From NCBI GenBank assembly GCA_014169315.1, contig AP022133.1:62001-126000 (forward strand): 64,000 bases of DNA, read 5' to 3'. The notes under the pieces are model-generated. The model searched no databases, had not been told where the DNA came from, and was given only the letters and a program-made list of their open reading frames with translations. This DNA is from Enterobacter cloacae. GTDB lineage: Bacteria; Pseudomonadota; Gammaproteobacteria; Enterobacterales; Enterobacteriaceae. Each line of letters starts with the position of its first letter. Position 1 is the first letter of the stretch. The position numbers were made by a program, and so were the translations under genes. Positions 1 through 64,000 of the stretch are shown here, one piece after another.

Positions 1-395
1 AGCGCAGCCATCATGGTCGGGACATCCGCACCACCGGTTTTCAGTGCCGTACCGCCCATGATCAGCGGTGCCACAAAGTTAAAACTGGTGCCCTGAATTG
101 ATAACAATCCAGATCCCACCGGGCCCCACGCTTTAATTTGAATAATCGAGGCCACGCCGGAGGCAAAGAGAGACATGCTGATGATGTGCTGTGTGTCCTG
201 AGCCGGTAAACCGAGTGCCTGGCAAATCAGCAGCGCGGGGGTGATTACCGCAACGAACATAGCCAGAAGGTGCTGGCAGGCGGCGAATAGCGTCTGCGGC
301 AGCGGTGGTCGATCTTCAAGGCGGTAAATCAGTTCGCTATTTTGCTTCTGCGCAATCGGTTGCGCATCAGGAGACTCTATGGTGTTAACGGACAT
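1..395 (-). CDS. xanP: Xanthine permease XanP, N-terminal part (runs off the window)
   Basis: Inner-membrane proton symporter that imports xanthine, of the NAT/NCS2 nucleobase transporter family. Reading the reverse strand from the ATG at 395 gives 131 codons with no stop before the window edge. The N-terminus ([12 protein letters not shown], then [20 protein letters not shown] and [16 protein letters not shown]) matches E. coli XanP (YicE) almost residue for residue as I recall it, and ends inside the first membrane helices. It is divergent from gltS, with about 225 bp between the two starts, as in E. coli. Only the first third or less of the protein is present, so integrity of the rest cannot be judged. 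Confidence 0.93.
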
Positions 396-619
396 CGACG
401 ACAATCCCACGGTGGAAAAGCGGGCATTTTATCTGACCATCTGGTAAAAGCAAACGATTGCCAACAAAAAATGACAAGAAAATCTGCTACTGCGGACAGC
501 TTTTCTACAACCCATGAGGAAAAAAAATTACACTTTTTCCGCCGGTGGCTCATGACGAGCGCAAACCGGCCAGGATAACGCCGCGTGTGTAAGGAACACG
601 CGCACAAAAGGAGCCTTTT

Positions 620-1822
620 ATGATTCATCTTGATACGTTGTCGACCCTTGTTGCCGCAACGCTGGTTTTACTGCTTGGTCGCAAGCTGGTACACAGCGTT
701 TCCCTTCTCAAGAAGTACACTATTCCTGAACCCGTCGCCGGTGGATTGCTGGTGGCACTGGCTCTGCTGGTGCTGAAAAAAAGCATGGGCTGGGAAATCG
801 ATTTTGATATGTCCCTGAAAGACCCGCTGATGCTGGCCTTCTTTGCCACCATCGGCCTGAATGCCAACCTGGCGAGCCTGCGTGCGGGCGGTAAAGTGCT
901 CGGCGTGTTTTTGATTGTGGTGGTCGGGTTGCTGCTGATGCAAAACGCCATTGGTATCGGCATGGCGACGCTGCTGGGGCTGGATCCGCTGATGGGCCTG
1001 CTGGCTGGGTCAATTACTCTGTCCGGTGGACACGGTACCGGAGCGGCGTGGAGTAAGCTGTTTATCGAGCGTTATGGTTTTGAAAACGCAACGGAAGTGG
1101 CGATGGCCTGCGCAACCTTCGGCCTGGTGCTGGGCGGGTTGATTGGCGGCCCGGTGGCGCGTTATCTGGTGAAGCATTCTGCTACGCCAGACGGCAGACC
1201 AGACGATGAGCTGGTCCCCACAGCGTTTGAAAAGCCGGATGTCGGGCGCAATATCACGTCGCTGGTGTTGATTGAAACCATCGCCATGATTGCCATCTGC
1301 CTGACCGTGGGCAAAGTGGTTGCGCAATGGCTGGCGGGCTCCATGTTTGAACTGCCAACGTTTGTTTGTGTGCTGTTTATCGGGGTGATCCTCAGTAACG
1401 GTCTGGCGGTGATGGGCTTCTACCGCGTGTTTGAACGCGCCGTGTCGGTGCTTGGCAACGTTTGCCTGTCGCTGTTCCTGGCGATGGCGCTGATGAGCCT
1501 CAAACTCTGGGAGCTGGCGTCCCTGGCGCTGCCAATGGTGGCGATTCTGGCGGTTCAGGCTCTGTTTATGGCGTTGTATGCCATATTCGTGACCTGGCGC
1601 ATGATGGGTAAAAACTATGATGCGGCGGTACTGGCGGCAGGGCACTGCGGGTTTGGCCTGGGGGCAACGCCAACGGCTATCGCGAACATGCAGGCGATCA
1701 CCGAGCGGTTTGGGCCATCTCATATGGCGTTTCTGGTGGTACCGATGGTCGGTGCGTTCTTCATTGATATCGTCAACGCACTGGTGATCAAACTTTACCT
1801 GATGCTACCGATGTTTGCCTGA
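620..1822 (+). CDS. gltS: Sodium/glutamate symporter GltS
   Basis: Inner-membrane Na+-coupled glutamate uptake carrier, 400 aa, the usual family length. Many hydrophobic segments are visible throughout. Two glycine-rich re-entrant-loop signatures typical of ESS carriers can be seen: SGGHGTGAAW at about residue 135 and GHCGFGLGATPTAIANMQ at about residue 340, the inverted halves of the fold. The start ATG has an AAGGAG ribosome site a few bases upstream. It is convergent with recG, the two stops being only a few bases apart, and divergent from xanP. Confidence 0.96.
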   Translation: MIHLDTLSTLVAATLVLLLGRKLVHSVSLLKKYTIPEPVAGGLLVALALLVLKKSMGWEIDFDMSLKDPLMLAFFATIGLNANLASLRAGGKVLGVFLIVVVGLLLMQNAIGIGMATLLGLDPLMGLLAGSITLSGGHGTGAAWSKLFIERYGFENATEVAMACATFGLVLGGLIGGPVARYLVKHSATPDGRPDDELVPTAFEKPDVGRNITSLVLIETIAMIAICLTVGKVVAQWLAGSMFELPTFVCVLFIGVILSNGLAVMGFYRVFERAVSVLGNVCLSLFLAMALMSLKLWELASLALPMVAILAVQALFMALYAIFVTWRMMGKNYDAAVLAAGHCGFGLGATPTAIANMQAITERFGPSHMAFLVVPMVGAFFIDIVNALVIKLYLMLPMFA

Positions 1823-1824
1823 TA

Positions 1825-3906
1825 TCAGGCGTTGGAATAGCGCTCGGTTTCCGGCATCCAGCGCTCAATTAACGCTGCCGCCTGTTCGGGGTAGCGTTCA
1901 TGAATATGGCGTGCGAGGCGCTGAACTTCGGGGATCATGGCCTGATCGCGCAGTAAGTCTGCCACTTTGAATTCGGCGTTACCCGTCTGGCGTGTGCCCA
2001 GCAGTTCACCCGGGCCACGGATCTCCAGGTCTTTTTGCGCAATCACGAAGCCGTCGTTGCTGTCGCGTAACACCTGCAGGCGCATTTGCGCGGTTTTAGA
2101 GAGTGGGGCTTTGTAGAGCAGCACACAGTGCGATGCCACCGCGCCACGTCCCACGCGGCCACGGAGCTGGTGGAGTTGTGCAAGCCCCAGACGCTCCGGG
2201 TTTTCAATGATCATCAGGCTGGCGTTCGGCACGTCCACGCCCACTTCGATAACCGTTGTGGCAACCAGCAGATGAAGCTCACCCTGTTTGAATGACTGCA
2301 TCACCGCCTGTTTTTCGGCGGGCTTCATGCGTCCGTGAACCAGCCCAACGTTCAGCTCTGGCAGCGCCAGCTTTAACTCTTCCCACGTTGCTTCTGCAGC
2401 CTGTGCTTCCAGCAGTTCAGACTCTTCAATCAGCGTACAAACCCAGTACGCCTGACGCCCTTCGTGTGTGCAGGCATTGCGCACGCGGTCAATGATATCG
2501 CTGCGCCGCGTGTCCGGAATGGCGACGGTCGTGACTGGCGTACGGCCTGGCGGCAGTTCGTCGATGGTGGAGGTATCCAGATCGGCATAGGCGGTCATCG
2601 CCAGGGTGCGTGGAATTGGCGTGGCGGTCATGATCAGCTGATGCGGATGAAAGCCCTGCTGCAGACCTTTTTCCCACAACGCCAGACGCTGGTGCACACC
2701 GAAACGGTGCTGTTCGTCGATAATCACCAGCGCAAGGCCGTTAAACTGCACCTGTTCCTGGAAAATAGCATGCGTGCCGACAATCATCTGCACATCACCG
2801 CGGGCGATGGCATCCTGTTGCGCAAGGCGCGCTTTGCCCTTTTGCTTACCGGCGAGCCAGCCCACTTCCACGCCAAGCGGGGCGAACCAGTTGCGGAAAT
2901 TGTTTGCGTGCTGTTCGGCCAGCAGTTCGGTCGGTGCCATCAGTGCCACCTGCTTACCGTGAGCAATCGCGCGCAGGGCGGCCAGGGCGGCAACCAGTGT
3001 TTTACCGGAGCCTACATCACCCTGTACCAGGCGCATCATCGGCACATCAAGCGCCATATCACGTTCAATCTCAGCGGTCACACGTGCCTGTGCGCCGGTC
3101 GGCTTAAACGGCAGCGAGGCCAGCAGCTTATCTTTGAGCTCATCACGCTGGCTGAGCGGCTGGGCATGAAAACGCTGCGCGCCCGCGCGAAGTGCCAGCA
3201 TGCTCAGGTTATGAGCCAGTAATTCCTCAAGGATAAGACGCCGTTGGGCGGGGTGTTTACCGCTTTCTAAATCGCTAAGCTGCAGTGACGGTGGTGGGCG
3301 GTGCAGGGTGCGCATCGCTTCCGGCAGGCTCATCATCCCCTGTGCCAGCTCAGGCGGTAACAGTTCGGTAATGGCGCAGGTATCGAGCAGCTCCAGTGCC
3401 TGGTCAGTGAGCTTACGCAGTGTCGCCTGCTTGATCCCTTCGGTCGTCGGGTAGACCGGGGTGAGCGTCTCCTGCAACTCTGGCGTGCTGAGATCGCCCT
3501 GCACGCGGTACTCCGGGTGGATCATCTCTGCGCCATATTTGCCGCGTTTGGCTTCGCCATAAGCCAGTACCCTGCGGCCCGTGGCGAGGCTGTTTTTCAT
3601 CGCCGCGCTGAAGTTGAAAAAGCGCATGGTGAGAATGCCGGTGCCGTCGCTGATCTGGCAGGTCATCATCCGGCGTCCGCCGAAGGTGATGTTGCAGTTC
3701 AGCACTTCGCCTTCAACGGTGGCGTAGAGTGCAGGAAGGAGATCGCCAATCTTATACAGCTGGGTGCGGTCTTCGTAACGCAGGGGGAGGTGAAGCAGGA
3801 GATCCTGTAGGGTGTGCAGGCCAATTTTGGCCAGTTTACTGCTTTGCGCCGCACCCACGCCCGTCAGCGTATTGAGCGGTATGGCATCCAGCAGGCGGCC
3901 TTTCAT
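1825..3906 (-). CDS. recG: ATP-dependent DNA helicase RecG
   Basis: Branch-migration helicase that reverses stalled forks and processes Holliday junctions and R-loops. 693 aa, the usual length. It has an N-terminal OB/wedge region (about residues 50-150), Walker A GDVGSGKT at 296-303, the DEQH box at 397-400 (DEQHRFG), and motif VI with QLRGRVGRG near residue 590. It is the last gene of the rpoZ-spoT-trmH-recG run on this strand, starting 3 bp after the trmH stop, so translation is probably coupled. Nothing unusual was seen. Confidence 0.97.
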   Translation of the reverse strand: MKGRLLDAIPLNTLTGVGAAQSSKLAKIGLHTLQDLLLHLPLRYEDRTQLYKIGDLLPALYATVEGEVLNCNITFGGRRMMTCQISDGTGILTMRFFNFSAAMKNSLATGRRVLAYGEAKRGKYGAEMIHPEYRVQGDLSTPELQETLTPVYPTTEGIKQATLRKLTDQALELLDTCAITELLPPELAQGMMSLPEAMRTLHRPPPSLQLSDLESGKHPAQRRLILEELLAHNLSMLALRAGAQRFHAQPLSQRDELKDKLLASLPFKPTGAQARVTAEIERDMALDVPMMRLVQGDVGSGKTLVAALAALRAIAHGKQVALMAPTELLAEQHANNFRNWFAPLGVEVGWLAGKQKGKARLAQQDAIARGDVQMIVGTHAIFQEQVQFNGLALVIIDEQHRFGVHQRLALWEKGLQQGFHPHQLIMTATPIPRTLAMTAYADLDTSTIDELPPGRTPVTTVAIPDTRRSDIIDRVRNACTHEGRQAYWVCTLIEESELLEAQAAEATWEELKLALPELNVGLVHGRMKPAEKQAVMQSFKQGELHLLVATTVIEVGVDVPNASLMIIENPERLGLAQLHQLRGRVGRGAVASHCVLLYKAPLSKTAQMRLQVLRDSNDGFVIAQKDLEIRGPGELLGTRQTGNAEFKVADLLRDQAMIPEVQRLARHIHERYPEQAAALIERWMPETERYSNA

Positions 3907-3909
3907 GTT

Positions 3910-4599
3910 TTATCCTGCGTACTGCATGGTAGACCACCACTCTGCATCGGCTTCGATTTCGCCCTGCGCATTGACGTGGGGGTAAGGTAATTTTTTCTGC
4001 TTCGCGACGCGAGCCAGTACGGGATAACCGCCTTCAAACAGCAGGCGCTGTTGTTCGTCTTCCGGCAGCATACTGTTGCTGCGCTCGTACATCCCGGCGT
4101 TCTGACGCTGGCGCTGCGCTTCATACAAGATGAGCGCAGAGGCGACGGATACGTTCAGGGATTGCACCATACCGATCATCGGGATGATGATGTCCTGATC
4201 TGCCAGCTCCAGCGCTTCCTGAGTGATCCCGGTTTTTTCCTGACCCATCAAAATGCAGGTCGGGCGGGTATAGTCGATCTCACGGAAATCCACGGCTTTG
4301 TCGGAAAGGTGGGTTGCAAGAACCTGCATACCGCGATCTTTCAGATGTGATACCGCTTCACCGATGGTTTGATGGCTTTTGACAGAAACCCAGCTGTTAC
4401 TGCCCGCAGCGGCGGACACCATCGTACGCATGCGAGTGCCCGTCCAGACGGCGTGGACTTCATGCACGCCGACGGCGTCTGCGGTACGGACAATAGCAGA
4501 GACGTTATGAGGTTTATGGACCTGCTCCATGCAGACTGTCAGGTCAGGCTGACGCCTGGCGAGCATTTCGCAGATCCGCTCGTAACGTTTTGAATTCAT
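3910..4599 (-). CDS. trmH: tRNA (guanosine-18-2'-O)-methyltransferase TrmH
   Basis: SPOUT-class enzyme that methylates the 2'-OH of G18 in the D-loop of tRNA. The start is set at 4599 (MNSKRYERICEM), giving 229 aa, the E. coli length; the open frame extends 29 codons further upstream but those residues do not belong to the family. SPOUT motif 1 is HNVSAIVRTADAVG (N32, R38), motif 2 is ILMGQEKTGIT and motif 3 is MVQSLNVSVASALILYE, together forming the knotted SAM site. It lies 4 bp after spoT and 3 bp before recG in one transcription unit. Confidence 0.96.
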   Translation of the reverse strand: MNSKRYERICEMLARRQPDLTVCMEQVHKPHNVSAIVRTADAVGVHEVHAVWTGTRMRTMVSAAAGSNSWVSVKSHQTIGEAVSHLKDRGMQVLATHLSDKAVDFREIDYTRPTCILMGQEKTGITQEALELADQDIIIPMIGMVQSLNVSVASALILYEAQRQRQNAGMYERSNSMLPEDEQQRLLFEGGYPVLARVAKQKKLPYPHVNAQGEIEADAEWWSTMQYAG

Positions 4600-4603
4600 T
4601 AAT

Positions 4604-6718
4604 CTAGTTTCGGTTTCGGGTGACTTTGATAACATCCGGCATGACGCGGATCTTGCGCATAATGTTCGCCAGATGCACGCGGTCACGGGCGGTCAGACGA
4701 ATAAAGGCGCTGTACACGCGGCCATCTTTTTCTTCCGTGTTCAGGCTCTGAATATTGGAAGACGCCGTATTGATTGCCGCCGTCAGGTTCGCCAGCGCAC
4801 CCTGGTGGTTGAACATATCCACCTTAATTTCGGCGATAAATTCCTGCGCTGTCTCTTTATCCCACTCGACCGCCATAAACTTCTCAGGCTCTTTCTGGTA
4901 GCCACGGATGTTACGACAGGACTCGTGGTGAATAACCAGACCTTTGCCTGGGCTGACGTGCGCAATAATTGGGTCACCAGGAATTGGACGGCAACATTTT
5001 GCGAAGGTGATAAGCACCCCGTCCGCGCCTTTTATCGGCAGGTGGCCGTGGCCTGGTGTTGTTGTCGGAACCGCAGAGGTATCGCCCTGTTGCAGGTTCT
5101 TCGCCACCACCACGCTCATGGCGTTGCCGAGGCCAATCTCTGCCAGCAGATCATCAAGCGAAGCGAGCTTCATACGCTCCAGCTCACGCTGGATGTTTTC
5201 TTTCGGGATTTCAGCCAGCTTACGGCTACCACCCAACGCGTGGTTGAGCAGGCGGCGTCCCAGACTGACGGAGTCATCACGCTTGAGGTTTTTCAGCAAC
5301 TGACGGATTTTAGCGCGCGCTTTGGAGCTCACGACAAAGTTCAGCCAGGCCGCGTTCGGACGTGCGCCCGGTGCGGTAATAATTTCCACCGTCTGACCGC
5401 TGGAGAGCGGCTGAGACAACGGATAAGGCTGTCTGTCGACGCGCGCACCCACGCAGGCATGGCCGATATCGGTATGCACGGCGTAAGCGAAGTCGACCGG
5501 TGTAGCACCCGCAGGCAGTTCGACAATGCGCCCTTCTGGGGTGAAAACGTAAATCTCATCCGGGAAGAGATCGGATTTAACGCTCTCGATAAATTCAAAC
5601 GAGCTACCCGCACTCTGCTGCAGCTCCAGCAGGCTTTGCATCCAGCGCTGGGCGCGGATTTGTGCAGTAGTGCTGCTTTCGCTACCGTGCTCTTTATAAG
5701 CCCAGTGCGCTGCGACACCCATCTCTGCCATCTGGTCCATGTCTTCGGTGCGGATTTGCACCTCAACAGGCACGCCGTGTGGCCCGATCATCGAGGTATG
5801 CAAAGATTGATAGCCGTTCGCTTTTGGAATGGCGATGTAATCTTTAACGCGCCCCGGACGCGGTTTATACAGGCTGTGCATCTGGCCCAACACGCGATAA
5901 CAGGTATCGGCGTCATGAACAACCACGCGGAATGCGTAGATATCCATAATCGAATGGAAACGCTGCTCTTTGAGCACCATTTTGCAGTAGATGGAGTACA
6001 GATGTTTTTCGCGACCGCTGACGCGGCACGGAATTCCCGCTTCCTGTAAACGCCCTTCGATTTCAGAGAGGATCTTTTGAATCATCTCTTTGCGGTTACC
6101 ACGTGCGGCTTTCACCACCTCTTTAATCACGCGATAGCGGTTCGGGTACAACGCTTCAAAACCCAGCTCTTCCAGCTCGGTTTTAATGTGATGGATACCT
6201 AAACGGTGCGCCAGCGGACTGTAGATTTCGAGGGTTTCACGGGCAATGCGGCGACGTTTATCCGGGCGAAGTGAGCCCAGCGTGCGCATGTTGTGGGTAC
6301 GGTCAGCGAGTTTGATGAGAATGACGCGGATATCCTGCACCATCGCCATAATCATCTTGCGGAAGTTTTCGGCTTGCGCCTCTTTCTTGTCGCGGAAATT
6401 CAGCTTATCAAGCTTAGAGACCCCTTCCACCAGTTCGGCAACGCTTTTGCCAAACAGCTGTTCCATGTCCTGATAGGTGGCGGGGGTATCTTCAATCACG
6501 TCATGCAGCAGGGCAGCCATCAGCGTTTCGTAGTCGAGTTTCATCTCGGCCAGAATACAGGCCACCGCTACCGGGTGCGTGATATAGGGTTCACCGCTTG
6601 AACGTGTCTGGCCCTCGTGAGCGTCACGTGCAACGAGATACGCCTGCTGGAGACGCTTAATCTGGTCTTCCGGCAGGTAGTGTTGAATCAGTTGATTCAG
6701 GCTTTCAAACAGATACAA
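4604..6718 (-). CDS. spoT: Bifunctional (p)ppGpp synthetase/hydrolase SpoT
   Basis: Stringent-response enzyme that hydrolyses and weakly synthesises (p)ppGpp. 704 aa, two residues longer than I recall for E. coli SpoT. The N-terminal HD hydrolase domain is intact (H48, with H72-D73 in LLHDVIEDT). The RelA/SpoT synthetase domain follows (about 200-370; RVKDYIAIPKANGYQSLHT), then a TGS domain at about 385-450 (VFTPEGRIVELPAGATPVDF) and a C-terminal ACT domain ending at VTRNRN. It sits between rpoZ and trmH, the conserved enterobacterial order. Confidence 0.97.
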   Translation of the reverse strand: MYLFESLNQLIQHYLPEDQIKRLQQAYLVARDAHEGQTRSSGEPYITHPVAVACILAEMKLDYETLMAALLHDVIEDTPATYQDMEQLFGKSVAELVEGVSKLDKLNFRDKKEAQAENFRKMIMAMVQDIRVILIKLADRTHNMRTLGSLRPDKRRRIARETLEIYSPLAHRLGIHHIKTELEELGFEALYPNRYRVIKEVVKAARGNRKEMIQKILSEIEGRLQEAGIPCRVSGREKHLYSIYCKMVLKEQRFHSIMDIYAFRVVVHDADTCYRVLGQMHSLYKPRPGRVKDYIAIPKANGYQSLHTSMIGPHGVPVEVQIRTEDMDQMAEMGVAAHWAYKEHGSESSTTAQIRAQRWMQSLLELQQSAGSSFEFIESVKSDLFPDEIYVFTPEGRIVELPAGATPVDFAYAVHTDIGHACVGARVDRQPYPLSQPLSSGQTVEIITAPGARPNAAWLNFVVSSKARAKIRQLLKNLKRDDSVSLGRRLLNHALGGSRKLAEIPKENIQRELERMKLASLDDLLAEIGLGNAMSVVVAKNLQQGDTSAVPTTTPGHGHLPIKGADGVLITFAKCCRPIPGDPIIAHVSPGKGLVIHHESCRNIRGYQKEPEKFMAVEWDKETAQEFIAEIKVDMFNHQGALANLTAAINTASSNIQSLNTEEKDGRVYSAFIRLTARDRVHLANIMRKIRVMPDVIKVTRNRN

Positions 6719-6737
6719 GGGCGACCCGCAGGTTTAA

Positions 6738-7013
6738 TTAACGACGACCTTCAGCAATGGCGGTTACGGCCTGCAGTTCTGCGGCTTCCTGCTCTTGCTG
6801 CTCCTGGCGCTCACGCACGTCGAGGATCTGGTTGTTGATCAGACCTTCTTCGATTTCGCGAAGTGCAATAACGGTGGTTTTATCGTTTTCTTCCGGTACC
6901 AGCGGATCTTTACCGCCTACCTGCATCTGACGAGCGCGACGCGCGGCGACCAGCACCAGGTCAAAACGGTTACCAATTTTCTCTACAGCGTCCTGAACAG
7001 TTACGCGTGCCAT
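6738..7013 (-). CDS. rpoZ: RNA polymerase omega subunit
   Basis: Small subunit that helps fold and assemble the beta-prime subunit and mediates ppGpp binding at site 1. 91 aa, the standard length. It begins [19 protein letters not shown] and contains [11 protein letters not shown], the conserved omega helix. It starts the rpoZ-spoT-trmH-recG unit, with 19 bp between its stop and spoT. gmk lies 54 bp upstream in the same direction. Confidence 0.97.
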
Positions 7014-7067
7014 ACTTAAAATGCTCCACAGGTGAAGAAATGACTGGGCATGATACTGAAAGTGGGT

Positions 7068-7709
<642 letters not shown>

Positions 7710-7876
7710 TTAGCGAAGAAGTCCTACATACGGGCTTATTATACACGTCGCCGCTGTGTGACGTAGCCTTTGTCACACTTTTTCCCCTGGATTATTGAAT
7801 TTTGCGTACCGTTTTCAGGTTTTACCTGCGCTTTGCAGCAACAAAAATAAACCCTGGATAGCGTCTCGCAGAGTGA

Positions 7877-9613
<1,737 letters not shown>

Positions 9614-9615
9614 CA

Positions 9616-10233
9616 TCAGTGCGCGCTGTGTTTGTAGTGAAAAACGGGCAGCCCGAGCTTCAGGCGCAGCGCCAGCATACGGGCCGTAAAGCCGAACAGC
9701 AGCGTGGAGATGACCACCACATCGTGGTTAGAAACATAATGCTGCAGGGCGATATAGAGCACGGCAGCGGCAAAGGAGATACCAGCATACAGTTCCTTCT
9801 GGAAAACCAGTGGAATACGTTTGCAGAACATATCGCGCAGCACGCCGCCAAACACCCCCGTTACTACCGCTGCAATAGTGGCGATAACCGGGCCTTCACC
9901 CATATCGAGCGCGATTTGTGCGCCAATAATAGAAAAGACAATAAGACCAAGTGCATCAAGCACCAGGAACAGACGACGCAGGTGCGGCATAACGGGAGCA
10001 ACAATGGTGGTTAATACAGCGGCAGTTGCCACGATAATGACGTATTCAGGGTTTTTAACCCAACCGAGCGGGTAATGACCAAGCAGGATATCGCGCACGG
10101 AACCGCCGCCCAGTGCGGTCGCTGTGGCAATAATAATCACGCCGAAGGTGTCCATACGGCGACGTCCGGCTGCGAGTGCGCCGGTCATGGCTTCTGCGGT
10201 GATACCAATGAGATAAAGAATGTGAAGCAGCAT
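9616..10233 (-). CDS. yicG: TRIC-type cation channel family membrane protein YicG
   Basis: Inner-membrane protein of the UPF0126/TRIC family, 205 aa, with about seven hydrophobic helices. The two family repeats are visible, each with a glycine-rich kink: [14 protein letters not shown] at about 40-53 and [16 protein letters not shown] at about 125-140. Prokaryotic TRIC proteins form potassium-permeable trimeric channels; the role of YicG is not settled. It is convergent with ligB, 2 bp between stops. Confidence 0.9.
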
Positions 10234-10379
10234 ATAACCTCCGGTGTGAAGGCGTGGAGGTTAGCGATTTGTGCGCACGATCACGATTGAGTTTTTCTAA
10301 GGTAAACGATTAAGGATTAATATTTATAATGTGTTTGTTTTATTTTTATTTGTCTTATTTCTATGTTTTATAAAGATTA

Positions 10380-10401
10380 AATGACATTAAATAATGTCAT
10401 T
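10380..10401 (-). terminator. AT-rich hairpin after the LysR-type gene
   Basis: A perfect 9 bp inverted repeat, AATGACATT / AATGTCATT, with a 4-base loop lies about 35 bp beyond the stop of the regulator gene. On the minus strand it is followed by an A/T-rich run (TTAATCTTTATAAA). It could end transcription of the regulator, but the stem is GC-poor, so this is tentative. The rest of 10234-10437 is AT-rich with no other clear signal. Confidence 0.4.
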
Positions 10402-10437
10402 TCGACAAGTGTTTGTTTTGAGTTTTACTTATAAAAA

Positions 10438-11346
10438 CTAATCTTTTAATGCAATGCGTTGTGGGAGTTGCTCACGTAAGCGATCGACAGCCATGCGAAC
10501 CTTCAGCGGCAGCCAGCGCGTTTTTGGCCAGACGGCATGAATAGGAAGCCGGACACCGGCGGTGTCAGGAAGGATCTGAACTAAGCGTCCACTGTGCAGG
10601 CGTTCGTTAATGAGCCAGTAAGGAAGCCAGGCAATGCCGTCCCCGGCTTCTGCGGCGTCGGCAATGGCGTCCAGATCGTCCATGTAGAACCGCCCTTCAG
10701 GTTTGAAACGTTCGATTTGACCATTGATGGTGAGCTGCCATTCCAGCGGTCTGGTTTTGTTCAGGTAAAAAATAGCCTGATGCTGCATAAGTTCATCTGG
10801 TGAAGCCGGGGTGCCATATCGGGCGAGATATGACGGTGCTGCACACAGGCGCATGTCGTGCCAGGAAAGTGGGCGGGCAATGAGGTCGGTGCTGTCTTCC
10901 AGCTGGCCGTTACGCACCGCGAAATCAAACCCTTCATCCACCAGATTAATCACGCGATCGCTGAAAGAAAGCTCCAGTACCAGCTTGGGGTGCTCTCGTG
11001 CCAGTTCCAGTAAAACCGGGGCGACGCAGCGACGTCCGAACAGTACGGGCAAGGAGACGCGTAATTTACCGCGCAGGATCTGTTTGCCGCTTTCCAGAAG
11101 TGCTTGTGCTGCCTCCATTTCGCTGTGCGCGCGGTGGGCATGTTCAAGCAATAGCGAGCCTTCAGCCGTTAGCGTCTGGCTGCGTGTGGTGCGCAGGAAT
11201 AACCTGACACCCAGCCTGCTTTCAAGCCGCGCGATGCTCTTACCTACGGCAGAACGCGACAGGTGCAACCGCTCCGCTGCCCGGGCAAAACTACCGCTTT
11301 CAACAACTTGCAGGAAAAGGTCAATACCATCAAACCGGTTAAGCAT
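10438..11346 (-). CDS. LysR-family transcriptional regulator
   Basis: 302 aa with an N-terminal winged helix (LFLQVVESGSFARAAERLHL, then SRSAVGKSIARLESRLG) at about residues 6-50, followed by a LysR substrate-binding domain. The start is placed at 11346 (MLNRFDGIDLF), with an AGGAG ribosome site upstream; an upstream extension of 14 codons is unlikely. It is divergent from the oxidoreductase gene at 11449 with 102 bp between, the classic arrangement in which a LysR protein controls its neighbour. The effector is not known, and E. coli K-12 has neither gene between yicG and yicC as I recall. Confidence 0.88.
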   Translation of the reverse strand: MLNRFDGIDLFLQVVESGSFARAAERLHLSRSAVGKSIARLESRLGVRLFLRTTRSQTLTAEGSLLLEHAHRAHSEMEAAQALLESGKQILRGKLRVSLPVLFGRRCVAPVLLELAREHPKLVLELSFSDRVINLVDEGFDFAVRNGQLEDSTDLIARPLSWHDMRLCAAPSYLARYGTPASPDELMQHQAIFYLNKTRPLEWQLTINGQIERFKPEGRFYMDDLDAIADAAEAGDGIAWLPYWLINERLHSGRLVQILPDTAGVRLPIHAVWPKTRWLPLKVRMAVDRLREQLPQRIALKD

Positions 11347-11448
11347 TGTCGCTCCTGAGGCACCAATATGAGGAAAAAGTATCAGCACTGGTGAGTAAAT
11401 TGCAACGCTATCCTTGTGTCATCTGTCAGACGACACAGGAAGAAAAAG

Positions 11449-12453
11449 ATGAAGTACTGGACAATGCAGTCAGCCGGGCGCGACAACCTTATTCTGGATA
11501 CACAAGCTCAGCCAGAACCGGGGCCGTTTGACGTCCGGGTTCGTGTTAACGCGGTTGCACTGAACTACCGTGATAAGTTGATTGTTGAGGGGGCAATGCC
11601 TGCCGTTTTTCCGCTAACGCCTGCGTCAGATATGGCAGGTGTTGTTGAGGCTGTTGGTGAACAGGTGAGCCGCTTTCAGCCTGGCGACAGGGTCATTTCC
11701 TCTTTTTCGCCCGACTGGATAGACGGTAAACGTCCCGGCAGCGCAGTCGAACCCCACGGGGCTGCGCTCGGTGGTGCCTATCCTGGTATGCTGGCTCAGC
11801 AAATTGTGGTGAACGAAAACTGGCTGGTGGCTTCCCCGGAGAGTCTCAGCGATATCGAGGCCAGTACGCTGCCCTGCGCAGGATTAACCGCCTGGTTTGC
11901 CCTGGTTGAACAGGGGCAGTTAAAAGCCGGAGATTCCGTTCTGGTTCAGGGGACAGGCGGTGTGGCTCTGTTCGCCCTGCAAATTGCCAAAGCGCAGGGG
12001 GCAACGGTTTATGTCACCTCTTCCAGTGACGCTAAACTGGACCGCGCGAAAGCGCTGGGGGCTGATTTCGTCATAAATCGTCATCAGGGTGACTGGGTGG
12101 AACAGGCGTTATCGCTGAGCCGTGGTCGGGGCATCGACCATGTTGTGGATACGGTTGGTGGCGGTAACGTTGCACACTCTGTCGCCGCCGTTGCTCCCGG
12201 AGGAAGGGTTTCATTGATTGGAGTGTTAGAAGGAACAGAGATTGGTGTTCCTGCCGTAGCGATGTTAATGAAATCTGCCGTGATTCAGGGCATTGGTGTT
12301 GGGCATCGCCGGGCATTAACCGATCTCGTCCGGGCGGTAGATGCGACACATCTGAAGCCTGTTATCGACAGTACCTGGACGCTGGAACAGCTACCCGAAG
12401 CGCTGGCTCACCTGGAGAGTGGCCCATTCGGTAAGATTGTGATTACGCTATAA
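11449..12453 (+). CDS. Zinc-independent medium-chain oxidoreductase (quinone-oxidoreductase-like)
   Basis: 334 aa MDR-superfamily oxidoreductase. The start is at 11449 (MKYWTMQSAGRDN), preceded by AGGAAG. The N-terminal catalytic domain has ALNYRDKLIVEGAMP, where zinc alcohol dehydrogenases carry a catalytic cysteine; none is present, and the four-cysteine structural zinc lobe is also absent. The Rossmann fold shows VLVQGTGGVALFALQIAKAQ at about 163-182. It is therefore likely an NAD(P)H-dependent quinone or enone reductase; the substrate is unknown. It is divergent from the LysR regulator, its likely controller. Confidence 0.8.
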   Translation: MKYWTMQSAGRDNLILDTQAQPEPGPFDVRVRVNAVALNYRDKLIVEGAMPAVFPLTPASDMAGVVEAVGEQVSRFQPGDRVISSFSPDWIDGKRPGSAVEPHGAALGGAYPGMLAQQIVVNENWLVASPESLSDIEASTLPCAGLTAWFALVEQGQLKAGDSVLVQGTGGVALFALQIAKAQGATVYVTSSSDAKLDRAKALGADFVINRHQGDWVEQALSLSRGRGIDHVVDTVGGGNVAHSVAAVAPGGRVSLIGVLEGTEIGVPAVAMLMKSAVIQGIGVGHRRALTDLVRAVDATHLKPVIDSTWTLEQLPEALAHLESGPFGKIVITL

Positions 12454-12454
12454 A

Positions 12455-12474
12455 AAAGCCCCGTCAGGGGCTTT
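12455..12474 (+). terminator. Rho-independent terminator after the oxidoreductase gene
   Basis: An 8 bp stem, AAAGCCCC / GGGGCTTT with loop GTCA, starts one base after the oxidoreductase stop. The U-tract on the plus strand is short (TTT), while the other strand has a longer one (TTTTTTA), so it may work in both directions. It marks the last clearly host-type sequence before the satellite. Confidence 0.75.
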
Positions 12475-12560
12475 CAGAGATTTACTCGATTGGATCTGTT
12501 TATTGAGTATCGGCTTCAAATGCCCGTGATTGCTGGGTTTCTTGTAATGCGTTTTCTCAG

Positions 12561-12581
12561 TGGGTACACCCTTGTGTACAC
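12561..12581. repeat. Putative left attachment repeat (attL) of the satellite
   Basis: A 21 bp sequence, TGGGTACACC-C-TTGTGTACAC, recurs at 23129-23149 with one mismatch (C to T at the eleventh base). The two copies are in direct orientation, about 10.57 kb apart, and bracket all satellite genes, the right copy lying just upstream of the integrase. That is the pattern expected of att cores. The exact crossover point cannot be set from one sequence. Confidence 0.55.
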
Positions 12582-12702
12582 GGTATTTTGAGGTGCTGCC
12601 TTTGGCTGCTCATTTTATGCTCTCATGCTTGCTGTTCTGGCCTCTTATCTTTTGCGCCTTATTGTATGATACCTCTATCCCACAATAAGGAATCAGCCAG
12701 CC

Positions 12703-13062
12703 ATGAGAATGACCAGCCGAAAAAAAGAGATACTCAGCTACTTTGAGCCGGATAACCTCGAATGGGTGACGGGTGAGATTGGCGCTCCTCCGTTCGATGT
12801 CTCGGGCGTGGCGTACCTGCTTCACGGCATGGGGTCGTTCGATAAGCGCCACCCGCTAGAATCAACCCGGCGAACTCTTGAAAGCATGGTTGCTGGTGGG
12901 TTGCTTGAGCGGGTGACAGTGTACGAATCCCGGCAGGTAAAGCGTGGCGGTGAAACTAGCGCAACGGTCGTGCGCTACGGTTTACCCGGTCAGTGTGCCG
13001 TTGTGCGCGATAATGGCGGCGCTGATAAAGCGATTGATGGGGAATGCGAGCGGGTTGGCTGA
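12703..13062 (+). CDS. Small winged-helix-like satellite protein
   Basis: 119 aa, the only satellite gene on the plus strand, reading inward from the left attachment repeat. An AAGGA sequence precedes the start, and a TATGAT -10-like box lies 33 bp upstream. The layout MTSRKKEILSYF, a middle segment, then RRTLESMVAGGLLERV and a basic beta-hairpin-like stretch (ESRQVKRGG) suggests a winged helix: recognition helix plus wing. A second start at 12709 is possible. The function is unknown; a DNA-binding regulator is a reasonable guess. Confidence 0.6.
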   Translation: MRMTSRKKEILSYFEPDNLEWVTGEIGAPPFDVSGVAYLLHGMGSFDKRHPLESTRRTLESMVAGGLLERVTVYESRQVKRGGETSATVVRYGLPGQCAVVRDNGGADKAIDGECERVG

Positions 13063-13217
13063 GTCGAACGGGGCAGGGCGGAATAGATAAAAAAACATAT
13101 GACGGGTTAATCTGCGTACTGGATTCAAGCCCTTATCTGGCGCGGATCTCTCTTCATATTGGCTTTGAGTCCGTCCAGTACAGTCCAGTATTTCAACATT
13201 GGTGACTATACGGATTG

Positions 13218-13595
13218 CTAACATGCGCCGCTTTTTTTAACCCTTCGCAGATCCCGCCTTGCTTGCATTGAAACGGATCTCGCTAATCTCAGCTCAAGCC
13301 GTGCGATTCTGTCGGCATGTAGCCCCATGAGTCCGTTAATCAATGTCATCTCGCGCCATTCTTCTGTTCCCGGCGTCGGATTAGTCGCCAGTAATAGCCC
13401 GTATCTCTCAGCCAGCATGAGGTTTCTTGCACGATTTCGCACCAGCGGAGAAAGCGCCTCTCCTCCCTCAAATGGGAAGAATGCCCGCCGACTGCGTTCG
13501 CCATGCTTGACGGCATTAGTATTGCCCAATGGTGCGCCTGCGCCTTTCCGCTTGCCACCCCATCCCGATCTTGATTGTTGGCTATTTTTTTTCAT
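13218..13595 (-). CDS. Satellite protein with GGKRKGAGAPLGN N-terminus (terminase-small-subunit-like?)
   Basis: 125 aa, last gene of the leftward satellite run. The basic glycine-rich opening GWGGKRKGAGAPLGNTNAVK resembles the N-terminal motif found in many phage small terminase or terminase-associated proteins, but I cannot align the rest. The second half is helical and arginine-rich (LRLARSVSMQARRDLRRVK). If the resemblance holds, it could act in redirecting helper packaging, but this is a guess from one motif. A separate AT-rich gap of about 370 bp precedes it. Confidence 0.6.
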   Translation of the reverse strand: MKKNSQQSRSGWGGKRKGAGAPLGNTNAVKHGERSRRAFFPFEGGEALSPLVRNRARNLMLAERYGLLLATNPTPGTEEWREMTLINGLMGLHADRIARLELRLARSVSMQARRDLRRVKKSGAC

Positions 13596-13674
13596 TTAAC
13601 GGCTCACTGTGCGCAAAAACCTTAACAAGCCCTAACAATACCTTAATAAAACTGTATATCTAACTTCCGCCATC

Positions 13675-13840
13675 TACTGCGAACGGATAGCGCCCAAGCC
13701 AGAAATATCAAGCCTCTCCACCATTTTGCGAATGAGCAATTCGCGCTTAGAAATTACTGCGAATTCGCAGTTAGCATTCGTCAGGTAGTACGCACGCTGA
13801 ATGCGCAGTTTTGCCGCGTACCTGACTGCGTACTGCGAAC
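13675..13840. repeat. Repeat cluster with ACTGCGAA boxes in a gene-free gap
   Basis: The gap 13596-13967 holds no convincing gene. It contains two identical 10-mers, TACTGCGAAC, at 13675-13684 and 13831-13840, and between them a perfect 16 bp palindrome, ACTGCGAATTCGCAGT, at 13756-13771, whose half-site is the same ACTGCGAA box. Further partial matches (TTGCGAAT, TGCGCAGTT) lie around it. This looks like a multi-site protein-binding region: an operator for the gene at 13218-13595, or a second replication site comparable to crr in phage P4. Confidence 0.55.
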
Positions 13841-13967
13841 CAGTGGCGCGAACCAGAATATTTTGGACAACCTAAATCACGTTCTGGCTTCCAGCCCACG
13901 ACTGGCGCGGGTTTAGCGCTACGAGGGTTTAAAATCTGTCAAGAACAGTCCAGAATTTACAGCCTTT

Positions 13968-14291
13968 TTAGTGCGAACATTGCTGCGAGCTGTCGCCCCC
14001 GCTGGTGGTCTGTCGTTGCTTCTTACCGCCATTTAACCGGAAGGCGTTACCGTTCGGTTGCGCTATCCCCATGCGGTGTTGCGTTTCGGTAACAGCTTTA
14101 TGCAGGTCGCCAAAGTCCTCAACCTTCACGGGCGGTCGCTTCACATTTGTCAGACACGTATCACGTCGCTGCTTTACCCATTCCCGATCATCGTCCTCAG
14201 CACAAAGCATCATGACTTCCTGCCAGCGCGTCGCAGCCCTGCGATACAGCCCCTTTGCTTCCAGAGCCTCTGCTTTACTATCGTTGACCAT
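13968..14291 (-). CDS. PerC-family regulator-like protein
   Basis: 107 aa. The N-terminal half (KAEALEAKGLYRRAATRWQE, followed by RDTC) matches the PerC family, small phage- and plasmid-borne proteins that include transcriptional activators of virulence genes in EPEC and EHEC. The C-terminal half is polar and probably disordered (KKQRQTTSGGDSSQQCSH). It starts 11 bp after the ssb stop, so it is probably in the same transcript. Its target here is unknown. Confidence 0.72.
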   Translation of the reverse strand: MVNDSKAEALEAKGLYRRAATRWQEVMMLCAEDDDREWVKQRRDTCLTNVKRPPVKVEDFGDLHKAVTETQHRMGIAQPNGNAFRLNGGKKQRQTTSGGDSSQQCSH

Positions 14292-14302
14292 GCTTATCTC
14301 CC

Positions 14303-14737
14303 TCAGAATGGCGTTTCATCGTCGAATGGTGGGCGCTGGTCGTATTCATCACGGGATGGCTGCTGCGCACGTCTCAGCGCGTCCGTTGCCTGTCCCTGCT
14401 GTCCTGCCTTCCCGCCGGGGCGTACCGTTCTGGCGCTGATCACACTGTCGGCTACTACCTGATACCCCTGCTGTGTACCGCCGTCCTGCCCTGTCCACTG
14501 GTTGAGTTGCATATTGCCTGCCACGCTCACAAGGTCGCCTTTCTGGTGCTTTGCCAGCGCATCGGCCTGCTTCCCAAAAGCAATAACGCCCAGCCAGAAG
14601 GTTGACTCTCCCGCCTCTGCCGCATTACAGGGGAGCGACACCGCCAGCCGCGCCATCGCCATGTTGTTACCGTTCGTTGTGGTGCGGGTCTGGGGATCTG
14701 CCACCAGCCGCCCGTATGCTGATAGTTGTGCTGTCAT
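14303..14737 (-). CDS. Single-stranded DNA-binding protein (satellite-encoded SSB)
   Basis: 144 aa OB-fold protein: residues 1-105 show the SSB pattern (YGRLVADPQTRTTTNGNNMA, FWLGVIAFGKQADALAKHQK, GDLVSVAGNMQLNQW). The C-terminus is glycine/glutamine-rich and ends acidic, DDETPF, close to the DDDIPF tip that recruits replication proteins. It overlaps the preceding small gene by one base (TAATG), so translation is coupled. With the primase-helicase and the iteron array next to it, this is the satellite replication module. Confidence 0.85.
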   Translation of the reverse strand: MTAQLSAYGRLVADPQTRTTTNGNNMAMARLAVSLPCNAAEAGESTFWLGVIAFGKQADALAKHQKGDLVSVAGNMQLNQWTGQDGGTQQGYQVVADSVISARTVRPGGKAGQQGQATDALRRAQQPSRDEYDQRPPFDDETPF

Positions 14738-14922
14738 TAAGCGCCCTCCATTCTTGATAACGTGTTGTCAATATTCCCGGCGGCTCGTTTCAGGTAGTCC
14801 ATGCTGTCATTTAGCCGGGATAATTCGCCAGCCAGTAACAAGGCCGCCGCCTCCTGCGCGGTGAACCCCAGCGCTTCAATCTCTCTAATAACTTCTATCT
14901 GCTTTTTATGATGTTCGTTCAT
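14737..14922 (-). CDS. Small conserved satellite protein upstream of ssb
   Basis: 61 aa starting at 14922 (MNEHHKKQIEVIRE), with AAGGG upstream; a longer frame exists but runs into the iteron region. It is predicted largely helical (EALGFTAQEAAALLLAGELS, RLNDSMDYLKRAAGNIDN). I do not recognise the family. The one-base overlap with ssb and the position just downstream of the putative origin suggest a replication accessory role, which is inference only. Confidence 0.6.
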   Translation of the reverse strand: MNEHHKKQIEVIREIEALGFTAQEAAALLLAGELSRLNDSMDYLKRAAGNIDNTLSRMEGA

Positions 14923-14982
14923 TTTTTCGCCCTTTAGCTGAATCATACCCCCCCCCTGTAAATCTTTTTTGGGGTGTAATAT

Positions 14983-15223
14983 CCCTACCAAACCCTACTA
15001 ATCGGGAAAACCCAGATATGGCGCGGCTTTCAGGCTAGTAGGGAATTGTTTTTCTTACCCTACTTAACCCTACTTATCCCTACCAAATACCAAAAAACGG
15101 TTATGTGTGGCTTCTTGTTTAGTAGGCATATGTAGGGATAAGTAGGGATAAATATATATATCCCTACCAGTCTACAAACCCCGTCATTACTGGCCTTAAA
15201 TGACTTTGTAGGGATAGGTAGGG
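14983..15223. other. Iteron array, putative replication origin of the satellite
   Basis: The 317 bp between the primase-helicase stop and the next gene hold eleven exact copies of the hexamer CCCTAC or its complement GTAGGG, plus one degenerate copy (15122). CCCTAC begins at 14983, 14993, 15058, 15068, 15078 and 15162; GTAGGG at 15038, 15132, 15142, 15208 and 15218. Within each cluster the spacing is exactly 10 bp, about one helical turn. An AT-rich stretch (AAATATATATAT) lies at 15150-15161. P4-type satellites carry iterons recognised by the primase-helicase C-terminus, so an origin is the best reading. Confidence 0.78.
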
Positions 15224-15239
15224 ATAAATCAGGGGTAAA

Positions 15240-17684
15240 CTATTCCTCGCCCCCTTCGGCGGTGCTGCTGCCATATGCTCGCGGTATAAACTCCTCCGCC
15301 AGCTCATTGATCCCGACGTTCGTCTGCGCTCTGCCGTTAATGCTGCGTGTCAGGTAGCTGGCCCGGTATTCTCTGGCGGCTGATTTAATGGCGCGTGAGA
15401 ACTTGTTGACGGAAAGCGGCTTACCCAGCCCGTGATATTCCATGAATGCCAGATACAGATGATAGAGATACACCCTCGGCTCTGGCTGGCCCGCCCACGT
15501 TCCGCCGCCCATCATCAGGCCCCTCGGCTCGTTCATAAAATACAAGGCCGCGCACATGTCTATAACCGGATCTGTCCCGCGCTTAACGCCCAACGCCTCT
15601 GCGGAATCGCGCTGCTCGATTAAAAGCGTTTTAGCTTTGTTCTGGTCGGCAAACATTGCCAGCAAGTGACGAATAATTACCGGCATTTCACGGCGGATCT
15701 TCGCTGTCAGGTCGGGGTCTTTCTCCGCTTCTGATACCGGATTATCGAACGGGAATATCACACGGCGGCGGGCAATGCCCCCGCTGCGCTCGGTAAAGGT
15801 CATTGGTTCGTTGTTGGTTGCGAGAACAACGGCATTCAGCACGGCGGTGAACTGCTTTTCATACTTACCATCAATCTCTACCGGGTCGCCGCCTGTAATG
15901 GCCTTTATCCCTGCGCCTTCGCCAACATAGCGGGTCTGGTCTGGCATGATAATCAGGCTTTTTCCCACAAGCTGCGCCCGCCCTCTGGCTGTGTCTAGCG
16001 TTCCCATGCTGGCGCTGGCTGTGTTGTGCTCACCTGCCAGTGATACGGCTATGCTGCTAAATACAGATTTCCCGCTGCCGCCTTCCCCGGTTACTTCTAT
16101 AAATAGCTGCCAGTCATGACGGCGAGCCAGAACCATAAACAACGCCGCCTTAATCCGCGCGGCTCTGTCGCCATTCCCTCCGGTGGCGTGATTAATCCAG
16201 CGGGTGAAATTCGGCGCATGGGTTGCAAGGGTCTCCCCGCGCTCCGCTGGCGTGTATTCAATGCCGTTGTGATTCATCAGCCAGTTATCAGGCGCGTGCG
16301 GTCTGAACTCCTGCGCTTTCAGGTCATAAATTCCGTTACTGAATCCGATACAATCCGCTGGCTGCTCTCCGGTGGGCGGGATCTGTAGCTTCATGGTGGC
16401 TACAACCGACTTAACGCCTTTCTCCGTGTAATGCGCCTCGTGTTCGTCGAATATTGCCACCATCTCCCGTTCAAGCTCTGCCTCTGGCAGCCTCTCCCAA
16501 ACCCCGCAAGCGTACCGATAAACCGCCTGACTGTCGGTGTTTACTGCCAGACGCTCCCACCGGGCAGACAGTAGCCGCGCCTTCTGGCTCGCGGCCATCT
16601 GTGAAATATCCCCGGCCTCTGCGCTCCGGCGTTTTTTACCGCCCTCAATGGCCTGTAGTTGTGGTTTCACGGCATCCCCCTGAATCTGGTACATCGAATC
16701 GTTAAAAGCGGCTGTAGCGGCTTCCAGCCCGTTTTGCTGGCGGTAGTCGTCCCAGTCGGCTTTATGGTCTGTCTGCGGCAGCGCCACCCAGCCAGCCACG
16801 GACAAGGCGGCTTTCTCTGCGGCATCTTTGCCCGTGTTCGCCTGTTCGTCCTGCTGGTGGTCGTTATCTGCGGCAATGACAATCTGCGCGGCTGGATACA
16901 TCCGGCACATCACTTCGGCAACGGGTAGCAGGTTGCCAGCGTCAATTGCTGCCACTGTCAGCGCCTCCGGGCGCATCAGGTGAACTGAAAGGGCCGTCGC
17001 CAGCCCCTCGGCAATTAAAACGCTCTGCGGCGATTCTGGCGCGTTTACGGCGTGATATGCCCCACGCTTTGCTGAACCTGTCAGGAGTCGCTTCTCTCCC
17101 TGCGGTGTAATGGTTTGCGCTGCCACTACTGCGCCAGATCCATCCACCAGCGGCAGGAGTAACGAACCATCGGGCATAACCGGGTAATTAAACCCGGTCA
17201 GCCCTTTTGATTGCAGGTAATCAGATTCGCCCTGTATGGCACTCTGGCGCATTCCGGCATACAGACGGGCAAACGTAGCCCTTCGCTGCTCTGCGTCCTC
17301 GGCTGCCTGTTTCAGGCGCTCCTGCTCACGCTGCTGGCGGTCAGCTTCCAGTTGCTCCCTTCTCTGGCTCGCTGCCGTCGGGTCGGTTTCTGTCTCCCGG
17401 TAATCAATACCCAGCACATCAGCGGCAAGCTGTGCCGCCTCCGTGGTGTCGCAGTTGTTCACCTTCTTAATCAGGTCTAAGCCATCGCCCGCGCCGCACT
17501 GGTTGCAGATAAAGCTACCGCGCCCGTTGTCGTCGAATCTGAAACGGTCTTTTCCACCACATACAGGGCAGGGGGCATGACGGCGCGATGAATCTGGCAC
17601 GTCGATAGACAATCCAGCCAGCACATAAGGCCAGCGCCCTGCTGCGGCGCTGGTCACTTCGCGGATAATGTCGATATTACGCAT
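15240..17684 (-). CDS. P4-alpha-like primase-helicase
   Basis: 814 aa replication protein of the phage P4 alpha type. Residues 38-61 form a primase zinc ribbon (CPVCGGKDRFRF ... CNQCGAGDG). A Toprim-like segment follows (VLIAEGLATALSVH at about 222, then AADNDH). The D5/SF3 helicase domain has Walker A GEGGSGKSVFSS at about 530, and LATNNEPMTFTERSGGIARR further on. The C-terminal part is probably the origin-binding domain. A strong GGGAGGT ribosome site precedes the ATG at 17684. It is flanked downstream by the iteron array, its likely target. Confidence 0.92.
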   Translation of the reverse strand: MRNIDIIREVTSAAAGRWPYVLAGLSIDVPDSSRRHAPCPVCGGKDRFRFDDNGRGSFICNQCGAGDGLDLIKKVNNCDTTEAAQLAADVLGIDYRETETDPTAASQRREQLEADRQQREQERLKQAAEDAEQRRATFARLYAGMRQSAIQGESDYLQSKGLTGFNYPVMPDGSLLLPLVDGSGAVVAAQTITPQGEKRLLTGSAKRGAYHAVNAPESPQSVLIAEGLATALSVHLMRPEALTVAAIDAGNLLPVAEVMCRMYPAAQIVIAADNDHQQDEQANTGKDAAEKAALSVAGWVALPQTDHKADWDDYRQQNGLEAATAAFNDSMYQIQGDAVKPQLQAIEGGKKRRSAEAGDISQMAASQKARLLSARWERLAVNTDSQAVYRYACGVWERLPEAELEREMVAIFDEHEAHYTEKGVKSVVATMKLQIPPTGEQPADCIGFSNGIYDLKAQEFRPHAPDNWLMNHNGIEYTPAERGETLATHAPNFTRWINHATGGNGDRAARIKAALFMVLARRHDWQLFIEVTGEGGSGKSVFSSIAVSLAGEHNTASASMGTLDTARGRAQLVGKSLIIMPDQTRYVGEGAGIKAITGGDPVEIDGKYEKQFTAVLNAVVLATNNEPMTFTERSGGIARRRVIFPFDNPVSEAEKDPDLTAKIRREMPVIIRHLLAMFADQNKAKTLLIEQRDSAEALGVKRGTDPVIDMCAALYFMNEPRGLMMGGGTWAGQPEPRVYLYHLYLAFMEYHGLGKPLSVNKFSRAIKSAAREYRASYLTRSINGRAQTNVGINELAEEFIPRAYGSSTAEGGEE

Positions 17685-17698
17685 TCGTGTTACCTCCC

Positions 17699-18325
17699 TC
17701 AGTGCGCCGCTGGCATTTCAGGCCAGCCGTTTTCATCCAGATCAGCAATGAAGTGATCGTGTAGCTCTGCCAGCGTTTCACGTCCGAACGGGGTCAGCTC
17801 GCCGCGCTCCGTGTCGATCATGGCCTGATAAAAAACAATGGCGTTCGCCGTTCCCTGCTCAATGCCGTAGCGCTCAATCATTGCGCCCTCGATGTTATTC
17901 GCCATCGCCAGACGTTCCGCGAACGGGTAAACCACAATCCCCGCTGTGCCATTTGAATAAAACGTCACCAGCGACGATTTGCCGTCAGCCTCCGTGACGG
18001 TGGTTGTGCCGTTTTCGCGCTTCATCTCAGAAATGAACGTCGCAGCAATCAGCCAGCGCCACATAGTGACGTTATGCTGCGCGGTGAAGTCGAACCAGCC
18101 ACGCACCCCGCCATCAGCAACGGCAAAATGTATGGCGTATCCGATATCTGGCTTGTCGTCGTACTCTCCGGCGTCAAGGCCGTTCACGGCGCTCTCGTAG
18201 CTGATAAGAGCAAACTGCTCATATCCCCCGGCATCATTGCGGGCCATGATATTGACGCCGTGCGGTGTGGCTTCGGCGTGGAATAAGTCGGGATTTCCAG
18301 ATTTAAAGGTCAGTACGTTACTCAT
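17699..18325 (-). CDS. Conserved satellite protein of unknown function
   Basis: 208 aa, acidic, with no motif I can name. It begins MSNVLTFKSGNPDLFHAEAT and ends DENGWPEMPAAH. The middle contains alternating hydrophobic stretches suggestive of a mixed alpha/beta fold (IGYAIHFAVADGGVRGWFDF). Its ATG overlaps the stop of the upstream small gene (ATGA), and the primase-helicase begins 14 bp after its stop, so it belongs to the early replication operon. Confidence 0.72.
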   Translation of the reverse strand: MSNVLTFKSGNPDLFHAEATPHGVNIMARNDAGGYEQFALISYESAVNGLDAGEYDDKPDIGYAIHFAVADGGVRGWFDFTAQHNVTMWRWLIAATFISEMKRENGTTTVTEADGKSSLVTFYSNGTAGIVVYPFAERLAMANNIEGAMIERYGIEQGTANAIVFYQAMIDTERGELTPFGRETLAELHDHFIADLDENGWPEMPAAH

Positions 18326-18501
18326 GCTGCCACCTCACGAATGCGGGTAATCTGGATGTGGGAAAGGCGTTCATTTCTGGCCTGATTTAGCGCCTCAGCT
18401 TTGGCGCTGATCGCGCTGCGGGCGTCAACGATATAAACGAACTCGACTAATTCGCCGCTCCGGGCGGTGGCGCATCCTGCAACACGGAAGTAATTAAGCA
18501 T
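18322..18501 (-). CDS. Small satellite protein (59 aa)
   Basis: 59 aa, from ATG at 18501 (MLNYFRVAGCATARSGELVE) to TGA at 18322. It overlaps the upstream Ash/Icd-like gene by 8 bases and the downstream gene by ATGA, so it is embedded in a chain of translationally coupled genes, the main reason to accept it. Predicted fold is beta-strands followed by a helix (DARSAISAKAEALNQARNER). I do not recognise the family. Confidence 0.68.
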   Translation of the reverse strand: MLNYFRVAGCATARSGELVEFVYIVDARSAISAKAEALNQARNERLSHIQITRIREVAA

Positions 18502-19210
18502 GTGCGCCCCCTGTGCGAATACGTCCGGCGAAAAAGCAAACGTGATCCCGCGCCAGAATGCGGCGGGCTTCCTGCTCAGTCTCTGCGGCGATATGGTGGA
18601 TTTTGGCGGTAATTGTCGGCATATCGCGGCGAACTGCTGCGATTAACCAGATGAATTGCGGATTTTGGGTAGGGGTAGTAGCCAGCATAGCGGCAGCCTC
18701 CTGTAACTGGGATTTATTCCCACCACCGGAAACGCCAATTTCACTGGTGGTGAGCTGAACAGGGTTGGCGTAACCGGCGTTACAGGAAACCGGCGCGGAT
18801 CGCTCCGCCCCCATCCAGCCCACCATTACTTTTTGAGCAATATGGGCTATAGCCATATCGCTGGGAAATAGGTGTGCAGATGCGAGGACACAAAAAAAGA
18901 CGCTCGGCGCGTCATGTGTCGCCTGTAACATTATCAGGACGCCAATCCCGGCACCTGATTTTGCAGGTGCGCTATAACCATAAACCGGGTCGGCGATAGT
19001 CAGCAAGCCCTTTTTTATGGACTCCGAAAACTCACCTTCGCGCGTGCGCGTACTGGTCGCTAAAGTCGATGTGGCAAAACCCGCCACGGTAGTATCCCGT
19101 TTCACTACATAAGAAAAAGATGGAAATTTATTATCCATAACTGAGCTATTACAGCTTATATCTACTGACAGGCCAGCCAGTGATAGGGGCTTTCTCTGGA
19201 CGGCAATCAT
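18494..19210 (-). CDS. Ash family / host cell division inhibitor Icd-like protein
   Basis: 238 aa. The centre (SAPAKSGAGIGV ... DAPSVFFCVLASAH) is the Ash-family signature seen in P4-type satellites. The C-terminus (TQNPQFIWLIAAVRRDMP ... FFAGRIRTGG) matches proteins annotated as Icd-like, named after a phage P1 product that blocks cell division. The start at 19210 overlaps the stop of the DUF4222 gene (ATGA), favouring it over the in-frame Met at about residue 25. The true function in satellites is not established. Confidence 0.75.
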   Translation of the reverse strand: MIAVQRKPLSLAGLSVDISCNSSVMDNKFPSFSYVVKRDTTVAGFATSTLATSTRTREGEFSESIKKGLLTIADPVYGYSAPAKSGAGIGVLIMLQATHDAPSVFFCVLASAHLFPSDMAIAHIAQKVMVGWMGAERSAPVSCNAGYANPVQLTTSEIGVSGGGNKSQLQEAAAMLATTPTQNPQFIWLIAAVRRDMPTITAKIHHIAAETEQEARRILARDHVCFFAGRIRTGGAHA

Positions 19211-19380
19211 TGTTCCACCTCCGCGAACTCCTTCATGAATCGCTCAATCGGCTGTACGCACGGGTATTGATATCCGTCACGGTAGAACGTCACGCGGTTA
19301 TGCTCGACGTGCTCAACGGTCACTACAGCCCCGTGGGAATCCTTGTAACGGCTTCCCGGCATCGGATTATGGTTACGCAT
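19207..19380 (-). CDS. DUF4222 family protein
   Basis: 57 aa, ATG at 19380 to TGA at 19207. Pattern: PGSRYKDSHGAVVTVEHV, then NRVTFYRDGYQYPCVQPIER and FMKEF, matching the DUF4222 family of small lambdoid-phage and satellite proteins. The fold reads as a small beta-barrel. It overlaps the antirepressor gene by 8 bases and the next gene by ATGA, so it is coupled to both. No function is known. Confidence 0.75.
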   Translation of the reverse strand: MRNHNPMPGSRYKDSHGAVVTVEHVEHNRVTFYRDGYQYPCVQPIERFMKEFAEVEQ

Positions 19381-20215
19381 GGTTCACCCCCGCACGTTTC
19401 GCTAACCAGCGCTGAGACAGTCGTATTAATTCAGCTTTGCGCTGGTCGTAGTCCTGCCCCAGCTCAATTAGCGTGATATTGGTGCTTTCCAGATAGGCGA
19501 GGTGTTCAAGCTGTGCGGCGTTCATGCTGTCCCGTGGTTCGCCAGTAATGCCATTTTCCTGCGCCCACTGCTTCGCCGTCATGCCACCCAAAACAATGCG
19601 GGCGATCATGTTGCTCTCGTTGCTGTAGTGGCGAGCCTGCGTCTGTTTACCCTGTTCTGCGCGGGCGCTTTCCAGTGCTACGCACATCGGTTTAAACAGG
19701 TTGGCGGCACCGATGCGGGCTTTGAGCTGGCGGCGATACTGAGCGGCAATCTCTGGCACGCTGCGCTGTAGTGCTTCCTCACACTGAATGAAGTAACGTC
19801 GAACGGCGCGGCCTTGTTCGTTTCGCTCAACCATTGCCAGTTCTTTAGCCATTCCCAGAGAAAGGCCATAATCTTTACTGCGACGGTCGCCGCCACGCTT
19901 TGTCGCCCATCCGGGGCTACCCTGTTCAAAATTTGAACTTTGATTCCTGAAATCTGAGGAATCAAAAACCACGTAATCAGCATTCAGGCCAAAGCCATAT
20001 TCATCAATGCGTAGTTTTATCCAGGTTGAAAAGTCGTTACCTACCCCCAGCGCTTTATGCAACGCCTTAGCGCTCACAATATTGGCTTCACGCCCGCCAA
20101 TCTGCCCGGCAATAACCGGGACAATAGCGGCGAAGTCGTTGCCGTTAATTACTCCCGTGTTAACGTTGGGTTGCGGGGTGGCCTCCGAACTGAATCGGCT
20201 TTTTTCGATAGTCAT
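19373..20215 (-). CDS. AntA/AntB-type phage antirepressor
   Basis: 280 aa starting at 20215 (MTIEKSRFSSEATPQP) after a CGGAG ribosome site. Residues 40-125 carry the AntA/AntB domain (IVSAKALHKALGVGNDFSTW, YVVFDSSDF, then GGDRRSKDYGLSLGMAKELA and MVERNEQGRAVRRYF). Antirepressors of this type inactivate phage repressors by protein contact, and some act between satellite and helper phages. It stands third in the leftward operon after the AlpA-like regulator, consistent with an early regulatory role. Confidence 0.82.
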   Translation of the reverse strand: MTIEKSRFSSEATPQPNVNTGVINGNDFAAIVPVIAGQIGGREANIVSAKALHKALGVGNDFSTWIKLRIDEYGFGLNADYVVFDSSDFRNQSSNFEQGSPGWATKRGGDRRSKDYGLSLGMAKELAMVERNEQGRAVRRYFIQCEEALQRSVPEIAAQYRRQLKARIGAANLFKPMCVALESARAEQGKQTQARHYSNESNMIARIVLGGMTAKQWAQENGITGEPRDSMNAAQLEHLAYLESTNITLIELGQDYDQRKAELIRLSQRWLAKRAGVNHA

Positions 20216-20228
20216 ATTTTCGGCTCCG

Positions 20229-20414
20229 TTATGCGGCGTTAAATGCGTCCGGGTATAGATTGAGAATGTCGGCAATTTCAGGCTGAGAAAGTCCCTGATA
20301 GCCACCAGCGTCGGCGTTATGGTTCACTTGTGTGGTGGGCGCTGGTGGCGTAATATCAGACGTGCGAATATCTGAGTTAGCCGCCTGCTGTACGGGGCGG
20401 TTTTTCTTTTCCAT
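20229..20414 (-). CDS. Small satellite protein following the AlpA-like regulator
   Basis: 61 aa. A polar, probably disordered first half (MEKKNRPVQQAANSDIRTSD) is followed by a short helix (GLSQPEIADILNLYPDAFNA). It overlaps the AlpA-like gene by one base (TAATG) and lies 13 bp before the antirepressor. The family is not recognised; coupling to neighbours is the main support. Confidence 0.6.
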   Translation of the reverse strand: MEKKNRPVQQAANSDIRTSDITPPAPTTQVNHNADAGGYQGLSQPEIADILNLYPDAFNAA

Positions 20415-20617
20415 TACGCCACCTTCCCGCGACGTTCTGCCAGCCAGTTATTAATCTCTACCGCGTCAAAAGCAGTGATCTTCTCGCCCAACTTTACCGG
20501 GCGCGGCAGGGAGCCGTTGCGTACCTTTCGGTCAATAGTGGAAACGCTAACGCCCAGCAATTCAGCCAGGCGAAAGCGTCTTATGTAACCTTTGGCGGGT
20601 ATTGTTTCTGTGTTCAT
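20414..20617 (-). CDS. AlpA family transcriptional regulator
   Basis: 67 aa MerR-like helix-turn-helix of the AlpA/excisionase type: RRFRLAELLGVSVSTIDRKV, then GSLPRPVKLGEKITAFDAVEINNW. AlpA-type proteins switch on satellite operons in response to helper phages and may also act as excisionase. It is the first gene of the leftward operon. A 10 bp inverted repeat flanks its promoter region (20620-20662), suggesting auto-regulation. Confidence 0.88.
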   Translation of the reverse strand: MNTETIPAKGYIRRFRLAELLGVSVSTIDRKVRNGSLPRPVKLGEKITAFDAVEINNWLAERRGKVA

Positions 20618-20619
20618 GC

Positions 20620-20662
20620 TTCCCGTAACCTCTTATTAGTGGCTGTTGCTTCGTTACGGGAA
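20620..20662. promoter_or_regulatory. Inverted-repeat operator upstream of the AlpA-like gene
   Basis: A perfect 10 bp inverted repeat, TTCCCGTAAC (20620-20629) and GTTACGGGAA (20653-20662), separated by 23 bp, lies directly upstream of the AlpA-like start at 20617. Half-sites about three helical turns apart on both sides of a start region are typical of a repressor or activator operator. The binding protein is unknown; AlpA itself is the simplest candidate. Confidence 0.55.
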
Positions 20663-20683
20663 AAGTAACTGTATGGATGCACA

Positions 20684-20712
20684 ATAAAAAGGCACAGTAG
20701 CATTACTGTACC
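20684..20712 (-). terminator. Rho-independent terminator of the AT-rich satellite gene
   Basis: On the minus strand, stem GGTACAGTA / TACTGTGCC (9 bp including one G-T pair, loop ATGC) is followed by TTTTTATTG. It lies 15 bp after the stop of the gene at 20728-21693 and upstream of the AlpA-like promoter, so it separates the two transcription units. Confidence 0.75.
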
Positions 20713-20727
20713 TGCATAGTAAGCACT

Positions 20728-21693
20728 CTACCCTTTACCGTTGGCAGCGGACCTCAAGTGTTTCAATATGACATCTTCATTTGTAATTGCTAATGGGGGT
20801 ATTTCATCTTTATGAGACTGAATACAATCCCGCCATTTCTCAGGGCTAATCTCTTTCTGCTTACCGCGACATTCATCGGGGTATTTGGACAGAATGTATA
20901 TTGCAGATTTAAACAGTTTTTCCCTGTTTGCCGCATGGCGCTCAGCGCTATGACTGCTACTTTTCATTTCCTGCATAAATACTTTCGCTGTCGCCATTTC
21001 GCGGCGTTTATTGCTTTGAACACTATCAAAACGACCGTTAAGCCTTGCATCGTAAAGACACTCTATGTCAGCTTTAGTTAGGTAAATATTTTTATCCGCT
21101 AGACTACTTAGATGGATTTGGCCGCTTTGCATTTTGAACCTATACAAATCGCAATCAAACGTCGCAACAAGCCTTACATAGGCTTCTCCTGCTGTATTTG
21201 GATGAAGATTCCTAACCATTGTTCCAGAGACCCTTAACAAACCACAGGCAATTGCTTTATTTACAACAACCGCATTCCCATCAGATTTCTCAAAACACTT
21301 TACATTACATTCAATATCAATAGGTTTATGAGCATAAAACAGCTCATCAATTCCAGTTTTATCGCGTGAAATAGCCACGCCCGCATTAACAATATTCTTA
21401 TTTATAAGAAAAGGGAATGCAAAATCAACATCATCCGGATACAAAAGCAATAAATCTGATATAGCATCCCCGCATCTTTTGAAGTGAATTGTTGCGTTAA
21501 CCTCAATAAAATCTAAAAATTCAGCATATATATAAAAATCAATATAATATCTTTCTCTCCAATGCCAAATATCATCAATTTCACAACTCAATAATTTTGA
21601 CGCTCGTTCAATCGTACAGTAATCCAGAGGTGGAATACCTGCATCTTGCCAAATGCTTCTATGTTCTGCCATTGGCTTCTGATAGTCATTCAT
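20728..21693 (-). CDS. Unknown AT-rich satellite gene between integrase and AlpA-like gene
   Basis: 321 aa from ATG 21693 (MNDYQKPMAEHRS), chosen because AAAGGTGG sits about 7 bases upstream; a GTG at 21708 is the alternative. Base composition is visibly more AT-rich than its satellite neighbours, suggesting a separate origin. The N-terminal part (LDYCTIERASKLLSCEIDDI, then WHWRERYYIDFYI) looks like a short helix-turn-helix followed by a strand. A central beta-rich region and a basic helical segment (KRREMATAKVFMQEMK) follow; the C-terminus is lysine-rich. I recognise no family. It has its own terminator, and its position beside the integrase is where satellites often carry accessory genes. 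Confidence 0.75.
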   Translation of the reverse strand: MNDYQKPMAEHRSIWQDAGIPPLDYCTIERASKLLSCEIDDIWHWRERYYIDFYIYAEFLDFIEVNATIHFKRCGDAISDLLLLYPDDVDFAFPFLINKNIVNAGVAISRDKTGIDELFYAHKPIDIECNVKCFEKSDGNAVVVNKAIACGLLRVSGTMVRNLHPNTAGEAYVRLVATFDCDLYRFKMQSGQIHLSSLADKNIYLTKADIECLYDARLNGRFDSVQSNKRREMATAKVFMQEMKSSSHSAERHAANREKLFKSAIYILSKYPDECRGKQKEISPEKWRDCIQSHKDEIPPLAITNEDVILKHLRSAANGKG

Positions 21694-21725
21694 CACGCCA
21701 CCTTTCACGCTATGCCTTAAAGAGT

Positions 21726-21781
21726 GATTGAGCCAGGCGGTAAGGCTTTCCGCTTTTCGCCCCGTCGGGCTAGGCTCAATC
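21726..21781. other. Nested inverted repeat able to fold as a three-way junction
   Basis: The 100-odd bp between the integrase stop and the next gene contain an outer 9 bp stem, GATTGAGCC (21726-21734) with GGCTCAATC (21773-21781). Inside are two smaller hairpins, GCGG-loop-CCGC and GCCC(CGTC)GGGC. Together they form a compact three-way junction of 56 nt. It could be an integrase terminator, an RNA processing site, or a small structured RNA. No long U-tract follows, which argues against a plain terminator. Confidence 0.5.
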
Positions 21782-21808
21782 TGTCCTCTGATTCTTTACA
21801 TATCTTGG

Positions 21809-23068
21809 TTATTTCGCTTTTCTCAGCGGTGTAACGTTGTATTCTTCGCCGCGTTCCAGTGCCACCAGCAAGCCCGCCCACTGTGTTAACGCGGCACGGC
21901 GTTCATCAAAGTATTGGTGGCGGTTATAGATACCCTCCACGCCTTTAATTTTGTGGTTAAGGCATCTTTCTGCGACTACCGGATCAACGCCCAGCGCGGC
22001 TAAATGCGTGCGGGCAGTGCGTCGGAAGTCGTGAATGGTGAAGTTAGGAACGTCCGGCATTTCATGGCGAACCTTTGCCAGCGCAACGGGCAGGGTACTT
22101 TCCTGAATATGGGGAATCATCCGGCTTTGCATCTTTCTGGCTGGCAGCACCCATGCTGTATTGCATGAGAACGTGTGAAGCTCCCGTAGCCATGCAACTG
22201 CTGGTGGGGGTAACGGTATGTCGATAGCATCGCCGTTTTTGCTGCGTTCTTCGGGTAAGTGCCAGATTGCCCGGTCTAGGTCGAACTCTTCCCAGCGGGC
22301 AGCGCACAATTCCATCTTACGCACGCATAAGGTAAGCAGTAGCTTGAAGGTAAGCTCGTTCTGACGGCTGAATCCCTTAGCCATACGCATAGCCTGAAAC
22401 AGTCGGATTAGTTCGTCACGGGTTAACCAGCGGTCACGGGCAACCTCTTTCCCGCCAGCGTCTGACACCTCAAAGGCTGAACACGGGTTAATCTCCAGCG
22501 CGTGCCGTTTGATGCCGTAATCGAAAATGCGGCGCGTCCAGCGTAGTACGTCCGTTGCTATGGTAGGCGCTCCACGGTCAACAATACCTTTCAGCATGTC
22601 GTCGATATGGCGCGGCTTCACGTCCTCTACTTTCATGCTGCCAATGCAGGGGTTTATATCTTTGTCGATACGGCGGCGGAGTATATCGGGGTGCTTCCAG
22701 CGCGGCAGGATCTGACGCTCAAAGTATTCAGCGGCAAGTTCTGAAACGCGCATGGCATTTTTTTCGGCTTCAATCTTCGCCAGTGCTTCGGTTTTGCGCT
22801 CCTGTTTCTCCCCGGCAACGTCATAACCCAGCGCAACACGCGCCGAAAGCTCCTTTGCTGATTCTCTGGCCTTTGATAGTGATAGCTCGCTATACGAACC
22901 AATTAGCATGGCGCGGGACTTCCCTGCGAGTTTATAGCGGAATCTCCATGTGGGGGTTTTGTCGGCTTCACGATAACGTAGGTATAAACCGTTACCGTCT
23001 GCCCGCCCCTCGAATCGCTCTCCGCTCTTAATCCATGCGCGGATCTGCATGTCTGTTAGTTTTGGCAT
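21809..23068 (-). CDS. int: Tyrosine-type site-specific integrase
   Basis: 419 aa P4-type integrase, start taken at 23068 (MPKLTDMQIRAWIKSG). Residues 1-90 are the arm-binding DUF4102-like domain (ADGNGLYLRYREADKTPTWR, KLAGKSRAMLIGSY). The core-binding domain follows, then the catalytic domain with Arg in LLLTLCVRKMELCAARWEEF, the HDFRRTART box, LNHK and the nucleophile Tyr in GIYNRHQY. All catalytic positions are present. It reads away from the right attachment repeat, which lies about 60 bp upstream of the start, the usual P4-type arrangement. Confidence 0.93.
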   Translation of the reverse strand: MPKLTDMQIRAWIKSGERFEGRADGNGLYLRYREADKTPTWRFRYKLAGKSRAMLIGSYSELSLSKARESAKELSARVALGYDVAGEKQERKTEALAKIEAEKNAMRVSELAAEYFERQILPRWKHPDILRRRIDKDINPCIGSMKVEDVKPRHIDDMLKGIVDRGAPTIATDVLRWTRRIFDYGIKRHALEINPCSAFEVSDAGGKEVARDRWLTRDELIRLFQAMRMAKGFSRQNELTFKLLLTLCVRKMELCAARWEEFDLDRAIWHLPEERSKNGDAIDIPLPPPAVAWLRELHTFSCNTAWVLPARKMQSRMIPHIQESTLPVALAKVRHEMPDVPNFTIHDFRRTARTHLAALGVDPVVAERCLNHKIKGVEGIYNRHQYFDERRAALTQWAGLLVALERGEEYNVTPLRKAK

Positions 23069-23096
23069 TTTGCGAATATCCAAACTTTGAATAGGG

Positions 23097-23138
23097 GGTG
23101 TACCCAAACCAATGTACACAAACCTCATTGGGTACACC
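23097..23138. promoter_or_regulatory. Inverted repeat in the integrase promoter / att region
   Basis: A perfect 11 bp inverted repeat, GGTGTACCCAA (23097-23107) and TTGGGTACACC (23128-23138), lies just upstream of the integrase start. Its right arm overlaps the attachment repeat, and further GTGTAC-type elements sit between the arms. Possible roles are an integrase arm site or an operator by which integrase or the AlpA-like protein controls int. Confidence 0.5.
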
Positions 23139-23149
23139 TTTGTGTACAC
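23129..23149. repeat. Putative right attachment repeat (attR) of the satellite
   Basis: Right copy of the 21 bp direct repeat found at 12561-12581 (20 of 21 identical). It lies between the integrase promoter and the yicC terminator, so the junction with host DNA would fall at about 23150. Integration would then be intergenic, downstream of yicC, rather than in a tRNA gene. Confidence 0.55.
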
Positions 23150-23193
23150 CATAATCATGCGCTTTGTTGCGTCTTTATGATAGCCGATGATAA

Positions 23194-23221
23194 CAAAAAA
23201 AGCCCGCTGGATTGCGGGCTT
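23194..23221 (-). terminator. Rho-independent terminator of yicC
   Basis: Minus-strand stem AAGCCCGC / GCGGGCTT (8 bp, loop AATCCA) followed by TTTTTGTTA, about 40 bp after the yicC stop. It indicates that host sequence continues at least to about 23194 on this side of the satellite. Confidence 0.85.
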
Positions 23222-23259
23222 GGTGTGATTTATGCGTCGTCCTAAATGTTGCTGATAGC

Positions 23260-24123
23260 TTACTCGATATTCTGGATCTGCTCGCGCATCTGCTCAATAA
23301 GCACCTTCAGCTCAATGGCGGAATTGGTGACGTCGGCATTGATCGATTTCGAGGCCAGGGTGTTCGACTCCCGGTTGAACTCCTGCATCATAAAGTCGAG
23401 GCGACGGCCTACCGCTTCTTTCTTCTTCAGAATGTTGTAGGTCTCTTTAACGTGCGCTTCCAGACGATCCAGCTCTTCGGCCACGTCCACACGCTGCGCC
23501 ATCAGTACCAGTTCTTGTTCCAGACGGTTGTTTTCCAGCTGAACTTCAGCTTCTTCCAGTTTCGCGACCAGGCGTTCGCGCTGCCATTGCAGCACTTCTG
23601 GCATATGGGTGCGAACTTTAGCCACTTCGGTGCTAACGCCTTCAAGACGCTGCTCAATCAGCGCTTTCAGCGCCTGACCTTCGGTTTCGCGGGCAACAAT
23701 AAAGTCATCCAGCGTGCCGTCGAGAGCTGCAAGAATTTCCGCAGTAATTGCATCCAGATCCTGCTCGCCAGCGGCCATCACGCCAGGCCAGCGCAGAATA
23801 TCAACCGGGTTGATTTCACCTTCATCGCTCTGCATTTTGACCCAGTTCGCGGCATTGACGAGCTGCTTCGCCAGTTTTTCGTTGAGGATCAGCTCACCCT
23901 GTGCGCTGGCATCCGGCTCAAAGCGCAGGTTACATTCCACTTTACCGCGTGTCAGACGAGTACGGATTCGCTCACGCACCACAGGCTCAAGACTGCGGAA
24001 CTGCTCCGGCATACGGAAATACGTTTCCAGATAGCGCTGGTTTACCGAGCGCATTTCCCAGGTAGCGCTACCCCAGCTACCCTTGATTTCACGCCGGGCG
24101 TAGGCGGTCATACTGCGGATCAT
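23260..24123 (-). CDS. yicC: YicC family endoribonuclease
   Basis: 287 aa, start at 24123 (MIRSMTAYARREIKG), which matches the E. coli length; an ATG two codons upstream is possible. The N-terminal YicC domain (SATWEMRSVNQRYLETYFRM) and the C-terminal DUF1732 segment (GRRLDFMMQEFNRESNTLAS, KSINADVTNSAIELKVLIEQ) are both intact. YicC proteins have been reported as metal-dependent endoribonucleases acting on small RNAs such as RyhB. It is divergent from rph, and its 3' end faces the satellite. Confidence 0.93.
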   Translation of the reverse strand: MIRSMTAYARREIKGSWGSATWEMRSVNQRYLETYFRMPEQFRSLEPVVRERIRTRLTRGKVECNLRFEPDASAQGELILNEKLAKQLVNAANWVKMQSDEGEINPVDILRWPGVMAAGEQDLDAITAEILAALDGTLDDFIVARETEGQALKALIEQRLEGVSTEVAKVRTHMPEVLQWQRERLVAKLEEAEVQLENNRLEQELVLMAQRVDVAEELDRLEAHVKETYNILKKKEAVGRRLDFMMQEFNRESNTLASKSINADVTNSAIELKVLIEQMREQIQNIE

Positions 24124-24248
24124 AGACATTCCCGTTTTTAAAGGAGAGATGGGGGGATTATAGCTTTCAGGGGCTTCTCAGGATAGGAATAAGCGTCCTT
24201 TATCCGTATAATGCGCAGCCACATTCGTTTCAAGCCGGAGAATTCATC

Positions 24249-24965
24249 ATGCGTCCAGCAGGTCGTAGCGCCAATCAGGTGCGTCCCGTCACCCTGACCC
24301 GTAACTATACAAAACACGCTGAAGGCTCCGTGCTGGTTGAGTTTGGTGACACCAGGGTACTGTGTACTGCCTCTATCGAAGAAGGCGTTCCTCGCTTCCT
24401 GAAAGGCCAGGGCCAGGGCTGGATCACTGCGGAATATGGCATGCTGCCACGTGCAACCCATACCCGTAACGCCCGCGAAGCGGCAAAGGGTAAACAGGGT
24501 GGCCGTACTATGGAGATCCAGCGTCTGATCGCGCGTGCACTGCGTGCAGCCGTTGATCTGAAAACCCTGGGCGAATTCACCATTACTCTGGACTGTGATG
24601 TGATCCAGGCTGATGGCGGCACGCGTACGGCGTCGATTACCGGCGCATGTGTGGCGCTGGCCGATGCACTGAACAAACTGGTTGCTGCCGGTAAGCTGAA
24701 AACGAACCCAATGAAAGGGATGGTTGCGGCGGTTTCCGTCGGTATCGTTAACGGTGAAGCGCTGTGCGATCTGGAATACGTTGAAGATTCCGCAGCCGAG
24801 ACCGACATGAACGTGGTAATGACCGAAGACGGTCGCATTATTGAAGTGCAGGGCACAGCGGAAGGCGAGCCGTTTACCCACGAAGAGCTTCTCACCTTGC
24901 TGGCGCTGGCCCGAGGGGGAATCGAATCCATTGTAACGACGCAGAAAGCGGCGTTAGAAAATTGA
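24249..24965 (+). CDS. rph: Ribonuclease PH (intact)
   Basis: Phosphorolytic 3'-to-5' exoribonuclease that trims tRNA 3' ends. 238 aa, full length, with the conserved opening [20 protein letters not shown] and [20 protein letters not shown]. The C-terminus is uninterrupted ([20 protein letters not shown]), unlike E. coli K-12, where a frameshift truncates it and lowers pyrE expression. The stop lies only about 5 bp before the pyrE attenuator hairpin, the spacing needed for translation-coupled attenuation. Confidence 0.96.
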
Positions 24966-24970
24966 TTTTA

Positions 24971-24998
24971 AAGGCGACCAGTGAGTCGCCTTTTTTTT
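24971..24998 (+). terminator. pyrE attenuator
   Basis: Stem AAGGCGAC / GTCGCCTT (8 bp) followed by eight T residues, directly after the rph stop and 35 bp before pyrE. In E. coli this hairpin stops transcription unless ribosomes translating rph follow RNA polymerase closely, which happens when UTP is low. The same geometry is kept here. Confidence 0.88.
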
Positions 24999-25033
24999 GC
25001 CTGTAAGACAGAAAAAACCAAAGGAGCGAATCC

Positions 25034-25675
25034 ATGAAATCGTATCAGCGCCAGTTTATTGAGTTTGCGCTTAACAAGCAGGTACTTAAGTTTGGCGAAT
25101 TTACGCTGAAATCCGGGCGTAAAAGTCCCTATTTCTTCAACGCCGGGCTGTTTAATACCGGGCGCGATCTGGCATTGTTAGGCCGTTTCTATGCCGAAGC
25201 GCTGGTGGATTCCGGGATCGATTTCGACCTGCTGTTTGGCCCGGCTTATAAAGGCATTCCGATTGCGACCACTACGGCGGTGGCGCTGGCGGAGCACCAC
25301 GATCGCGATGTGCCATACTGCTTTAACCGTAAAGAAGCCAAAACCCACGGCGAAGGCGGCAATCTGGTGGGCAGTGCGCTGCAGGGCCGCGTTATGCTGG
25401 TGGACGATGTGATCACCGCAGGCACTGCTATTCGTGAATCGATGGAGATTATCCAGGCTAACGGCGCTACGCTTGCAGGTGTACTGATTTCTCTGGATCG
25501 CCAGGAGCGTGGTCGCGGCGAAATTTCTGCAATTCAGGAAGTGGAACGTGATTACGGCTGCAAAGTGACGTCGATTATCACACTGAAAGATTTGATCGCG
25601 TACCTGGAAGAGAAGCCAGAGATGGCAGACCATCTGGCAGCAGTGCGTAAATATCGGGAAGAGTTTGGCGTGTAA
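25034..25675 (+). CDS. pyrE: Orotate phosphoribosyltransferase
   Basis: Converts orotate and PRPP to OMP in pyrimidine synthesis. 213 aa, the usual length. The PRPP-binding motif [13 protein letters not shown] lies at about 120-132, and the flexible catalytic loop [15 protein letters not shown] at about 97-111. An AAGGAG ribosome site precedes the ATG. It is second in rph-pyrE and controlled by the attenuator between them. REP-type palindromes follow. Confidence 0.97.
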
Positions 25676-25681
25676 TGTACT

Positions 25682-25749
25682 GCCCGGTGGCGCTGCGCTT
25701 ACCGGGCCTACATAACCGTAGGCCGGATAAGGCGAAGACGCCATCCGGC
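25682..25749. repeat. Pair of REP palindromes (BIME-like) between pyrE and slmA
   Basis: Two REP-type palindromes in tandem: GCCCGGTGGCG ... TTACCGGGC (25682-25707) and GCCGGATAAGGCG ... CGCCATCCGGC (25722-25749). This is the classic enterobacterial intergenic REP form, found here between convergent genes, where it can stabilise mRNA 3' ends or bind gyrase and IHF. Confidence 0.85.
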
Positions 25750-25756
25750 AACAGTG

Positions 25757-26353
25757 TTACTGCAACTGGGCAGCCACTAACGGCCAGCGGGCGTCAAAAT
25801 CGTCCGTTGGTCGGTATTTGAATTCACTGCGCACAAAGCGGGAGAGCATCCCTTCGCAAAACGCCAGCAGCTGGCCCGCCAGCAGCGTTTCATCGGTGTT
25901 GTAACCTTCACCTTCACGCATTTTCTTCTCGCGCAGTACCTGTCGCAGCTGGGCTTCAATACGCTCAAAAAGCTGGTTAATGCGACCCTGCAGCCTGTCT
26001 TGTTCGAACATCAGCGCGTGGCCGGTCAGGATACGGGTTAAACCGGGATTACGTTCGCCAAAGCCCAGAATCAACAGCACAATCAGACGCAGACGCGCGC
26101 TGGTGTCTTTTTCATCTTTCAGAATCAGGTTGATGCGTGTGATCAGGCTGTCTTCGATAAACTCGATCAGGCTGTCGAACATCCGGGTTTTGCTCGGAAA
26201 ATGGCGATACAGTGCCGCTTCCGACACGCCTACAGAGGCCGCCAGTTTTGCGGTGGTGATGCGTTGACTGCCATCGCTGGATTCAAGCATCAGAGCCAGA
26301 GACTGAAGTATTTCTTCGCGACGGTTCCTTTTCGCGGTTTGTTTTTCTGCCAT
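25757..26353 (-). CDS. slmA: Nucleoid occlusion factor SlmA
   Basis: TetR-fold DNA-binding protein that, bound to its chromosomal sites, breaks FtsZ polymers and prevents division over the nucleoid. 198 aa from 26353 ([20 protein letters not shown]), matching the family length; a 16-codon upstream extension is discarded. The HTH is [20 protein letters not shown] at about 33-52. It is convergent with pyrE, with REP elements between, and lies downstream of dut in the same direction. Confidence 0.96.
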
Positions 26354-26472
26354 GTTACAAAATACCCCTGAAAATAAGCACTGCCAGGCTGGCATCCACA
26401 CAGCGACCGCAAACTACGGTTTGCGGTTTGTTATTGCATTATGGCGCTGTGAGATGCGTAACTGTCGGGCGA

Positions 26473-26931
26473 TTATTTACGCCCGGAATGGCCGAAGCCG
26501 CCTTCGCCACGGTCGGTAGCGTCAAAATCTGCCACCAGATTAAATTCGGCCTGCACCACCGGTACGAATACCATCTGTGCGATGCGCTCACCGGGTTCGA
26601 CGGTGAAGCTGTCCTGACCGCGGTTCCAGACGGAAACCATCAGTTGACCCTGATAGTCAGAGTCGATCAGGCCGACCAGGTTACCCAGCACGACGCCATG
26701 TTTATGACCCAGGCCAGAACGTGGCAGGATCACCGCTGCGAGTGATGGGTCAGCAATGTGAATCGCCAGACCGGTCGGGATCAGGGTGGTTGCACCCGGA
26801 GCCAGTTCTACGGCGTCATCGAGACAGGCGCGCAGGTCAAGACCGGCGGAGCCGGAGGTGGCATAGGTTGGCAGCGGGAATTGCTCGCCAACACGCGGGT
26901 CCAGAATCTTAACGTCGATTTTTTTCATCAT
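26473..26931 (-). CDS. dut: dUTP diphosphatase
   Basis: Hydrolyses dUTP to dUMP, keeping uracil out of DNA. 152 aa from 26931 ([18 protein letters not shown]), or 151 from the adjacent ATG. All five trimeric dUTPase motifs are present: [40 protein letters not shown] and the C-terminal arm [10 protein letters not shown]. The start overlaps the end of coaBC by 23 bp, as in E. coli, so the two are co-transcribed. Confidence 0.96.
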
Positions 26932-28120
26932 AACGGGTAACGATCTCGTCCAGTAATTGTTGGCCCAGGAGTTCCTTGCGCTCAAGCGGTAAGACTTTAT
27001 CTCCATCCTGCCAGAAAAGGTGCAGTGCGTTGCTGTCGCTGTTAAATCCTTGTGTGGCCAGCGATACGTCGTTCGCGCAAATCAAATCGAGGTTTTTGCG
27101 GGTACGTTTTTGCCGGGCATATTCTTCCACATTATTCGTTTCTGCGGCAAACCCAACAACGTAAGGACGATGGCTTTTCAGTGCGGCAACGCCGGCAACG
27201 ATATCCGGGTTTTTCACCATTTTTAGTGTTAATTCATCGCCTTGCTTTTTAATTTTGGCATCAGAAATTGTCTCGGCGCGGTAATCGGCGACGGCGGCAC
27301 AGCCGATAAAAATCTGCTGATTTTGCGCATGTGCCTGTACAGCGGCTTCCATTTCCAGTGCGGTAGTGACATCAATGCGCTGCACAAATGGAGGGGTAGG
27401 CAACAAGACCGGGCCGCTCACCAGCGTGACGTTCGCACCGCGTTTTGCCGCTGCGGCAGCAATGGCAAAGCCCATCTTACCGGAGCTATGGTTAGTAATG
27501 TAACGCACCGGGTCCAGCGGCTCACGCGTTGGGCCCGCGGTAATCATGATGTTGAGATGTTGCAGATCGTTGACAGGCGAAAAATGAGCGGCGGCCATAT
27601 CGACGATAGCCAGTGGGTCAAGCATGCGCCCTGGGCCAATATCGCCACAGGCCTGGCTGCCGCTGTCCGGCCCCCAGATCAACAAGCCGCGAGAGGACAG
27701 CGTCTCCAGATTGTGCTGGGTGGCGGCATTGCGGTACATCTGCTGGTTCATGGCGGGCACGACGGCGACAGGGGCAGGCGTCGCCAGGCAAATAGTCGAG
27801 ACCAGATCGTTCGCCATACCCGCGGCTACACGGGCGATTAAATCTGCCGTGGCGGGGGCAAGGATAACCAGGTCTGCCCATTTCCCCAGCTCGATATGAC
27901 CCATCGCGGCTTCCGCGGCTGGATCAAGCAGGCTGTCAGATACCGGGTACCCTGAAACGGCCTGCAGGCTCAGAGGAGTGATAAAGGCTTTGCCGCCTTC
28001 AGTTATCGCGACCCGCACGTCGGCCCCGCGTTCGCGCAGACGACGCACCAGATCCGGCGCTTTATAGGCAGCAATACCGCCGCTCACGCCAAGAACGATT
28101 TTTTTACCAGCCAGGCTCAT
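26909..28120 (-). CDS. coaBC: Bifunctional phosphopantothenoylcysteine decarboxylase / phosphopantothenate-cysteine ligase
   Basis: Makes phosphopantetheine in two steps of coenzyme A synthesis. 403 aa from 28120 ([20 protein letters not shown]), slightly shorter than the 406 I recall for E. coli. The N-terminal FMN-dependent CoaC half has PAMNQQMY and [10 protein letters not shown] (catalytic Cys). The C-terminal CoaB half has [20 protein letters not shown] and KMVKNPDI. The immediately preceding ATG is an alternative start. It is divergent from radC and overlaps dut. Confidence 0.96.
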
Positions 28121-28293
28121 CATGATTCTTTCCTGTTGGGTTTCACCAGAGAGCGGGCATTTTATCACAATCCAAAAATCGGGGTGCTTTTGTCCTTCAG
28201 TCACTTTGCGAGGCGTTACGCAAGAACGAAACATGGCCGTCGAGCACCGGATGTACCTGTGGCAGCATAATGGCAAACATAAGGAGACAGCAC

Positions 28294-28959
28294 ATGGAAG
28301 AGACTGAACTGCTGCTACCGCGTGAAAAACTGCTGCGCTATGGCGTCACGTTGTTAAAAGATGACGAACTGCTGGCACTCTTTTTGCGCACCGGGACGCA
28401 GGGGAAGACGGTGTTTACGCTGGCCAACGATTTGATAGACCACTTTGGCTCACTGTACGGTTTGCTGACGGCTGAACTGGAGGCGTTCCGACACGTTGAG
28501 GGGATTGGGGTCGCGAAGTACGCTCAGTTAAGAGGCATTGCCGAACTGGCACGGCGTTTTTACAATGTCCGTCTGGAAGAAGAAGATCCGGTTCTGACGC
28601 CAGAAGGCGCGCGTGAATTCCTGCAGAGCCAACTGGCGGATGCGGAGCGCGAGATCTTTATGGTGATCTTTCTCGATAACAGGAACCGGATACTGAAACA
28701 TAGTCACCTGTTTTCGGGAACATTGAGCCATGTTGAGGTTCATCCGCGTGAAATTGTGCGGGAAGCGATAAAAGTGAATGCAGCCGGCGTGATCCTCGCG
28801 CATAATCACCCCTCTGGCTGTGCACAACCGAGCAGAGCTGACAAAGAAATCACCGAACGCATTATCAAATGCTGTCAATTCATGGACATTCGTGTACTGG
28901 ACCATCTGATAATTGGCCGCGGAGAGTACATTTCTTTTGCAGAACATGGTTGGATTTAG
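28294..28959 (+). CDS. radC: RadC family protein (JAB/MPN domain)
   Basis: 221 aa from 28294 ([17 protein letters not shown]), preceded by AAGGAG. The N-terminal helix-hairpin-helix region ([20 protein letters not shown]) is followed by an MPN+ domain with the complete JAMM zinc motif HNHPSG ... D (H170, H172, D183). Its early link to DNA repair has been withdrawn, and its biochemical role is unclear. It is divergent from coaBC and upstream of rpmBG. Confidence 0.94.
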
Positions 28960-29001
28960 ACCATTTCACGCGATCCATCGGGATCTTTGTCTGTTCGGGA
29001 C

Positions 29002-29030
29002 TTGAGCACACCGCCGAGTCAGCGTATACT
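29002..29030 (+). promoter_or_regulatory. Sigma-70 promoter of rpmBG
   Basis: TTGAGC (29002-29007) and TATACT (29025-29030) are separated by exactly 17 bp, a near-consensus sigma-70 promoter, with rpmB starting about 150 bp downstream. The long GC-rich leader between (29040-29160) may have a regulatory role for ribosomal protein synthesis, but no mimic site was identified. Confidence 0.78.
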
Positions 29031-29156
29031 ACGCCACCTTTGAGAATCTCGGGTTTGGCATTTGGGCCTGGCAATCGAGAGTTCACTTAGAACTATGCGA
29101 TGACCGGGCTGTAAAGCCTGACGAGGCGCCGATACCCCATACGAAGCTCGAGCTAA

Positions 29157-29414
<258 letters not shown>

Positions 29415-29433
29415 GTACTTAAAGAGGAAATAA

Positions 29434-29604
<171 letters not shown>

Positions 29605-29623
29605 TTTTAGTCTCCTTGTATTG

Positions 29624-29650
29624 AAAAACCCCGCAACTGCGGGGTTTTTT
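29624..29650 (+). terminator. Rho-independent terminator of rpmBG
   Basis: Stem CCCCGC / GCGGGG with loop AACT, extended by A-T pairs, followed by six T residues, about 20 bp after the rpmG stop. mutM has its own ribosome site about 30 bp further on. Confidence 0.9.
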
Positions 29651-29678
29651 GCATTCTGCATCTCTCAACGGAGGAACC

Positions 29679-30488
29679 ATGCCTGAATTACCTGAGGTAG
29701 AGACCAGCCGTCGCGGTATTGAGCCCCATCTGGTCGGCGCGACCATTCTTCATGCTGTTATCCGAAATGGTCGTCTCCGCTGGCCGGTTTCCGATGAGAT
29801 CCATGCCCTGAGCGACAAACCCGTTCTCAGCGTCCAGCGCCGTGCCAAGTATCTGCTGCTGGAGCTGCCAGATGGCTGGATCATCATCCATCTGGGGATG
29901 TCCGGGAGCCTGCGCATCCTTACTGAAGAACTGCCTGCGGAAAAGCACGACCACGTCGATCTGGTGATGAGTAACGGTAAAGTGCTGCGTTATACCGACC
30001 CACGACGCTTTGGCGCGTGGCTATGGACCAAAGAGCTTGAAGGACATAGCGTGCTGGCACACCTGGGGCCAGAGCCGCTCTCAGAGGCCTTTAACGCGGA
30101 ATACCTGAAAGCGAAGTGTGCGAAGAAGAAAACCCCGATCAAACCCTGGCTGATGGATAACAAGCTGGTGGTCGGCGTGGGGAATATTTATGCCAGTGAA
30201 TCGCTGTTTGCTGCCGGGATCCATCCCGATCGGCTGGCCTCTTCGCTGTCGGCACAGGAGTGCGAACTGCTGGTCAGGGTGATTAAAGCGGTGCTGCTGC
30301 GTTCAATTGAGCAGGGAGGGACGACGCTGAAGGACTTCCTGCAGAGCGACGGTAAGCCGGGGTATTTTGCGCAGGAGTTGCAGGTGTATGGCCGTAAAGG
30401 CGAGCCGTGCAGAGTCTGCGGCACGCCAATTATTGCAACGAAACACGCCCAGCGTGCCACGTTCTACTGCCGTCAGTGCCAGAAGTAA
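29679..30488 (+). CDS. mutM: Formamidopyrimidine-DNA glycosylase (Fpg)
   Basis: Base-excision repair enzyme removing 8-oxoguanine and formamidopyrimidines, with AP lyase activity. 269 aa from 29679; the start is fixed by the catalytic N-terminal Pro after the initiator Met ([17 protein letters not shown]) and the GGAGGA ribosome site. The conserved H2TH region contains [16 protein letters not shown], and the C-terminal zinc finger has Cys at about 244, 247, 264 and 267. It is convergent with coaD. Confidence 0.97.
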
Positions 30489-30494
30489 GCGTAG

Positions 30495-30520
30495 GCCCGG
30501 CAAGCACAGCGACACCGGGC
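30495..30520. repeat. REP palindrome between mutM and coaD
   Basis: GCCCGG and CCGGGC arms around an imperfect centre (CAAGCACAGCGACA), a single REP-type unit in the 39 bp between two convergent genes. Confidence 0.7.
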
Positions 30521-30527
30521 AAAAGAT

Positions 30528-31010
<483 letters not shown>

Positions 31011-31781
31011 TCACGTTTTCTCTGAGTAGCCGCGGCAGAGCGCCCACAGCTCGGTGTATTTGTTAAAAGTATACTGGGCATTCACCACCGCCAGTAGCCA
31101 GCCCTGTTTTCCGTCCAGCACCCCACCGCGCAGCAGCAGCGTTTTCAGAAACGCGCCCAGCGTGTGGGTAAAAATACCGGTCAGCGTGGCCTTCTTGCCG
31201 CGCTGGTGGCGTTCCTGTGCCCATGCGGTGGCGTAGTTGAGCTGTTTACGCTGGAAACTGGCGAAATCCCGGCAGGTCAGGTGGAGCAGATCGCCCGTCA
31301 GGGGGATCACCTGAGCGTTGTCACAGGCCAGGGATTCGTGCACCAGATTATTGTTGTACTGATACTGCTCGCGCTCATACAGGCGCATCACGCGGTCAGG
31401 ATACCAGCCGCTGTGGCGCATAAAACGACCGAGGAAGTAGTTACGACGCGCAATGCTGTATACCGCGCCAGGATGAGGTGCGGCGAGCACGGTCTGAATG
31501 GCTTGCTGCAATTCCGGCGTGATGCGCTCGTCGGTGTCGAGCATCAGCACGTAATCACCGGTGGCGTACTCCTGCGCGCGCTGGCGCTGGATGCCATAAC
31601 CCTGCCAGTCGGTGTTGGTATACACTTTTGCACCCGCTGCGCGGGCGACCTCCACCGTGTTGTCCGTACTACCGGAATCGAGCAGGACCATTTCGTCAGC
31701 CCAGGCGACAGAAGCCAGGCAGTCCGGAAGCAGGTCGGCGGCGTTTTTGGCGATCATCACGACCGACAGACGCGTTGACAT
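31011..31781 (-). CDS. waaE: LPS core beta-1,4-glucosyltransferase WaaE (KdtX)
   Basis: 256 aa GT2-family enzyme from 31781 ([19 protein letters not shown]). The nucleotide-sugar fold shows [11 protein letters not shown] and the metal-binding LMLDTDER. In Klebsiella and Serratia the neighbour of coaD, WaaE, adds glucose to heptose I of the inner core, and position and sequence fit that gene. The start overlaps the waaA stop by one base. It is probably cytoplasmic or peripheral at the inner membrane. Confidence 0.85.
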
Positions 31782-33055
31782 TAGTGGCTCCGCTGAGGCA
31801 GATAAGGTTGCAGAAGTTGCAGCAGACGGGTCAGTGCGCCCTGGTTCTGATGCAGCACTTCGACGGCATGACGACCATACCACAGGCGGTAATCTTCGTC
31901 GGTCAGAAGGGTCGAAACCTCCTTCACCACCGAATCCGCGTCGGTTACGGTAATTAAACCATCGGCTTGCTGCAATTTAGCGCAGATATCTTTGAAGTTA
32001 AACGTGTGTGGCCCCATCAGCACCGGAATGGCATGCGCGGCAGGCTCCAGCGGGTTATGACCACCGCGCTCGACCAGACTGCCACCGACAAAAGCGAGGT
32101 CAGCAATGCCGTACAGCAGCATCAGTTCGCCCATCGTATCGCCAATCACCACCTGGGTGCTGCCGGACGGGATCTCACCGCTGCTGCGCAGGGTGAAGCT
32201 GAAACCGCCTTTTTGCACCATTTCACGGGCATCTTTAAAACGCTCCGGATGGCGAGGAACCAGGATCAGCAATAAATCAGGGAATTTTTCCAGCAGCGTA
32301 CGGTGAGCCTGCAGGATGACCGCTTCTTCACCGTCGTGGGTACTGGTGGCAATCCAGACCTGACGACGCGGTGCCCACTGGCGGCGCAGCGTCACTGCAC
32401 GGGCGGCGAGTTCAGGCGTGACGGAAATATCGAACTTCAGGCTGCCCGTCACCGCAAGCTGGTTGCGTTTCAGGCCCAGAGAGAGAAAGCGCGCCGCGTC
32501 TTCTTCGTTCTGCGCAGCAATCAGCGTGATCTTACTGAGCAGGCGACGCATAAATTTACCCAGCTTGCCGTAGCCTTTCGCCGACCGCTCTGAGAGACGG
32601 GCGTTGGCAATCACCAGCGGGATTTTACGGGCATGCAGGGCGGAAATCATATTTGGCCACAGTTCAGTTTCCATCACGATCACAAGCTTCGGGCGAACGG
32701 TGTCCAGGAAACGGCTCATGGCGCAGGGCAGATCGTAAGGCAGATAGACGTGATGAACGTCTTTACCGAATGCGGACATCACGCGCTCAGAGCCGGTCGG
32801 CGTCATGGTGGTGACGGTGATAGGCAGTGACGGATAGCGGTGGCGCAGGGCGCGAACCAGCGGGATCGCCGCCAGCGTTTCGCCAACAGAAACGGAATGC
32901 AGCAAAATACCGTCCGGGGCGACTTTATTGCGGCAGTAACCATAGCGTTCAGCCCAGCGTTTACGATACGCAGGCGCTTTACGGCTACGAAGCAACAGTC
33001 GCAGCCACACCAGTGGCTGAATGATGTAGAGCAGGGCGGTATACAACAATTCCAA
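31781..33055 (-). CDS. waaA: Kdo transferase WaaA (KdtA)
   Basis: Transfers two Kdo residues to lipid IV-A, an essential step of LPS assembly at the inner membrane. Residues [20 protein letters not shown] form the N-terminal membrane anchor; [13 protein letters not shown] and [20 protein letters not shown] are family signatures. The E. coli start (MLELLY) has no ATG here; the codon is TTG at 33055 with a weak GGA upstream, giving 424 aa. An in-frame ATG at 33100 would add 15 basic residues and cannot be excluded. The C-terminus is [14 protein letters not shown]. Confidence 0.93.
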
Positions 33056-33122
33056 GCGATTATCCGTTTTTTTTAGTTTCGGCGGGCAAATTCTAAGCAT
33101 TTAAGCCAGGTAAAGCTATCTC

Positions 33123-34106
33123 TTATGCCAGATACCGTTTTAAACGGAAATAACGGCGGCCCAGTCGCCAGTGCTGGCGCAGCCCACGGGCGTTTTTCCA
33201 GATCAGTGCCCAGATCCCCCGGTCGAACAGTTCGCGGATGATTTCGCGTTTTTTGCTGAGATCGCCAATGTTGTTAATGGCGTGGAGAATGCCCAGCCCC
33301 TCTTTCGCGATTTGCCACTGGCAAGCCGGAACCCGGCGCACGGTATCCGGGTAGCGCTGGTTGATAACATCCAGCATCTCAAGGATTTTCATGTAGTGGC
33401 GTGCGTTACGCATGCGCGAGTCATCCGTACCCGGCGTGTGTGACACCGAGGCGGAGTGAATAAGGTAGTCGTAGAAGGTTTCGTCGGTGTACTGCACGCG
33501 TCTGGCGGTCAGCAGCACTTCGGTCGTCCACGGAATATCCTGATGACGCAGGCCATGTTCAAAGGTGAAGCCCTGCTCTTTAATGAACGCGTGGCGATAA
33601 ATATTCAGCCAGGTGACGTGCAGGAATTTACGTGATGCCAGCGCGCGCTGTAGCCACGTTGGGCCGTCCAGCACGTCGGTAGATTGCAGTTTGTCTGACG
33701 GGAAGATTTTCTTTGACGGTCTTCCGTCATCGTAAATATAGGTACCGTTGCAGGTCGCGACATCGAGATCGTTCTTTTTAGCCATCTCAAGCAGGCGCGG
33801 ATACATGCCCGGATAGATCACATCGTCGATGTCCGGGAATGCAACATACTCGCCCGTCGCTTCTGCCAGGCCGGTATTGCGGGCTGCGGATACGCCCTGG
33901 TTGGCCTGGTCAATCACCTTGTAGAACGGGAATTCACTGGCGTATTGCGCAATGATGGCCGCAGAGTTGTCATTTGACCCGTCGTTCACAACGACCAGCT
34001 CCAGACTGTCCAGATGTTGAGCTTTGATGCTGTCGAAAAATGCACTCAGGAATTTTTCACCGTTATAGACGGCGACCACAAGGCTCAATAAAGGTTTGTC
34101 GGACAT
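33123..34106 (-). CDS. Family 2 glycosyltransferase of the LPS core locus
   Basis: 327 aa from 34106 (MSDKPLLSLVVAVYNGEKFL). The GT-A fold is clear: VVVNDGSNDNSAAII, NQGVSAARNTGLAEATGEY, the acidic motif FPDIDD and a later RHQDIPWTTEV. The C-terminal part is basic, suggesting membrane association. It lies between waaA and a divergent glycosyltransferase, so it most likely adds an outer-core sugar. Donor and acceptor cannot be told from sequence. Confidence 0.85.
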   Translation of the reverse strand: MSDKPLLSLVVAVYNGEKFLSAFFDSIKAQHLDSLELVVVNDGSNDNSAAIIAQYASEFPFYKVIDQANQGVSAARNTGLAEATGEYVAFPDIDDVIYPGMYPRLLEMAKKNDLDVATCNGTYIYDDGRPSKKIFPSDKLQSTDVLDGPTWLQRALASRKFLHVTWLNIYRHAFIKEQGFTFEHGLRHQDIPWTTEVLLTARRVQYTDETFYDYLIHSASVSHTPGTDDSRMRNARHYMKILEMLDVINQRYPDTVRRVPACQWQIAKEGLGILHAINNIGDLSKKREIIRELFDRGIWALIWKNARGLRQHWRLGRRYFRLKRYLA

Positions 34107-34263
34107 GCTTTCTCCGTTGTGTTCAGGGCAGGCCACCCATATTGGTGATACCATTCGTGCTGTATTATATCTGGTGGATACTAAAAACATATGCCTGGAG
34201 GGACAAAGATCCCGTCAGGCGGCAAATTAGCGTCACGCTGGCGAGATTCTTAACAGGAAATGT

Positions 34264-35367
34264 ATGCATATTGTTCACACTGAAGCAGACGGCGGCAAAG
34301 GCGGACAGCCTCTGCGCATTATTAACGAATCGCTAGGGATGATTCAGCGTGGCCATCAGGTGACCATTCTTTGTCCGGAAACCGCGCCGCTGCATGCGCT
34401 GGCGCGTGATGCCGGGTTAACGGTTGTCACCATGCCGTTAAAGCGTAAGAACCTTAAAAACCTGCAGTTGCTGCGCCGCTGGCTGAAGGCTAACCGTCAG
34501 TCCATTGATGTCATCAATAGCCATAACTCTGCCGATACCTGGCTGGTGGCACTGGCGAACCTGACGCTCGCAAACCCGGTGCCGCTGGTGCGTACCCGCC
34601 ATGCCTCAGGCGTGCCGCGTAATAACTGGACCACCCGCTGGCTGTTTCGCACCGCCTGCGCGCATATCGTAACGACTGGCGAAGCGCTGCGTCACCAGGT
34701 GGCGAATATTGGCGTACCGATGTCCCAGAGCACGTCGGTGCCAAGCGGCGTGGATACGCAGCGTTTCCGTCCGGGGGATAAGCACGAGGCGCGTGCGCAC
34801 TGTGGGCTATCGCAGGATGACTTCTGGCTTGGCGTGGTATCGCACCTGCGTCCGAACAAAGGACACAGCGTTTTGCTGCGCGCGCTGGCGAAGATCGACA
34901 ACCCGCACCTCAAACTGGCGATTGTCGGTGAAGGGCCGCATAAAGCGACGCTGGAGCAGGAGATTGTGGGTCTGGGGTTGCAGCAGCGCGTGGTGATGGC
35001 GGGGCATCGCAGCGACCCTGAACGCTGGTTCCCGGCCTTTGATATTGCGCTCAGCCCGTCTCACGATATGGAAGGTGTGCCGCAGGGCGTGCTGCAATCA
35101 TTAGCCTCCCGCATTGCCACTATTGCCACTGACGCAGGTGGTACGGGAGATGCGGTGATTAATGGTCAGACGGGGATTTTGATCGCACAGCGCGATGAAA
35201 ACGCGCTGTGCGATGCAATTGTGAAGCTCTGTGACGATGCCACCCTCCGCGAGACGCTGGCGCAGCAGGGGTATGATTACCTGAGCACCCACTTTACCCG
35301 CGAATGTATGCTGGACGCGATGGAGAAGGTTTTCTCCGATGCGGCTCAGCGCAGTAAATCGCGATAA
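34264..35367 (+). CDS. Family 4 glycosyltransferase, opposite strand in the LPS core locus
   Basis: 367 aa GT-B enzyme from 34264, after an AGGAAA ribosome site. The N-terminus MHIVHTEADGGKGGQPLRII has the glycine-rich acceptor loop. The C-terminal donor domain shows SHLRPNKGHSVLLRAL, LAIVGEGPHK and the GT4 signature SPSHDMEGVPQGVLQSLA. It is the only gene of this block on the plus strand; its stop overlaps that of the wabG-like gene tail to tail by 22 bp. It probably acts on the outer core; the sugar is unknown. Confidence 0.85.
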   Translation: MHIVHTEADGGKGGQPLRIINESLGMIQRGHQVTILCPETAPLHALARDAGLTVVTMPLKRKNLKNLQLLRRWLKANRQSIDVINSHNSADTWLVALANLTLANPVPLVRTRHASGVPRNNWTTRWLFRTACAHIVTTGEALRHQVANIGVPMSQSTSVPSGVDTQRFRPGDKHEARAHCGLSQDDFWLGVVSHLRPNKGHSVLLRALAKIDNPHLKLAIVGEGPHKATLEQEIVGLGLQQRVVMAGHRSDPERWFPAFDIALSPSHDMEGVPQGVLQSLASRIATIATDAGGTGDAVINGQTGILIAQRDENALCDAIVKLCDDATLRETLAQQGYDYLSTHFTRECMLDAMEKVFSDAAQRSKSR

Positions 35368-36455
35368 AGCGCCTGCAGCTCTTTGGCCATTCTGTCCAGG
35401 GTATACGGTTCCGCTGTTGCGCGTGCGGCAGCGGAATAATCGATACCCTGATTGCGGCCTTTTAGCCATTGAGTGATGGCCTGCTGGTAGCCTTCGCTAT
35501 CCAGCGCGTCGCATACCCAGCCGTTTTTGCCCTCTTCAATCCACTCTGCAGCACCACAGCCGTGGCTGGTAAGCAGCGGCAGACCGCAGGCCAGCGCTTC
35601 CACGCAGACATTCGGGAACGGGTCGTAGAGCGTCGGCAGGATCAGGGCATCAGCCGTGCCGTAGACCTCACGGACATCTGCCACCGGGCCGAGGAAACGC
35701 ACCCGTGACGCCACGCCCAGCGTTCGGGCGAGCTTTTCAAACTTACGCGCATGCTTATCGCGTCCGGCAACCAGCAGCCAGACGTCAGGATGAGGCACGA
35801 TGGCGCGTAGCGCAGTGGCCACACCTTTACGGCTAAAGCCGGAGCCGACATACGCCAGAACCGGCGCATGCTGCGGGATACCGAGCGTATCGCGCTGCGA
35901 CAGCGCGCGGACATCCGGGCTGAAATGCGCAGTATCCACGCCGTTGTAAATCACCGTCAGCTTGTCATCCGACAGGGCAAAACGACGGGCGATATCATCG
36001 CGCACCATTTTCGAATTACAGATCACCTTGCGCAGCTGCGGATGGGTAAACATCTGTGCTTCCGCCTGCAAAATATAGCGGTGATAGCGGCTCAGCGACT
36101 GCGCCCAGCGCGCCAGTGGCGACAGAATGCGGCCATACTGCTCAAGCCAGGTGGCGTGAACGCCATCGCCTGCGCGGAAGATGGTTGCTCCCGGGATGCG
36201 CTCGTGGCTTTGCACAATATCGAACTGTGCGAAATGCGCGGCGGCTTCGGCGGCAAAACCAGATTCCCGCGCGATGCGGTTACGAAACGGTGGGTTCACC
36301 GTCAGCGTTTTCCAGCCGGAAGCATCTTCCCACTGGCGGGCGATCAGCGTGACGTCGAGCGACGTGTCCTGTGCCAGCACGTTCAGCGCACGGGAGACAA
36401 AACGCTCCGCACCACCGTTGGGGTTGTAAGTCTGTCGGACTATCGCCAGCTTCAT
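35346..36455 (-). CDS. wabG: Core glycosyltransferase, WabG-like
   Basis: 369 aa GT4-family enzyme. The opening MKLAIVRQTYNPNGGAERFV followed by QSHERIPGATIFRAGDGVHA closely resembles WabG of Klebsiella, which adds galacturonic acid to heptose II. The donor domain shows GSGFSRKGVATALRA and LPTLYDPFPNVCVEALACGL. The ATG overlaps the waaQ stop (ATGA), so it follows waaQ in the operon. A WaaG-type glucosyltransferase is the alternative. Confidence 0.78.
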   Translation of the reverse strand: MKLAIVRQTYNPNGGAERFVSRALNVLAQDTSLDVTLIARQWEDASGWKTLTVNPPFRNRIARESGFAAEAAAHFAQFDIVQSHERIPGATIFRAGDGVHATWLEQYGRILSPLARWAQSLSRYHRYILQAEAQMFTHPQLRKVICNSKMVRDDIARRFALSDDKLTVIYNGVDTAHFSPDVRALSQRDTLGIPQHAPVLAYVGSGFSRKGVATALRAIVPHPDVWLLVAGRDKHARKFEKLARTLGVASRVRFLGPVADVREVYGTADALILPTLYDPFPNVCVEALACGLPLLTSHGCGAAEWIEEGKNGWVCDALDSEGYQQAITQWLKGRNQGIDYSAAARATAEPYTLDRMAKELQALYRDLLR

Positions 36456-37555
36456 GCAGGATTTTCCAGGAGCATTGTGTCGATGGCGCTCAGCACCTGC
36501 TGCGGCGTGATGGCTGTGATGCAGTCAGAGACACCGCCGTCGCCGCAACCCGCTTTACCGCACGGCTGGCAGGTAAACCCGGCAACGATCACGCGATAAT
36601 TAACGCCCCACGGTGCCCATTTAATGGCTCCGGTTGGGCCGAAGATGGCAACGGTCGGCGTACCGACGGCACTCGCGAGGTGCATTGGCATGGAGTCCAC
36701 GCCGAAGTAAACCCGCGCGTATTTCATCAGTGCGCCCAGCTCTTTGAGGTTCAGCTGACCGCTTAAATCAAACACCGGCTGGGTGAGTGCGGCACGCAAC
36801 TCATCCATGTAGGCCTTCTCGTCTTTTGACGGTGCAGCGGAGAGGATAATCGGCAGGCCGCGAGCCGCCAGGTTATCGATGGTGGCCGCCAGCTTTTTGA
36901 TATCCCAGGCCTTAAACATCCAGCGCGACGTTGGATGCACCAGAATATAGGATTTACTCTGGAGCCCGAATCCGGCCAGTTTTTCGGCGACAGACGCTTC
37001 CGCCGCGTCGCCCGGTACAAACAGGGTGTGCTTATCTTCATCGGACTGGGGGTGAATGCCGATCCGGCGCAGGGCATCCAGGTTCACCTCGACCATATGG
37101 CGGCTGTTGTCCTGAATCGCCGGGTAGAGCGTGGTGAAGGATTTCACCCAGCGACGGCGTGCCAGGCCACCGCGTTTATCAGGCCGAAAGCCCACGGAGA
37201 CGCGCGGTTTCAGGCGACGCGCCAGACGTGCGCCGTGCCAGTGTTCGGTCAGGTTAATCAGTACATCGTACTGACGGCCTTTCAGGGTACTCAGCAGCGC
37301 ACGGTAGAGACGGAATTGTTCAAACCAGCCCTTTTTACGCCAGTTGCGCCCAATGGTATGCACCTGGTCGATATGCGGGTGGCTGGTCAGCATCGCCTGC
37401 GTGTCGTCATAGACCAGCGCGTCAACTTCCACGTCCGGCCAGTTCTTTTTCAGCACGGTAAACACCGGCGAGGTAAGCAGAACGTCACCGTGGTGACGCA
37501 ATTTAATGATCAGCACGCGCTTTGGTGGGCGCTCCGCTGAGAAAAAATCAGACAT
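36452..37555 (-). CDS. waaQ: LPS heptosyltransferase III WaaQ
   Basis: 367 aa GT9-family enzyme adding the side-branch heptose to heptose II. Motifs: VLIIKLRHHGDVLLTSPVFT at the N-terminus, VHPTSRWMFKAWDIKKLA and YFGVDSMPMHLASAVGTPTV in the C-terminal donor domain. The FTCQPCGKAGCGDGGVSDC cysteine cluster is typical of WaaQ. The start lies 8 bp inside the waaC end. Confidence 0.92.
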   Translation of the reverse strand: MSDFFSAERPPKRVLIIKLRHHGDVLLTSPVFTVLKKNWPDVEVDALVYDDTQAMLTSHPHIDQVHTIGRNWRKKGWFEQFRLYRALLSTLKGRQYDVLINLTEHWHGARLARRLKPRVSVGFRPDKRGGLARRRWVKSFTTLYPAIQDNSRHMVEVNLDALRRIGIHPQSDEDKHTLFVPGDAAEASVAEKLAGFGLQSKSYILVHPTSRWMFKAWDIKKLAATIDNLAARGLPIILSAAPSKDEKAYMDELRAALTQPVFDLSGQLNLKELGALMKYARVYFGVDSMPMHLASAVGTPTVAIFGPTGAIKWAPWGVNYRVIVAGFTCQPCGKAGCGDGGVSDCITAITPQQVLSAIDTMLLENPA

Positions 37556-38534
37556 AGGCTCTCTCTGCTGCCAGCAAAGGCTCTAATTGCGCAAATACCG
37601 CAGCGGCACTGAGGTCGCTCAGCTGCGATGAATGTTCCGGGCGGCAGACATATTGATTTTTTCCGTAGCCGCCGATAAGACCCGGGTCCGTTGGGCCGTA
37701 AAGCGTAATATTAGGTCTGTCCAGCGCGGCCGTCAGGTGGCTTAAGCCCGTATCGACGGAAACCACTGCCGCGGCACCTGCCAGCTCTTGTGCCACGCCA
37801 TCCAGCTTCATGCGCGGCAGAACGTCCACGTAATCAAACCCGTCTGCCAGGCGTCTGGCTCGTGCCTCTTCGTGCGGTGCACCCCACGGCAGTTTGATGC
37901 GCAGTCCCGCGTTGCCAAGCAGGTCAATCAGTTCGCGCCAGTGTGCTTCCGGCCAGTGCTTATCGTCCCGGGTGGTCGCGTGGAGAAAAATCAGATACGG
38001 CGCGTTGTCAGGCAGCGAACCGTGAAGAAAATGCTGAGAAATGGCGTAATCGCCCTGCATGTGTGGTTTCGCATAGCCGAGGCTTTTGGCAAACAGCTCG
38101 CGGGTGCGTTCCACGGCGTGCTGCTGTTTAGCAATATGGTGCCGACGGTTATAGAACAGGCTCGCCAGCGGCTCGCGGGCGGTTTGCCAGTCCATGCCGT
38201 GCTTTACGCCGTGCGCCAGACGCGTCACCAGCGCGGCGCTTTTGACCAGCCCCTGCGCGTCAATGATGGCATCGTAATGCTGAGCCTGTACCGCATCGCG
38301 GAAGGCTTTACGTTCAGCTTTAATCGGTGCGGAGAACCACGCTTTGCGCCAGCGGCGGATAGCCACCGGGATCACACGGTCGACCGCTTCATGCCAGGTG
38401 GGGATCTGCGCGAAGCCTTCTTCCACCACCCAGTCAAAACGAATGCCGGGAATGGCCTGCATGGCATCCGTCAGCGAGGGCAGCGTATGCAGCACATCAC
38501 CCATCGAAGAGGTTTTAACGATCAATACCCGCAT
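37548..38534 (-). CDS. waaC: LPS heptosyltransferase I WaaC
   Basis: 328 aa GT9-family enzyme transferring the first heptose from ADP-heptose to Kdo. It begins MRVLIVKTSSMGDVLHTLPS; FLHATTRDDKHWPEAHW and SVDTGLSHLTAALDRPNITL are the donor-site segments. It starts 3 bp after waaF in the hldD-waaF-waaC-waaQ operon. Confidence 0.96.
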   Translation of the reverse strand: MRVLIVKTSSMGDVLHTLPSLTDAMQAIPGIRFDWVVEEGFAQIPTWHEAVDRVIPVAIRRWRKAWFSAPIKAERKAFRDAVQAQHYDAIIDAQGLVKSAALVTRLAHGVKHGMDWQTAREPLASLFYNRRHHIAKQQHAVERTRELFAKSLGYAKPHMQGDYAISQHFLHGSLPDNAPYLIFLHATTRDDKHWPEAHWRELIDLLGNAGLRIKLPWGAPHEEARARRLADGFDYVDVLPRMKLDGVAQELAGAAAVVSVDTGLSHLTAALDRPNITLYGPTDPGLIGGYGKNQYVCRPEHSSQLSDLSAAAVFAQLEPLLAAERAYV

Positions 38535-38537
38535 TCG

Positions 38538-39584
38538 TTATCCTTCTTCGCTCAACAGCAGGTCGTTGAGTTCTTCCAGAACGCGTTGCGGCGTAATGTC
38601 GATCAGACTCTGGTGATAACCTTCAGCTGCATCACCTTTACGCACTTTATGGTAGCCAGTGATCAGGCGAATGACGCGCGCTTTATTCGACAGCGGCGGC
38701 GTAAAGTCCGGGCTACTTGGGCCGTACAGCGCAACCAGCGGGCGGTTTAGCGCGGCGGCAACGTGCATCAGGCCGGAGTCGTTGGTGACCACGGCTTTAC
38801 AGGCGGCAATCAGGATCACCGCTTGCTCCAGCTGGGTTTCCCCCGCCAGATTGCGGCACCAGGCTTGTTGTTCGGTACTGAGTGCGGCAAGGATTTCGTT
38901 GCCCGCCTCGTGGTCTTTCGCCGAACCGAACAGCACAATCTGGTAGCCTTCGTCGATCAGCTGCTTCGCCAGTTCGGCGTAGTGATAGTGTGGCCAGCGT
39001 TTTGCCGGGCCGAACTCTGCGCCAGGGCAGAAACCGATCATTGGGCGTTCAGACGAAATGCCAAATGCATTACAGGTCTGGGATTTCTCACCCTCGTGAA
39101 CCTGTAGCTGCGGCCACAGAAGCGGCTGCGGCAGGTCTTTCGCGCTGCGCATCACGCCTTTGTCATAGGCCAGCGCCACGTAGCGTTCCACCATCAGCGG
39201 CCAGGCGGCTTTATCCAGCACGCGCGCGTCGTTCAGCAGGCCGTAACGCATTTCACCGCGCCAGCCAGTGCGATGCGGTACGCCGGCAAAGAAGGGCACT
39301 AAGGCCGATTTGAAGGAGTTAGGCAGCACGTAAGCGCGGTCGTAGCGCTTGTCACGCAGGCTATGGCCGAGCTTGCGGCGTTCGCCGATTTCCAGCGCCC
39401 CGTGGCCGAGCGGCATCGGGATCGCCTCATTCACTTCCGGCATCCGCGATAAAAGCGGACGGCACCACGCGGGTGCCATCACGTCGATTATCGCCTGGGG
39501 ATAGCGCGCCTTGAGCGTGCGATAGAGACTTTGCGACATCATCATGTCGCCCACCCAGGACGGGCCAACCACCAGTATTCTCAT
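38538..39584 (-). CDS. waaF: LPS heptosyltransferase II WaaF
   Basis: 348 aa GT9-family enzyme adding the second heptose. It begins MRILVVGPSWVGDMMMSQSL; CPGAEFGPAKRWPHYHYAEL and TNDSGLMHVAAALNRPLVAL define the active site. It starts 12 bp after hldD on the same strand. Confidence 0.96.
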   Translation of the reverse strand: MRILVVGPSWVGDMMMSQSLYRTLKARYPQAIIDVMAPAWCRPLLSRMPEVNEAIPMPLGHGALEIGERRKLGHSLRDKRYDRAYVLPNSFKSALVPFFAGVPHRTGWRGEMRYGLLNDARVLDKAAWPLMVERYVALAYDKGVMRSAKDLPQPLLWPQLQVHEGEKSQTCNAFGISSERPMIGFCPGAEFGPAKRWPHYHYAELAKQLIDEGYQIVLFGSAKDHEAGNEILAALSTEQQAWCRNLAGETQLEQAVILIAACKAVVTNDSGLMHVAAALNRPLVALYGPSSPDFTPPLSNKARVIRLITGYHKVRKGDAAEGYHQSLIDITPQRVLEELNDLLLSEEG

Positions 39585-39596
39585 CGGTTGCTTGCC

Positions 39597-40529
39597 TTAC
39601 GCGTTGCGGTTCAGCCAGGCCATATATTCCGTTACGCCTTCGGCAACGGTCTTGAACGGCTTGTCGTAGCCCGCAGCACGCAGGTTGGTCAGATCGGCCT
39701 GCGTGAATGCCTGGTAGCGGCCTTTCAGTTTATCCGGGAATGGAATGTACTCAATGCTGCCTTTCTTGTGGTATGCCAGCGTTGCGTCAGCCACCGCCTG
39801 GAAGGATTCCGCGCGGCCTGTGCCCAGGTTGAAGATGCCGGAGACGCCGTTTTCCCAGAACCACAGGTTCACGGCGGCAACGTCACCGACGTAGACGAAG
39901 TCACGCTTAAAGCTGTCGCTGCCTTCGAACAGTTTCGGACTTTCGCCATTATTCAGCTGGGTGTTCAGGTGGAATGCCACGCTTGCCATGCTGCCTTTGT
40001 GACCTTCACGCGGCCCGTAAACGTTGAAGTAACGGAAGCCGACAATCTGGGAGTTCGCTTCTGGCAGCACCTGACGCACGTACTCGTCGAACAGGAATTT
40101 AGAGTAACCGTAGACGTTCAGCGGTTGTTCATATTCGCGGGATTCGATGAAGTCAGAGGTACGACCGCCATAAGTTGCCGCAGAAGAGGCGTACAGGAAC
40201 GGAATTTCACGCTCCAGGCAGTAGTGCAGGATCTCTTTGGAGTACTGATAGTTGTTGTCCATCATGTACTTGCCATCCCACTCGGTGGTGGAAGAGCATG
40301 CACCTTCATGGAAGATAGCTTCGATCTCGCCGAACTCTTCACCTGCCATAATCTGGATAAGGAAGTCTTCTTTATCCATGTAGTCAGCAATGTTCAGATC
40401 CACCAGGTTTACAAATTTGGTGCCGTCTTTCAGGTTGTCCACCACCAGGATGTCGGTGATGCCTTTGTCATTGAGAGCCTTAACAATATTGCTGCCGATA
40501 AAGCCCGCGCCGCCGGTAACGATAATCAT
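39597..40529 (-). CDS. hldD: ADP-L-glycero-D-manno-heptose 6-epimerase HldD
   Basis: Converts ADP-D,D-heptose to the L,D form used for the LPS core. 310 aa from 40529 ([20 protein letters not shown]), the E. coli length. The Rossmann GGAGFIG motif is at residues 6-12, and the SDR catalytic pair lies in [13 protein letters not shown] (Tyr and Lys about four apart). It is the first gene of the core operon; an ERIC repeat lies about 100 bp upstream. Confidence 0.97.
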
Positions 40530-40624
40530 AACTGTAACCTTTGAAGTGTGGAGTCCGGGGACAATCCCGGACGCTAATGTTTCTATCATATCATTAGTAT
40601 GGCGACCCTACAGCCATTCACCGA

Positions 40625-40745
40625 CATACACTTCATCCTTCACGCCGCCTCGGCGTTGGCTGCGTTCAGAAACCCCGGTCACATAGTTATCTATGCTCCC
40701 GGGGATTTCTTCTCTTGCCGCCTTGATGCAACGTGAATGATTTTG
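40625..40745. repeat. ERIC-type (IRU) intergenic repeat
   Basis: About 120 bp imperfect palindrome in the gap between divergent hldD and kbl. It contains CGGCGTTGGCTGCGTTCAG, ACCCCGG, a central CATAG/CTATG hairpin, CTCCCGGGGAT and CTTGCCGCCTTGATGCA, matching the enterobacterial ERIC consensus including the ERIC1R primer region in relaxed form. The rest of the gap (40746-40869) holds the kbl promoter region with no site I can name. Confidence 0.82.
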
Positions 40746-40869
40746 TGTATGTGTAAAAAGACTACACGTGATTTATGCTGCAAAAACGAGAAGAGATAAT
40801 GTGTCATCTCGTCATGAACTATAGGTTTGGGTAATATGTGCCGAAATTTGCCGAGTCTGGAGAATTGCA

Positions 40870-42066
40870 ATGCGTGGTGATTTTTACAAACAGTTAAACA
40901 ACGACCTGGACACCGCACGTGCGGAAGGGTTGTTCAAGGAAGAGCGGATTATCACGTCTGCTCAGCAGGCGGACATCACTGTTGCCGATGGCAGCCATGT
41001 GATCAACTTTTGTGCGAACAACTACTTAGGTCTTGCGAATCACCCTGAGCTGATTGCCGCTGCAAAAAACGGTATGGACACCCACGGTTTTGGTATGGCC
41101 TCCGTGCGCTTTATTTGCGGTACGCAGGACAGCCACAAGCAGCTTGAGAAAAAGCTGGCGAATTTCTTAGGTATGGAAGATGCCATTCTGTACTCCTCCT
41201 GCTTCGACGCCAACGGCGGTCTGTTTGAGACCCTGCTCGGCGCAGAAGATGCGATTATCTCCGACGCTCTGAACCACGCCTCCATCATCGACGGCGTGCG
41301 TCTGTGTAAAGCGAAGCGCTTCCGCTATGCCAACAACGATATGGCTGAGCTGGAAGCACGTCTGAAAGAAGCGCGTGAAGCCGGTGCTCGTCATGTTCTG
41401 ATTGCCACCGACGGCGTGTTCTCGATGGACGGCGTGATTGCCAACCTGAAAGGCGTATGCGATCTGGCCGATAAATACGATGCGCTGGTGATGGTCGATG
41501 ATTCTCACGCTGTGGGCTTTGTTGGCGAAAATGGCCGTGGTTCCCACGAATACTGTGACGTGATGGGCCGTGTGGACATCATCACCGGTACGTTGGGCAA
41601 AGCGCTCGGCGGCGCGTCTGGTGGCTATACCGCCGCGCGCAAAGAGGTAGTTGAGTGGCTGCGCCAGCGCTCCCGTCCGTACCTGTTCTCCAACTCCCTG
41701 GCTCCGGCCATCGTTTCCGCCTCCATCAAAGTGCTGGAGATGGTGGAGTCAGGCGCTGAGCTGCGTGACCGTCTGTGGTCAAACGCGCGTCTGTTCCGTG
41801 AAAAAATGAGCGCCGCAGGTTTTACCCTGGCCGGTGCTGACCACGCGATCATTCCGGTGATGCTGGGCGATGCAGTGGTAGCGCAGAACTTTGCCCGCGA
41901 GCTGCAGAAAGAAGGGATTTACGTTACCGGGTTCTTCTTCCCGGTGGTACCAAAAGGTCAGGCGCGTATCCGCACCCAGATGTCTGCGGCGCATTCACCT
42001 GAACAAATTGAACGTGCGGTGGAAGCCTTTACCCGCATCGGCAAACAGCTGGGCGTAATTGCCTGA
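40870..42066 (+). CDS. kbl: 2-amino-3-ketobutyrate CoA ligase (glycine C-acetyltransferase)
   Basis: PLP enzyme that splits 2-amino-3-ketobutyrate with CoA into glycine and acetyl-CoA, the second step of threonine degradation. 398 aa, standard. The PLP lysine lies in [15 protein letters not shown] (about residue 244); [19 protein letters not shown] is the conserved N-terminal segment. It forms an operon with tdh, which starts 9 bp after its stop. Confidence 0.97.
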
Positions 42067-42075
42067 GGACGTGTG

Positions 42076-43101
42076 ATGAAAGCGTTATCCAAACTGAAAG
42101 CGGAAGAAGGGATTTGGATGACCGACGTGCCGGAGCCGGAAGTCGGTCATAACGATCTGCTGATCAAAATTCGCAAAACCGCCATTTGCGGCACTGACGT
42201 TCATATCTACAACTGGGATCAGTGGTCACAGAAAACCATTCCGGTACCCATGGTGGTTGGTCACGAATATGTCGGCGAAGTGGTCGGTATTGGCCAGGAA
42301 GTGAAAGGTTTTAAAATTGGCGACCGCGTCTCCGGTGAAGGCCATATTACCTGCGGCCACTGCCGTAACTGCCGTGGCGGACGCACGCACCTGTGCCGTA
42401 ACACCATCGGCGTGGGCGTCAACCGTCCTGGCTGCTTCGCGGAATATCTGGTGATCCCGGCATTCAACGCGTTCAAAATCCCGGACAACATTTCTGACGA
42501 TCTGGCGTCCATCTTTGACCCGTTTGGTAACGCGGTACACACGGCTCTCTCCTTCGATCTGGTCGGCGAAGACGTGCTGGTTTCCGGCGCAGGCCCAATT
42601 GGTATTATGGCAGCAGCGGTCGCGAAGCACGTGGGCGCGCGTAATGTTGTGATTACTGATGTGAATGAATACCGTCTGTCCCTGGCGCGCAAAATGGGCG
42701 TAACCCGCGCGGTCGATGTTTCCAGAGAAAGCCTGAGCGATGTAATGGAAGAGTTGGGCATGACCGAAGGTTTTGACGTTGGTCTGGAGATGTCCGGTGC
42801 GCCACCGGCGTTCCGCACCATGCTCGATACCATGAACCACGGTGGCCGTATTGCGATGCTGGGTATCCCACCGTCAGATATGTCCATCGACTGGAATAAA
42901 GTCATCTTTAAGGGGCTGTTCATCAAAGGTATCTATGGCCGTGAGATGTTCGAAACCTGGTACAAGATGGCCGCGCTGATCCAGTCCGGCCTGGATCTGT
43001 CGCCGATTATTACTCATCGTTTCTCCATCGATGAGTTCCAGAAAGGCTTTGACGCGATGCGTTCCGGTCAGTCCGGGAAAGTTATCCTGAACTGGGATTA
43101 A
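42076..43101 (+). CDS. tdh: L-threonine 3-dehydrogenase
   Basis: Zinc-dependent MDR enzyme oxidising threonine to 2-amino-3-ketobutyrate with NAD+. 341 aa from 42076 ([14 protein letters not shown]); a GTG one codon upstream is not needed. The catalytic zinc site starts at Cys38 (AICGTDVH), the structural zinc Cys cluster is [15 protein letters not shown], and the NAD site [14 protein letters not shown] is intact. Confidence 0.97.
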
Positions 43102-43111
43102 ACCTGCCTCC

Positions 43112-43145
43112 AGGCACCCGCGCCGACGGGTGCCTTTACGCTTTT
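43112..43145 (+). terminator. Rho-independent terminator of kbl-tdh
   Basis: Stem AGGCACCCG / CGGGTGCCT (9 bp, loop CGCCGA) followed by TTACGCTTTTT, 10 bp after the tdh stop. The remaining stretch to 43279 has no further clear signal. Confidence 0.82.
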
Positions 43146-43279
43146 TAGCGGTTTGACTTTCCAGGGGTTACTTGTTAACTTCTGGCGAATTTTTCTCCAT
43201 TTTGTCTTCTCCGCACGTTCATTCTTGCAGTCATAATGATTACGTCAGGAAAGATTTTTGTCAGTCTAATCAGGTCATT

Positions 43280-44860
43280 ATGTCCACACTGTTTTCGCAA
43301 AAGTTGGTTGATACCCCTTCAAGGCTTGCCGCTTTTTTTACTGTGGTAATTTCCCTGCTAATAATCATTGGTGTTAATATTATTAACGCCAAATATAATG
43401 CGGTGATTAACCGAACGCTGGTATTTCTGCTGATATTACTGACGCTCAAATGTCTTAATAACAAATTAATCAGAAATATACTGGCGGCTGTTTTACTCAT
43501 TCCGATCGCAGCGGATATTACGCTGCAGTTATATGCATGGAATAATTTCGACTCAGCGTTTAGTTATGGATTTGCGTTAAGTGTGCTCAATACCACGCCG
43601 GGTGAAGCCAGTTCGATGCTCGGGTTGTACTGGCGTGACTGCCTGACGTTTGTCGCGCTGTCCGCGCTGTTTATTTATACCGCGAATACAGGAATGTGGC
43701 CTGTTGCACCCCGTTTTCGTCGCTGGCCTGCTATTGCGCTGGCCGTGACGTTGCTTGCTTTTTATGGCCAGGCGCTGCAGCACCAACTCAGGAAAAGCAG
43801 CGTTGAGAGCCTGGCGCAGCGTGTGGTTCAGGCGACGCCTGTCAGCACGGCAAAAGTCTTTATGCAGGCGATTGAAGATAACGCGGTGGTGGCCAATATC
43901 GGCAACAATATTCCTGATTACAAACTCACCCTGTCGGATACCGGTATCGACAACTATGTGCTGATCATCGGTGAGTCCGAGCGTACGGCAAATATGGGTA
44001 TCTATGGTTATCAACGCGATACCACACCTGAGTTGGTGAAATACCAGTCGCAGCTTTTACTGTTCCGCAATGCCGTAACGCCTGCCCCTGTCACGATCAT
44101 GGCGGTGCCATTAGCCATGACGGCGGATACGGTAGGTGCGCGCGATCCCCGTAATTATGGCGATAACGTCATTAATATCGCCAATAAAGCAGGGTATGAC
44201 ACCTACTGGTTTAGCCGTCAGGGCAAAGGCGGTGCGCATAATAACGTTATCACCGGTATTGCCATGAATACCAAACAGCATGAGTGGGTGGAAGGGGGAT
44301 ACGATGAAGACCTGCTGCCCTTGCTGGGCGATGCACTGAAGAAACCGGGCAAAAAAATCATCGTATTGCATTTAAATGGTAGCCATGAACCGGCCTGCCG
44401 ACGTTTCCCGGCTAATCAGGCGGTGTTAACCGGAGGGAGCGAGGCTGATGATTGCTATGACAACTCCGTGCGGTACACAGATACGGTGATGGGCAAAGTG
44501 TTTAACATGCTGGAAAGCTCACGTTCATCGGTAATGTATTTCTCCGATCATGGCCTGATTCGCGACCCGCAGCGTGCAGTGGTTTACTCCCACGGGAATG
44601 TCAATCCGCCGAGAGAGGCTCTGCATATTCCCGTGTTTATCTGGTATGGGCATCAGGTTGATTCTGCTCATAAATATACCGGAGACTACAATACCGTCTG
44701 GTCGGCTGATGATGTTAATACCCTCGCGGAACTGTGGCTTGGGATCCATCGCCAGGGAGAGCCTGTTCACACTGTACAGTCCTGGCTTGCCGGTTATGAT
44801 AAAAATGTGTCCGTGCTGGACACGACAGGTAAGTCCTATGAGTGGCGCAATATTCGTTAA
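43280..44860 (+). CDS. Phosphoethanolamine transferase (EptA/CptA/OpgE type) in the LPS region
   Basis: 526 aa from 43280 (MSTLFSQKLVDTPSRLAAFF), with AGG upstream; a longer frame is possible. About five N-terminal membrane helices are followed by a periplasmic sulfatase-fold domain: VLIIGESERTANMGIYGYQR (metal site), PAPVTIMAVPLAMT (likely nucleophile Thr), NGSHEPACRRF and YFSDHGLI. Enzymes of this fold move phosphoethanolamine from phosphatidylethanolamine to lipid A, core heptose or glucans. Location beside waaL favours the LPS core as acceptor, CptA-like, but the acceptor is not provable here. Confidence 0.85.
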   Translation: MSTLFSQKLVDTPSRLAAFFTVVISLLIIIGVNIINAKYNAVINRTLVFLLILLTLKCLNNKLIRNILAAVLLIPIAADITLQLYAWNNFDSAFSYGFALSVLNTTPGEASSMLGLYWRDCLTFVALSALFIYTANTGMWPVAPRFRRWPAIALAVTLLAFYGQALQHQLRKSSVESLAQRVVQATPVSTAKVFMQAIEDNAVVANIGNNIPDYKLTLSDTGIDNYVLIIGESERTANMGIYGYQRDTTPELVKYQSQLLLFRNAVTPAPVTIMAVPLAMTADTVGARDPRNYGDNVINIANKAGYDTYWFSRQGKGGAHNNVITGIAMNTKQHEWVEGGYDEDLLPLLGDALKKPGKKIIVLHLNGSHEPACRRFPANQAVLTGGSEADDCYDNSVRYTDTVMGKVFNMLESSRSSVMYFSDHGLIRDPQRAVVYSHGNVNPPREALHIPVFIWYGHQVDSAHKYTGDYNTVWSADDVNTLAELWLGIHRQGEPVHTVQSWLAGYDKNVSVLDTTGKSYEWRNIR

Positions 44861-44925
44861 CACAGACGCGATAAACTTGTTTTTAGCGGTGTGTTAGCCT
44901 GCGATGTCTTCTGGTAAATGGAATC

Positions 44926-46188
44926 ATGATGATTAGTGTAAAACGAGATAAGGTCCAGTTTGCGTTATTGCAATTACTCTTTGGACTGTGCGTGATAGCT
45001 TTCGGCTGTGTTGTCGTTTCTCCCAATCTTTCTGCCAAAATTTTGGGTGTGGCAGGTATTACTGCGCTAGTGATTTTCCTGCTGGATCTCAGGAACTTCA
45101 AAAAGAATGATGCATTTTGGCTCTGTCTTGTGCTGCTGGTCATCGGCATCTGCGATCTGGTGTGGTATCGGATGTATAAGGTGGATAACAGCACGGCGAT
45201 AAACTCATATCGGGCATACCTTGAAGTGGGGAAAATATTGCTGTTTGGTGCGTTCTCTATCTTCGTCTTTGTGAACAGACATCAGATAAAAATAGGCAAC
45301 AATACAATTCATATGTTGCTGGCCATTGCCTTACAGATAATGATTGTTATCTATGCAGGTTATCAGTACCTCTTCCTTAAAGACGCAAGGGTGGCGCTGT
45401 CTCTGGCTGGAGGGGCTGATGCGACAGGGGCCGCCTATACAATTGCTTTCATCTCCTTCTATACCATACTGGTTCTGCAGCACAGCTCATCCAGATGGAA
45501 AGAGTTTTTCATCCTGGGCCATTTTTTCGTGACCTTCCTGGTGTTAGTCGCGACAGAAACACGGGCCGCTATTTTGACCTATCCCATTATTTTCTTTGGT
45601 CTGCTGGTGGTTAAACTCTATAAGGAAAAGCATATTCCCTGGAAAGGTGTCGCTGTTTTTCTGATCGCATTACTGGCGGGTGCGTTTATGATGAAAAATA
45701 GTTTGCAACAACGATATAACGACCTCAACAGCGATATCGTGGCCTATGATAAGAACAACAGCGTAACGTCTGTAGGGGCGCGTTTTGCCATGTGGAAAAC
45801 AGGGCTTGCAGCTGCTAAAGATAACTACCTGTGGCAGTCAACTGATGAACGTAATGCAAAAATAGTGGCTGAAGTAAAACGTGATCCGAGTCTGAGTGGT
45901 GCGCTGGATCATATGCAAGGCCATCTACATAATGAAGTGGTAGAAACACTGTCCTTAAAAGGCCCGTCAGGATTAATTCTGTATATTCTGTTTGTGATAT
46001 CACTTGGCTGGTATGCATTGCGGAAACAAAAAAGCATTATTCTTTTCGCGTTCCTGGTCTCGATAATTATGTTCGGGCTGAGCGGTGTGATGCTTTATTC
46101 AAAAACAACACCTGTTGCCTGGATGCTTACACTGATAATGTCGATTGTTTTCCTGGAACAGAACAAACACCGCACGGTCATTAAGTAA
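44926..46188 (+). CDS. waaL: O-antigen ligase WaaL
   Basis: 420 aa polytopic membrane protein with about ten to twelve helices and one long periplasmic loop (about 275-345). In the loop, GARFAMWKTGLAAAKDNYLW and the later HLHNEVVETLSLKGPSGLIL carry the conserved Arg and His of Wzy_C/WaaL ligases. It transfers undecaprenyl-linked O-antigen to the lipid A core in the periplasm. Sequence is AT-richer than the upstream core genes, as is common for waaL. It lies after tdh rather than inside the hldD-waaF-waaC operon. Confidence 0.88.
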   Translation: MMISVKRDKVQFALLQLLFGLCVIAFGCVVVSPNLSAKILGVAGITALVIFLLDLRNFKKNDAFWLCLVLLVIGICDLVWYRMYKVDNSTAINSYRAYLEVGKILLFGAFSIFVFVNRHQIKIGNNTIHMLLAIALQIMIVIYAGYQYLFLKDARVALSLAGGADATGAAYTIAFISFYTILVLQHSSSRWKEFFILGHFFVTFLVLVATETRAAILTYPIIFFGLLVVKLYKEKHIPWKGVAVFLIALLAGAFMMKNSLQQRYNDLNSDIVAYDKNNSVTSVGARFAMWKTGLAAAKDNYLWQSTDERNAKIVAEVKRDPSLSGALDHMQGHLHNEVVETLSLKGPSGLILYILFVISLGWYALRKQKSIILFAFLVSIIMFGLSGVMLYSKTTPVAWMLTLIMSIVFLEQNKHRTVIK

Positions 46189-46197
46189 CCATTTTGA

Positions 46198-46234
46198 TTC
46201 TCCACCGGGAAAAAGGTATTCTCCTGGTGGAGAA
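46198..46234. repeat. Inverted repeat between waaL and the next glycosyltransferase
   Basis: Perfect 9 bp arms TTCTCCACC and GGTGGAGAA with a 19-base loop, 10 bp after the waaL stop and 25 bp before the next start. No U-tract follows, so it is more likely an mRNA-stability or processing hairpin than a terminator. Confidence 0.5.
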
Positions 46235-46259
46235 ATGTCATTTACCAGACGAGCACGCC

Positions 46260-47108
46260 ATGAACGAACTGATTTCAGTAATCATCACCACTTACAACAG
46301 AGAGGACTTACTGGAACGTGCCATTCGTTCAGTTATTGCTCAGACGTACTCTGCGGTAGAATTGGTTATTGTTGATGATTGTTCTGACGAAAAAACTGCG
46401 CAGCTCATCGAGCAGATGAGAGCGGAGTGTGACGCGCGTTTTGTCCATTTCACCTATGAACGTAATGAAAAGAACAGCGGTTCTAACTTCAGCCGGAACC
46501 GGGGTTATGCGCTCTCGCACGGGGTGTTTGTAACGGGTCTGGATGATGATGACTATTTCCTGCCAGAACGCCTGACAAAGCTCGCCGAGCGCTACGATGA
46601 CAACTATGCCTTCGTGACGGATACCCCTGCCAGACTGGACAAAACCCACCGTACCTACCCGGACACAGATGATAAAAGAATCATCGAGTTACAGGATATT
46701 CTGTGTGAAAACGTGGTGGGTAATCAGGTACTGACGACCAAAGAAAAGCTGTTAGGTGTGGGCGGGTTTTCCCCTGAGATCAAACAGCAACAGGATCGTG
46801 ATGTCTGGATTAAATTGATCCTTAAATATGGCCCTGGTATTAAATACAGTTTCAGTACGGCAATGGTGGATGCTGAACACGGCAGTAACCGAATTACGTC
46901 GCAAATTAAAAAGTATAATGCGTACCGTAAGCTCTATTTTAAATATCGTCAGCATATGTCTGAAGTTACGCGCAGTAATAACCTTTTTCAGCTCATGTCG
47001 TTCCGGGGGTTTAAATCGACGCGCATGAACTGCTTATTACGCGGGCATAAAAAAGACGCCAAGTTAAAAATGAAACTGTTTCGCCGTACGTTAAAAGAGC
47101 TGTTCTGA
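46260..47108 (+). CDS. Family 2 glycosyltransferase
   Basis: 282 aa from 46260 (MNELISVIITTYNREDLLER). GT-A motifs: VELVIVDDCSDEKTAQLI, NSGSNFSRNRGYALSHG, the metal motif GLDDDDYF and KQQQDRDVWIKLILKYG. The C-terminus is basic. It follows waaL in the same direction, so it probably adds an outer-core or O-antigen-related sugar; the substrate is unknown. Confidence 0.85.
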   Translation: MNELISVIITTYNREDLLERAIRSVIAQTYSAVELVIVDDCSDEKTAQLIEQMRAECDARFVHFTYERNEKNSGSNFSRNRGYALSHGVFVTGLDDDDYFLPERLTKLAERYDDNYAFVTDTPARLDKTHRTYPDTDDKRIIELQDILCENVVGNQVLTTKEKLLGVGGFSPEIKQQQDRDVWIKLILKYGPGIKYSFSTAMVDAEHGSNRITSQIKKYNAYRKLYFKYRQHMSEVTRSNNLFQLMSFRGFKSTRMNCLLRGHKKDAKLKMKLFRRTLKELF

Positions 47109-47123
47109 GTTTGATAAGGTGAA

Positions 47124-48038
47124 ATGATGAATCTCAATGTAACGAATAAGCTCATCAAGAAAACCCGTCGCTGGCACAAAAAAACGGGTTTTTCTCTTTT
47201 TCAGCGTGCGGCCAGCCATTTTGAGCAGAAGAAAAAAGAGACGATTTTTAGCGTTATTGACGATCTGAAGGTCCAGCCTGATGCTGCAGACGCAGCGGAA
47301 CCGGCGCAATCGCGTATTATCTGGATCTGTTGGTTCCAGGGGCTTGATAGCGCACCCGGGCTGGTGAAGCGTTGCATTGCTTCCGTGCAGCGTAATGCGC
47401 CAGAAGCGCAGGTCATTATCCTGACGGATGAGAACATCCCTGACTATCTCACCCTCCCGGAACATATCAAAACCAAATACCAGGCCGGGCTTATCAGTAA
47501 GGCGCAATATTCCGATATTGTTCGTTGTTCATTACTGTATCAGTACGGGGGGATCTGGATGGATGCCACCGTATTTATGACGAAGCCGGTACCGGAGTCG
47601 TTCTATGAAAATGCCTTCTCATCACTGCGTTTTGATTCACCTGAAAATGCGCTGAGTCAGGGTTACTGGACGGCCTATTTTCTTGCTGCCCGGAAGGGGA
47701 ATTCGCTGGTGAAGCTGGTTCGGGATATCCTGTATCGCTACTGGCAGCACCACAATTCTCTGATTGAATACTTCCTCATTGATTACAGCTTCTTGTATGC
47801 ACGTGAGAGGTATCCGCAGCTTCGCCAGGTGATGGATCGACAGCCGGTCACCGGGAATAACCGCTTTTTGATCCGCCAGTACATCTCGGCTAAACCCGAC
47901 AGGGCGGCAATGGTGGTGCTGAATAATGATCCTGTAGGCATTTATAAGCTTTCGCACAAAGAACAATACCGCACTTCGGACAACGGTCAGCCAACGGTTT
48001 ATAGCCAGATCCTGGACGGTTCCTTCCATCCTGAGTGA
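47124..48038 (+). CDS. Capsular polysaccharide synthesis-type glycosyltransferase (GT32-like)
   Basis: 304 aa (303 from the second ATG, which has the better spaced AAGG site). Residues 70-150 carry the Caps_synth/GT32 pattern: RIIWICWFQGLDSAPGLVKR, AQYSDIVRCSLLYQYGGIWM and the DXD-like DATVF. Such enzymes transfer hexoses in LPS or capsule synthesis. Last gene of the waaL block, 15 bp after the previous stop, and convergent with yibQ. Confidence 0.83.
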   Translation: MMNLNVTNKLIKKTRRWHKKTGFSLFQRAASHFEQKKKETIFSVIDDLKVQPDAADAAEPAQSRIIWICWFQGLDSAPGLVKRCIASVQRNAPEAQVIILTDENIPDYLTLPEHIKTKYQAGLISKAQYSDIVRCSLLYQYGGIWMDATVFMTKPVPESFYENAFSSLRFDSPENALSQGYWTAYFLAARKGNSLVKLVRDILYRYWQHHNSLIEYFLIDYSFLYARERYPQLRQVMDRQPVTGNNRFLIRQYISAKPDRAAMVVLNNDPVGIYKLSHKEQYRTSDNGQPTVYSQILDGSFHPE

Positions 48039-48039
48039 C

Positions 48040-48064
48040 AAAAAAGCCACCTTAACGGTGGCTT
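48040..48064 (-). terminator. Terminator between convergent glycosyltransferase and yibQ
   Basis: Stem AAGCCACC / GGTGGCTT (8 bp, 5-base loop). On the minus strand it is followed by TTTTTGTCA, a proper U-tract, so it ends the gpmI-envC-yibQ transcript. On the plus strand the following sequence is weaker (GTTGC). Confidence 0.8.
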
Positions 48065-48071
48065 GTTGCTA

Positions 48072-49004
48072 TCAGGGTTTTTTACCCCATCCCTGCCATT
48101 GATGCTGGACGTATTTCACCAGCGTGCTTTCACTGATGCTTTCGCCAATAACGGAGAAGAAACGGGTCGCGTAGACTGGTTCAGGCGGTTTTTTCGGCAA
48201 GCAGCTCTTCACACCACGGAACGGGTTACGTGGTGCTGTGGGGACGGGTTGCCCCAGATTCGGCGTCGACGTATCAACCTGCGGTTCATTCAGCAGATCG
48301 CCCGGACGCACCAGGGTGATATCGGACGGCAGGGTTGGCAACATTTGTTGCAGAACGCGAACGGTAGACGGATGCGGGTGGCCGATGGCAATTGCCGAGC
48401 CATTGCGCCGGGCCAGTTGCACGGCACGATTGAACTGCATGCGGATGTCCGCTTCGTTCTGGGTATCATCCAGGAACACCTTGCGCTTAATCACCTTCAC
48501 GCCTGTCCCCTGCGCGGCACGCATGGCCTGGCTGTTGCCGATGGTCATACTGTCCAGGAAATAGAGGTTATAGCGCTCCAGCGCCTGCATCACTTTCAAC
48601 ATGCCAAACAGGCTGGATGTCATCGCGCTGCCCATGTGGTTGTTCAGGCCCACGGCATACGGAACTTTATTGTAAGCGTCGCGGATGATGCGATCGATTT
48701 CATCGCTGCTCATCTCCGGGCGCAGGGTGTCTTTTTCCAGCGGTTGTTTGCTGAGCGGAGCCATTGGCAGATGGATAAGCACCTGATGGCCGCTGTTGTG
48801 GGCTTTGGTCGCCATCTCACGCGCATGTGGTGCATTAGGGAGAACGGCGACAGAGATGGCTGACGGCATCGCCAGCACCTGGTTTTCTGTTTGCGGACGA
48901 TAACCGAAGTCATCAATCACAATGGCGAGTTTACCCGCGTATACCGGTGCAGCCAGCGCCAGTGCGCTGGCGACGGAGAGCATAATTCGACGAAATTGAA
49001 GCAA
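48072..49004 (-). CDS. yibQ: Divergent polysaccharide deacetylase family protein YibQ
   Basis: 310 aa with a signal peptide (RRIMLSVASALALAAPVYAG). The divergent polysaccharide deacetylase domain shows LAIVIDDFGYRPQTENQVLA, HNSGHQVLIHLPMAP, GLNNHMGSAMTSS, FLDSMTIGNSQAM and AIAIGHPHPSTVRVL, with conserved Asp and His metal ligands. The substrate is not known; it is presumably periplasmic. It starts 3 bp after envC. Confidence 0.93.
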   Translation of the reverse strand: MLQFRRIMLSVASALALAAPVYAGKLAIVIDDFGYRPQTENQVLAMPSAISVAVLPNAPHAREMATKAHNSGHQVLIHLPMAPLSKQPLEKDTLRPEMSSDEIDRIIRDAYNKVPYAVGLNNHMGSAMTSSLFGMLKVMQALERYNLYFLDSMTIGNSQAMRAAQGTGVKVIKRKVFLDDTQNEADIRMQFNRAVQLARRNGSAIAIGHPHPSTVRVLQQMLPTLPSDITLVRPGDLLNEPQVDTSTPNLGQPVPTAPRNPFRGVKSCLPKKPPEPVYATRFFSVIGESISESTLVKYVQHQWQGWGKKP

Positions 49005-49007
49005 AGC

Positions 49008-50291
49008 TTATCTTCCCAACCACGGTTGTGGATTGACCGCCTGACCCTGACGACGAATTTCGAAATAGAGTGACGGGCGGCCCTGACCGCCACTGCTGCC
49101 CACAAGGGCGATGGGTTGGCCGGCGCGTACCTGAGTGCCCACGCTGACCAGTGCACTCTGGTTGTAACCGTAAAGACTCATATCACCTTTACCGTGCTCA
49201 ACCACCACCACAAGCCCGTAGCCCTGCAGCCAGTCGGCCAGGATCACGCGGCCATCGGCGATGGCTTTCACTTCGCTACCTTCAGACGCACCGATAACTA
49301 TCCCTTTCCAACGTAGTTCACCCTGCAGCTGTTCGCCATAACGATGCAGAATAGAACCGCGAACGGGCCAGAAAGCCTGACCATTAGGTGAGCCCAGGCC
49401 GCCGGTACGCGACATCAGGGAACGTTCGCTTTCACTTGGTTTGTAGGTGGTCCCTTTGCGGGAGGCTTCCTGCTGTTTGTCGCGAACAGCCTGTGCATCA
49501 CGGGCTTCTTTTTCGGCGCGCGCTTTGGCCGCCGCTTCCGCACGCGCAATGCTGTTGCGCAGCCTGGATTCGTTGGCGCGCATTTCGCTTAACTGGCTCT
49601 GGCCTTCCTGAATGGAGGACTCCAGGCCGGAAAGCGTTTTCTTACGCTCGTTACGTGCCTGCTCAAGCTTCGCCTGCTGCGCCTGTTGATCGTAGAGCAG
49701 CGTCTGCTGCTGGCTCTGCTTCTCTTCCAGCTCGGCTTTTTGGGTGGTGACTTCTTCGCGGGTCTGTTTCAGCTGCGCGATCGTCTCCTGACGCGCCTGG
49801 TTCAGATAACCAAAGTAAGCCTGCAAACGCTGGCCGCGCTGGCTCTCTTCGCCGCTCAGGATTAACTGCAGACCGGTGTGTTCACCCTGGCGGAAAGCGG
49901 CATCAAGCTGCGCGGCAAGATTGCGTTCCTGCGCATCACGCTGGCGTTCCAGTTTGGCAATCGACGCGTTCATATCGTCGATCTGTTTATTCAACTGGGC
50001 GAGCGTGTTCTGCGTTTCACGGAGCTTACGCGCGGCGGCGGAGATGGCCTCTTCCTGCTGCTTAAGCTGCGCAAGGAGTGAGGAGCGCTGCTGCTGCTGC
50101 TGGCGTACCGCCCGCTCTTTGGCGGCGATATCGGCCTGAATGGATTTTAGCTGGTCGCGATCGTCCGCGTGGGCGGATGCGGCGCACAGCAATACGCCAG
50201 CGCTGAGTGCGCTGGCGTAAAGCAAAGGCCTGACTGATAACCTAAGCGGCTTCACGGCCCATGTGATTGAAAAAATCGCCTTTCCCCTCAT
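49008..50291 (-). CDS. envC: Murein hydrolase activator EnvC
   Basis: Periplasmic activator of the amidases AmiA and AmiB at the septum. 427 aa from ATG 50291. Signal peptide LLYASALSAGVLLCAASAHA, then a long coiled coil (about 45-280, rich in Gln, Glu, Lys) and a C-terminal degenerate LytM domain (GIVIGASEGSEVKAIADGRV ... YFEIRRQGQAVNPQPWLGR). The E. coli protein starts at the position equal to codon 9, which here is ATC, so an upstream ATG or a downstream GTG (codon 13) must serve; an AAAGGCG sequence lies just before codon 9. Confidence 0.93.
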   Translation of the reverse strand: MRGKAIFSITWAVKPLRLSVRPLLYASALSAGVLLCAASAHADDRDQLKSIQADIAAKERAVRQQQQQRSSLLAQLKQQEEAISAAARKLRETQNTLAQLNKQIDDMNASIAKLERQRDAQERNLAAQLDAAFRQGEHTGLQLILSGEESQRGQRLQAYFGYLNQARQETIAQLKQTREEVTTQKAELEEKQSQQQTLLYDQQAQQAKLEQARNERKKTLSGLESSIQEGQSQLSEMRANESRLRNSIARAEAAAKARAEKEARDAQAVRDKQQEASRKGTTYKPSESERSLMSRTGGLGSPNGQAFWPVRGSILHRYGEQLQGELRWKGIVIGASEGSEVKAIADGRVILADWLQGYGLVVVVEHGKGDMSLYGYNQSALVSVGTQVRAGQPIALVGSSGGQGRPSLYFEIRRQGQAVNPQPWLGR

Positions 50292-50300
50292 GGGGATCGA

Positions 50301-51845
50301 TTATTTCACGATGAACAGCGGCTTGCCAGTCATCTCTTCAGGGATTTCCATACCCATCAGCGTCAACATAGTTGGCGCGATGTCGGAAAGCTTGCCGCCT
50401 TCCACCGCTTTCAGGGCTTTATCACCCACATAAATCAGCGGAACAGGCAGGTTGGTATGGGCAGTGTGTGCCTGACCGGTTGCCGGGTCGCGCATCTGTT
50501 CGGCGTTACCGTGGTCAGCGGTGATCAGCAGCTGGCCGCCAACGGATTCAACCGCTTTTGCTACCTGCTCAACACAGTGATCCAGCGCTTCAACGGCTTT
50601 AACTGCGGCTTCCATCACGCCGGTATGACCAACCATATCGCCATTCGGATAGTTACAGATGATGGTGTCATACTTGCCGCTTTCGATTGCCGCCACCAGT
50701 TTTTCGGTCAGCTCGGCAGAGCTCATTTCTGGCTGCAGATCGTAGGTCGCCACTTTTGGAGAGTTAATCAGAATGCGATCTTCGCCTTTGAACGGCTCTT
50801 CTACACCGCCGTTAAAGAAGAAGGTGACGTGCGCGTATTTCTCGGTTTCGGAAATACGCAGCTGCGTTTTATCGTTCTTCGCCATCCATTCGCCGAAGGT
50901 GTTTGCCAGCGACGCGGGTGGGTAAGCGCACGGAGCTTTAATGTCTGCTGCGTATTCAGTCAGCTGGATGAAGTCGAGTTTCACCACTTTTTTACGGGTG
51001 AAACCGTCGAAATCGCTATTTACGAATGCGCGGGTGATTTCACGCGCGCGGTCAGCACGGAAGTTCATGAAGATCAGCGCATCGCCATCTTCCATTGCGG
51101 CATCGGCCTGACCTTCAGCACGAATAACGGTCGCTTTCACGAATTCGTCGTTTTCATCACGTGCGTAAGCCGCTTCCAGACCTGCAACGGCAGTCGCAAA
51201 CTGGAATTCACCTTTTGCCAGCGTCATCAGGTCATAGGCCTGTTCAACGCGATCCCAGCGGTTGTCGCGATCCATTGCGTAGTAGCGGCCAATGATGGAC
51301 GCCACACGGCCTTTACCCAGTGCAGCAAACTTATCTTCGAAGGCTTTCAGTGAACCTTCTGCGCTACGTGGTGGCGTATCGCGGCCATCCAGGAATGCAT
51401 GCAAATAGATTTTTTCAGCACCGCGTTCTGCTGCCAGCTCAACCATTGCCATGATGTGATCTTCGTGGCTGTGAACGCCGCCAGCGGAGAGCAAGCCCAT
51501 GATGTGTACAGCTTTACCCGCAGTAACGGCTTTATCCACTGCACCAGACAGCACCGGGTTGGCGAAGAACGCTCGTTCTTTGATTTCAACGTCCAGACGG
51601 GTCAGATCCTGATAGACGATACGACCTGCGCCCAGGTTAACGTGACCGACTTCGGAGTTACCCATCTGGCGATCCGGCAGACCCACTTCCAGGCCCGACG
51701 CATCAATCAGGGTATGGGGACGTTTTGCCCACAGTGCATCCATGACCGGGGTTTTGGCGTTGAAAATGGCGTTATCCTGCTGATCTTCGCGGTAGCCATA
51801 GCCATCCAGAATCACCAGTACCATAGGTTTTTTAGAAACCGACAT
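50301..51845 (-). CDS. gpmI: 2,3-bisphosphoglycerate-independent phosphoglycerate mutase
   Basis: Manganese-dependent glycolytic mutase. 514 aa from 51845 ([20 protein letters not shown]), the E. coli length; nine upstream codons are discarded. Metal ligand D14 and catalytic S64 ([15 protein letters not shown]) are present, as are the [11 protein letters not shown] and [16 protein letters not shown] substrate segments and the second metal site in [13 protein letters not shown]. First gene of gpmI-envC-yibQ, divergent from yibN. Confidence 0.97.
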
Positions 51846-52093
51846 TGCGACAACCTCATGCTCAAGAGACAAAAAATTTGCGTAATTTTACTACAGCTGA
51901 ATCGATAAAATAGCCGCAGAAGATCAAAGAATGCGTAGGGGCAAGGCAGTTCCCCGGTTATTTTGAGGCTTTTTTTTCGTGGCATGCCGCAGAAAATGGA
52001 TTAGCTTATTGTCGCTGGCTGTATTTGCCACAACGCACAGGTATACTCCTGTCCTGGTTTTTTTAATCACTTAGTCGGGAGTTGTTACCCCCC

Positions 52094-52525
52094 ATGCAAG
52101 AAATTATGCAATTTGTTAGCCGCCACCCGGTTCTGAGCATCGCGTGGATTGGCCTGCTGGCCGCTGTCCTGTTCACCACCTTTAAGGGGCTGACGTCTAA
52201 AATTAAGGTGATCACCCGTGGTGAAGCGACGCGTCTGATCAACAAAGAAGAGGCGGTGATTGTCGATCTGCGTCAGCGTGACGATTTCCGCAAAGGTCAC
52301 ATTGCAGGTGCTATCAACCTGCTGCCTGCTGAAATCAAAGCGAACAACATCGGTGAGCTGGATAAGCATAAAGCCCAGCCAATTATCGTTGTGGACGGTA
52401 CCGGCATGCAGGCGCAGGAATCTGCCAGCGCGCTCCATAAAGCAGGCTTCGAAAACGTCTCTGTACTGAAAGAAGGAATTTCCGGCTGGAGCGGGGAAAA
52501 CCTTCCTCTGGTTCGCGGTAAATAA
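52094..52525 (+). CDS. yibN: Membrane-anchored rhodanese-like protein YibN
   Basis: 143 aa from 52094 ([20 protein letters not shown]). One N-terminal membrane helix (about 12-28) is followed by a rhodanese domain ([20 protein letters not shown] ... [20 protein letters not shown]). The active-site loop reads [12 protein letters not shown] with no catalytic Cys, so it is not a sulfurtransferase. It has been reported to associate with the YidC insertase, which would fit its place upstream of secB. Confidence 0.92.
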
Positions 52526-52536
52526 GGAGTTCAGTG

Positions 52537-52788
52537 ATGGCCAATATTGAGATCTACACCAAAGCGACCTGCCCGTTCTGCCACCGTGCGAAAGCGCTGC
52601 TGAACAGCAAAGGCGTAACGTTCCAGGAATTGCCGATCGATGGTGACGCAACAAAACGCGAAGAGATGATTCAACGTAGTGGTCGCACGACGGTTCCGCA
52701 GATTTTTATTGATGCGCAGCACATTGGCGGCTGTGATGACTTGTATGCGCTCGACGCGCGTGGTGGACTCGATCCCCTGCTGCGCTAA
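52537..52788 (+). CDS. grxC: Glutaredoxin 3
   Basis: 83 aa from 52537 ([15 protein letters not shown]). Dithiol active site CPFC at residues 12-15, the cis-Pro loop TVPQIFID and [15 protein letters not shown] for glutathione binding. It reduces disulfides such as that of ribonucleotide reductase in the cytoplasm. Part of yibN-grxC-secB-gpsA. Confidence 0.97.
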
Positions 52789-52820
52789 GAGACTTTAGGA
52801 CAATTAAAAAGGGTTTTTCC

Positions 52821-53288
52821 ATGTCAGAACAAAACAACACCGAAATGACTTTCCAGATCCAGCGCATCTACACCAAGGATGTCTCTTTCGAAGCGCCAAA
52901 TGCGCCACACGTTTTCCAGAAAGATTGGCAGCCAGAGGTTAAACTTGATCTTGATACCGCATCCACTCAGCTGGCGGATGATGTGTACGAAGTCGTACTG
53001 CGTGTGACCGTTACTGCTTCTCTGGGCGAAGAAACTGCATTCCTGTGCGAAGTACAACAGGGTGGCATCTTCTCCATCGGTGGCATCGAAGGTAACCAGA
53101 TGGCGCATTGCCTGGGTGCATACTGCCCGAACATCCTGTTCCCGTATGCGCGTGAATGCATCACCAGCCTGGTTTCTCGCGGTACTTTCCCGCAACTGAA
53201 CCTGGCACCTGTAAACTTTGATGCGCTGTTCATGAACTATCTGCAGCAGCAGGCTGGCGAAGGTGCTGAACAACATCAGGATGCCTGA
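52821..53288 (+). CDS. secB: Protein-export chaperone SecB
   Basis: Tetrameric cytoplasmic chaperone delivering unfolded preproteins to SecA. 155 aa, standard. It contains [40 protein letters not shown] and [20 protein letters not shown]. Its TGA overlaps the gpsA ATG (ATGA). Confidence 0.97.
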
Positions 53289-54307
53289 TGAGCACTGTTA
53301 ATGCGTCAATGACTGTGATCGGTGCCGGTTCATACGGCACCGCTCTTGCCATCACGCTGGCAAGAAATGGTCACGACGTGGTCCTGTGGGGCCACGACCC
53401 TAAACATGTCGCGACGTTGCAACACGACCGCTGCAACGTGGCGTTTCTCCCGGACGTTCCGTTCCCTGACTCTCTGCACCTGGAAAGCGACCTTGCGACC
53501 GCGCTGGCGGCCAGTCGCAATATTCTGATTGTGGTGCCGAGCCATGTGTTTGGCGAAGTCCTGCGTCAGATTAAGCCGCTGATGCGCCCGGATGCGCGCA
53601 TTGTGTGGGCGACGAAAGGGCTGGAAGCCGAAACGGGACGCCTGTTGCAGGACGTTGCTCGTGAAGCGCTGGGCGATGCCATTCCGCTGGCCGTTATTTC
53701 CGGACCGACGTTTGCTAAAGAGCTGGCTGCCGGCCTGCCGACGGCAATCTCGCTGGCATCAACCGACCCGACTTTCTCTGACGATCTTCAGCATCTGCTG
53801 CACTGCGGCAAGAGCTTCCGTGTCTACAGCAACCCCGATTTTATCGGTGTGCAGCTGGGCGGTGCGGTGAAGAACGTGATTGCTATTGGTGCCGGGATGT
53901 CAGACGGTATTGGTTTTGGCGCGAATGCACGTACGGCGCTGATCACCCGTGGGTTGACCGAGATGTCCCGTCTTGGTGCGGCGCTGGGCGCTGACCCGGC
54001 CACCTTTATGGGGATGGCTGGTCTGGGCGATTTGGTGCTGACCTGTACCGACAACCAGTCGCGTAACCGCCGTTTTGGCATGATGCTCGGACAGGGCATG
54101 GATGTGAAAGGCGCGCAGGAGAAGATTGGTCAGGTGGTTGAAGGCTACCGCAATACCAAAGAAGTCCGAGAATTGGCACACCGTTTTGGTGTCGAAATGC
54201 CAATAACCGAGGAAATTTATCAGGTATTGTATTGCGGAAAAAATGCGCGCGAGGCAGCATTGACCTTATTAGGTCGTGCGCGCAAGGACGAGCGCAGCAG
54301 CAACTAG
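53288..54307 (+). CDS. gpsA: Glycerol-3-phosphate dehydrogenase [NAD(P)+]
   Basis: Reduces dihydroxyacetone phosphate to sn-glycerol-3-phosphate for phospholipid synthesis. 339 aa. The nucleotide motif [17 protein letters not shown] is near residue 12; [16 protein letters not shown] and the catalytic Lys in [17 protein letters not shown] are present. Translationally coupled to secB. Confidence 0.97.
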
Positions 54308-54332
54308 TCGCAGGGATCCTTGTTAGCTATAT

Positions 54333-54360
54333 GACCCAGCCAGCGCAGAACTGGCTGGTC
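54333..54360 (+). other. Hairpin between gpsA and cysE
   Basis: Arms GACC(C)AGCCAG and CTGGCTGGTC with one bulged C and a 7-base loop, 26 bp after the gpsA stop. The following sequence (ATTAACATATC) is not a real U-tract, so it may slow or process the transcript between gpsA and cysE rather than end it. Confidence 0.45.
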
Positions 54361-54385
54361 ATTAACATATCGTCTGGAGTATGCA

Positions 54386-55207
54386 ATGCCGTGTGAAGAA
54401 CTGGATATCGTCTGGAACAATATTAAAGCCGAAGCCCGGGCTTTGGCCGACTGCGAGCCTATGCTGGCCAGCTTCTATCACGCGACGCTACTCAAGCACG
54501 AAAACCTCGGCAGCGCCCTGAGCTATATGCTCGCCAACAAACTGGCTTCCTCCATCATGCCTGCTATCGCTATTCGTGAAGTGGTGGAAGAGGCCTACGC
54601 CGCAGACCCTGAAATGATCGCCTCCGCTGCCTGCGATATCCAGGCCGTGCGCACGCGTGACCCGGCAGTGGATAAATACTCCACGCCGCTGCTGTATCTG
54701 AAAGGTTTCCACGCCTTACAGGCTTATCGCATCGGCCACTGGCTGTGGAACGAAGGCCGCCGCGCGCTGGCTATCTTCCTGCAAAACCAGGTTTCCGTCA
54801 CCTTCCAGGTGGATATTCACCCTGCAGCGAAAATTGGCCGTGGGATCATGCTCGACCACGCCACCGGTATTGTGGTCGGTGAAACGGCGGTGATTGAAGA
54901 TGACGTCTCAATTCTGCAGTCGGTCACGTTGGGCGGTACCGGTAAAACCAGCGGCGATCGTCATCCGAAAATTCGTGAAGGGGTGATGATTGGTGCGGGG
55001 GCGAAAATCCTCGGCAATATCGAAGTCGGACGCGGCGCGAAGATCGGCGCGGGTTCCGTGGTACTGCAGCCCGTTCCACCGCACACGACTGTCGCGGGTG
55101 TACCGGCGCGTATTGTCGGCAAGCCAGACAGCGATAAACCGTCGATGGATATGGATCAGCACTTCAATGGTATTCGCCATACCTTTGAATACGGCGACGG
55201 TATTTGA
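54386..55207 (+). CDS. cysE: Serine O-acetyltransferase
   Basis: First step of cysteine synthesis, acetylating serine with acetyl-CoA. 273 aa, standard. An N-terminal helical domain is followed by a left-handed beta-helix of hexapeptide repeats (GRGIMLDHATGIVVGETAVI ... IGAGAKILGNIEVGRGAKIG), including the catalytic DHATG His. The C-terminal tail ends DGI, the Ile that binds CysK and helps set cysteine feedback. A GC-rich inverted repeat with no U-tract follows at about 55218-55253. Confidence 0.97.
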   Translation: MPCEELDIVWNNIKAEARALADCEPMLASFYHATLLKHENLGSALSYMLANKLASSIMPAIAIREVVEEAYAADPEMIASAACDIQAVRTRDPAVDKYSTPLLYLKGFHALQAYRIGHWLWNEGRRALAIFLQNQVSVTFQVDIHPAAKIGRGIMLDHATGIVVGETAVIEDDVSILQSVTLGGTGKTSGDRHPKIREGVMIGAGAKILGNIEVGRGAKIGAGSVVLQPVPPHTTVAGVPARIVGKPDSDKPSMDMDQHFNGIRHTFEYGDGI

Positions 55208-55261
55208 GAACACGCCTGGGGCGCTGCAATCGTATCGATTAACGCAGCGCCACCCGAGAAA

Positions 55262-55735
55262 TTAGCTGCGTAGTACCGCGCCAGGGTAACCCAACTGACG
55301 CCATGCTTCATACACGACGACCGACACCGCATTTGACAGGTTCATACTGCGGCTGTCCGGCATCATCGGGATCCGGATTTTTTGTTCCGCGGGCAGGGCG
55401 TCCAGAATGGTTGCTGGCAGACCACGGGTTTCCGGGCCAAACATCAGATAATCACCGTCCTGATAGCTTACGGCGCTGTGTGCTGGCGTGCCTTTAGTGG
55501 TCAGGGCGAACATGCGCTGCGGTTTCTCTGCTTCCAGAAATGCGGCGTAATCGTGATGACGAACCACGGCAGTAAATTCATGATAATCCAGCCCCGCGCG
55601 GCGCAGACGTTTGTCGTCCCACGCAAACCCCATCGGCTCGATGATATGCAGGCGAAACCCGGTGTTGGCGCACAGGCGAATGATATTGCCGGTGTTCGGT
55701 GGAATTTCTGGTTCGAATAAAACGATGTTAAGCAT
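55262..55735 (-). CDS. trmL: tRNA (cytidine/uridine-2'-O)-methyltransferase TrmL
   Basis: SPOUT enzyme methylating the wobble 2'-O of tRNA-Leu. 157 aa, standard. [31 protein letters not shown] and [20 protein letters not shown] are the three SPOUT motifs forming the trefoil knot. It follows lldD on the same strand, the conserved lldPRD-trmL order, and is convergent with cysE. Confidence 0.96.
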
Positions 55736-55773
55736 GCTGCCCCCTTAATTGCGCGGGCAGCATAGCACTTTCA

Positions 55774-56961
55774 TTACGCTGCGTCCCCCTGAGCAAGCGC
55801 TGCCAGCGATGCAGGTAATTTACTCAGCTCCTGTACCAGTGAATCCTGGCTGATTTCACCGATCGTTTTCGTGCCGGTCAGCGTCATCGCCACCTTCATC
55901 TCTTTCTCGATCAGGTTCAGCAGGTTTGCCACGCCAGCCTGGCCGTGGGTGGCCAGCGCATAGAGGTACGCGCGCCCCAGCAATACGCTGTCTGCACCGA
56001 GCGCTATCATGCGCACCACGTCCAGCCCGCTGCGGATACCGCTGTCGGCCAGAATGGCGATATCGCCTTTCACTGCGTCAGCAATGGCCGGCAGCGCGCG
56101 CGCAGAAGAGAGCACCCCGTCAAGCTGGCGTCCGCCATGGTTTGACACCACAATACCGTCCGCGCCAAAGCGCACGGCGTCGCGGGCATCGTCCGGATCG
56201 AGGATCCCCTTGATCACCATCGGGCCGTCCCAGAATTCGCGGATCCACTCCAGGTCTTTCCAGGAGATTGACGGATCGAAGTTATTCGCCAGCCAGCCGA
56301 TGTAATCTTCCAGCCCGGTCGGTTTACCCAGATAGGCTGAAATATTACCCAGGTCGTGCGGACGCCCGTTCAGGCCAACATCCCACGCCCACTGCGGGTG
56401 AGTCACAGCCTGCCAGTAGCGGCGCAGGGCGGCATTCGGGCCGCTCATACCGGAGTGGGCATCACGATAGCGTGCGCCTGGTGTTGGCATATCGACGGTA
56501 AAGACCAGCGTTGAGCACCCTGCCGCTTTGGCGCGCTCCAGTGCGTTACGCATAAAGCCGCGATCGCGCAGGACATACAGCTGGAACCACATCGGGCGCT
56601 TAATGGTGGGGGCGACTTCTTCAATCGGGCAGACGGAAACGGTGGAGAGGGTAAAGGGGATCCCTTTGGCATCTGCCGCTGCGGCCGCCTGCACTTCACC
56701 ACGACGGGCGTACATGCCGCACAAACCGACGGGGGCGAGGGCCACCGGCATGGAGAGCGTTTCATTAAACAGCGTTGTCTCCAGGCTCAGATCGGACATA
56801 TTCTTCAGCACGCGCTGGCGCAGGGCCACGTCTGACAGATCTTCCACATTGCGGCGCAGGGTATGTTCGGCATACGCACCGCCGTCGATATAGTGGAACA
56901 GGAATGGCGGCAAAATGCGCTGCGCCGCGGCGCGATAGTCACTGGCTGCGGAAATAATCAT
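55774..56961 (-). CDS. lldD: L-lactate dehydrogenase (FMN-dependent, quinone-linked)
   Basis: Membrane-associated respiratory enzyme oxidising L-lactate to pyruvate. 395 aa, near the usual 396. FMN and active-site segments: [48 protein letters not shown], and the catalytic His in [11 protein letters not shown]. The ATG overlaps the lldR stop (ATGA), so the operon is tightly coupled. Confidence 0.96.
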
Positions 56962-57731
56962 GCTTTGTTCTCCCTGGAAATATCGTTGTCGCCAGGCAGA
57001 CGGGTAATACGCGCCTGTCGGGCCTGATCTTCATCGAAGCGTTTAATGGTGGTGTGGACGAAGCCCAGATGCGCCATCATCGCTTTGCGCGCGGCGTCGG
57101 CATCACCGGCCAGAATGGCGTTGAGTACCGCCTCATGCTGCTCGGTCAGCCGGGCAAAAACGGGCGGAACCAGATACATACGCTGACGGCTCTGCTTCAC
57201 GGAAGATTGCAGCAGGTCGAAGAAACCGCGCATGGTTTGCAGCAGAACGACGTTGTGCGACGCCTCGGCAATCGCCAGATGAAAGCGCACGTCCGCCTGG
57301 GAGGCGATGTCCGGGTCGCTGCTTTGGGTCGCTTCGAAGCAGGCTTTGAGCTTCTCTTTGTCGGCCTCAGTTGCCCGCATGGCCGCATGCCAGGCGGTGC
57401 TGGTTTCGATGGCGTGGCGTGCTTCGAGGATGTCAAAGCTGTAGTCCGGGTCGTTTTCCATCAGCGTTTTCAGCGGCTGGACGATGTTTTGCTCGGACCA
57501 GTCATCATGCTGCCAGCGGACAAATGTGCCACCGCCGCGACGGCTCAGCAACACGCCTTCACTAACCAGCGTGGCCAGCGCTTCGCGCAGTGAATTGCGC
57601 GACACACCAAGCTGAGCGGCAAGCTGGCGCTCGGCGGGCAACTTCATGCCCGCCTCCAGCTGTTGTTCTTCAATCAGCGCCCGCACGCGAGAGGCAATCT
57701 CGTCGGACAGGCGTCTGGGCATCACTATCAT
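56958..57731 (-). CDS. lldR: GntR-family lactate regulator LldR
   Basis: 257 aa FadR-type regulator: N-terminal winged helix ([20 protein letters not shown], then [10 protein letters not shown]) and C-terminal FCD effector domain ([34 protein letters not shown]). It represses lldPRD without L-lactate. Overlaps lldP and lldD by 4 bp each. Two matching operators lie upstream of lldP (59459-59473 and 59585-59599). Confidence 0.96.
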
Positions 57732-59383
57732 GGGATCATCCAGGTTAAGACATAGGCCTGCAGCGTGGTGATTACCCCGACCATGCAGGTAAATATCAGG
57801 CTGTGTTTAACGGTAAAGCGGAACAGATCCGACTCTTTACCCACCAGTCCCACCGCGGCACAGGCAATGGCGATGGACTGCGGAGAAATCATCTTGCCGG
57901 TGACGCCGCCAGTGGTATTGGCCGCAACCAGCAGTACGTCTGAGACGCCGATCTGCTGCGCGGCTGTCGCTTGTAGTGCGGCAAACAGGGCGTTAGATGA
58001 GGTGTCTGAACCGGTCAGGAATACCCCCAGCCAGCCGAGGAATGGCGAGAAGAAGGTAAAGGCATGGCTGGTATGAGCCAGCGCCAGTGCCAGCGTGGAG
58101 GAGAGGCCGGAGTAGTTCGAAATAAATGCGAACGCCAGCACCATGCCGATGGAGTAAATCGGCAGCATCAGTTCTTTAATGGTTGCCGCAAAGGTCTGAA
58201 TGGCGGCGGCAGGTTTCATGCGCAGCCATACCACTGAAAGAATAGCGGCAAACAGGATGGCCGTACCGGTTGCGGAGAACCAGTCAAATTTATACACCGC
58301 AGCATACGGCGTGGCCGCGTGTACCACGGGTGGCATGCGGGCAACCATCTTGTCGAGGAACGGCACGGAGATGTTAATCACCATGTCGTACAGCGCACCG
58401 CCAGGGGCGAACAGGGCTTTAAACGGTGGAATGCTCCACAGCGTAACGGTTGCGGTCAGGAACAGGAATGGTGACCATGCGCGGACAATCTGCCCCGGGG
58501 TGTAGCCTGTGCGTGCCAGTGTGTTATCGACCTGCGCAGCACCCATATCGGCAAAACGGAAAATACGCACCGGCTGCCAGCGCTTCAGGAACAACGTCAG
58601 ACAGACCAGTGAGACCAGCGAGGAGATAATGTCCGGCAGTTCCGGGCCGAGGAAGTTTGAGCTGAGGAACTGGGCAATAGCGAACGAACCACCCGCCACC
58701 ATCACTGCAGGCCAGGTCTCTTTCACACCGCGCCAGCCGTCCATAATCGCCATGATCCAGAACAGCACAATGATGGTCAGGAACGGCAACTGGCGGCCAA
58801 CCATCTGGCCAATTTCGAAGCTGTTCAGCCCGGTAACCTGTCCGGCCACCAGAATCGGAATCCCCATTGCACCAAACGCCACCGGTGCGGTGTTCACAAT
58901 CAGGCAAAGACCTGCGGCATACAGTGGGTTAAAGCCCAGGCCTACCAGTAATGCGGCGGTGATCGCTACAGGCGCACCAAACCCTGCCGCACCCTCAAGA
59001 AATGCGCCGAAGGAGAAGCCGACAATCAGCATCTGTAAGCGCTGGTCAGGTGTGATGGAGAGGATCGACGAGCGGATTATGTCGAACTGCCCGGTTTTCA
59101 CCGAGATTTTATAGACAAACACCGCAGCAATGATGATCCACGCAATCGGCCACAGGCCGTAGAAGAAGCCATACACGACGGAAGCCAGGGCGCGGTCGAC
59201 CGGCATTTTATAGAAAAACAGCGCCACCAGAAGGGCGATGGTGACGGTGTACGTGGCGGCAAGATAGCCCTTCAGCTTGAGCTTAATCAGCGCAAAGAAG
59301 AAGAACAGGATCGGAAGCGATGCGATCAGACTCGACAGCCAGATATTCCCGGCTGGATCGTAGTTTTGTTGCCAGAGGCTCAT
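57728..59383 (-). CDS. lldP: L-lactate permease LldP
   Basis: 551 aa inner-membrane carrier with about 12-14 helices; the LctP family signature [20 protein letters not shown] is present, and [16 protein letters not shown] and [16 protein letters not shown] follow. It imports L-lactate, and in E. coli D-lactate and glycolate as well, with protons. First gene of lldPRD, preceded by LldR-type operators. Confidence 0.96.
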
Positions 59384-59458
59384 GCAGGTCTCCTGGGGAC
59401 CATACAGTCTGCACTTCGGGTGAGTCTCCGCTCATCTCCGTGTCACAGTCTGTGTAAA

Positions 59459-59473
59459 AGTGGTCCTGCCAAT
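59459..59473. promoter_or_regulatory. Putative LldR operator, proximal
   Basis: Reverse strand reads ATTGG-CAGGA-CCACT, an imperfect ATTGG-N5-CCAAT palindrome of the FadR/LldR class, about 80 bp upstream of the lldP start. Its centre lies about 126 bp from the distal copy at 59585, close to the two-operator spacing I recall for E. coli lldPRD. Confidence 0.6.
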
Positions 59474-59584
59474 GTTGTTGTGTAGGGTGAATGACAATGA
59501 ATGGTTAACTGAATGTTATAGATAGGCAATGATTTTGTGAGCAGAAATGATGGAAATGTGAACCGTGGGAGGATTGGTTATGGG

Positions 59585-59599
59585 ATTGGTTGGGCCAAT
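59585..59599. promoter_or_regulatory. Putative LldR operator, distal
   Basis: A perfect palindrome ATTGG-TTGGG-CCAAT about 200 bp upstream of lldP. With the proximal copy it would let LldR loop the promoter DNA. The rest of 59384-59622 is promoter DNA with no other site I can name; ArcA control is known in E. coli but no site was located here. Confidence 0.65.
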
Positions 59600-59622
59600 T
59601 TGAAGTGGGATGGGACCTGATA

Positions 59623-59689
59623 CCCTCACCCCGGCAAACTGCGCCGTACAGTCCCCTCGCCCCTTTGGGGAGAGGGTTAGGGTGAGGGG
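59623..59689. repeat. Enterobacterial palindromic repeat downstream of yibL
   Basis: Outer arms CCCTCACC (59623) and GGTGAGGG (59681), with an inner hairpin GCCCCTTTGGGG flanked by CCTC/GAGGG. This GC-rich palindrome type is common between enterobacterial genes. It lies 8 bp after the yibL stop and could protect or end its mRNA. Confidence 0.7.
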
Positions 59690-59696
59690 AAAATGA

Positions 59697-60059
59697 TCAG
59701 AACGCCGTCTTACAAAAACCCGTCATCTCTTTCAGGCCCATTTCACGGCCAAGTTCGGTCATCGGGTGCACCACCACCAGGCCACGGACGCTTTTCTTCA
59801 GCTTGCCCATGTCAGCCTGCTCTTTTTTGGTGATCGCGCGGCGGTGCGGCATGTTCATCAGCTTCTGGGCTTCTTTGCTCAGCTTCTGGCCTTTAACTTC
59901 GCGCAGACGTTCGATTTCTGTTTCGAGCGTGGCTGTCTCTTTTTCGAGCTCAGCGTACTTTTCAGCGGAATCGATAAGTGACAGACCAGCCATCTGGTGG
60001 CGGATCAGATCCAGGCGGTCGCTCAGGCGTTTAATTTCGTTCTTTTCGACTTCTTTCAT
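59697..60059 (-). CDS. yibL: YibL family ribosome-associated protein
   Basis: 120 aa. A helical, charged first half ([20 protein letters not shown], then a Glu/Lys-rich coiled coil) is followed by [20 protein letters not shown] and [18 protein letters not shown]. It matches E. coli YibL, reported to co-sediment with ribosomal subunits; its exact role is unknown. In E. coli it follows mtlR, whose remnant is just upstream here. Confidence 0.9.
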
Positions 60060-60117
60060 GACAAATGACTCTAAAAACGGGGGAATTTACAGGAAGGATA
60101 CACCAATGTGCGCAGGC

Positions 60118-60258
60118 TTACTTCTGAAACGCTTTTTTTAAGCTGATTCGGGAAATCAGCTCTGTCAGGGAAAGCACCATAGTGGATCTGACAACCTGTT
60201 GATAACGAAGCTTTTGCATCGCGTACAGTTCAGGATCGCTGTTATCAAAATGCGGTGC
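60118..60258 (-). pseudogene. mtlR: mtlR, 3' remnant (46 codons)
   Basis: Reverse-strand reading ends ELYAMQKLRYQQVVRSTMVL, then SLTELISRISLKKAFQK and stop, which is the C-terminus of the mannitol operon repressor MtlR with very few changes from E. coli. Homology begins at about APHFDNSDPE (60258) and is lost upstream, where the IS91-type element starts. About three quarters of the gene is missing, so no functional MtlR is encoded here. Confidence 0.9.
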
Positions 60259-60429
60259 ACGTATAGGAAATTGAAAAACCAGTCGATACCATTGTCCACG
60301 CCTTATGCCACGTGAGCCTTTCTGCTTTTCCCACCACTCCGGTGGTTTCCCTCTCTGTATGGTCGATTTTTATACCGTAACAGGCTGTTTTTTATACTTT
60401 CACCGATTCCCGGGCACACTTAGCCTGTG

Positions 60430-61629
60430 TCAGGCCGGCATATACCTCAGTAGACTGATATCCCGCGCGTTTTTCTTCAGCCCTGATACATTCAGCCCCG
60501 CAATGGCCCGGCGGTATACCATCCGGCAGCCACACAGCACGCATTCGAACGGGTCACGACTCAGGAACTGTTTCACCATTTGTGCATAGCACACTTTCGC
60601 CACTGGTTCCGGTTTATCCATCCCCAGTGCACGGTACACCTGCGGCAGCTTCTCTCCACACACACGGTTGGCAAGGAACCCGAAGTACCTCACCATCTTA
60701 AAAAACTTCTCCGGGATGTGCTGTTTCAGCCTCGCGACCAGCTCACGCTGTGTCAGCGTTTCCGTCGCCGTTTCTCCCGTTTTGTGGTCCAGGTAACGGA
60801 AGCTCAGGCTTGCCCCTCCGTTGTAATGAGCCAGTCGGGAAGCCGCTATTGGTGGCTTCTTCAGATAACGACCCAGGTAGCGTGCCGTATTCCGCCCTCC
60901 GGCTGTCTTCTTCGACATGTACACATGCCAGTATTTTCCGCCGGATTTCAGCACCAGGCTTCTCCACTGTGATTCCGTCGTGATATGTGACAACGACTCC
61001 GGCATTGCCATCCCCTCTGACCACGCTTTCAGAAGCAGCTGCCGCATATTCCACATCCACCGTGAACGCATCGCGTCTTTCAGGAAGCTCAGCTTTTTCC
61101 ACTGACCATGCTTATTCAGACCTCCACAGGTTACAGACACATGTACATGCGGATGCCAGTTGAGACGACGGCCATACGTGTGGATGGCGCAGAAGATACC
61201 GGGTTCCAGCCCCCGTTTTCGGGCGGCATACAGCAGATTCTCCACCGCCAGACGGCACACGTCATTCAGCAGCCAGCGGTTGCTTTCGAACACCGGCCAC
61301 AGCGTGTCCGGCAGGGTGAAGACCAGATGTACCCAGTCGCAGTCAGGAAGACGATTCAGCTGTGTTGCTGTCCACAGGTCTGTGGCCTTCTTTCCGCAGG
61401 ACGGGCAGGCACGGCTGCCGCATGAGTTGGTCAGGTACTTTACGTGCTGACAGTCCGGGTTATCACACCCGAACTCTTTTACACCCAGTATCCGTGTGCC
61501 GCAGGCCAGCATTTTGGTGACGGCTTCAACCTCGATATCGCGCAGACCGCCCGCATCCAGGAAGGACGTCCAGCACTGGTTGGCTGTGAACAGACGTTTC
61601 AGAGGGCGGGGAGTAAAACCGGACAACAT
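60430..61629 (-). CDS. IS91-family transposase (HUH, Y2 type)
   Basis: 399 aa. The N-terminal zinc-binding region has CDNPDCQHVKYLTNSCGSRA, then CPSCGKKA. The catalytic HUH motif is HPHVHV (in RRLNWHPHVHVSVTCGG), and the two tyrosines occur in ARYLGRYLKKP, as in IS91 rolling-circle enzymes. The C-terminal region with CVLCGCRMVYRR completes the family pattern. The gene looks intact. It reads from the selA side towards mtlR. Confidence 0.9.
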   Translation of the reverse strand: MLSGFTPRPLKRLFTANQCWTSFLDAGGLRDIEVEAVTKMLACGTRILGVKEFGCDNPDCQHVKYLTNSCGSRACPSCGKKATDLWTATQLNRLPDCDWVHLVFTLPDTLWPVFESNRWLLNDVCRLAVENLLYAARKRGLEPGIFCAIHTYGRRLNWHPHVHVSVTCGGLNKHGQWKKLSFLKDAMRSRWMWNMRQLLLKAWSEGMAMPESLSHITTESQWRSLVLKSGGKYWHVYMSKKTAGGRNTARYLGRYLKKPPIAASRLAHYNGGASLSFRYLDHKTGETATETLTQRELVARLKQHIPEKFFKMVRYFGFLANRVCGEKLPQVYRALGMDKPEPVAKVCYAQMVKQFLSRDPFECVLCGCRMVYRRAIAGLNVSGLKKNARDISLLRYMPA

Positions 61630-61638
61630 GAGGATGGA

Positions 61639-61827
61639 TTAAACCCCGGTATCCTGTAGCAGGGTAAGGGCTGCTGTATCGCCACGGCGCTTCAGGATGG
61701 AGGTCGTCACCATCGCAGGTGGTGGGTCCATGGGTTTGAGCATTTTCATCCAGTCCCATTCTCGTTGTGAGAGCTTCTCAGCACCAACAGAGAGCAGAAC
61801 TGTATCGATACTTTTGCGGGTCAACAT
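61639..61827 (-). CDS. Small gene upstream of the IS91-type transposase
   Basis: 62 aa (MLTRKSIDTVLLSVGAEKLS ... TLLQDTGV), 9 bp before the transposase in the same direction. Several IS91-family elements have a small accessory gene in this position. I do not recognise the protein. It contains KLSQREWDWMKMLKPMDPPP and could be a DNA-binding or regulatory partner. Confidence 0.55.
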   Translation of the reverse strand: MLTRKSIDTVLLSVGAEKLSQREWDWMKMLKPMDPPPAMVTTSILKRRGDTAALTLLQDTGV

Positions 61828-61924
61828 AAGGGGATGAGTCCTTAATAAAACAGGTCCTCAGAGCATACATATTCTGCGGGGCGTGCGGCAACAACAGGAC
61901 GAACCGGGGCGGTTTTCAATTTGC

Positions 61925-62074
61925 AGCCGCCAGGCTGCCGTGGTTCATGCGCTGTCGGCTCGCTGGCGCGCATTGCCGACACCCATTATCGGGCGCATAT
62001 ACGATGGCCGAATGTGGCTGGATTTACGCTGTCTTGAAGATGAAGAGCGATTTCTGGAGATGCTGTTGAAATGA
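61925..62074 (+). pseudogene. selA: selA, 3' remnant (49 codons)
   Basis: Plus-strand reading [20 protein letters not shown], then [20 protein letters not shown] and RFLEMLLK matches the last 49 or so residues of L-seryl-tRNA(Sec) selenium transferase. The full enzyme has about 463 residues, so the active-site region and PLP lysine are gone. Upstream sequence belongs to the IS91-type element. The stop overlaps the selB start (ATGA), as in intact selAB operons. Confidence 0.9.
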
Positions 62075-63927
62075 TTATTGCCACCGCCGGTCACGTTGAC
62101 CACGGAAAAACCACTTTATTGCAGGCTATCACGGGCGTAAATGCCGATCGTCTGCCGGAAGAGAAAAAGCGCGGCATGACCATCGATCTGGGTTATGCCT
62201 ACTGGCCGCAGCCCGATGGCCGCGTGCTGGGGTTTATTGATGTACCTGGGCACGAAAAATTTCTTTCCAATATGCTGGCGGGCGTGGGGGGCATTGACCA
62301 TGCGCTACTGGTGGTGGCATGTGATGATGGCATCATGGCGCAGACGCGTGAGCACCTGGCAATCCTGCAACTGACGGGCAACCCGCAGCTGACCGTTGCC
62401 CTGACCAAAGCTGACCGCGTGGATGAGGCTCGCATTGACGAGGTGCGCGAAACGGTGCAGGCCGCATTGCGTGAATACGGTTTTGCCGATGCGCCGCTGT
62501 TTGTCACCGTGGCGACGGAGGGGCGCGGCATTGATGCCCTGCGCAACCATCTACAGCAACTTACACCACGTGAGCACGTCAGCGATCACCGCTTCCGTCT
62601 GGCGATCGACAGGGCGTTTACCGTTAAAGGGGCGGGTCTGGTGGTCACCGGTACGGCACTGAGCGGCGAAGTGAACGTGGGAGATACCCTGTGGCTAACG
62701 GGCGTTAACAAACCGATGCGCGTACGGGGTTTGCATGCGCAAAACCAGCCTGCTGAGCGTGCCCATGCCGGGCAGCGAATCGCACTGAATATTGCCGGAG
62801 ATGCGGAAAAAGAGCAGCTTAACCGTGGTGACTGGCTGCTGGCCGATGCACCACCTGAACCGTCTGAGCGGGTGATCGTCTCCCTGCAGACGCATATACC
62901 GCTTACCCAGTGGCAGCCGTTGCACATTCATCATGCGGCCAGCCATATTACCGGGCGTGTGTCGCTGCTGGAAAATAACCTCGCTGAACTGGTTTTCGAC
63001 GCTCCACTGTGGCTTGCCGATAATGACCGCCTGGTGCTGCGGGACATTTCGGCGCGGGAAACGCTGGCCGGGGCGCGCGTGGTAACGCTCAATCCCCCCC
63101 GTCGTGGTAAACGTAAGCCCGAGTATCTTCAGTGGCTGGCAGCGCTGGCGCAGGCGCAGGATGATAAGGCTGCATTGCTGGTTCATCTGGAGCGCGGTGC
63201 TGTCAATCTTGTTGATTTCGCGTGGGCTCGCCAGCTCAGCGGTGAGGGGTTGCGCCAGCTGACACAAGAGCCAGGTTTTATTCAGGCCGGTTATAGTCTG
63301 CTGAACGCGCCAGTTGCGGCATGCTGGCAGCGTAAAGTGTTGAACACGCTGGCGACATACCATGAACAGCATCAGGATGAACCCGGGCCGGGGCGCGAAC
63401 GTCTGCGACGCATGGCGTTGCCGATGGAAGACGATGCGCTGGTGTTGCTGCTGATTGAAAATATGCGTGAAAGTGGCGTGATTAAAAGCCACCACGGCTG
63501 GTTGCATCTGCCGGATCACAAAGCCGGGTTTACTGCAGAACAAGAGGCGATATGGCAAAAAGTGGTGTCGCTGTTTGGCGATGAGCCGTGGTGGGTTCGC
63601 GATCTTGCACGTGAAACGAATACTGATGAGCAGGTGATGCGCCAGGTGTTACGCCATGCCGCACAACAGGGGCTGATAGTGGCGATCGTTAAAGATCGTT
63701 ATTACCGTAACGATCGGATTGTGGCGTTTGCTAACCTGATCCGCGAGCTGGATCAGGCGCGAGGCTCTACCTGTGCGGCAGATTTCCGCGATCGTCTCAA
63801 TGTGGGTCGCAAGCTGGCTATTCAAATCCTGGAATATTTTAACCGAATTGGCTTTACCCGCCGCCGTGGTAACGATCATGTATTACGTGATTCATTATTA
63901 TTTCCTGAAACACAATCAAGGCATTAA
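62071..63927 (+). CDS. selB: Selenocysteine-specific elongation factor SelB
   Basis: 618 aa, near the 614 of E. coli. G1 motif GHVDHGKT at residues 7-14, DVPGHEKF (G3), and TKADRVDE (G4 region) form the GTPase domain. Domains II-III follow, and the C-terminal winged helices ([20 protein letters not shown] ... [16 protein letters not shown]) bind the SECIS hairpin. The gene appears intact, but its usual partner selA is cut off upstream, so its promoter may now lie in the IS or be absent. Confidence 0.95.
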
Positions 63928-64000
63928 TACATAATTTGAATAGATCGAAATAGATATATATATTGATTAACACCTTCGCAGGTTTAAATTTATTAACCTT
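63928..64000. other. AT-rich stretch after selB
   Basis: Short AT-rich end of the window (for example ATAGATATATATATTGATT). No gene, hairpin with U-tract, or other recognisable site is visible before the edge. Confidence 0.5.

Follow-up and report, generated by a model that had tools for sequence, protein, structure and literature searches.

The 64,000-base window analyzed here (C1:62001-126000 of a 4,998,275-base genome in 6 contigs, with a completeness of 100 and a contamination of 0.03) carries an insertion sequence (IS) set between the last part of mtlR and the last part of selA, which raises the question of how two truncated genes came to lie on either side of one mobile element, and what the host has lost with the rest of them. 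The scar was read from the assembled contigs. With a probability of about 0.9, we suggest that IS1294 inserted in selA at a CTTG target and that an IS1294-dependent event then deleted the DNA outward from the oriIS end of the element into mtlR. We infer this order of events, and the agency of either the transposase or recombination between IS copies, from the junctions, the relatives, and the other copies of the element described below.

Features of the scar and its flanks (positions are those of the window; a slash marks a junction)
Feature	Position	Strand	Remarks
yibL, intact	59697..60059	-	120-aa ORF, left of scar
mtlR remnant, last 46 codons and stop	60118..60258	-	MtlR family match
GTGC at oriIS junction	60255..60258	+	mtlR sequence, one base off GTTC target
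IS1294 (IS91 family), 1688 bp	60259..61946	-	oriIS end 60259, terIS end 61946
IS91-family transposase, 399 aa	60430..61629	-	zinc-binding and Y2_Tnp domains
62-aa accessory ORF of the element	61639..61827	-	hypothetical protein in annotation of other copies
selA remnant, last 41 whole codons and stop	61947..62074	+	relatives' empty site CTTG/A
selB, intact, 618 aa	62071..63927	+	TIGR00475, 849.7 bits

The first-pass annotation had placed an IS91-type element at this site, and the element is indeed a complete copy with an IS91 transposase match, which can be refined to IS1294. Compared with eight annotated copies, seven on plasmids and one on a record labelled chromosome, the shared sequence spans ACGTATAGG (60259) to GCCGTGGTTC (61946), i.e., 1688 bases, and this length and both ends are common to 14 other copies, the eight annotated ones and six further ones. 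When 13 copies were compared base by base (L159 was left out), the element showed no difference from 11 and a single difference from 2, and plasmids of E. coli and Klebsiella carry copies with the identical sequence. The transposase matches the NCBIfam IS91 transposase model NF033538 with 309.6 bits (cut-off, 125) and carries the Pfam domains Y2_Tnp (PF04986) and Zn_Tnp_IS91 (PF14319). Its ORF is unbroken, and the protein is identical to that of 12 of the 13 compared copies. For the accessory ORF, searches with the NCBIfam and Pfam profiles gave no match. The annotated records read "IS91 family transposase"; the element is probably IS1294, a name given from its target behavior and from its length, since we take 1688 bp to be the length of IS1294. 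According to the accessible text of the source, IS1294 has no inverted repeats at its termini, generates no direct repeats, and has a target preference for GTTC or CTTG (PMC6052338). The host genome contains one copy. In a survey of 61 genomes of the genus, in which the best 5 candidates per genome were scored, a full-length IS1294 was present in 1 genome, the host's own, with partial matches at 66 to 77% in 8 others. The single-stranded folding of the IS ends (terIS, z = -1.59; oriIS, z = +0.54) was not informative, and a scan of viral contigs with the oriIS end gave 2 loci.

To the left of the element, the gene that is presumably yibL and the tail of mtlR are collinear with the relatives at 84 to 93% identity (rows L030-L044 and L050-L068), and this collinearity ends at 60258/60259, where the oriIS end adjoins the mtlR remnant. 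To the right, where the terIS end adjoins the selA remnant, homology with the relatives picks up again at about 61949. The junctions were aligned in 34 of 95 relative loci (the same rows), some of which are the same genome under two identifiers, L031 and L032 coming from the two ends of a single genome. At the 60259 junction, the ambiguity does not exceed one base. The earlier reading of 46 final mtlR codons on the minus strand, cut at the element, is confirmed by the reading frame and by the relatives; its count of 49 remaining selA codons was too high, as the actual number is 41 and the other eight or so codons are IS sequence.

The target sequences at the two junctions give the event a direction. 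In the relatives, the tetranucleotide immediately preceding the retained part of selA is CTTG in 29/33 rows (CTCG in 3 and CTGG in 1), and the one at the mtlR junction is GNGC in 32/32 rows, GTGC in 8 of them, and GTTC or CTTG in none. Next to oriIS, where a GTTC or CTTG target is looked for, the present flank is GTGC, and the CTTG of the empty site belongs to the terIS side. Because a canonical CTTG stands at the empty site of selA and GTGC at the mtlR end, the junctions argue for an insertion in selA with loss outward from oriIS. Judged from these sequences, it was most likely selA that the element first entered, with the terIS side as the original junction and the oriIS side replaced. This polarity of the deletion, outward from oriIS to a near-cognate site, is the new point here.

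The missing segment was sized by alignment to relatives. By SelB, the closest named relatives are Enterobacter, Lelliottia, and their neighbors, a list from which records of the host's own genome were possibly left out. On this basis the host is called an Enterobacter, and we infer the ancestral state from relatives in the genus that are 78 to 86% identical in selB DNA. In 13 loci of the genus (rows L030 and L033-L044; a fourteenth, from G010, runs across a contig end and was left out), the stretch between the scar points is 6.0 to 6.1 kb long in 3 and 7.8 to 8.6 kb long in 10. Each of the 13 carries mtlR, mtlD, mtlA, yibF, and selA, with selA broken in frame in L038, and 10 of them also hold a pair of genes that are presumably yibI and yibH, encoding a protein of 118 aa that matched no NCBIfam model and one that is periplasmic-adaptor-like; in two of the 10 (L037 and L043), the match to one member of the pair is partial. 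The claim of the first-pass annotation that mtlA, mtlD, most of mtlR, and most of selA were deleted is thus borne out by the relatives as well as by searches of the whole genome, and yibF, and possibly yibIH, were lost along with them.

Family searches found no intact selA, mtlA, or mtlD on any of the 6 contigs of the genome, mtlA giving no match, so that a translocation or inversion in place of a deletion was not found. Several candidates for the lost genes were rejected. A second SelA-family match might have been a spare selA, and the protein is a DgaE-family ammonia lyase. Three Mannitol_dh_C proteins were considered as mtlD, and their best fits were fructuronate reductase (twice) and tagaturonate reductase (once, assigned from a 198-residue piece below that model's cut-off). 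A move of the locus to a plasmid was also rejected: the mtlR pieces on the 74-kb contig C3 are foreign, being 94% and 86% identical to Pseudocitrobacter vendiensis and only 73% and 90% identical, over 89 and 60 bases, to the mtlR remnant of the scar, and C3 has no match to mtlA or mtlD. On this plasmid-like contig (G000, 74,230 bases), the mtlR pieces lie far apart, at L026:4957-5487 and C3:71835-71894 (in L029), with one of them between two IS26-like ORFs (4241-4963 and 5460-6182); P. vendiensis is their closest match among the loci compared. C3:63511-67385 contains ORFs that by eye resemble genes of capsule export and regulation (tyrosine kinase, phosphatase, and outer-membrane exporter types) and are flanked by IS5-like transposase ORFs.

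Across the 61 genomes of the genus, the host's own included, mtlA scored above the cut-off in 59, the host being the only one without any match; in G060, which is 79% complete, the gene is split over two contigs and falls below the cut-off. Natural absence of the mtl genes is the state of seven Kluyvera loci (L097-L099, L113, L119, L121, and L125), which have no mtlADR between yibL and selA and keep selA. However, it was rejected for the host genus and fails to explain the scar, because all 60 other genus genomes have an mtlA match. A second, shorter mtlA-like permease, with an open frame of 463 to 484 aa, occurs elsewhere in 9 of the 61 genomes (G009, G015, G017, G042, G046, G049, G066, G070, and G071). 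For selA, 58 of the 61 have a full-length match, two have the gene in pieces, and the host has the remnant only. The pieces are in different frames in G007 (the locus L038, about 12600-14200) and G034 (G034:C1:164481-165752). As selA is broken in these two other members, its inactivation may recur in the genus, sequencing error being an alternative for both.

We propose the following course of events. A plasmid-type copy of IS1294 would recently have entered a CTTG close to the 3' end of selA, its oriIS end turned toward the 5' part of the gene. A later IS1294-dependent event, or the same one, would have removed everything outward from the oriIS end, namely the larger part of selA, yibF (with yibIH, if there was one), mtlA, mtlD, and three quarters of mtlR from its 5' end, and would have stopped after the near-cognate GTGC in mtlR. 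Two features by which IS-mediated adjacent deletion is recognized are found here: the loss starts exactly at the end of an IS that is itself intact, and the undeleted locus is present in relatives. The first-pass annotation had put the loss down to one IS91-associated event; the association of the deletion with the IS stands, and the events may have been one or several, since a one-step route and a route with two insertions leave the same scar.

In a one-step route, the transposase would have made two cuts in one strand, one at oriIS and the other at an upstream GTGC, and joined the ends directly, the intervening strand being lost, which amounts to an adjacent deletion on the oriIS side; we put this a little short of an even chance. 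The cutting rule behind it is one that we assume from the IS91 and IS1294 literature. That rule agrees with the published target, GTTC or CTTG, as given in the accessible text of the source (PMC6052338). The start of the deletion coincides to the base with the oriIS end, and its stop lies 3' of a tetranucleotide that differs from GTTC by one base, which is the position of the element's target; the same polarity is seen in two plasmid copies, L160 and L163. However, in the lost stretch as read from two relatives, about 9% of the positions are within one mismatch of GTTC or CTTG (GTGC itself makes up 0.44 to 0.51%), so that a near-cognate end is only modest evidence for this route, and 33 and 49 canonical sites inside the stretch went unused.

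Alternatively, two IS1294 copies in the same orientation, inserted at GTGC in mtlR and at CTTG in selA, might have undergone homologous recombination and thereby deleted the segment and one of the copies, an explanation that we hold tentatively, at somewhat below even odds. Recombination of this kind yields exactly the scar seen, and in the accessible text of one report, IS1294-IS1294 recombination is proposed for a deletion in a plasmid (PMC6052338). GTGC, GTCC, and GTAC flanks at oriIS exist elsewhere, and among the copies one IS26-GTGC flank at oriIS is paired with either of two terIS flanks, and one terIS flank likewise has two oriIS partners, such swapped pairs being the outcome expected from recombination between copies. 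However, two chromosomal insertions are needed, one of them non-canonical, and the genome now holds one copy. Furthermore, in none of the GTGC contexts read (the scar, L133, L160, L161/L162, and L163) are the flanks contiguous as after a simple insertion, a reading that for L133 and L161/L162 comes from annotation and sequence without an empty site. The one-step deletion by the transposase and the recombination of two copies would leave the same sequence and appear to fit it about equally.

A random illegitimate deletion beside a resident IS1294 is unlikely. A loss of this size can come about by many routes, but a random end would be expected to lie either within the IS or some way off, whereas the IS is intact to its last base at oriIS and the junction leaves one base of play at most. 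An assembly artefact or a collapse around a repeat is highly improbable, given that the missing genes are on none of the 6 contigs and that IS1294 is single-copy in the assembly, and there is therefore no second copy to cause a misjoin.

As regards the preferred reading, an insertion in selA followed by IS1294-dependent loss outward from oriIS to a GTGC, non-canonical flanks of this type are also found in other copies. Among ten copies that were not chosen by flank (L130-L137, L158, and L159), the oriIS flank is GTTC in 5, CTTG in 3, GTCC in 1, and GTGC in 1. A probe with GTGC at oriIS gave at least 60 full-length matches at 100% in each of two collections; in one of them, 59 of the 60 matches listed lie under an IS6-family transposase and represent one widespread IS26-linked context, and the matches in the second show no feature annotation. 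These IS26-linked copies are ambiguous, because native IS26 reads GTGC/ACG and so shares three further bases (ACG) with IS1294. The GTCC probe matched at 100% in 30 of the 40 matches listed and the GTAC probe in at least 12 (12/12 among the matches listed), and the GCTC probe did so in 0/12 among the matches listed, the best of which reached 98% with a one-base gap. Since GTGC, GTCC, and GTAC flanks occur and GCTC was not found at 100% among the matches listed, the third base of the oriIS target seems to be tolerated (GTNC). The copies that bear on this tolerance are L132, L133, and L160-L163, together with the probe matches.

Two plasmid copies outside the IS26 context, L160 and L163 (the latter on an IncX8 plasmid), repeat the polarity of the chromosomal scar; because a GTGC search picked them out, they do not make up an unbiased sample. 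On the oriIS side, both have the native sequence GTGC/TTC, and at the terIS side it is CTTG/ATC for L160 and GTTC/AGG for L163. The terIS flank of L160 starts at the apparent end of an IS91. A relative plasmid has the two flanks of L163 on opposite strands and 3 places that match the right one, and the L163 event is therefore not a plain deletion. The scar, L160, and L163 thus carry one signature, a non-canonical GTNC at oriIS with a canonical GTTC or CTTG in the terIS empty site. It is conceivable, and we consider it rather doubtful, that the IS1294 transposase on its own deletes or rearranges DNA in one direction, starting at oriIS and ending at near-cognate GTNC sites; if this is true, a common plasmid IS would act on bacterial chromosomes as a polar editor. 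As a signature, polarity from oriIS combined with a GTNC end is simple and can be tested in other IS1294 copies.

The consequences for the host concern two traits. Of the complete selenocysteine system, SelB is present and intact (TIGR00475), as are the tRNA-Sec gene selC (C1:53724-53813, above the Rfam threshold) and selD (C1:2838316-2839236), and only SelA is missing. Among 12 molybdopterin-family matches in the genome, three contain one in-frame TGA each, their open frames being 742, 1017, and 1039 aa long, and from their size and family we take them to be FdhF and the FdoG/FdnG pair. Without SelA, the conversion of Ser-tRNA-Sec is impossible, and for this reason the three formate-dehydrogenase-type proteins are predicted to be inactive. 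With no intact selA, mtlA, or mtlD in the genome, selenocysteine synthesis and mannitol uptake through the PTS are both predicted to be lost, and no PTS growth on mannitol would be expected after the loss of mtlA and mtlD. The same losses, with selB left without selA, had been foreseen in the first reading of the locus, and the comparisons with the genome and the relatives bear this out at the level of sequence. The UGA-containing genes, which are still open, and the identity of the IS to present plasmid copies point to a recent event. The locus offers a clear-cut natural example of a single plasmid IS, recently acquired, that is linked to the loss of two unrelated chromosomal traits, and one of them, mannitol use, is a standard identification trait. 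Because the UGA-containing genes and the remaining Sec machinery are still in place, an early stage of the loss of the Sec trait is on view.

Judged by titles and the openings of abstracts, the open-licence literature contained no report of this deletion. The host resembles E. coli selA mutants, which also have SelB, tRNA-Sec, SelD, and UGA-containing genes and are without SelA; unlike in those mutants, the loss of selA is natural and is coupled to the loss of the mannitol operon. By sequence, the element is the same as IS1294/IS1294b on Enterobacteriaceae plasmids, for which GTTC or CTTG targets, the lack of target duplication, and plasmid deletions are described in the accessible text of the source (PMC6052338). 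Unlike those plasmid copies, it is chromosomal, stands beside a several-kilobase loss of core metabolic genes, and has GTGC at oriIS. IS-associated adjacent deletions in general start exactly at one end of the element and stop at a variable distance, which is likewise the case here (PMC9330008, accessible text). However, adjacent deletion is described there, in the same part of the text, for other kinds of IS, whereas the element of the scar is of the Y2 rolling-circle type. We regard the scar as one more instance of the known IS-linked deletion from a chromosome, unusual in the two traits that were lost together, and not as a new kind of system.
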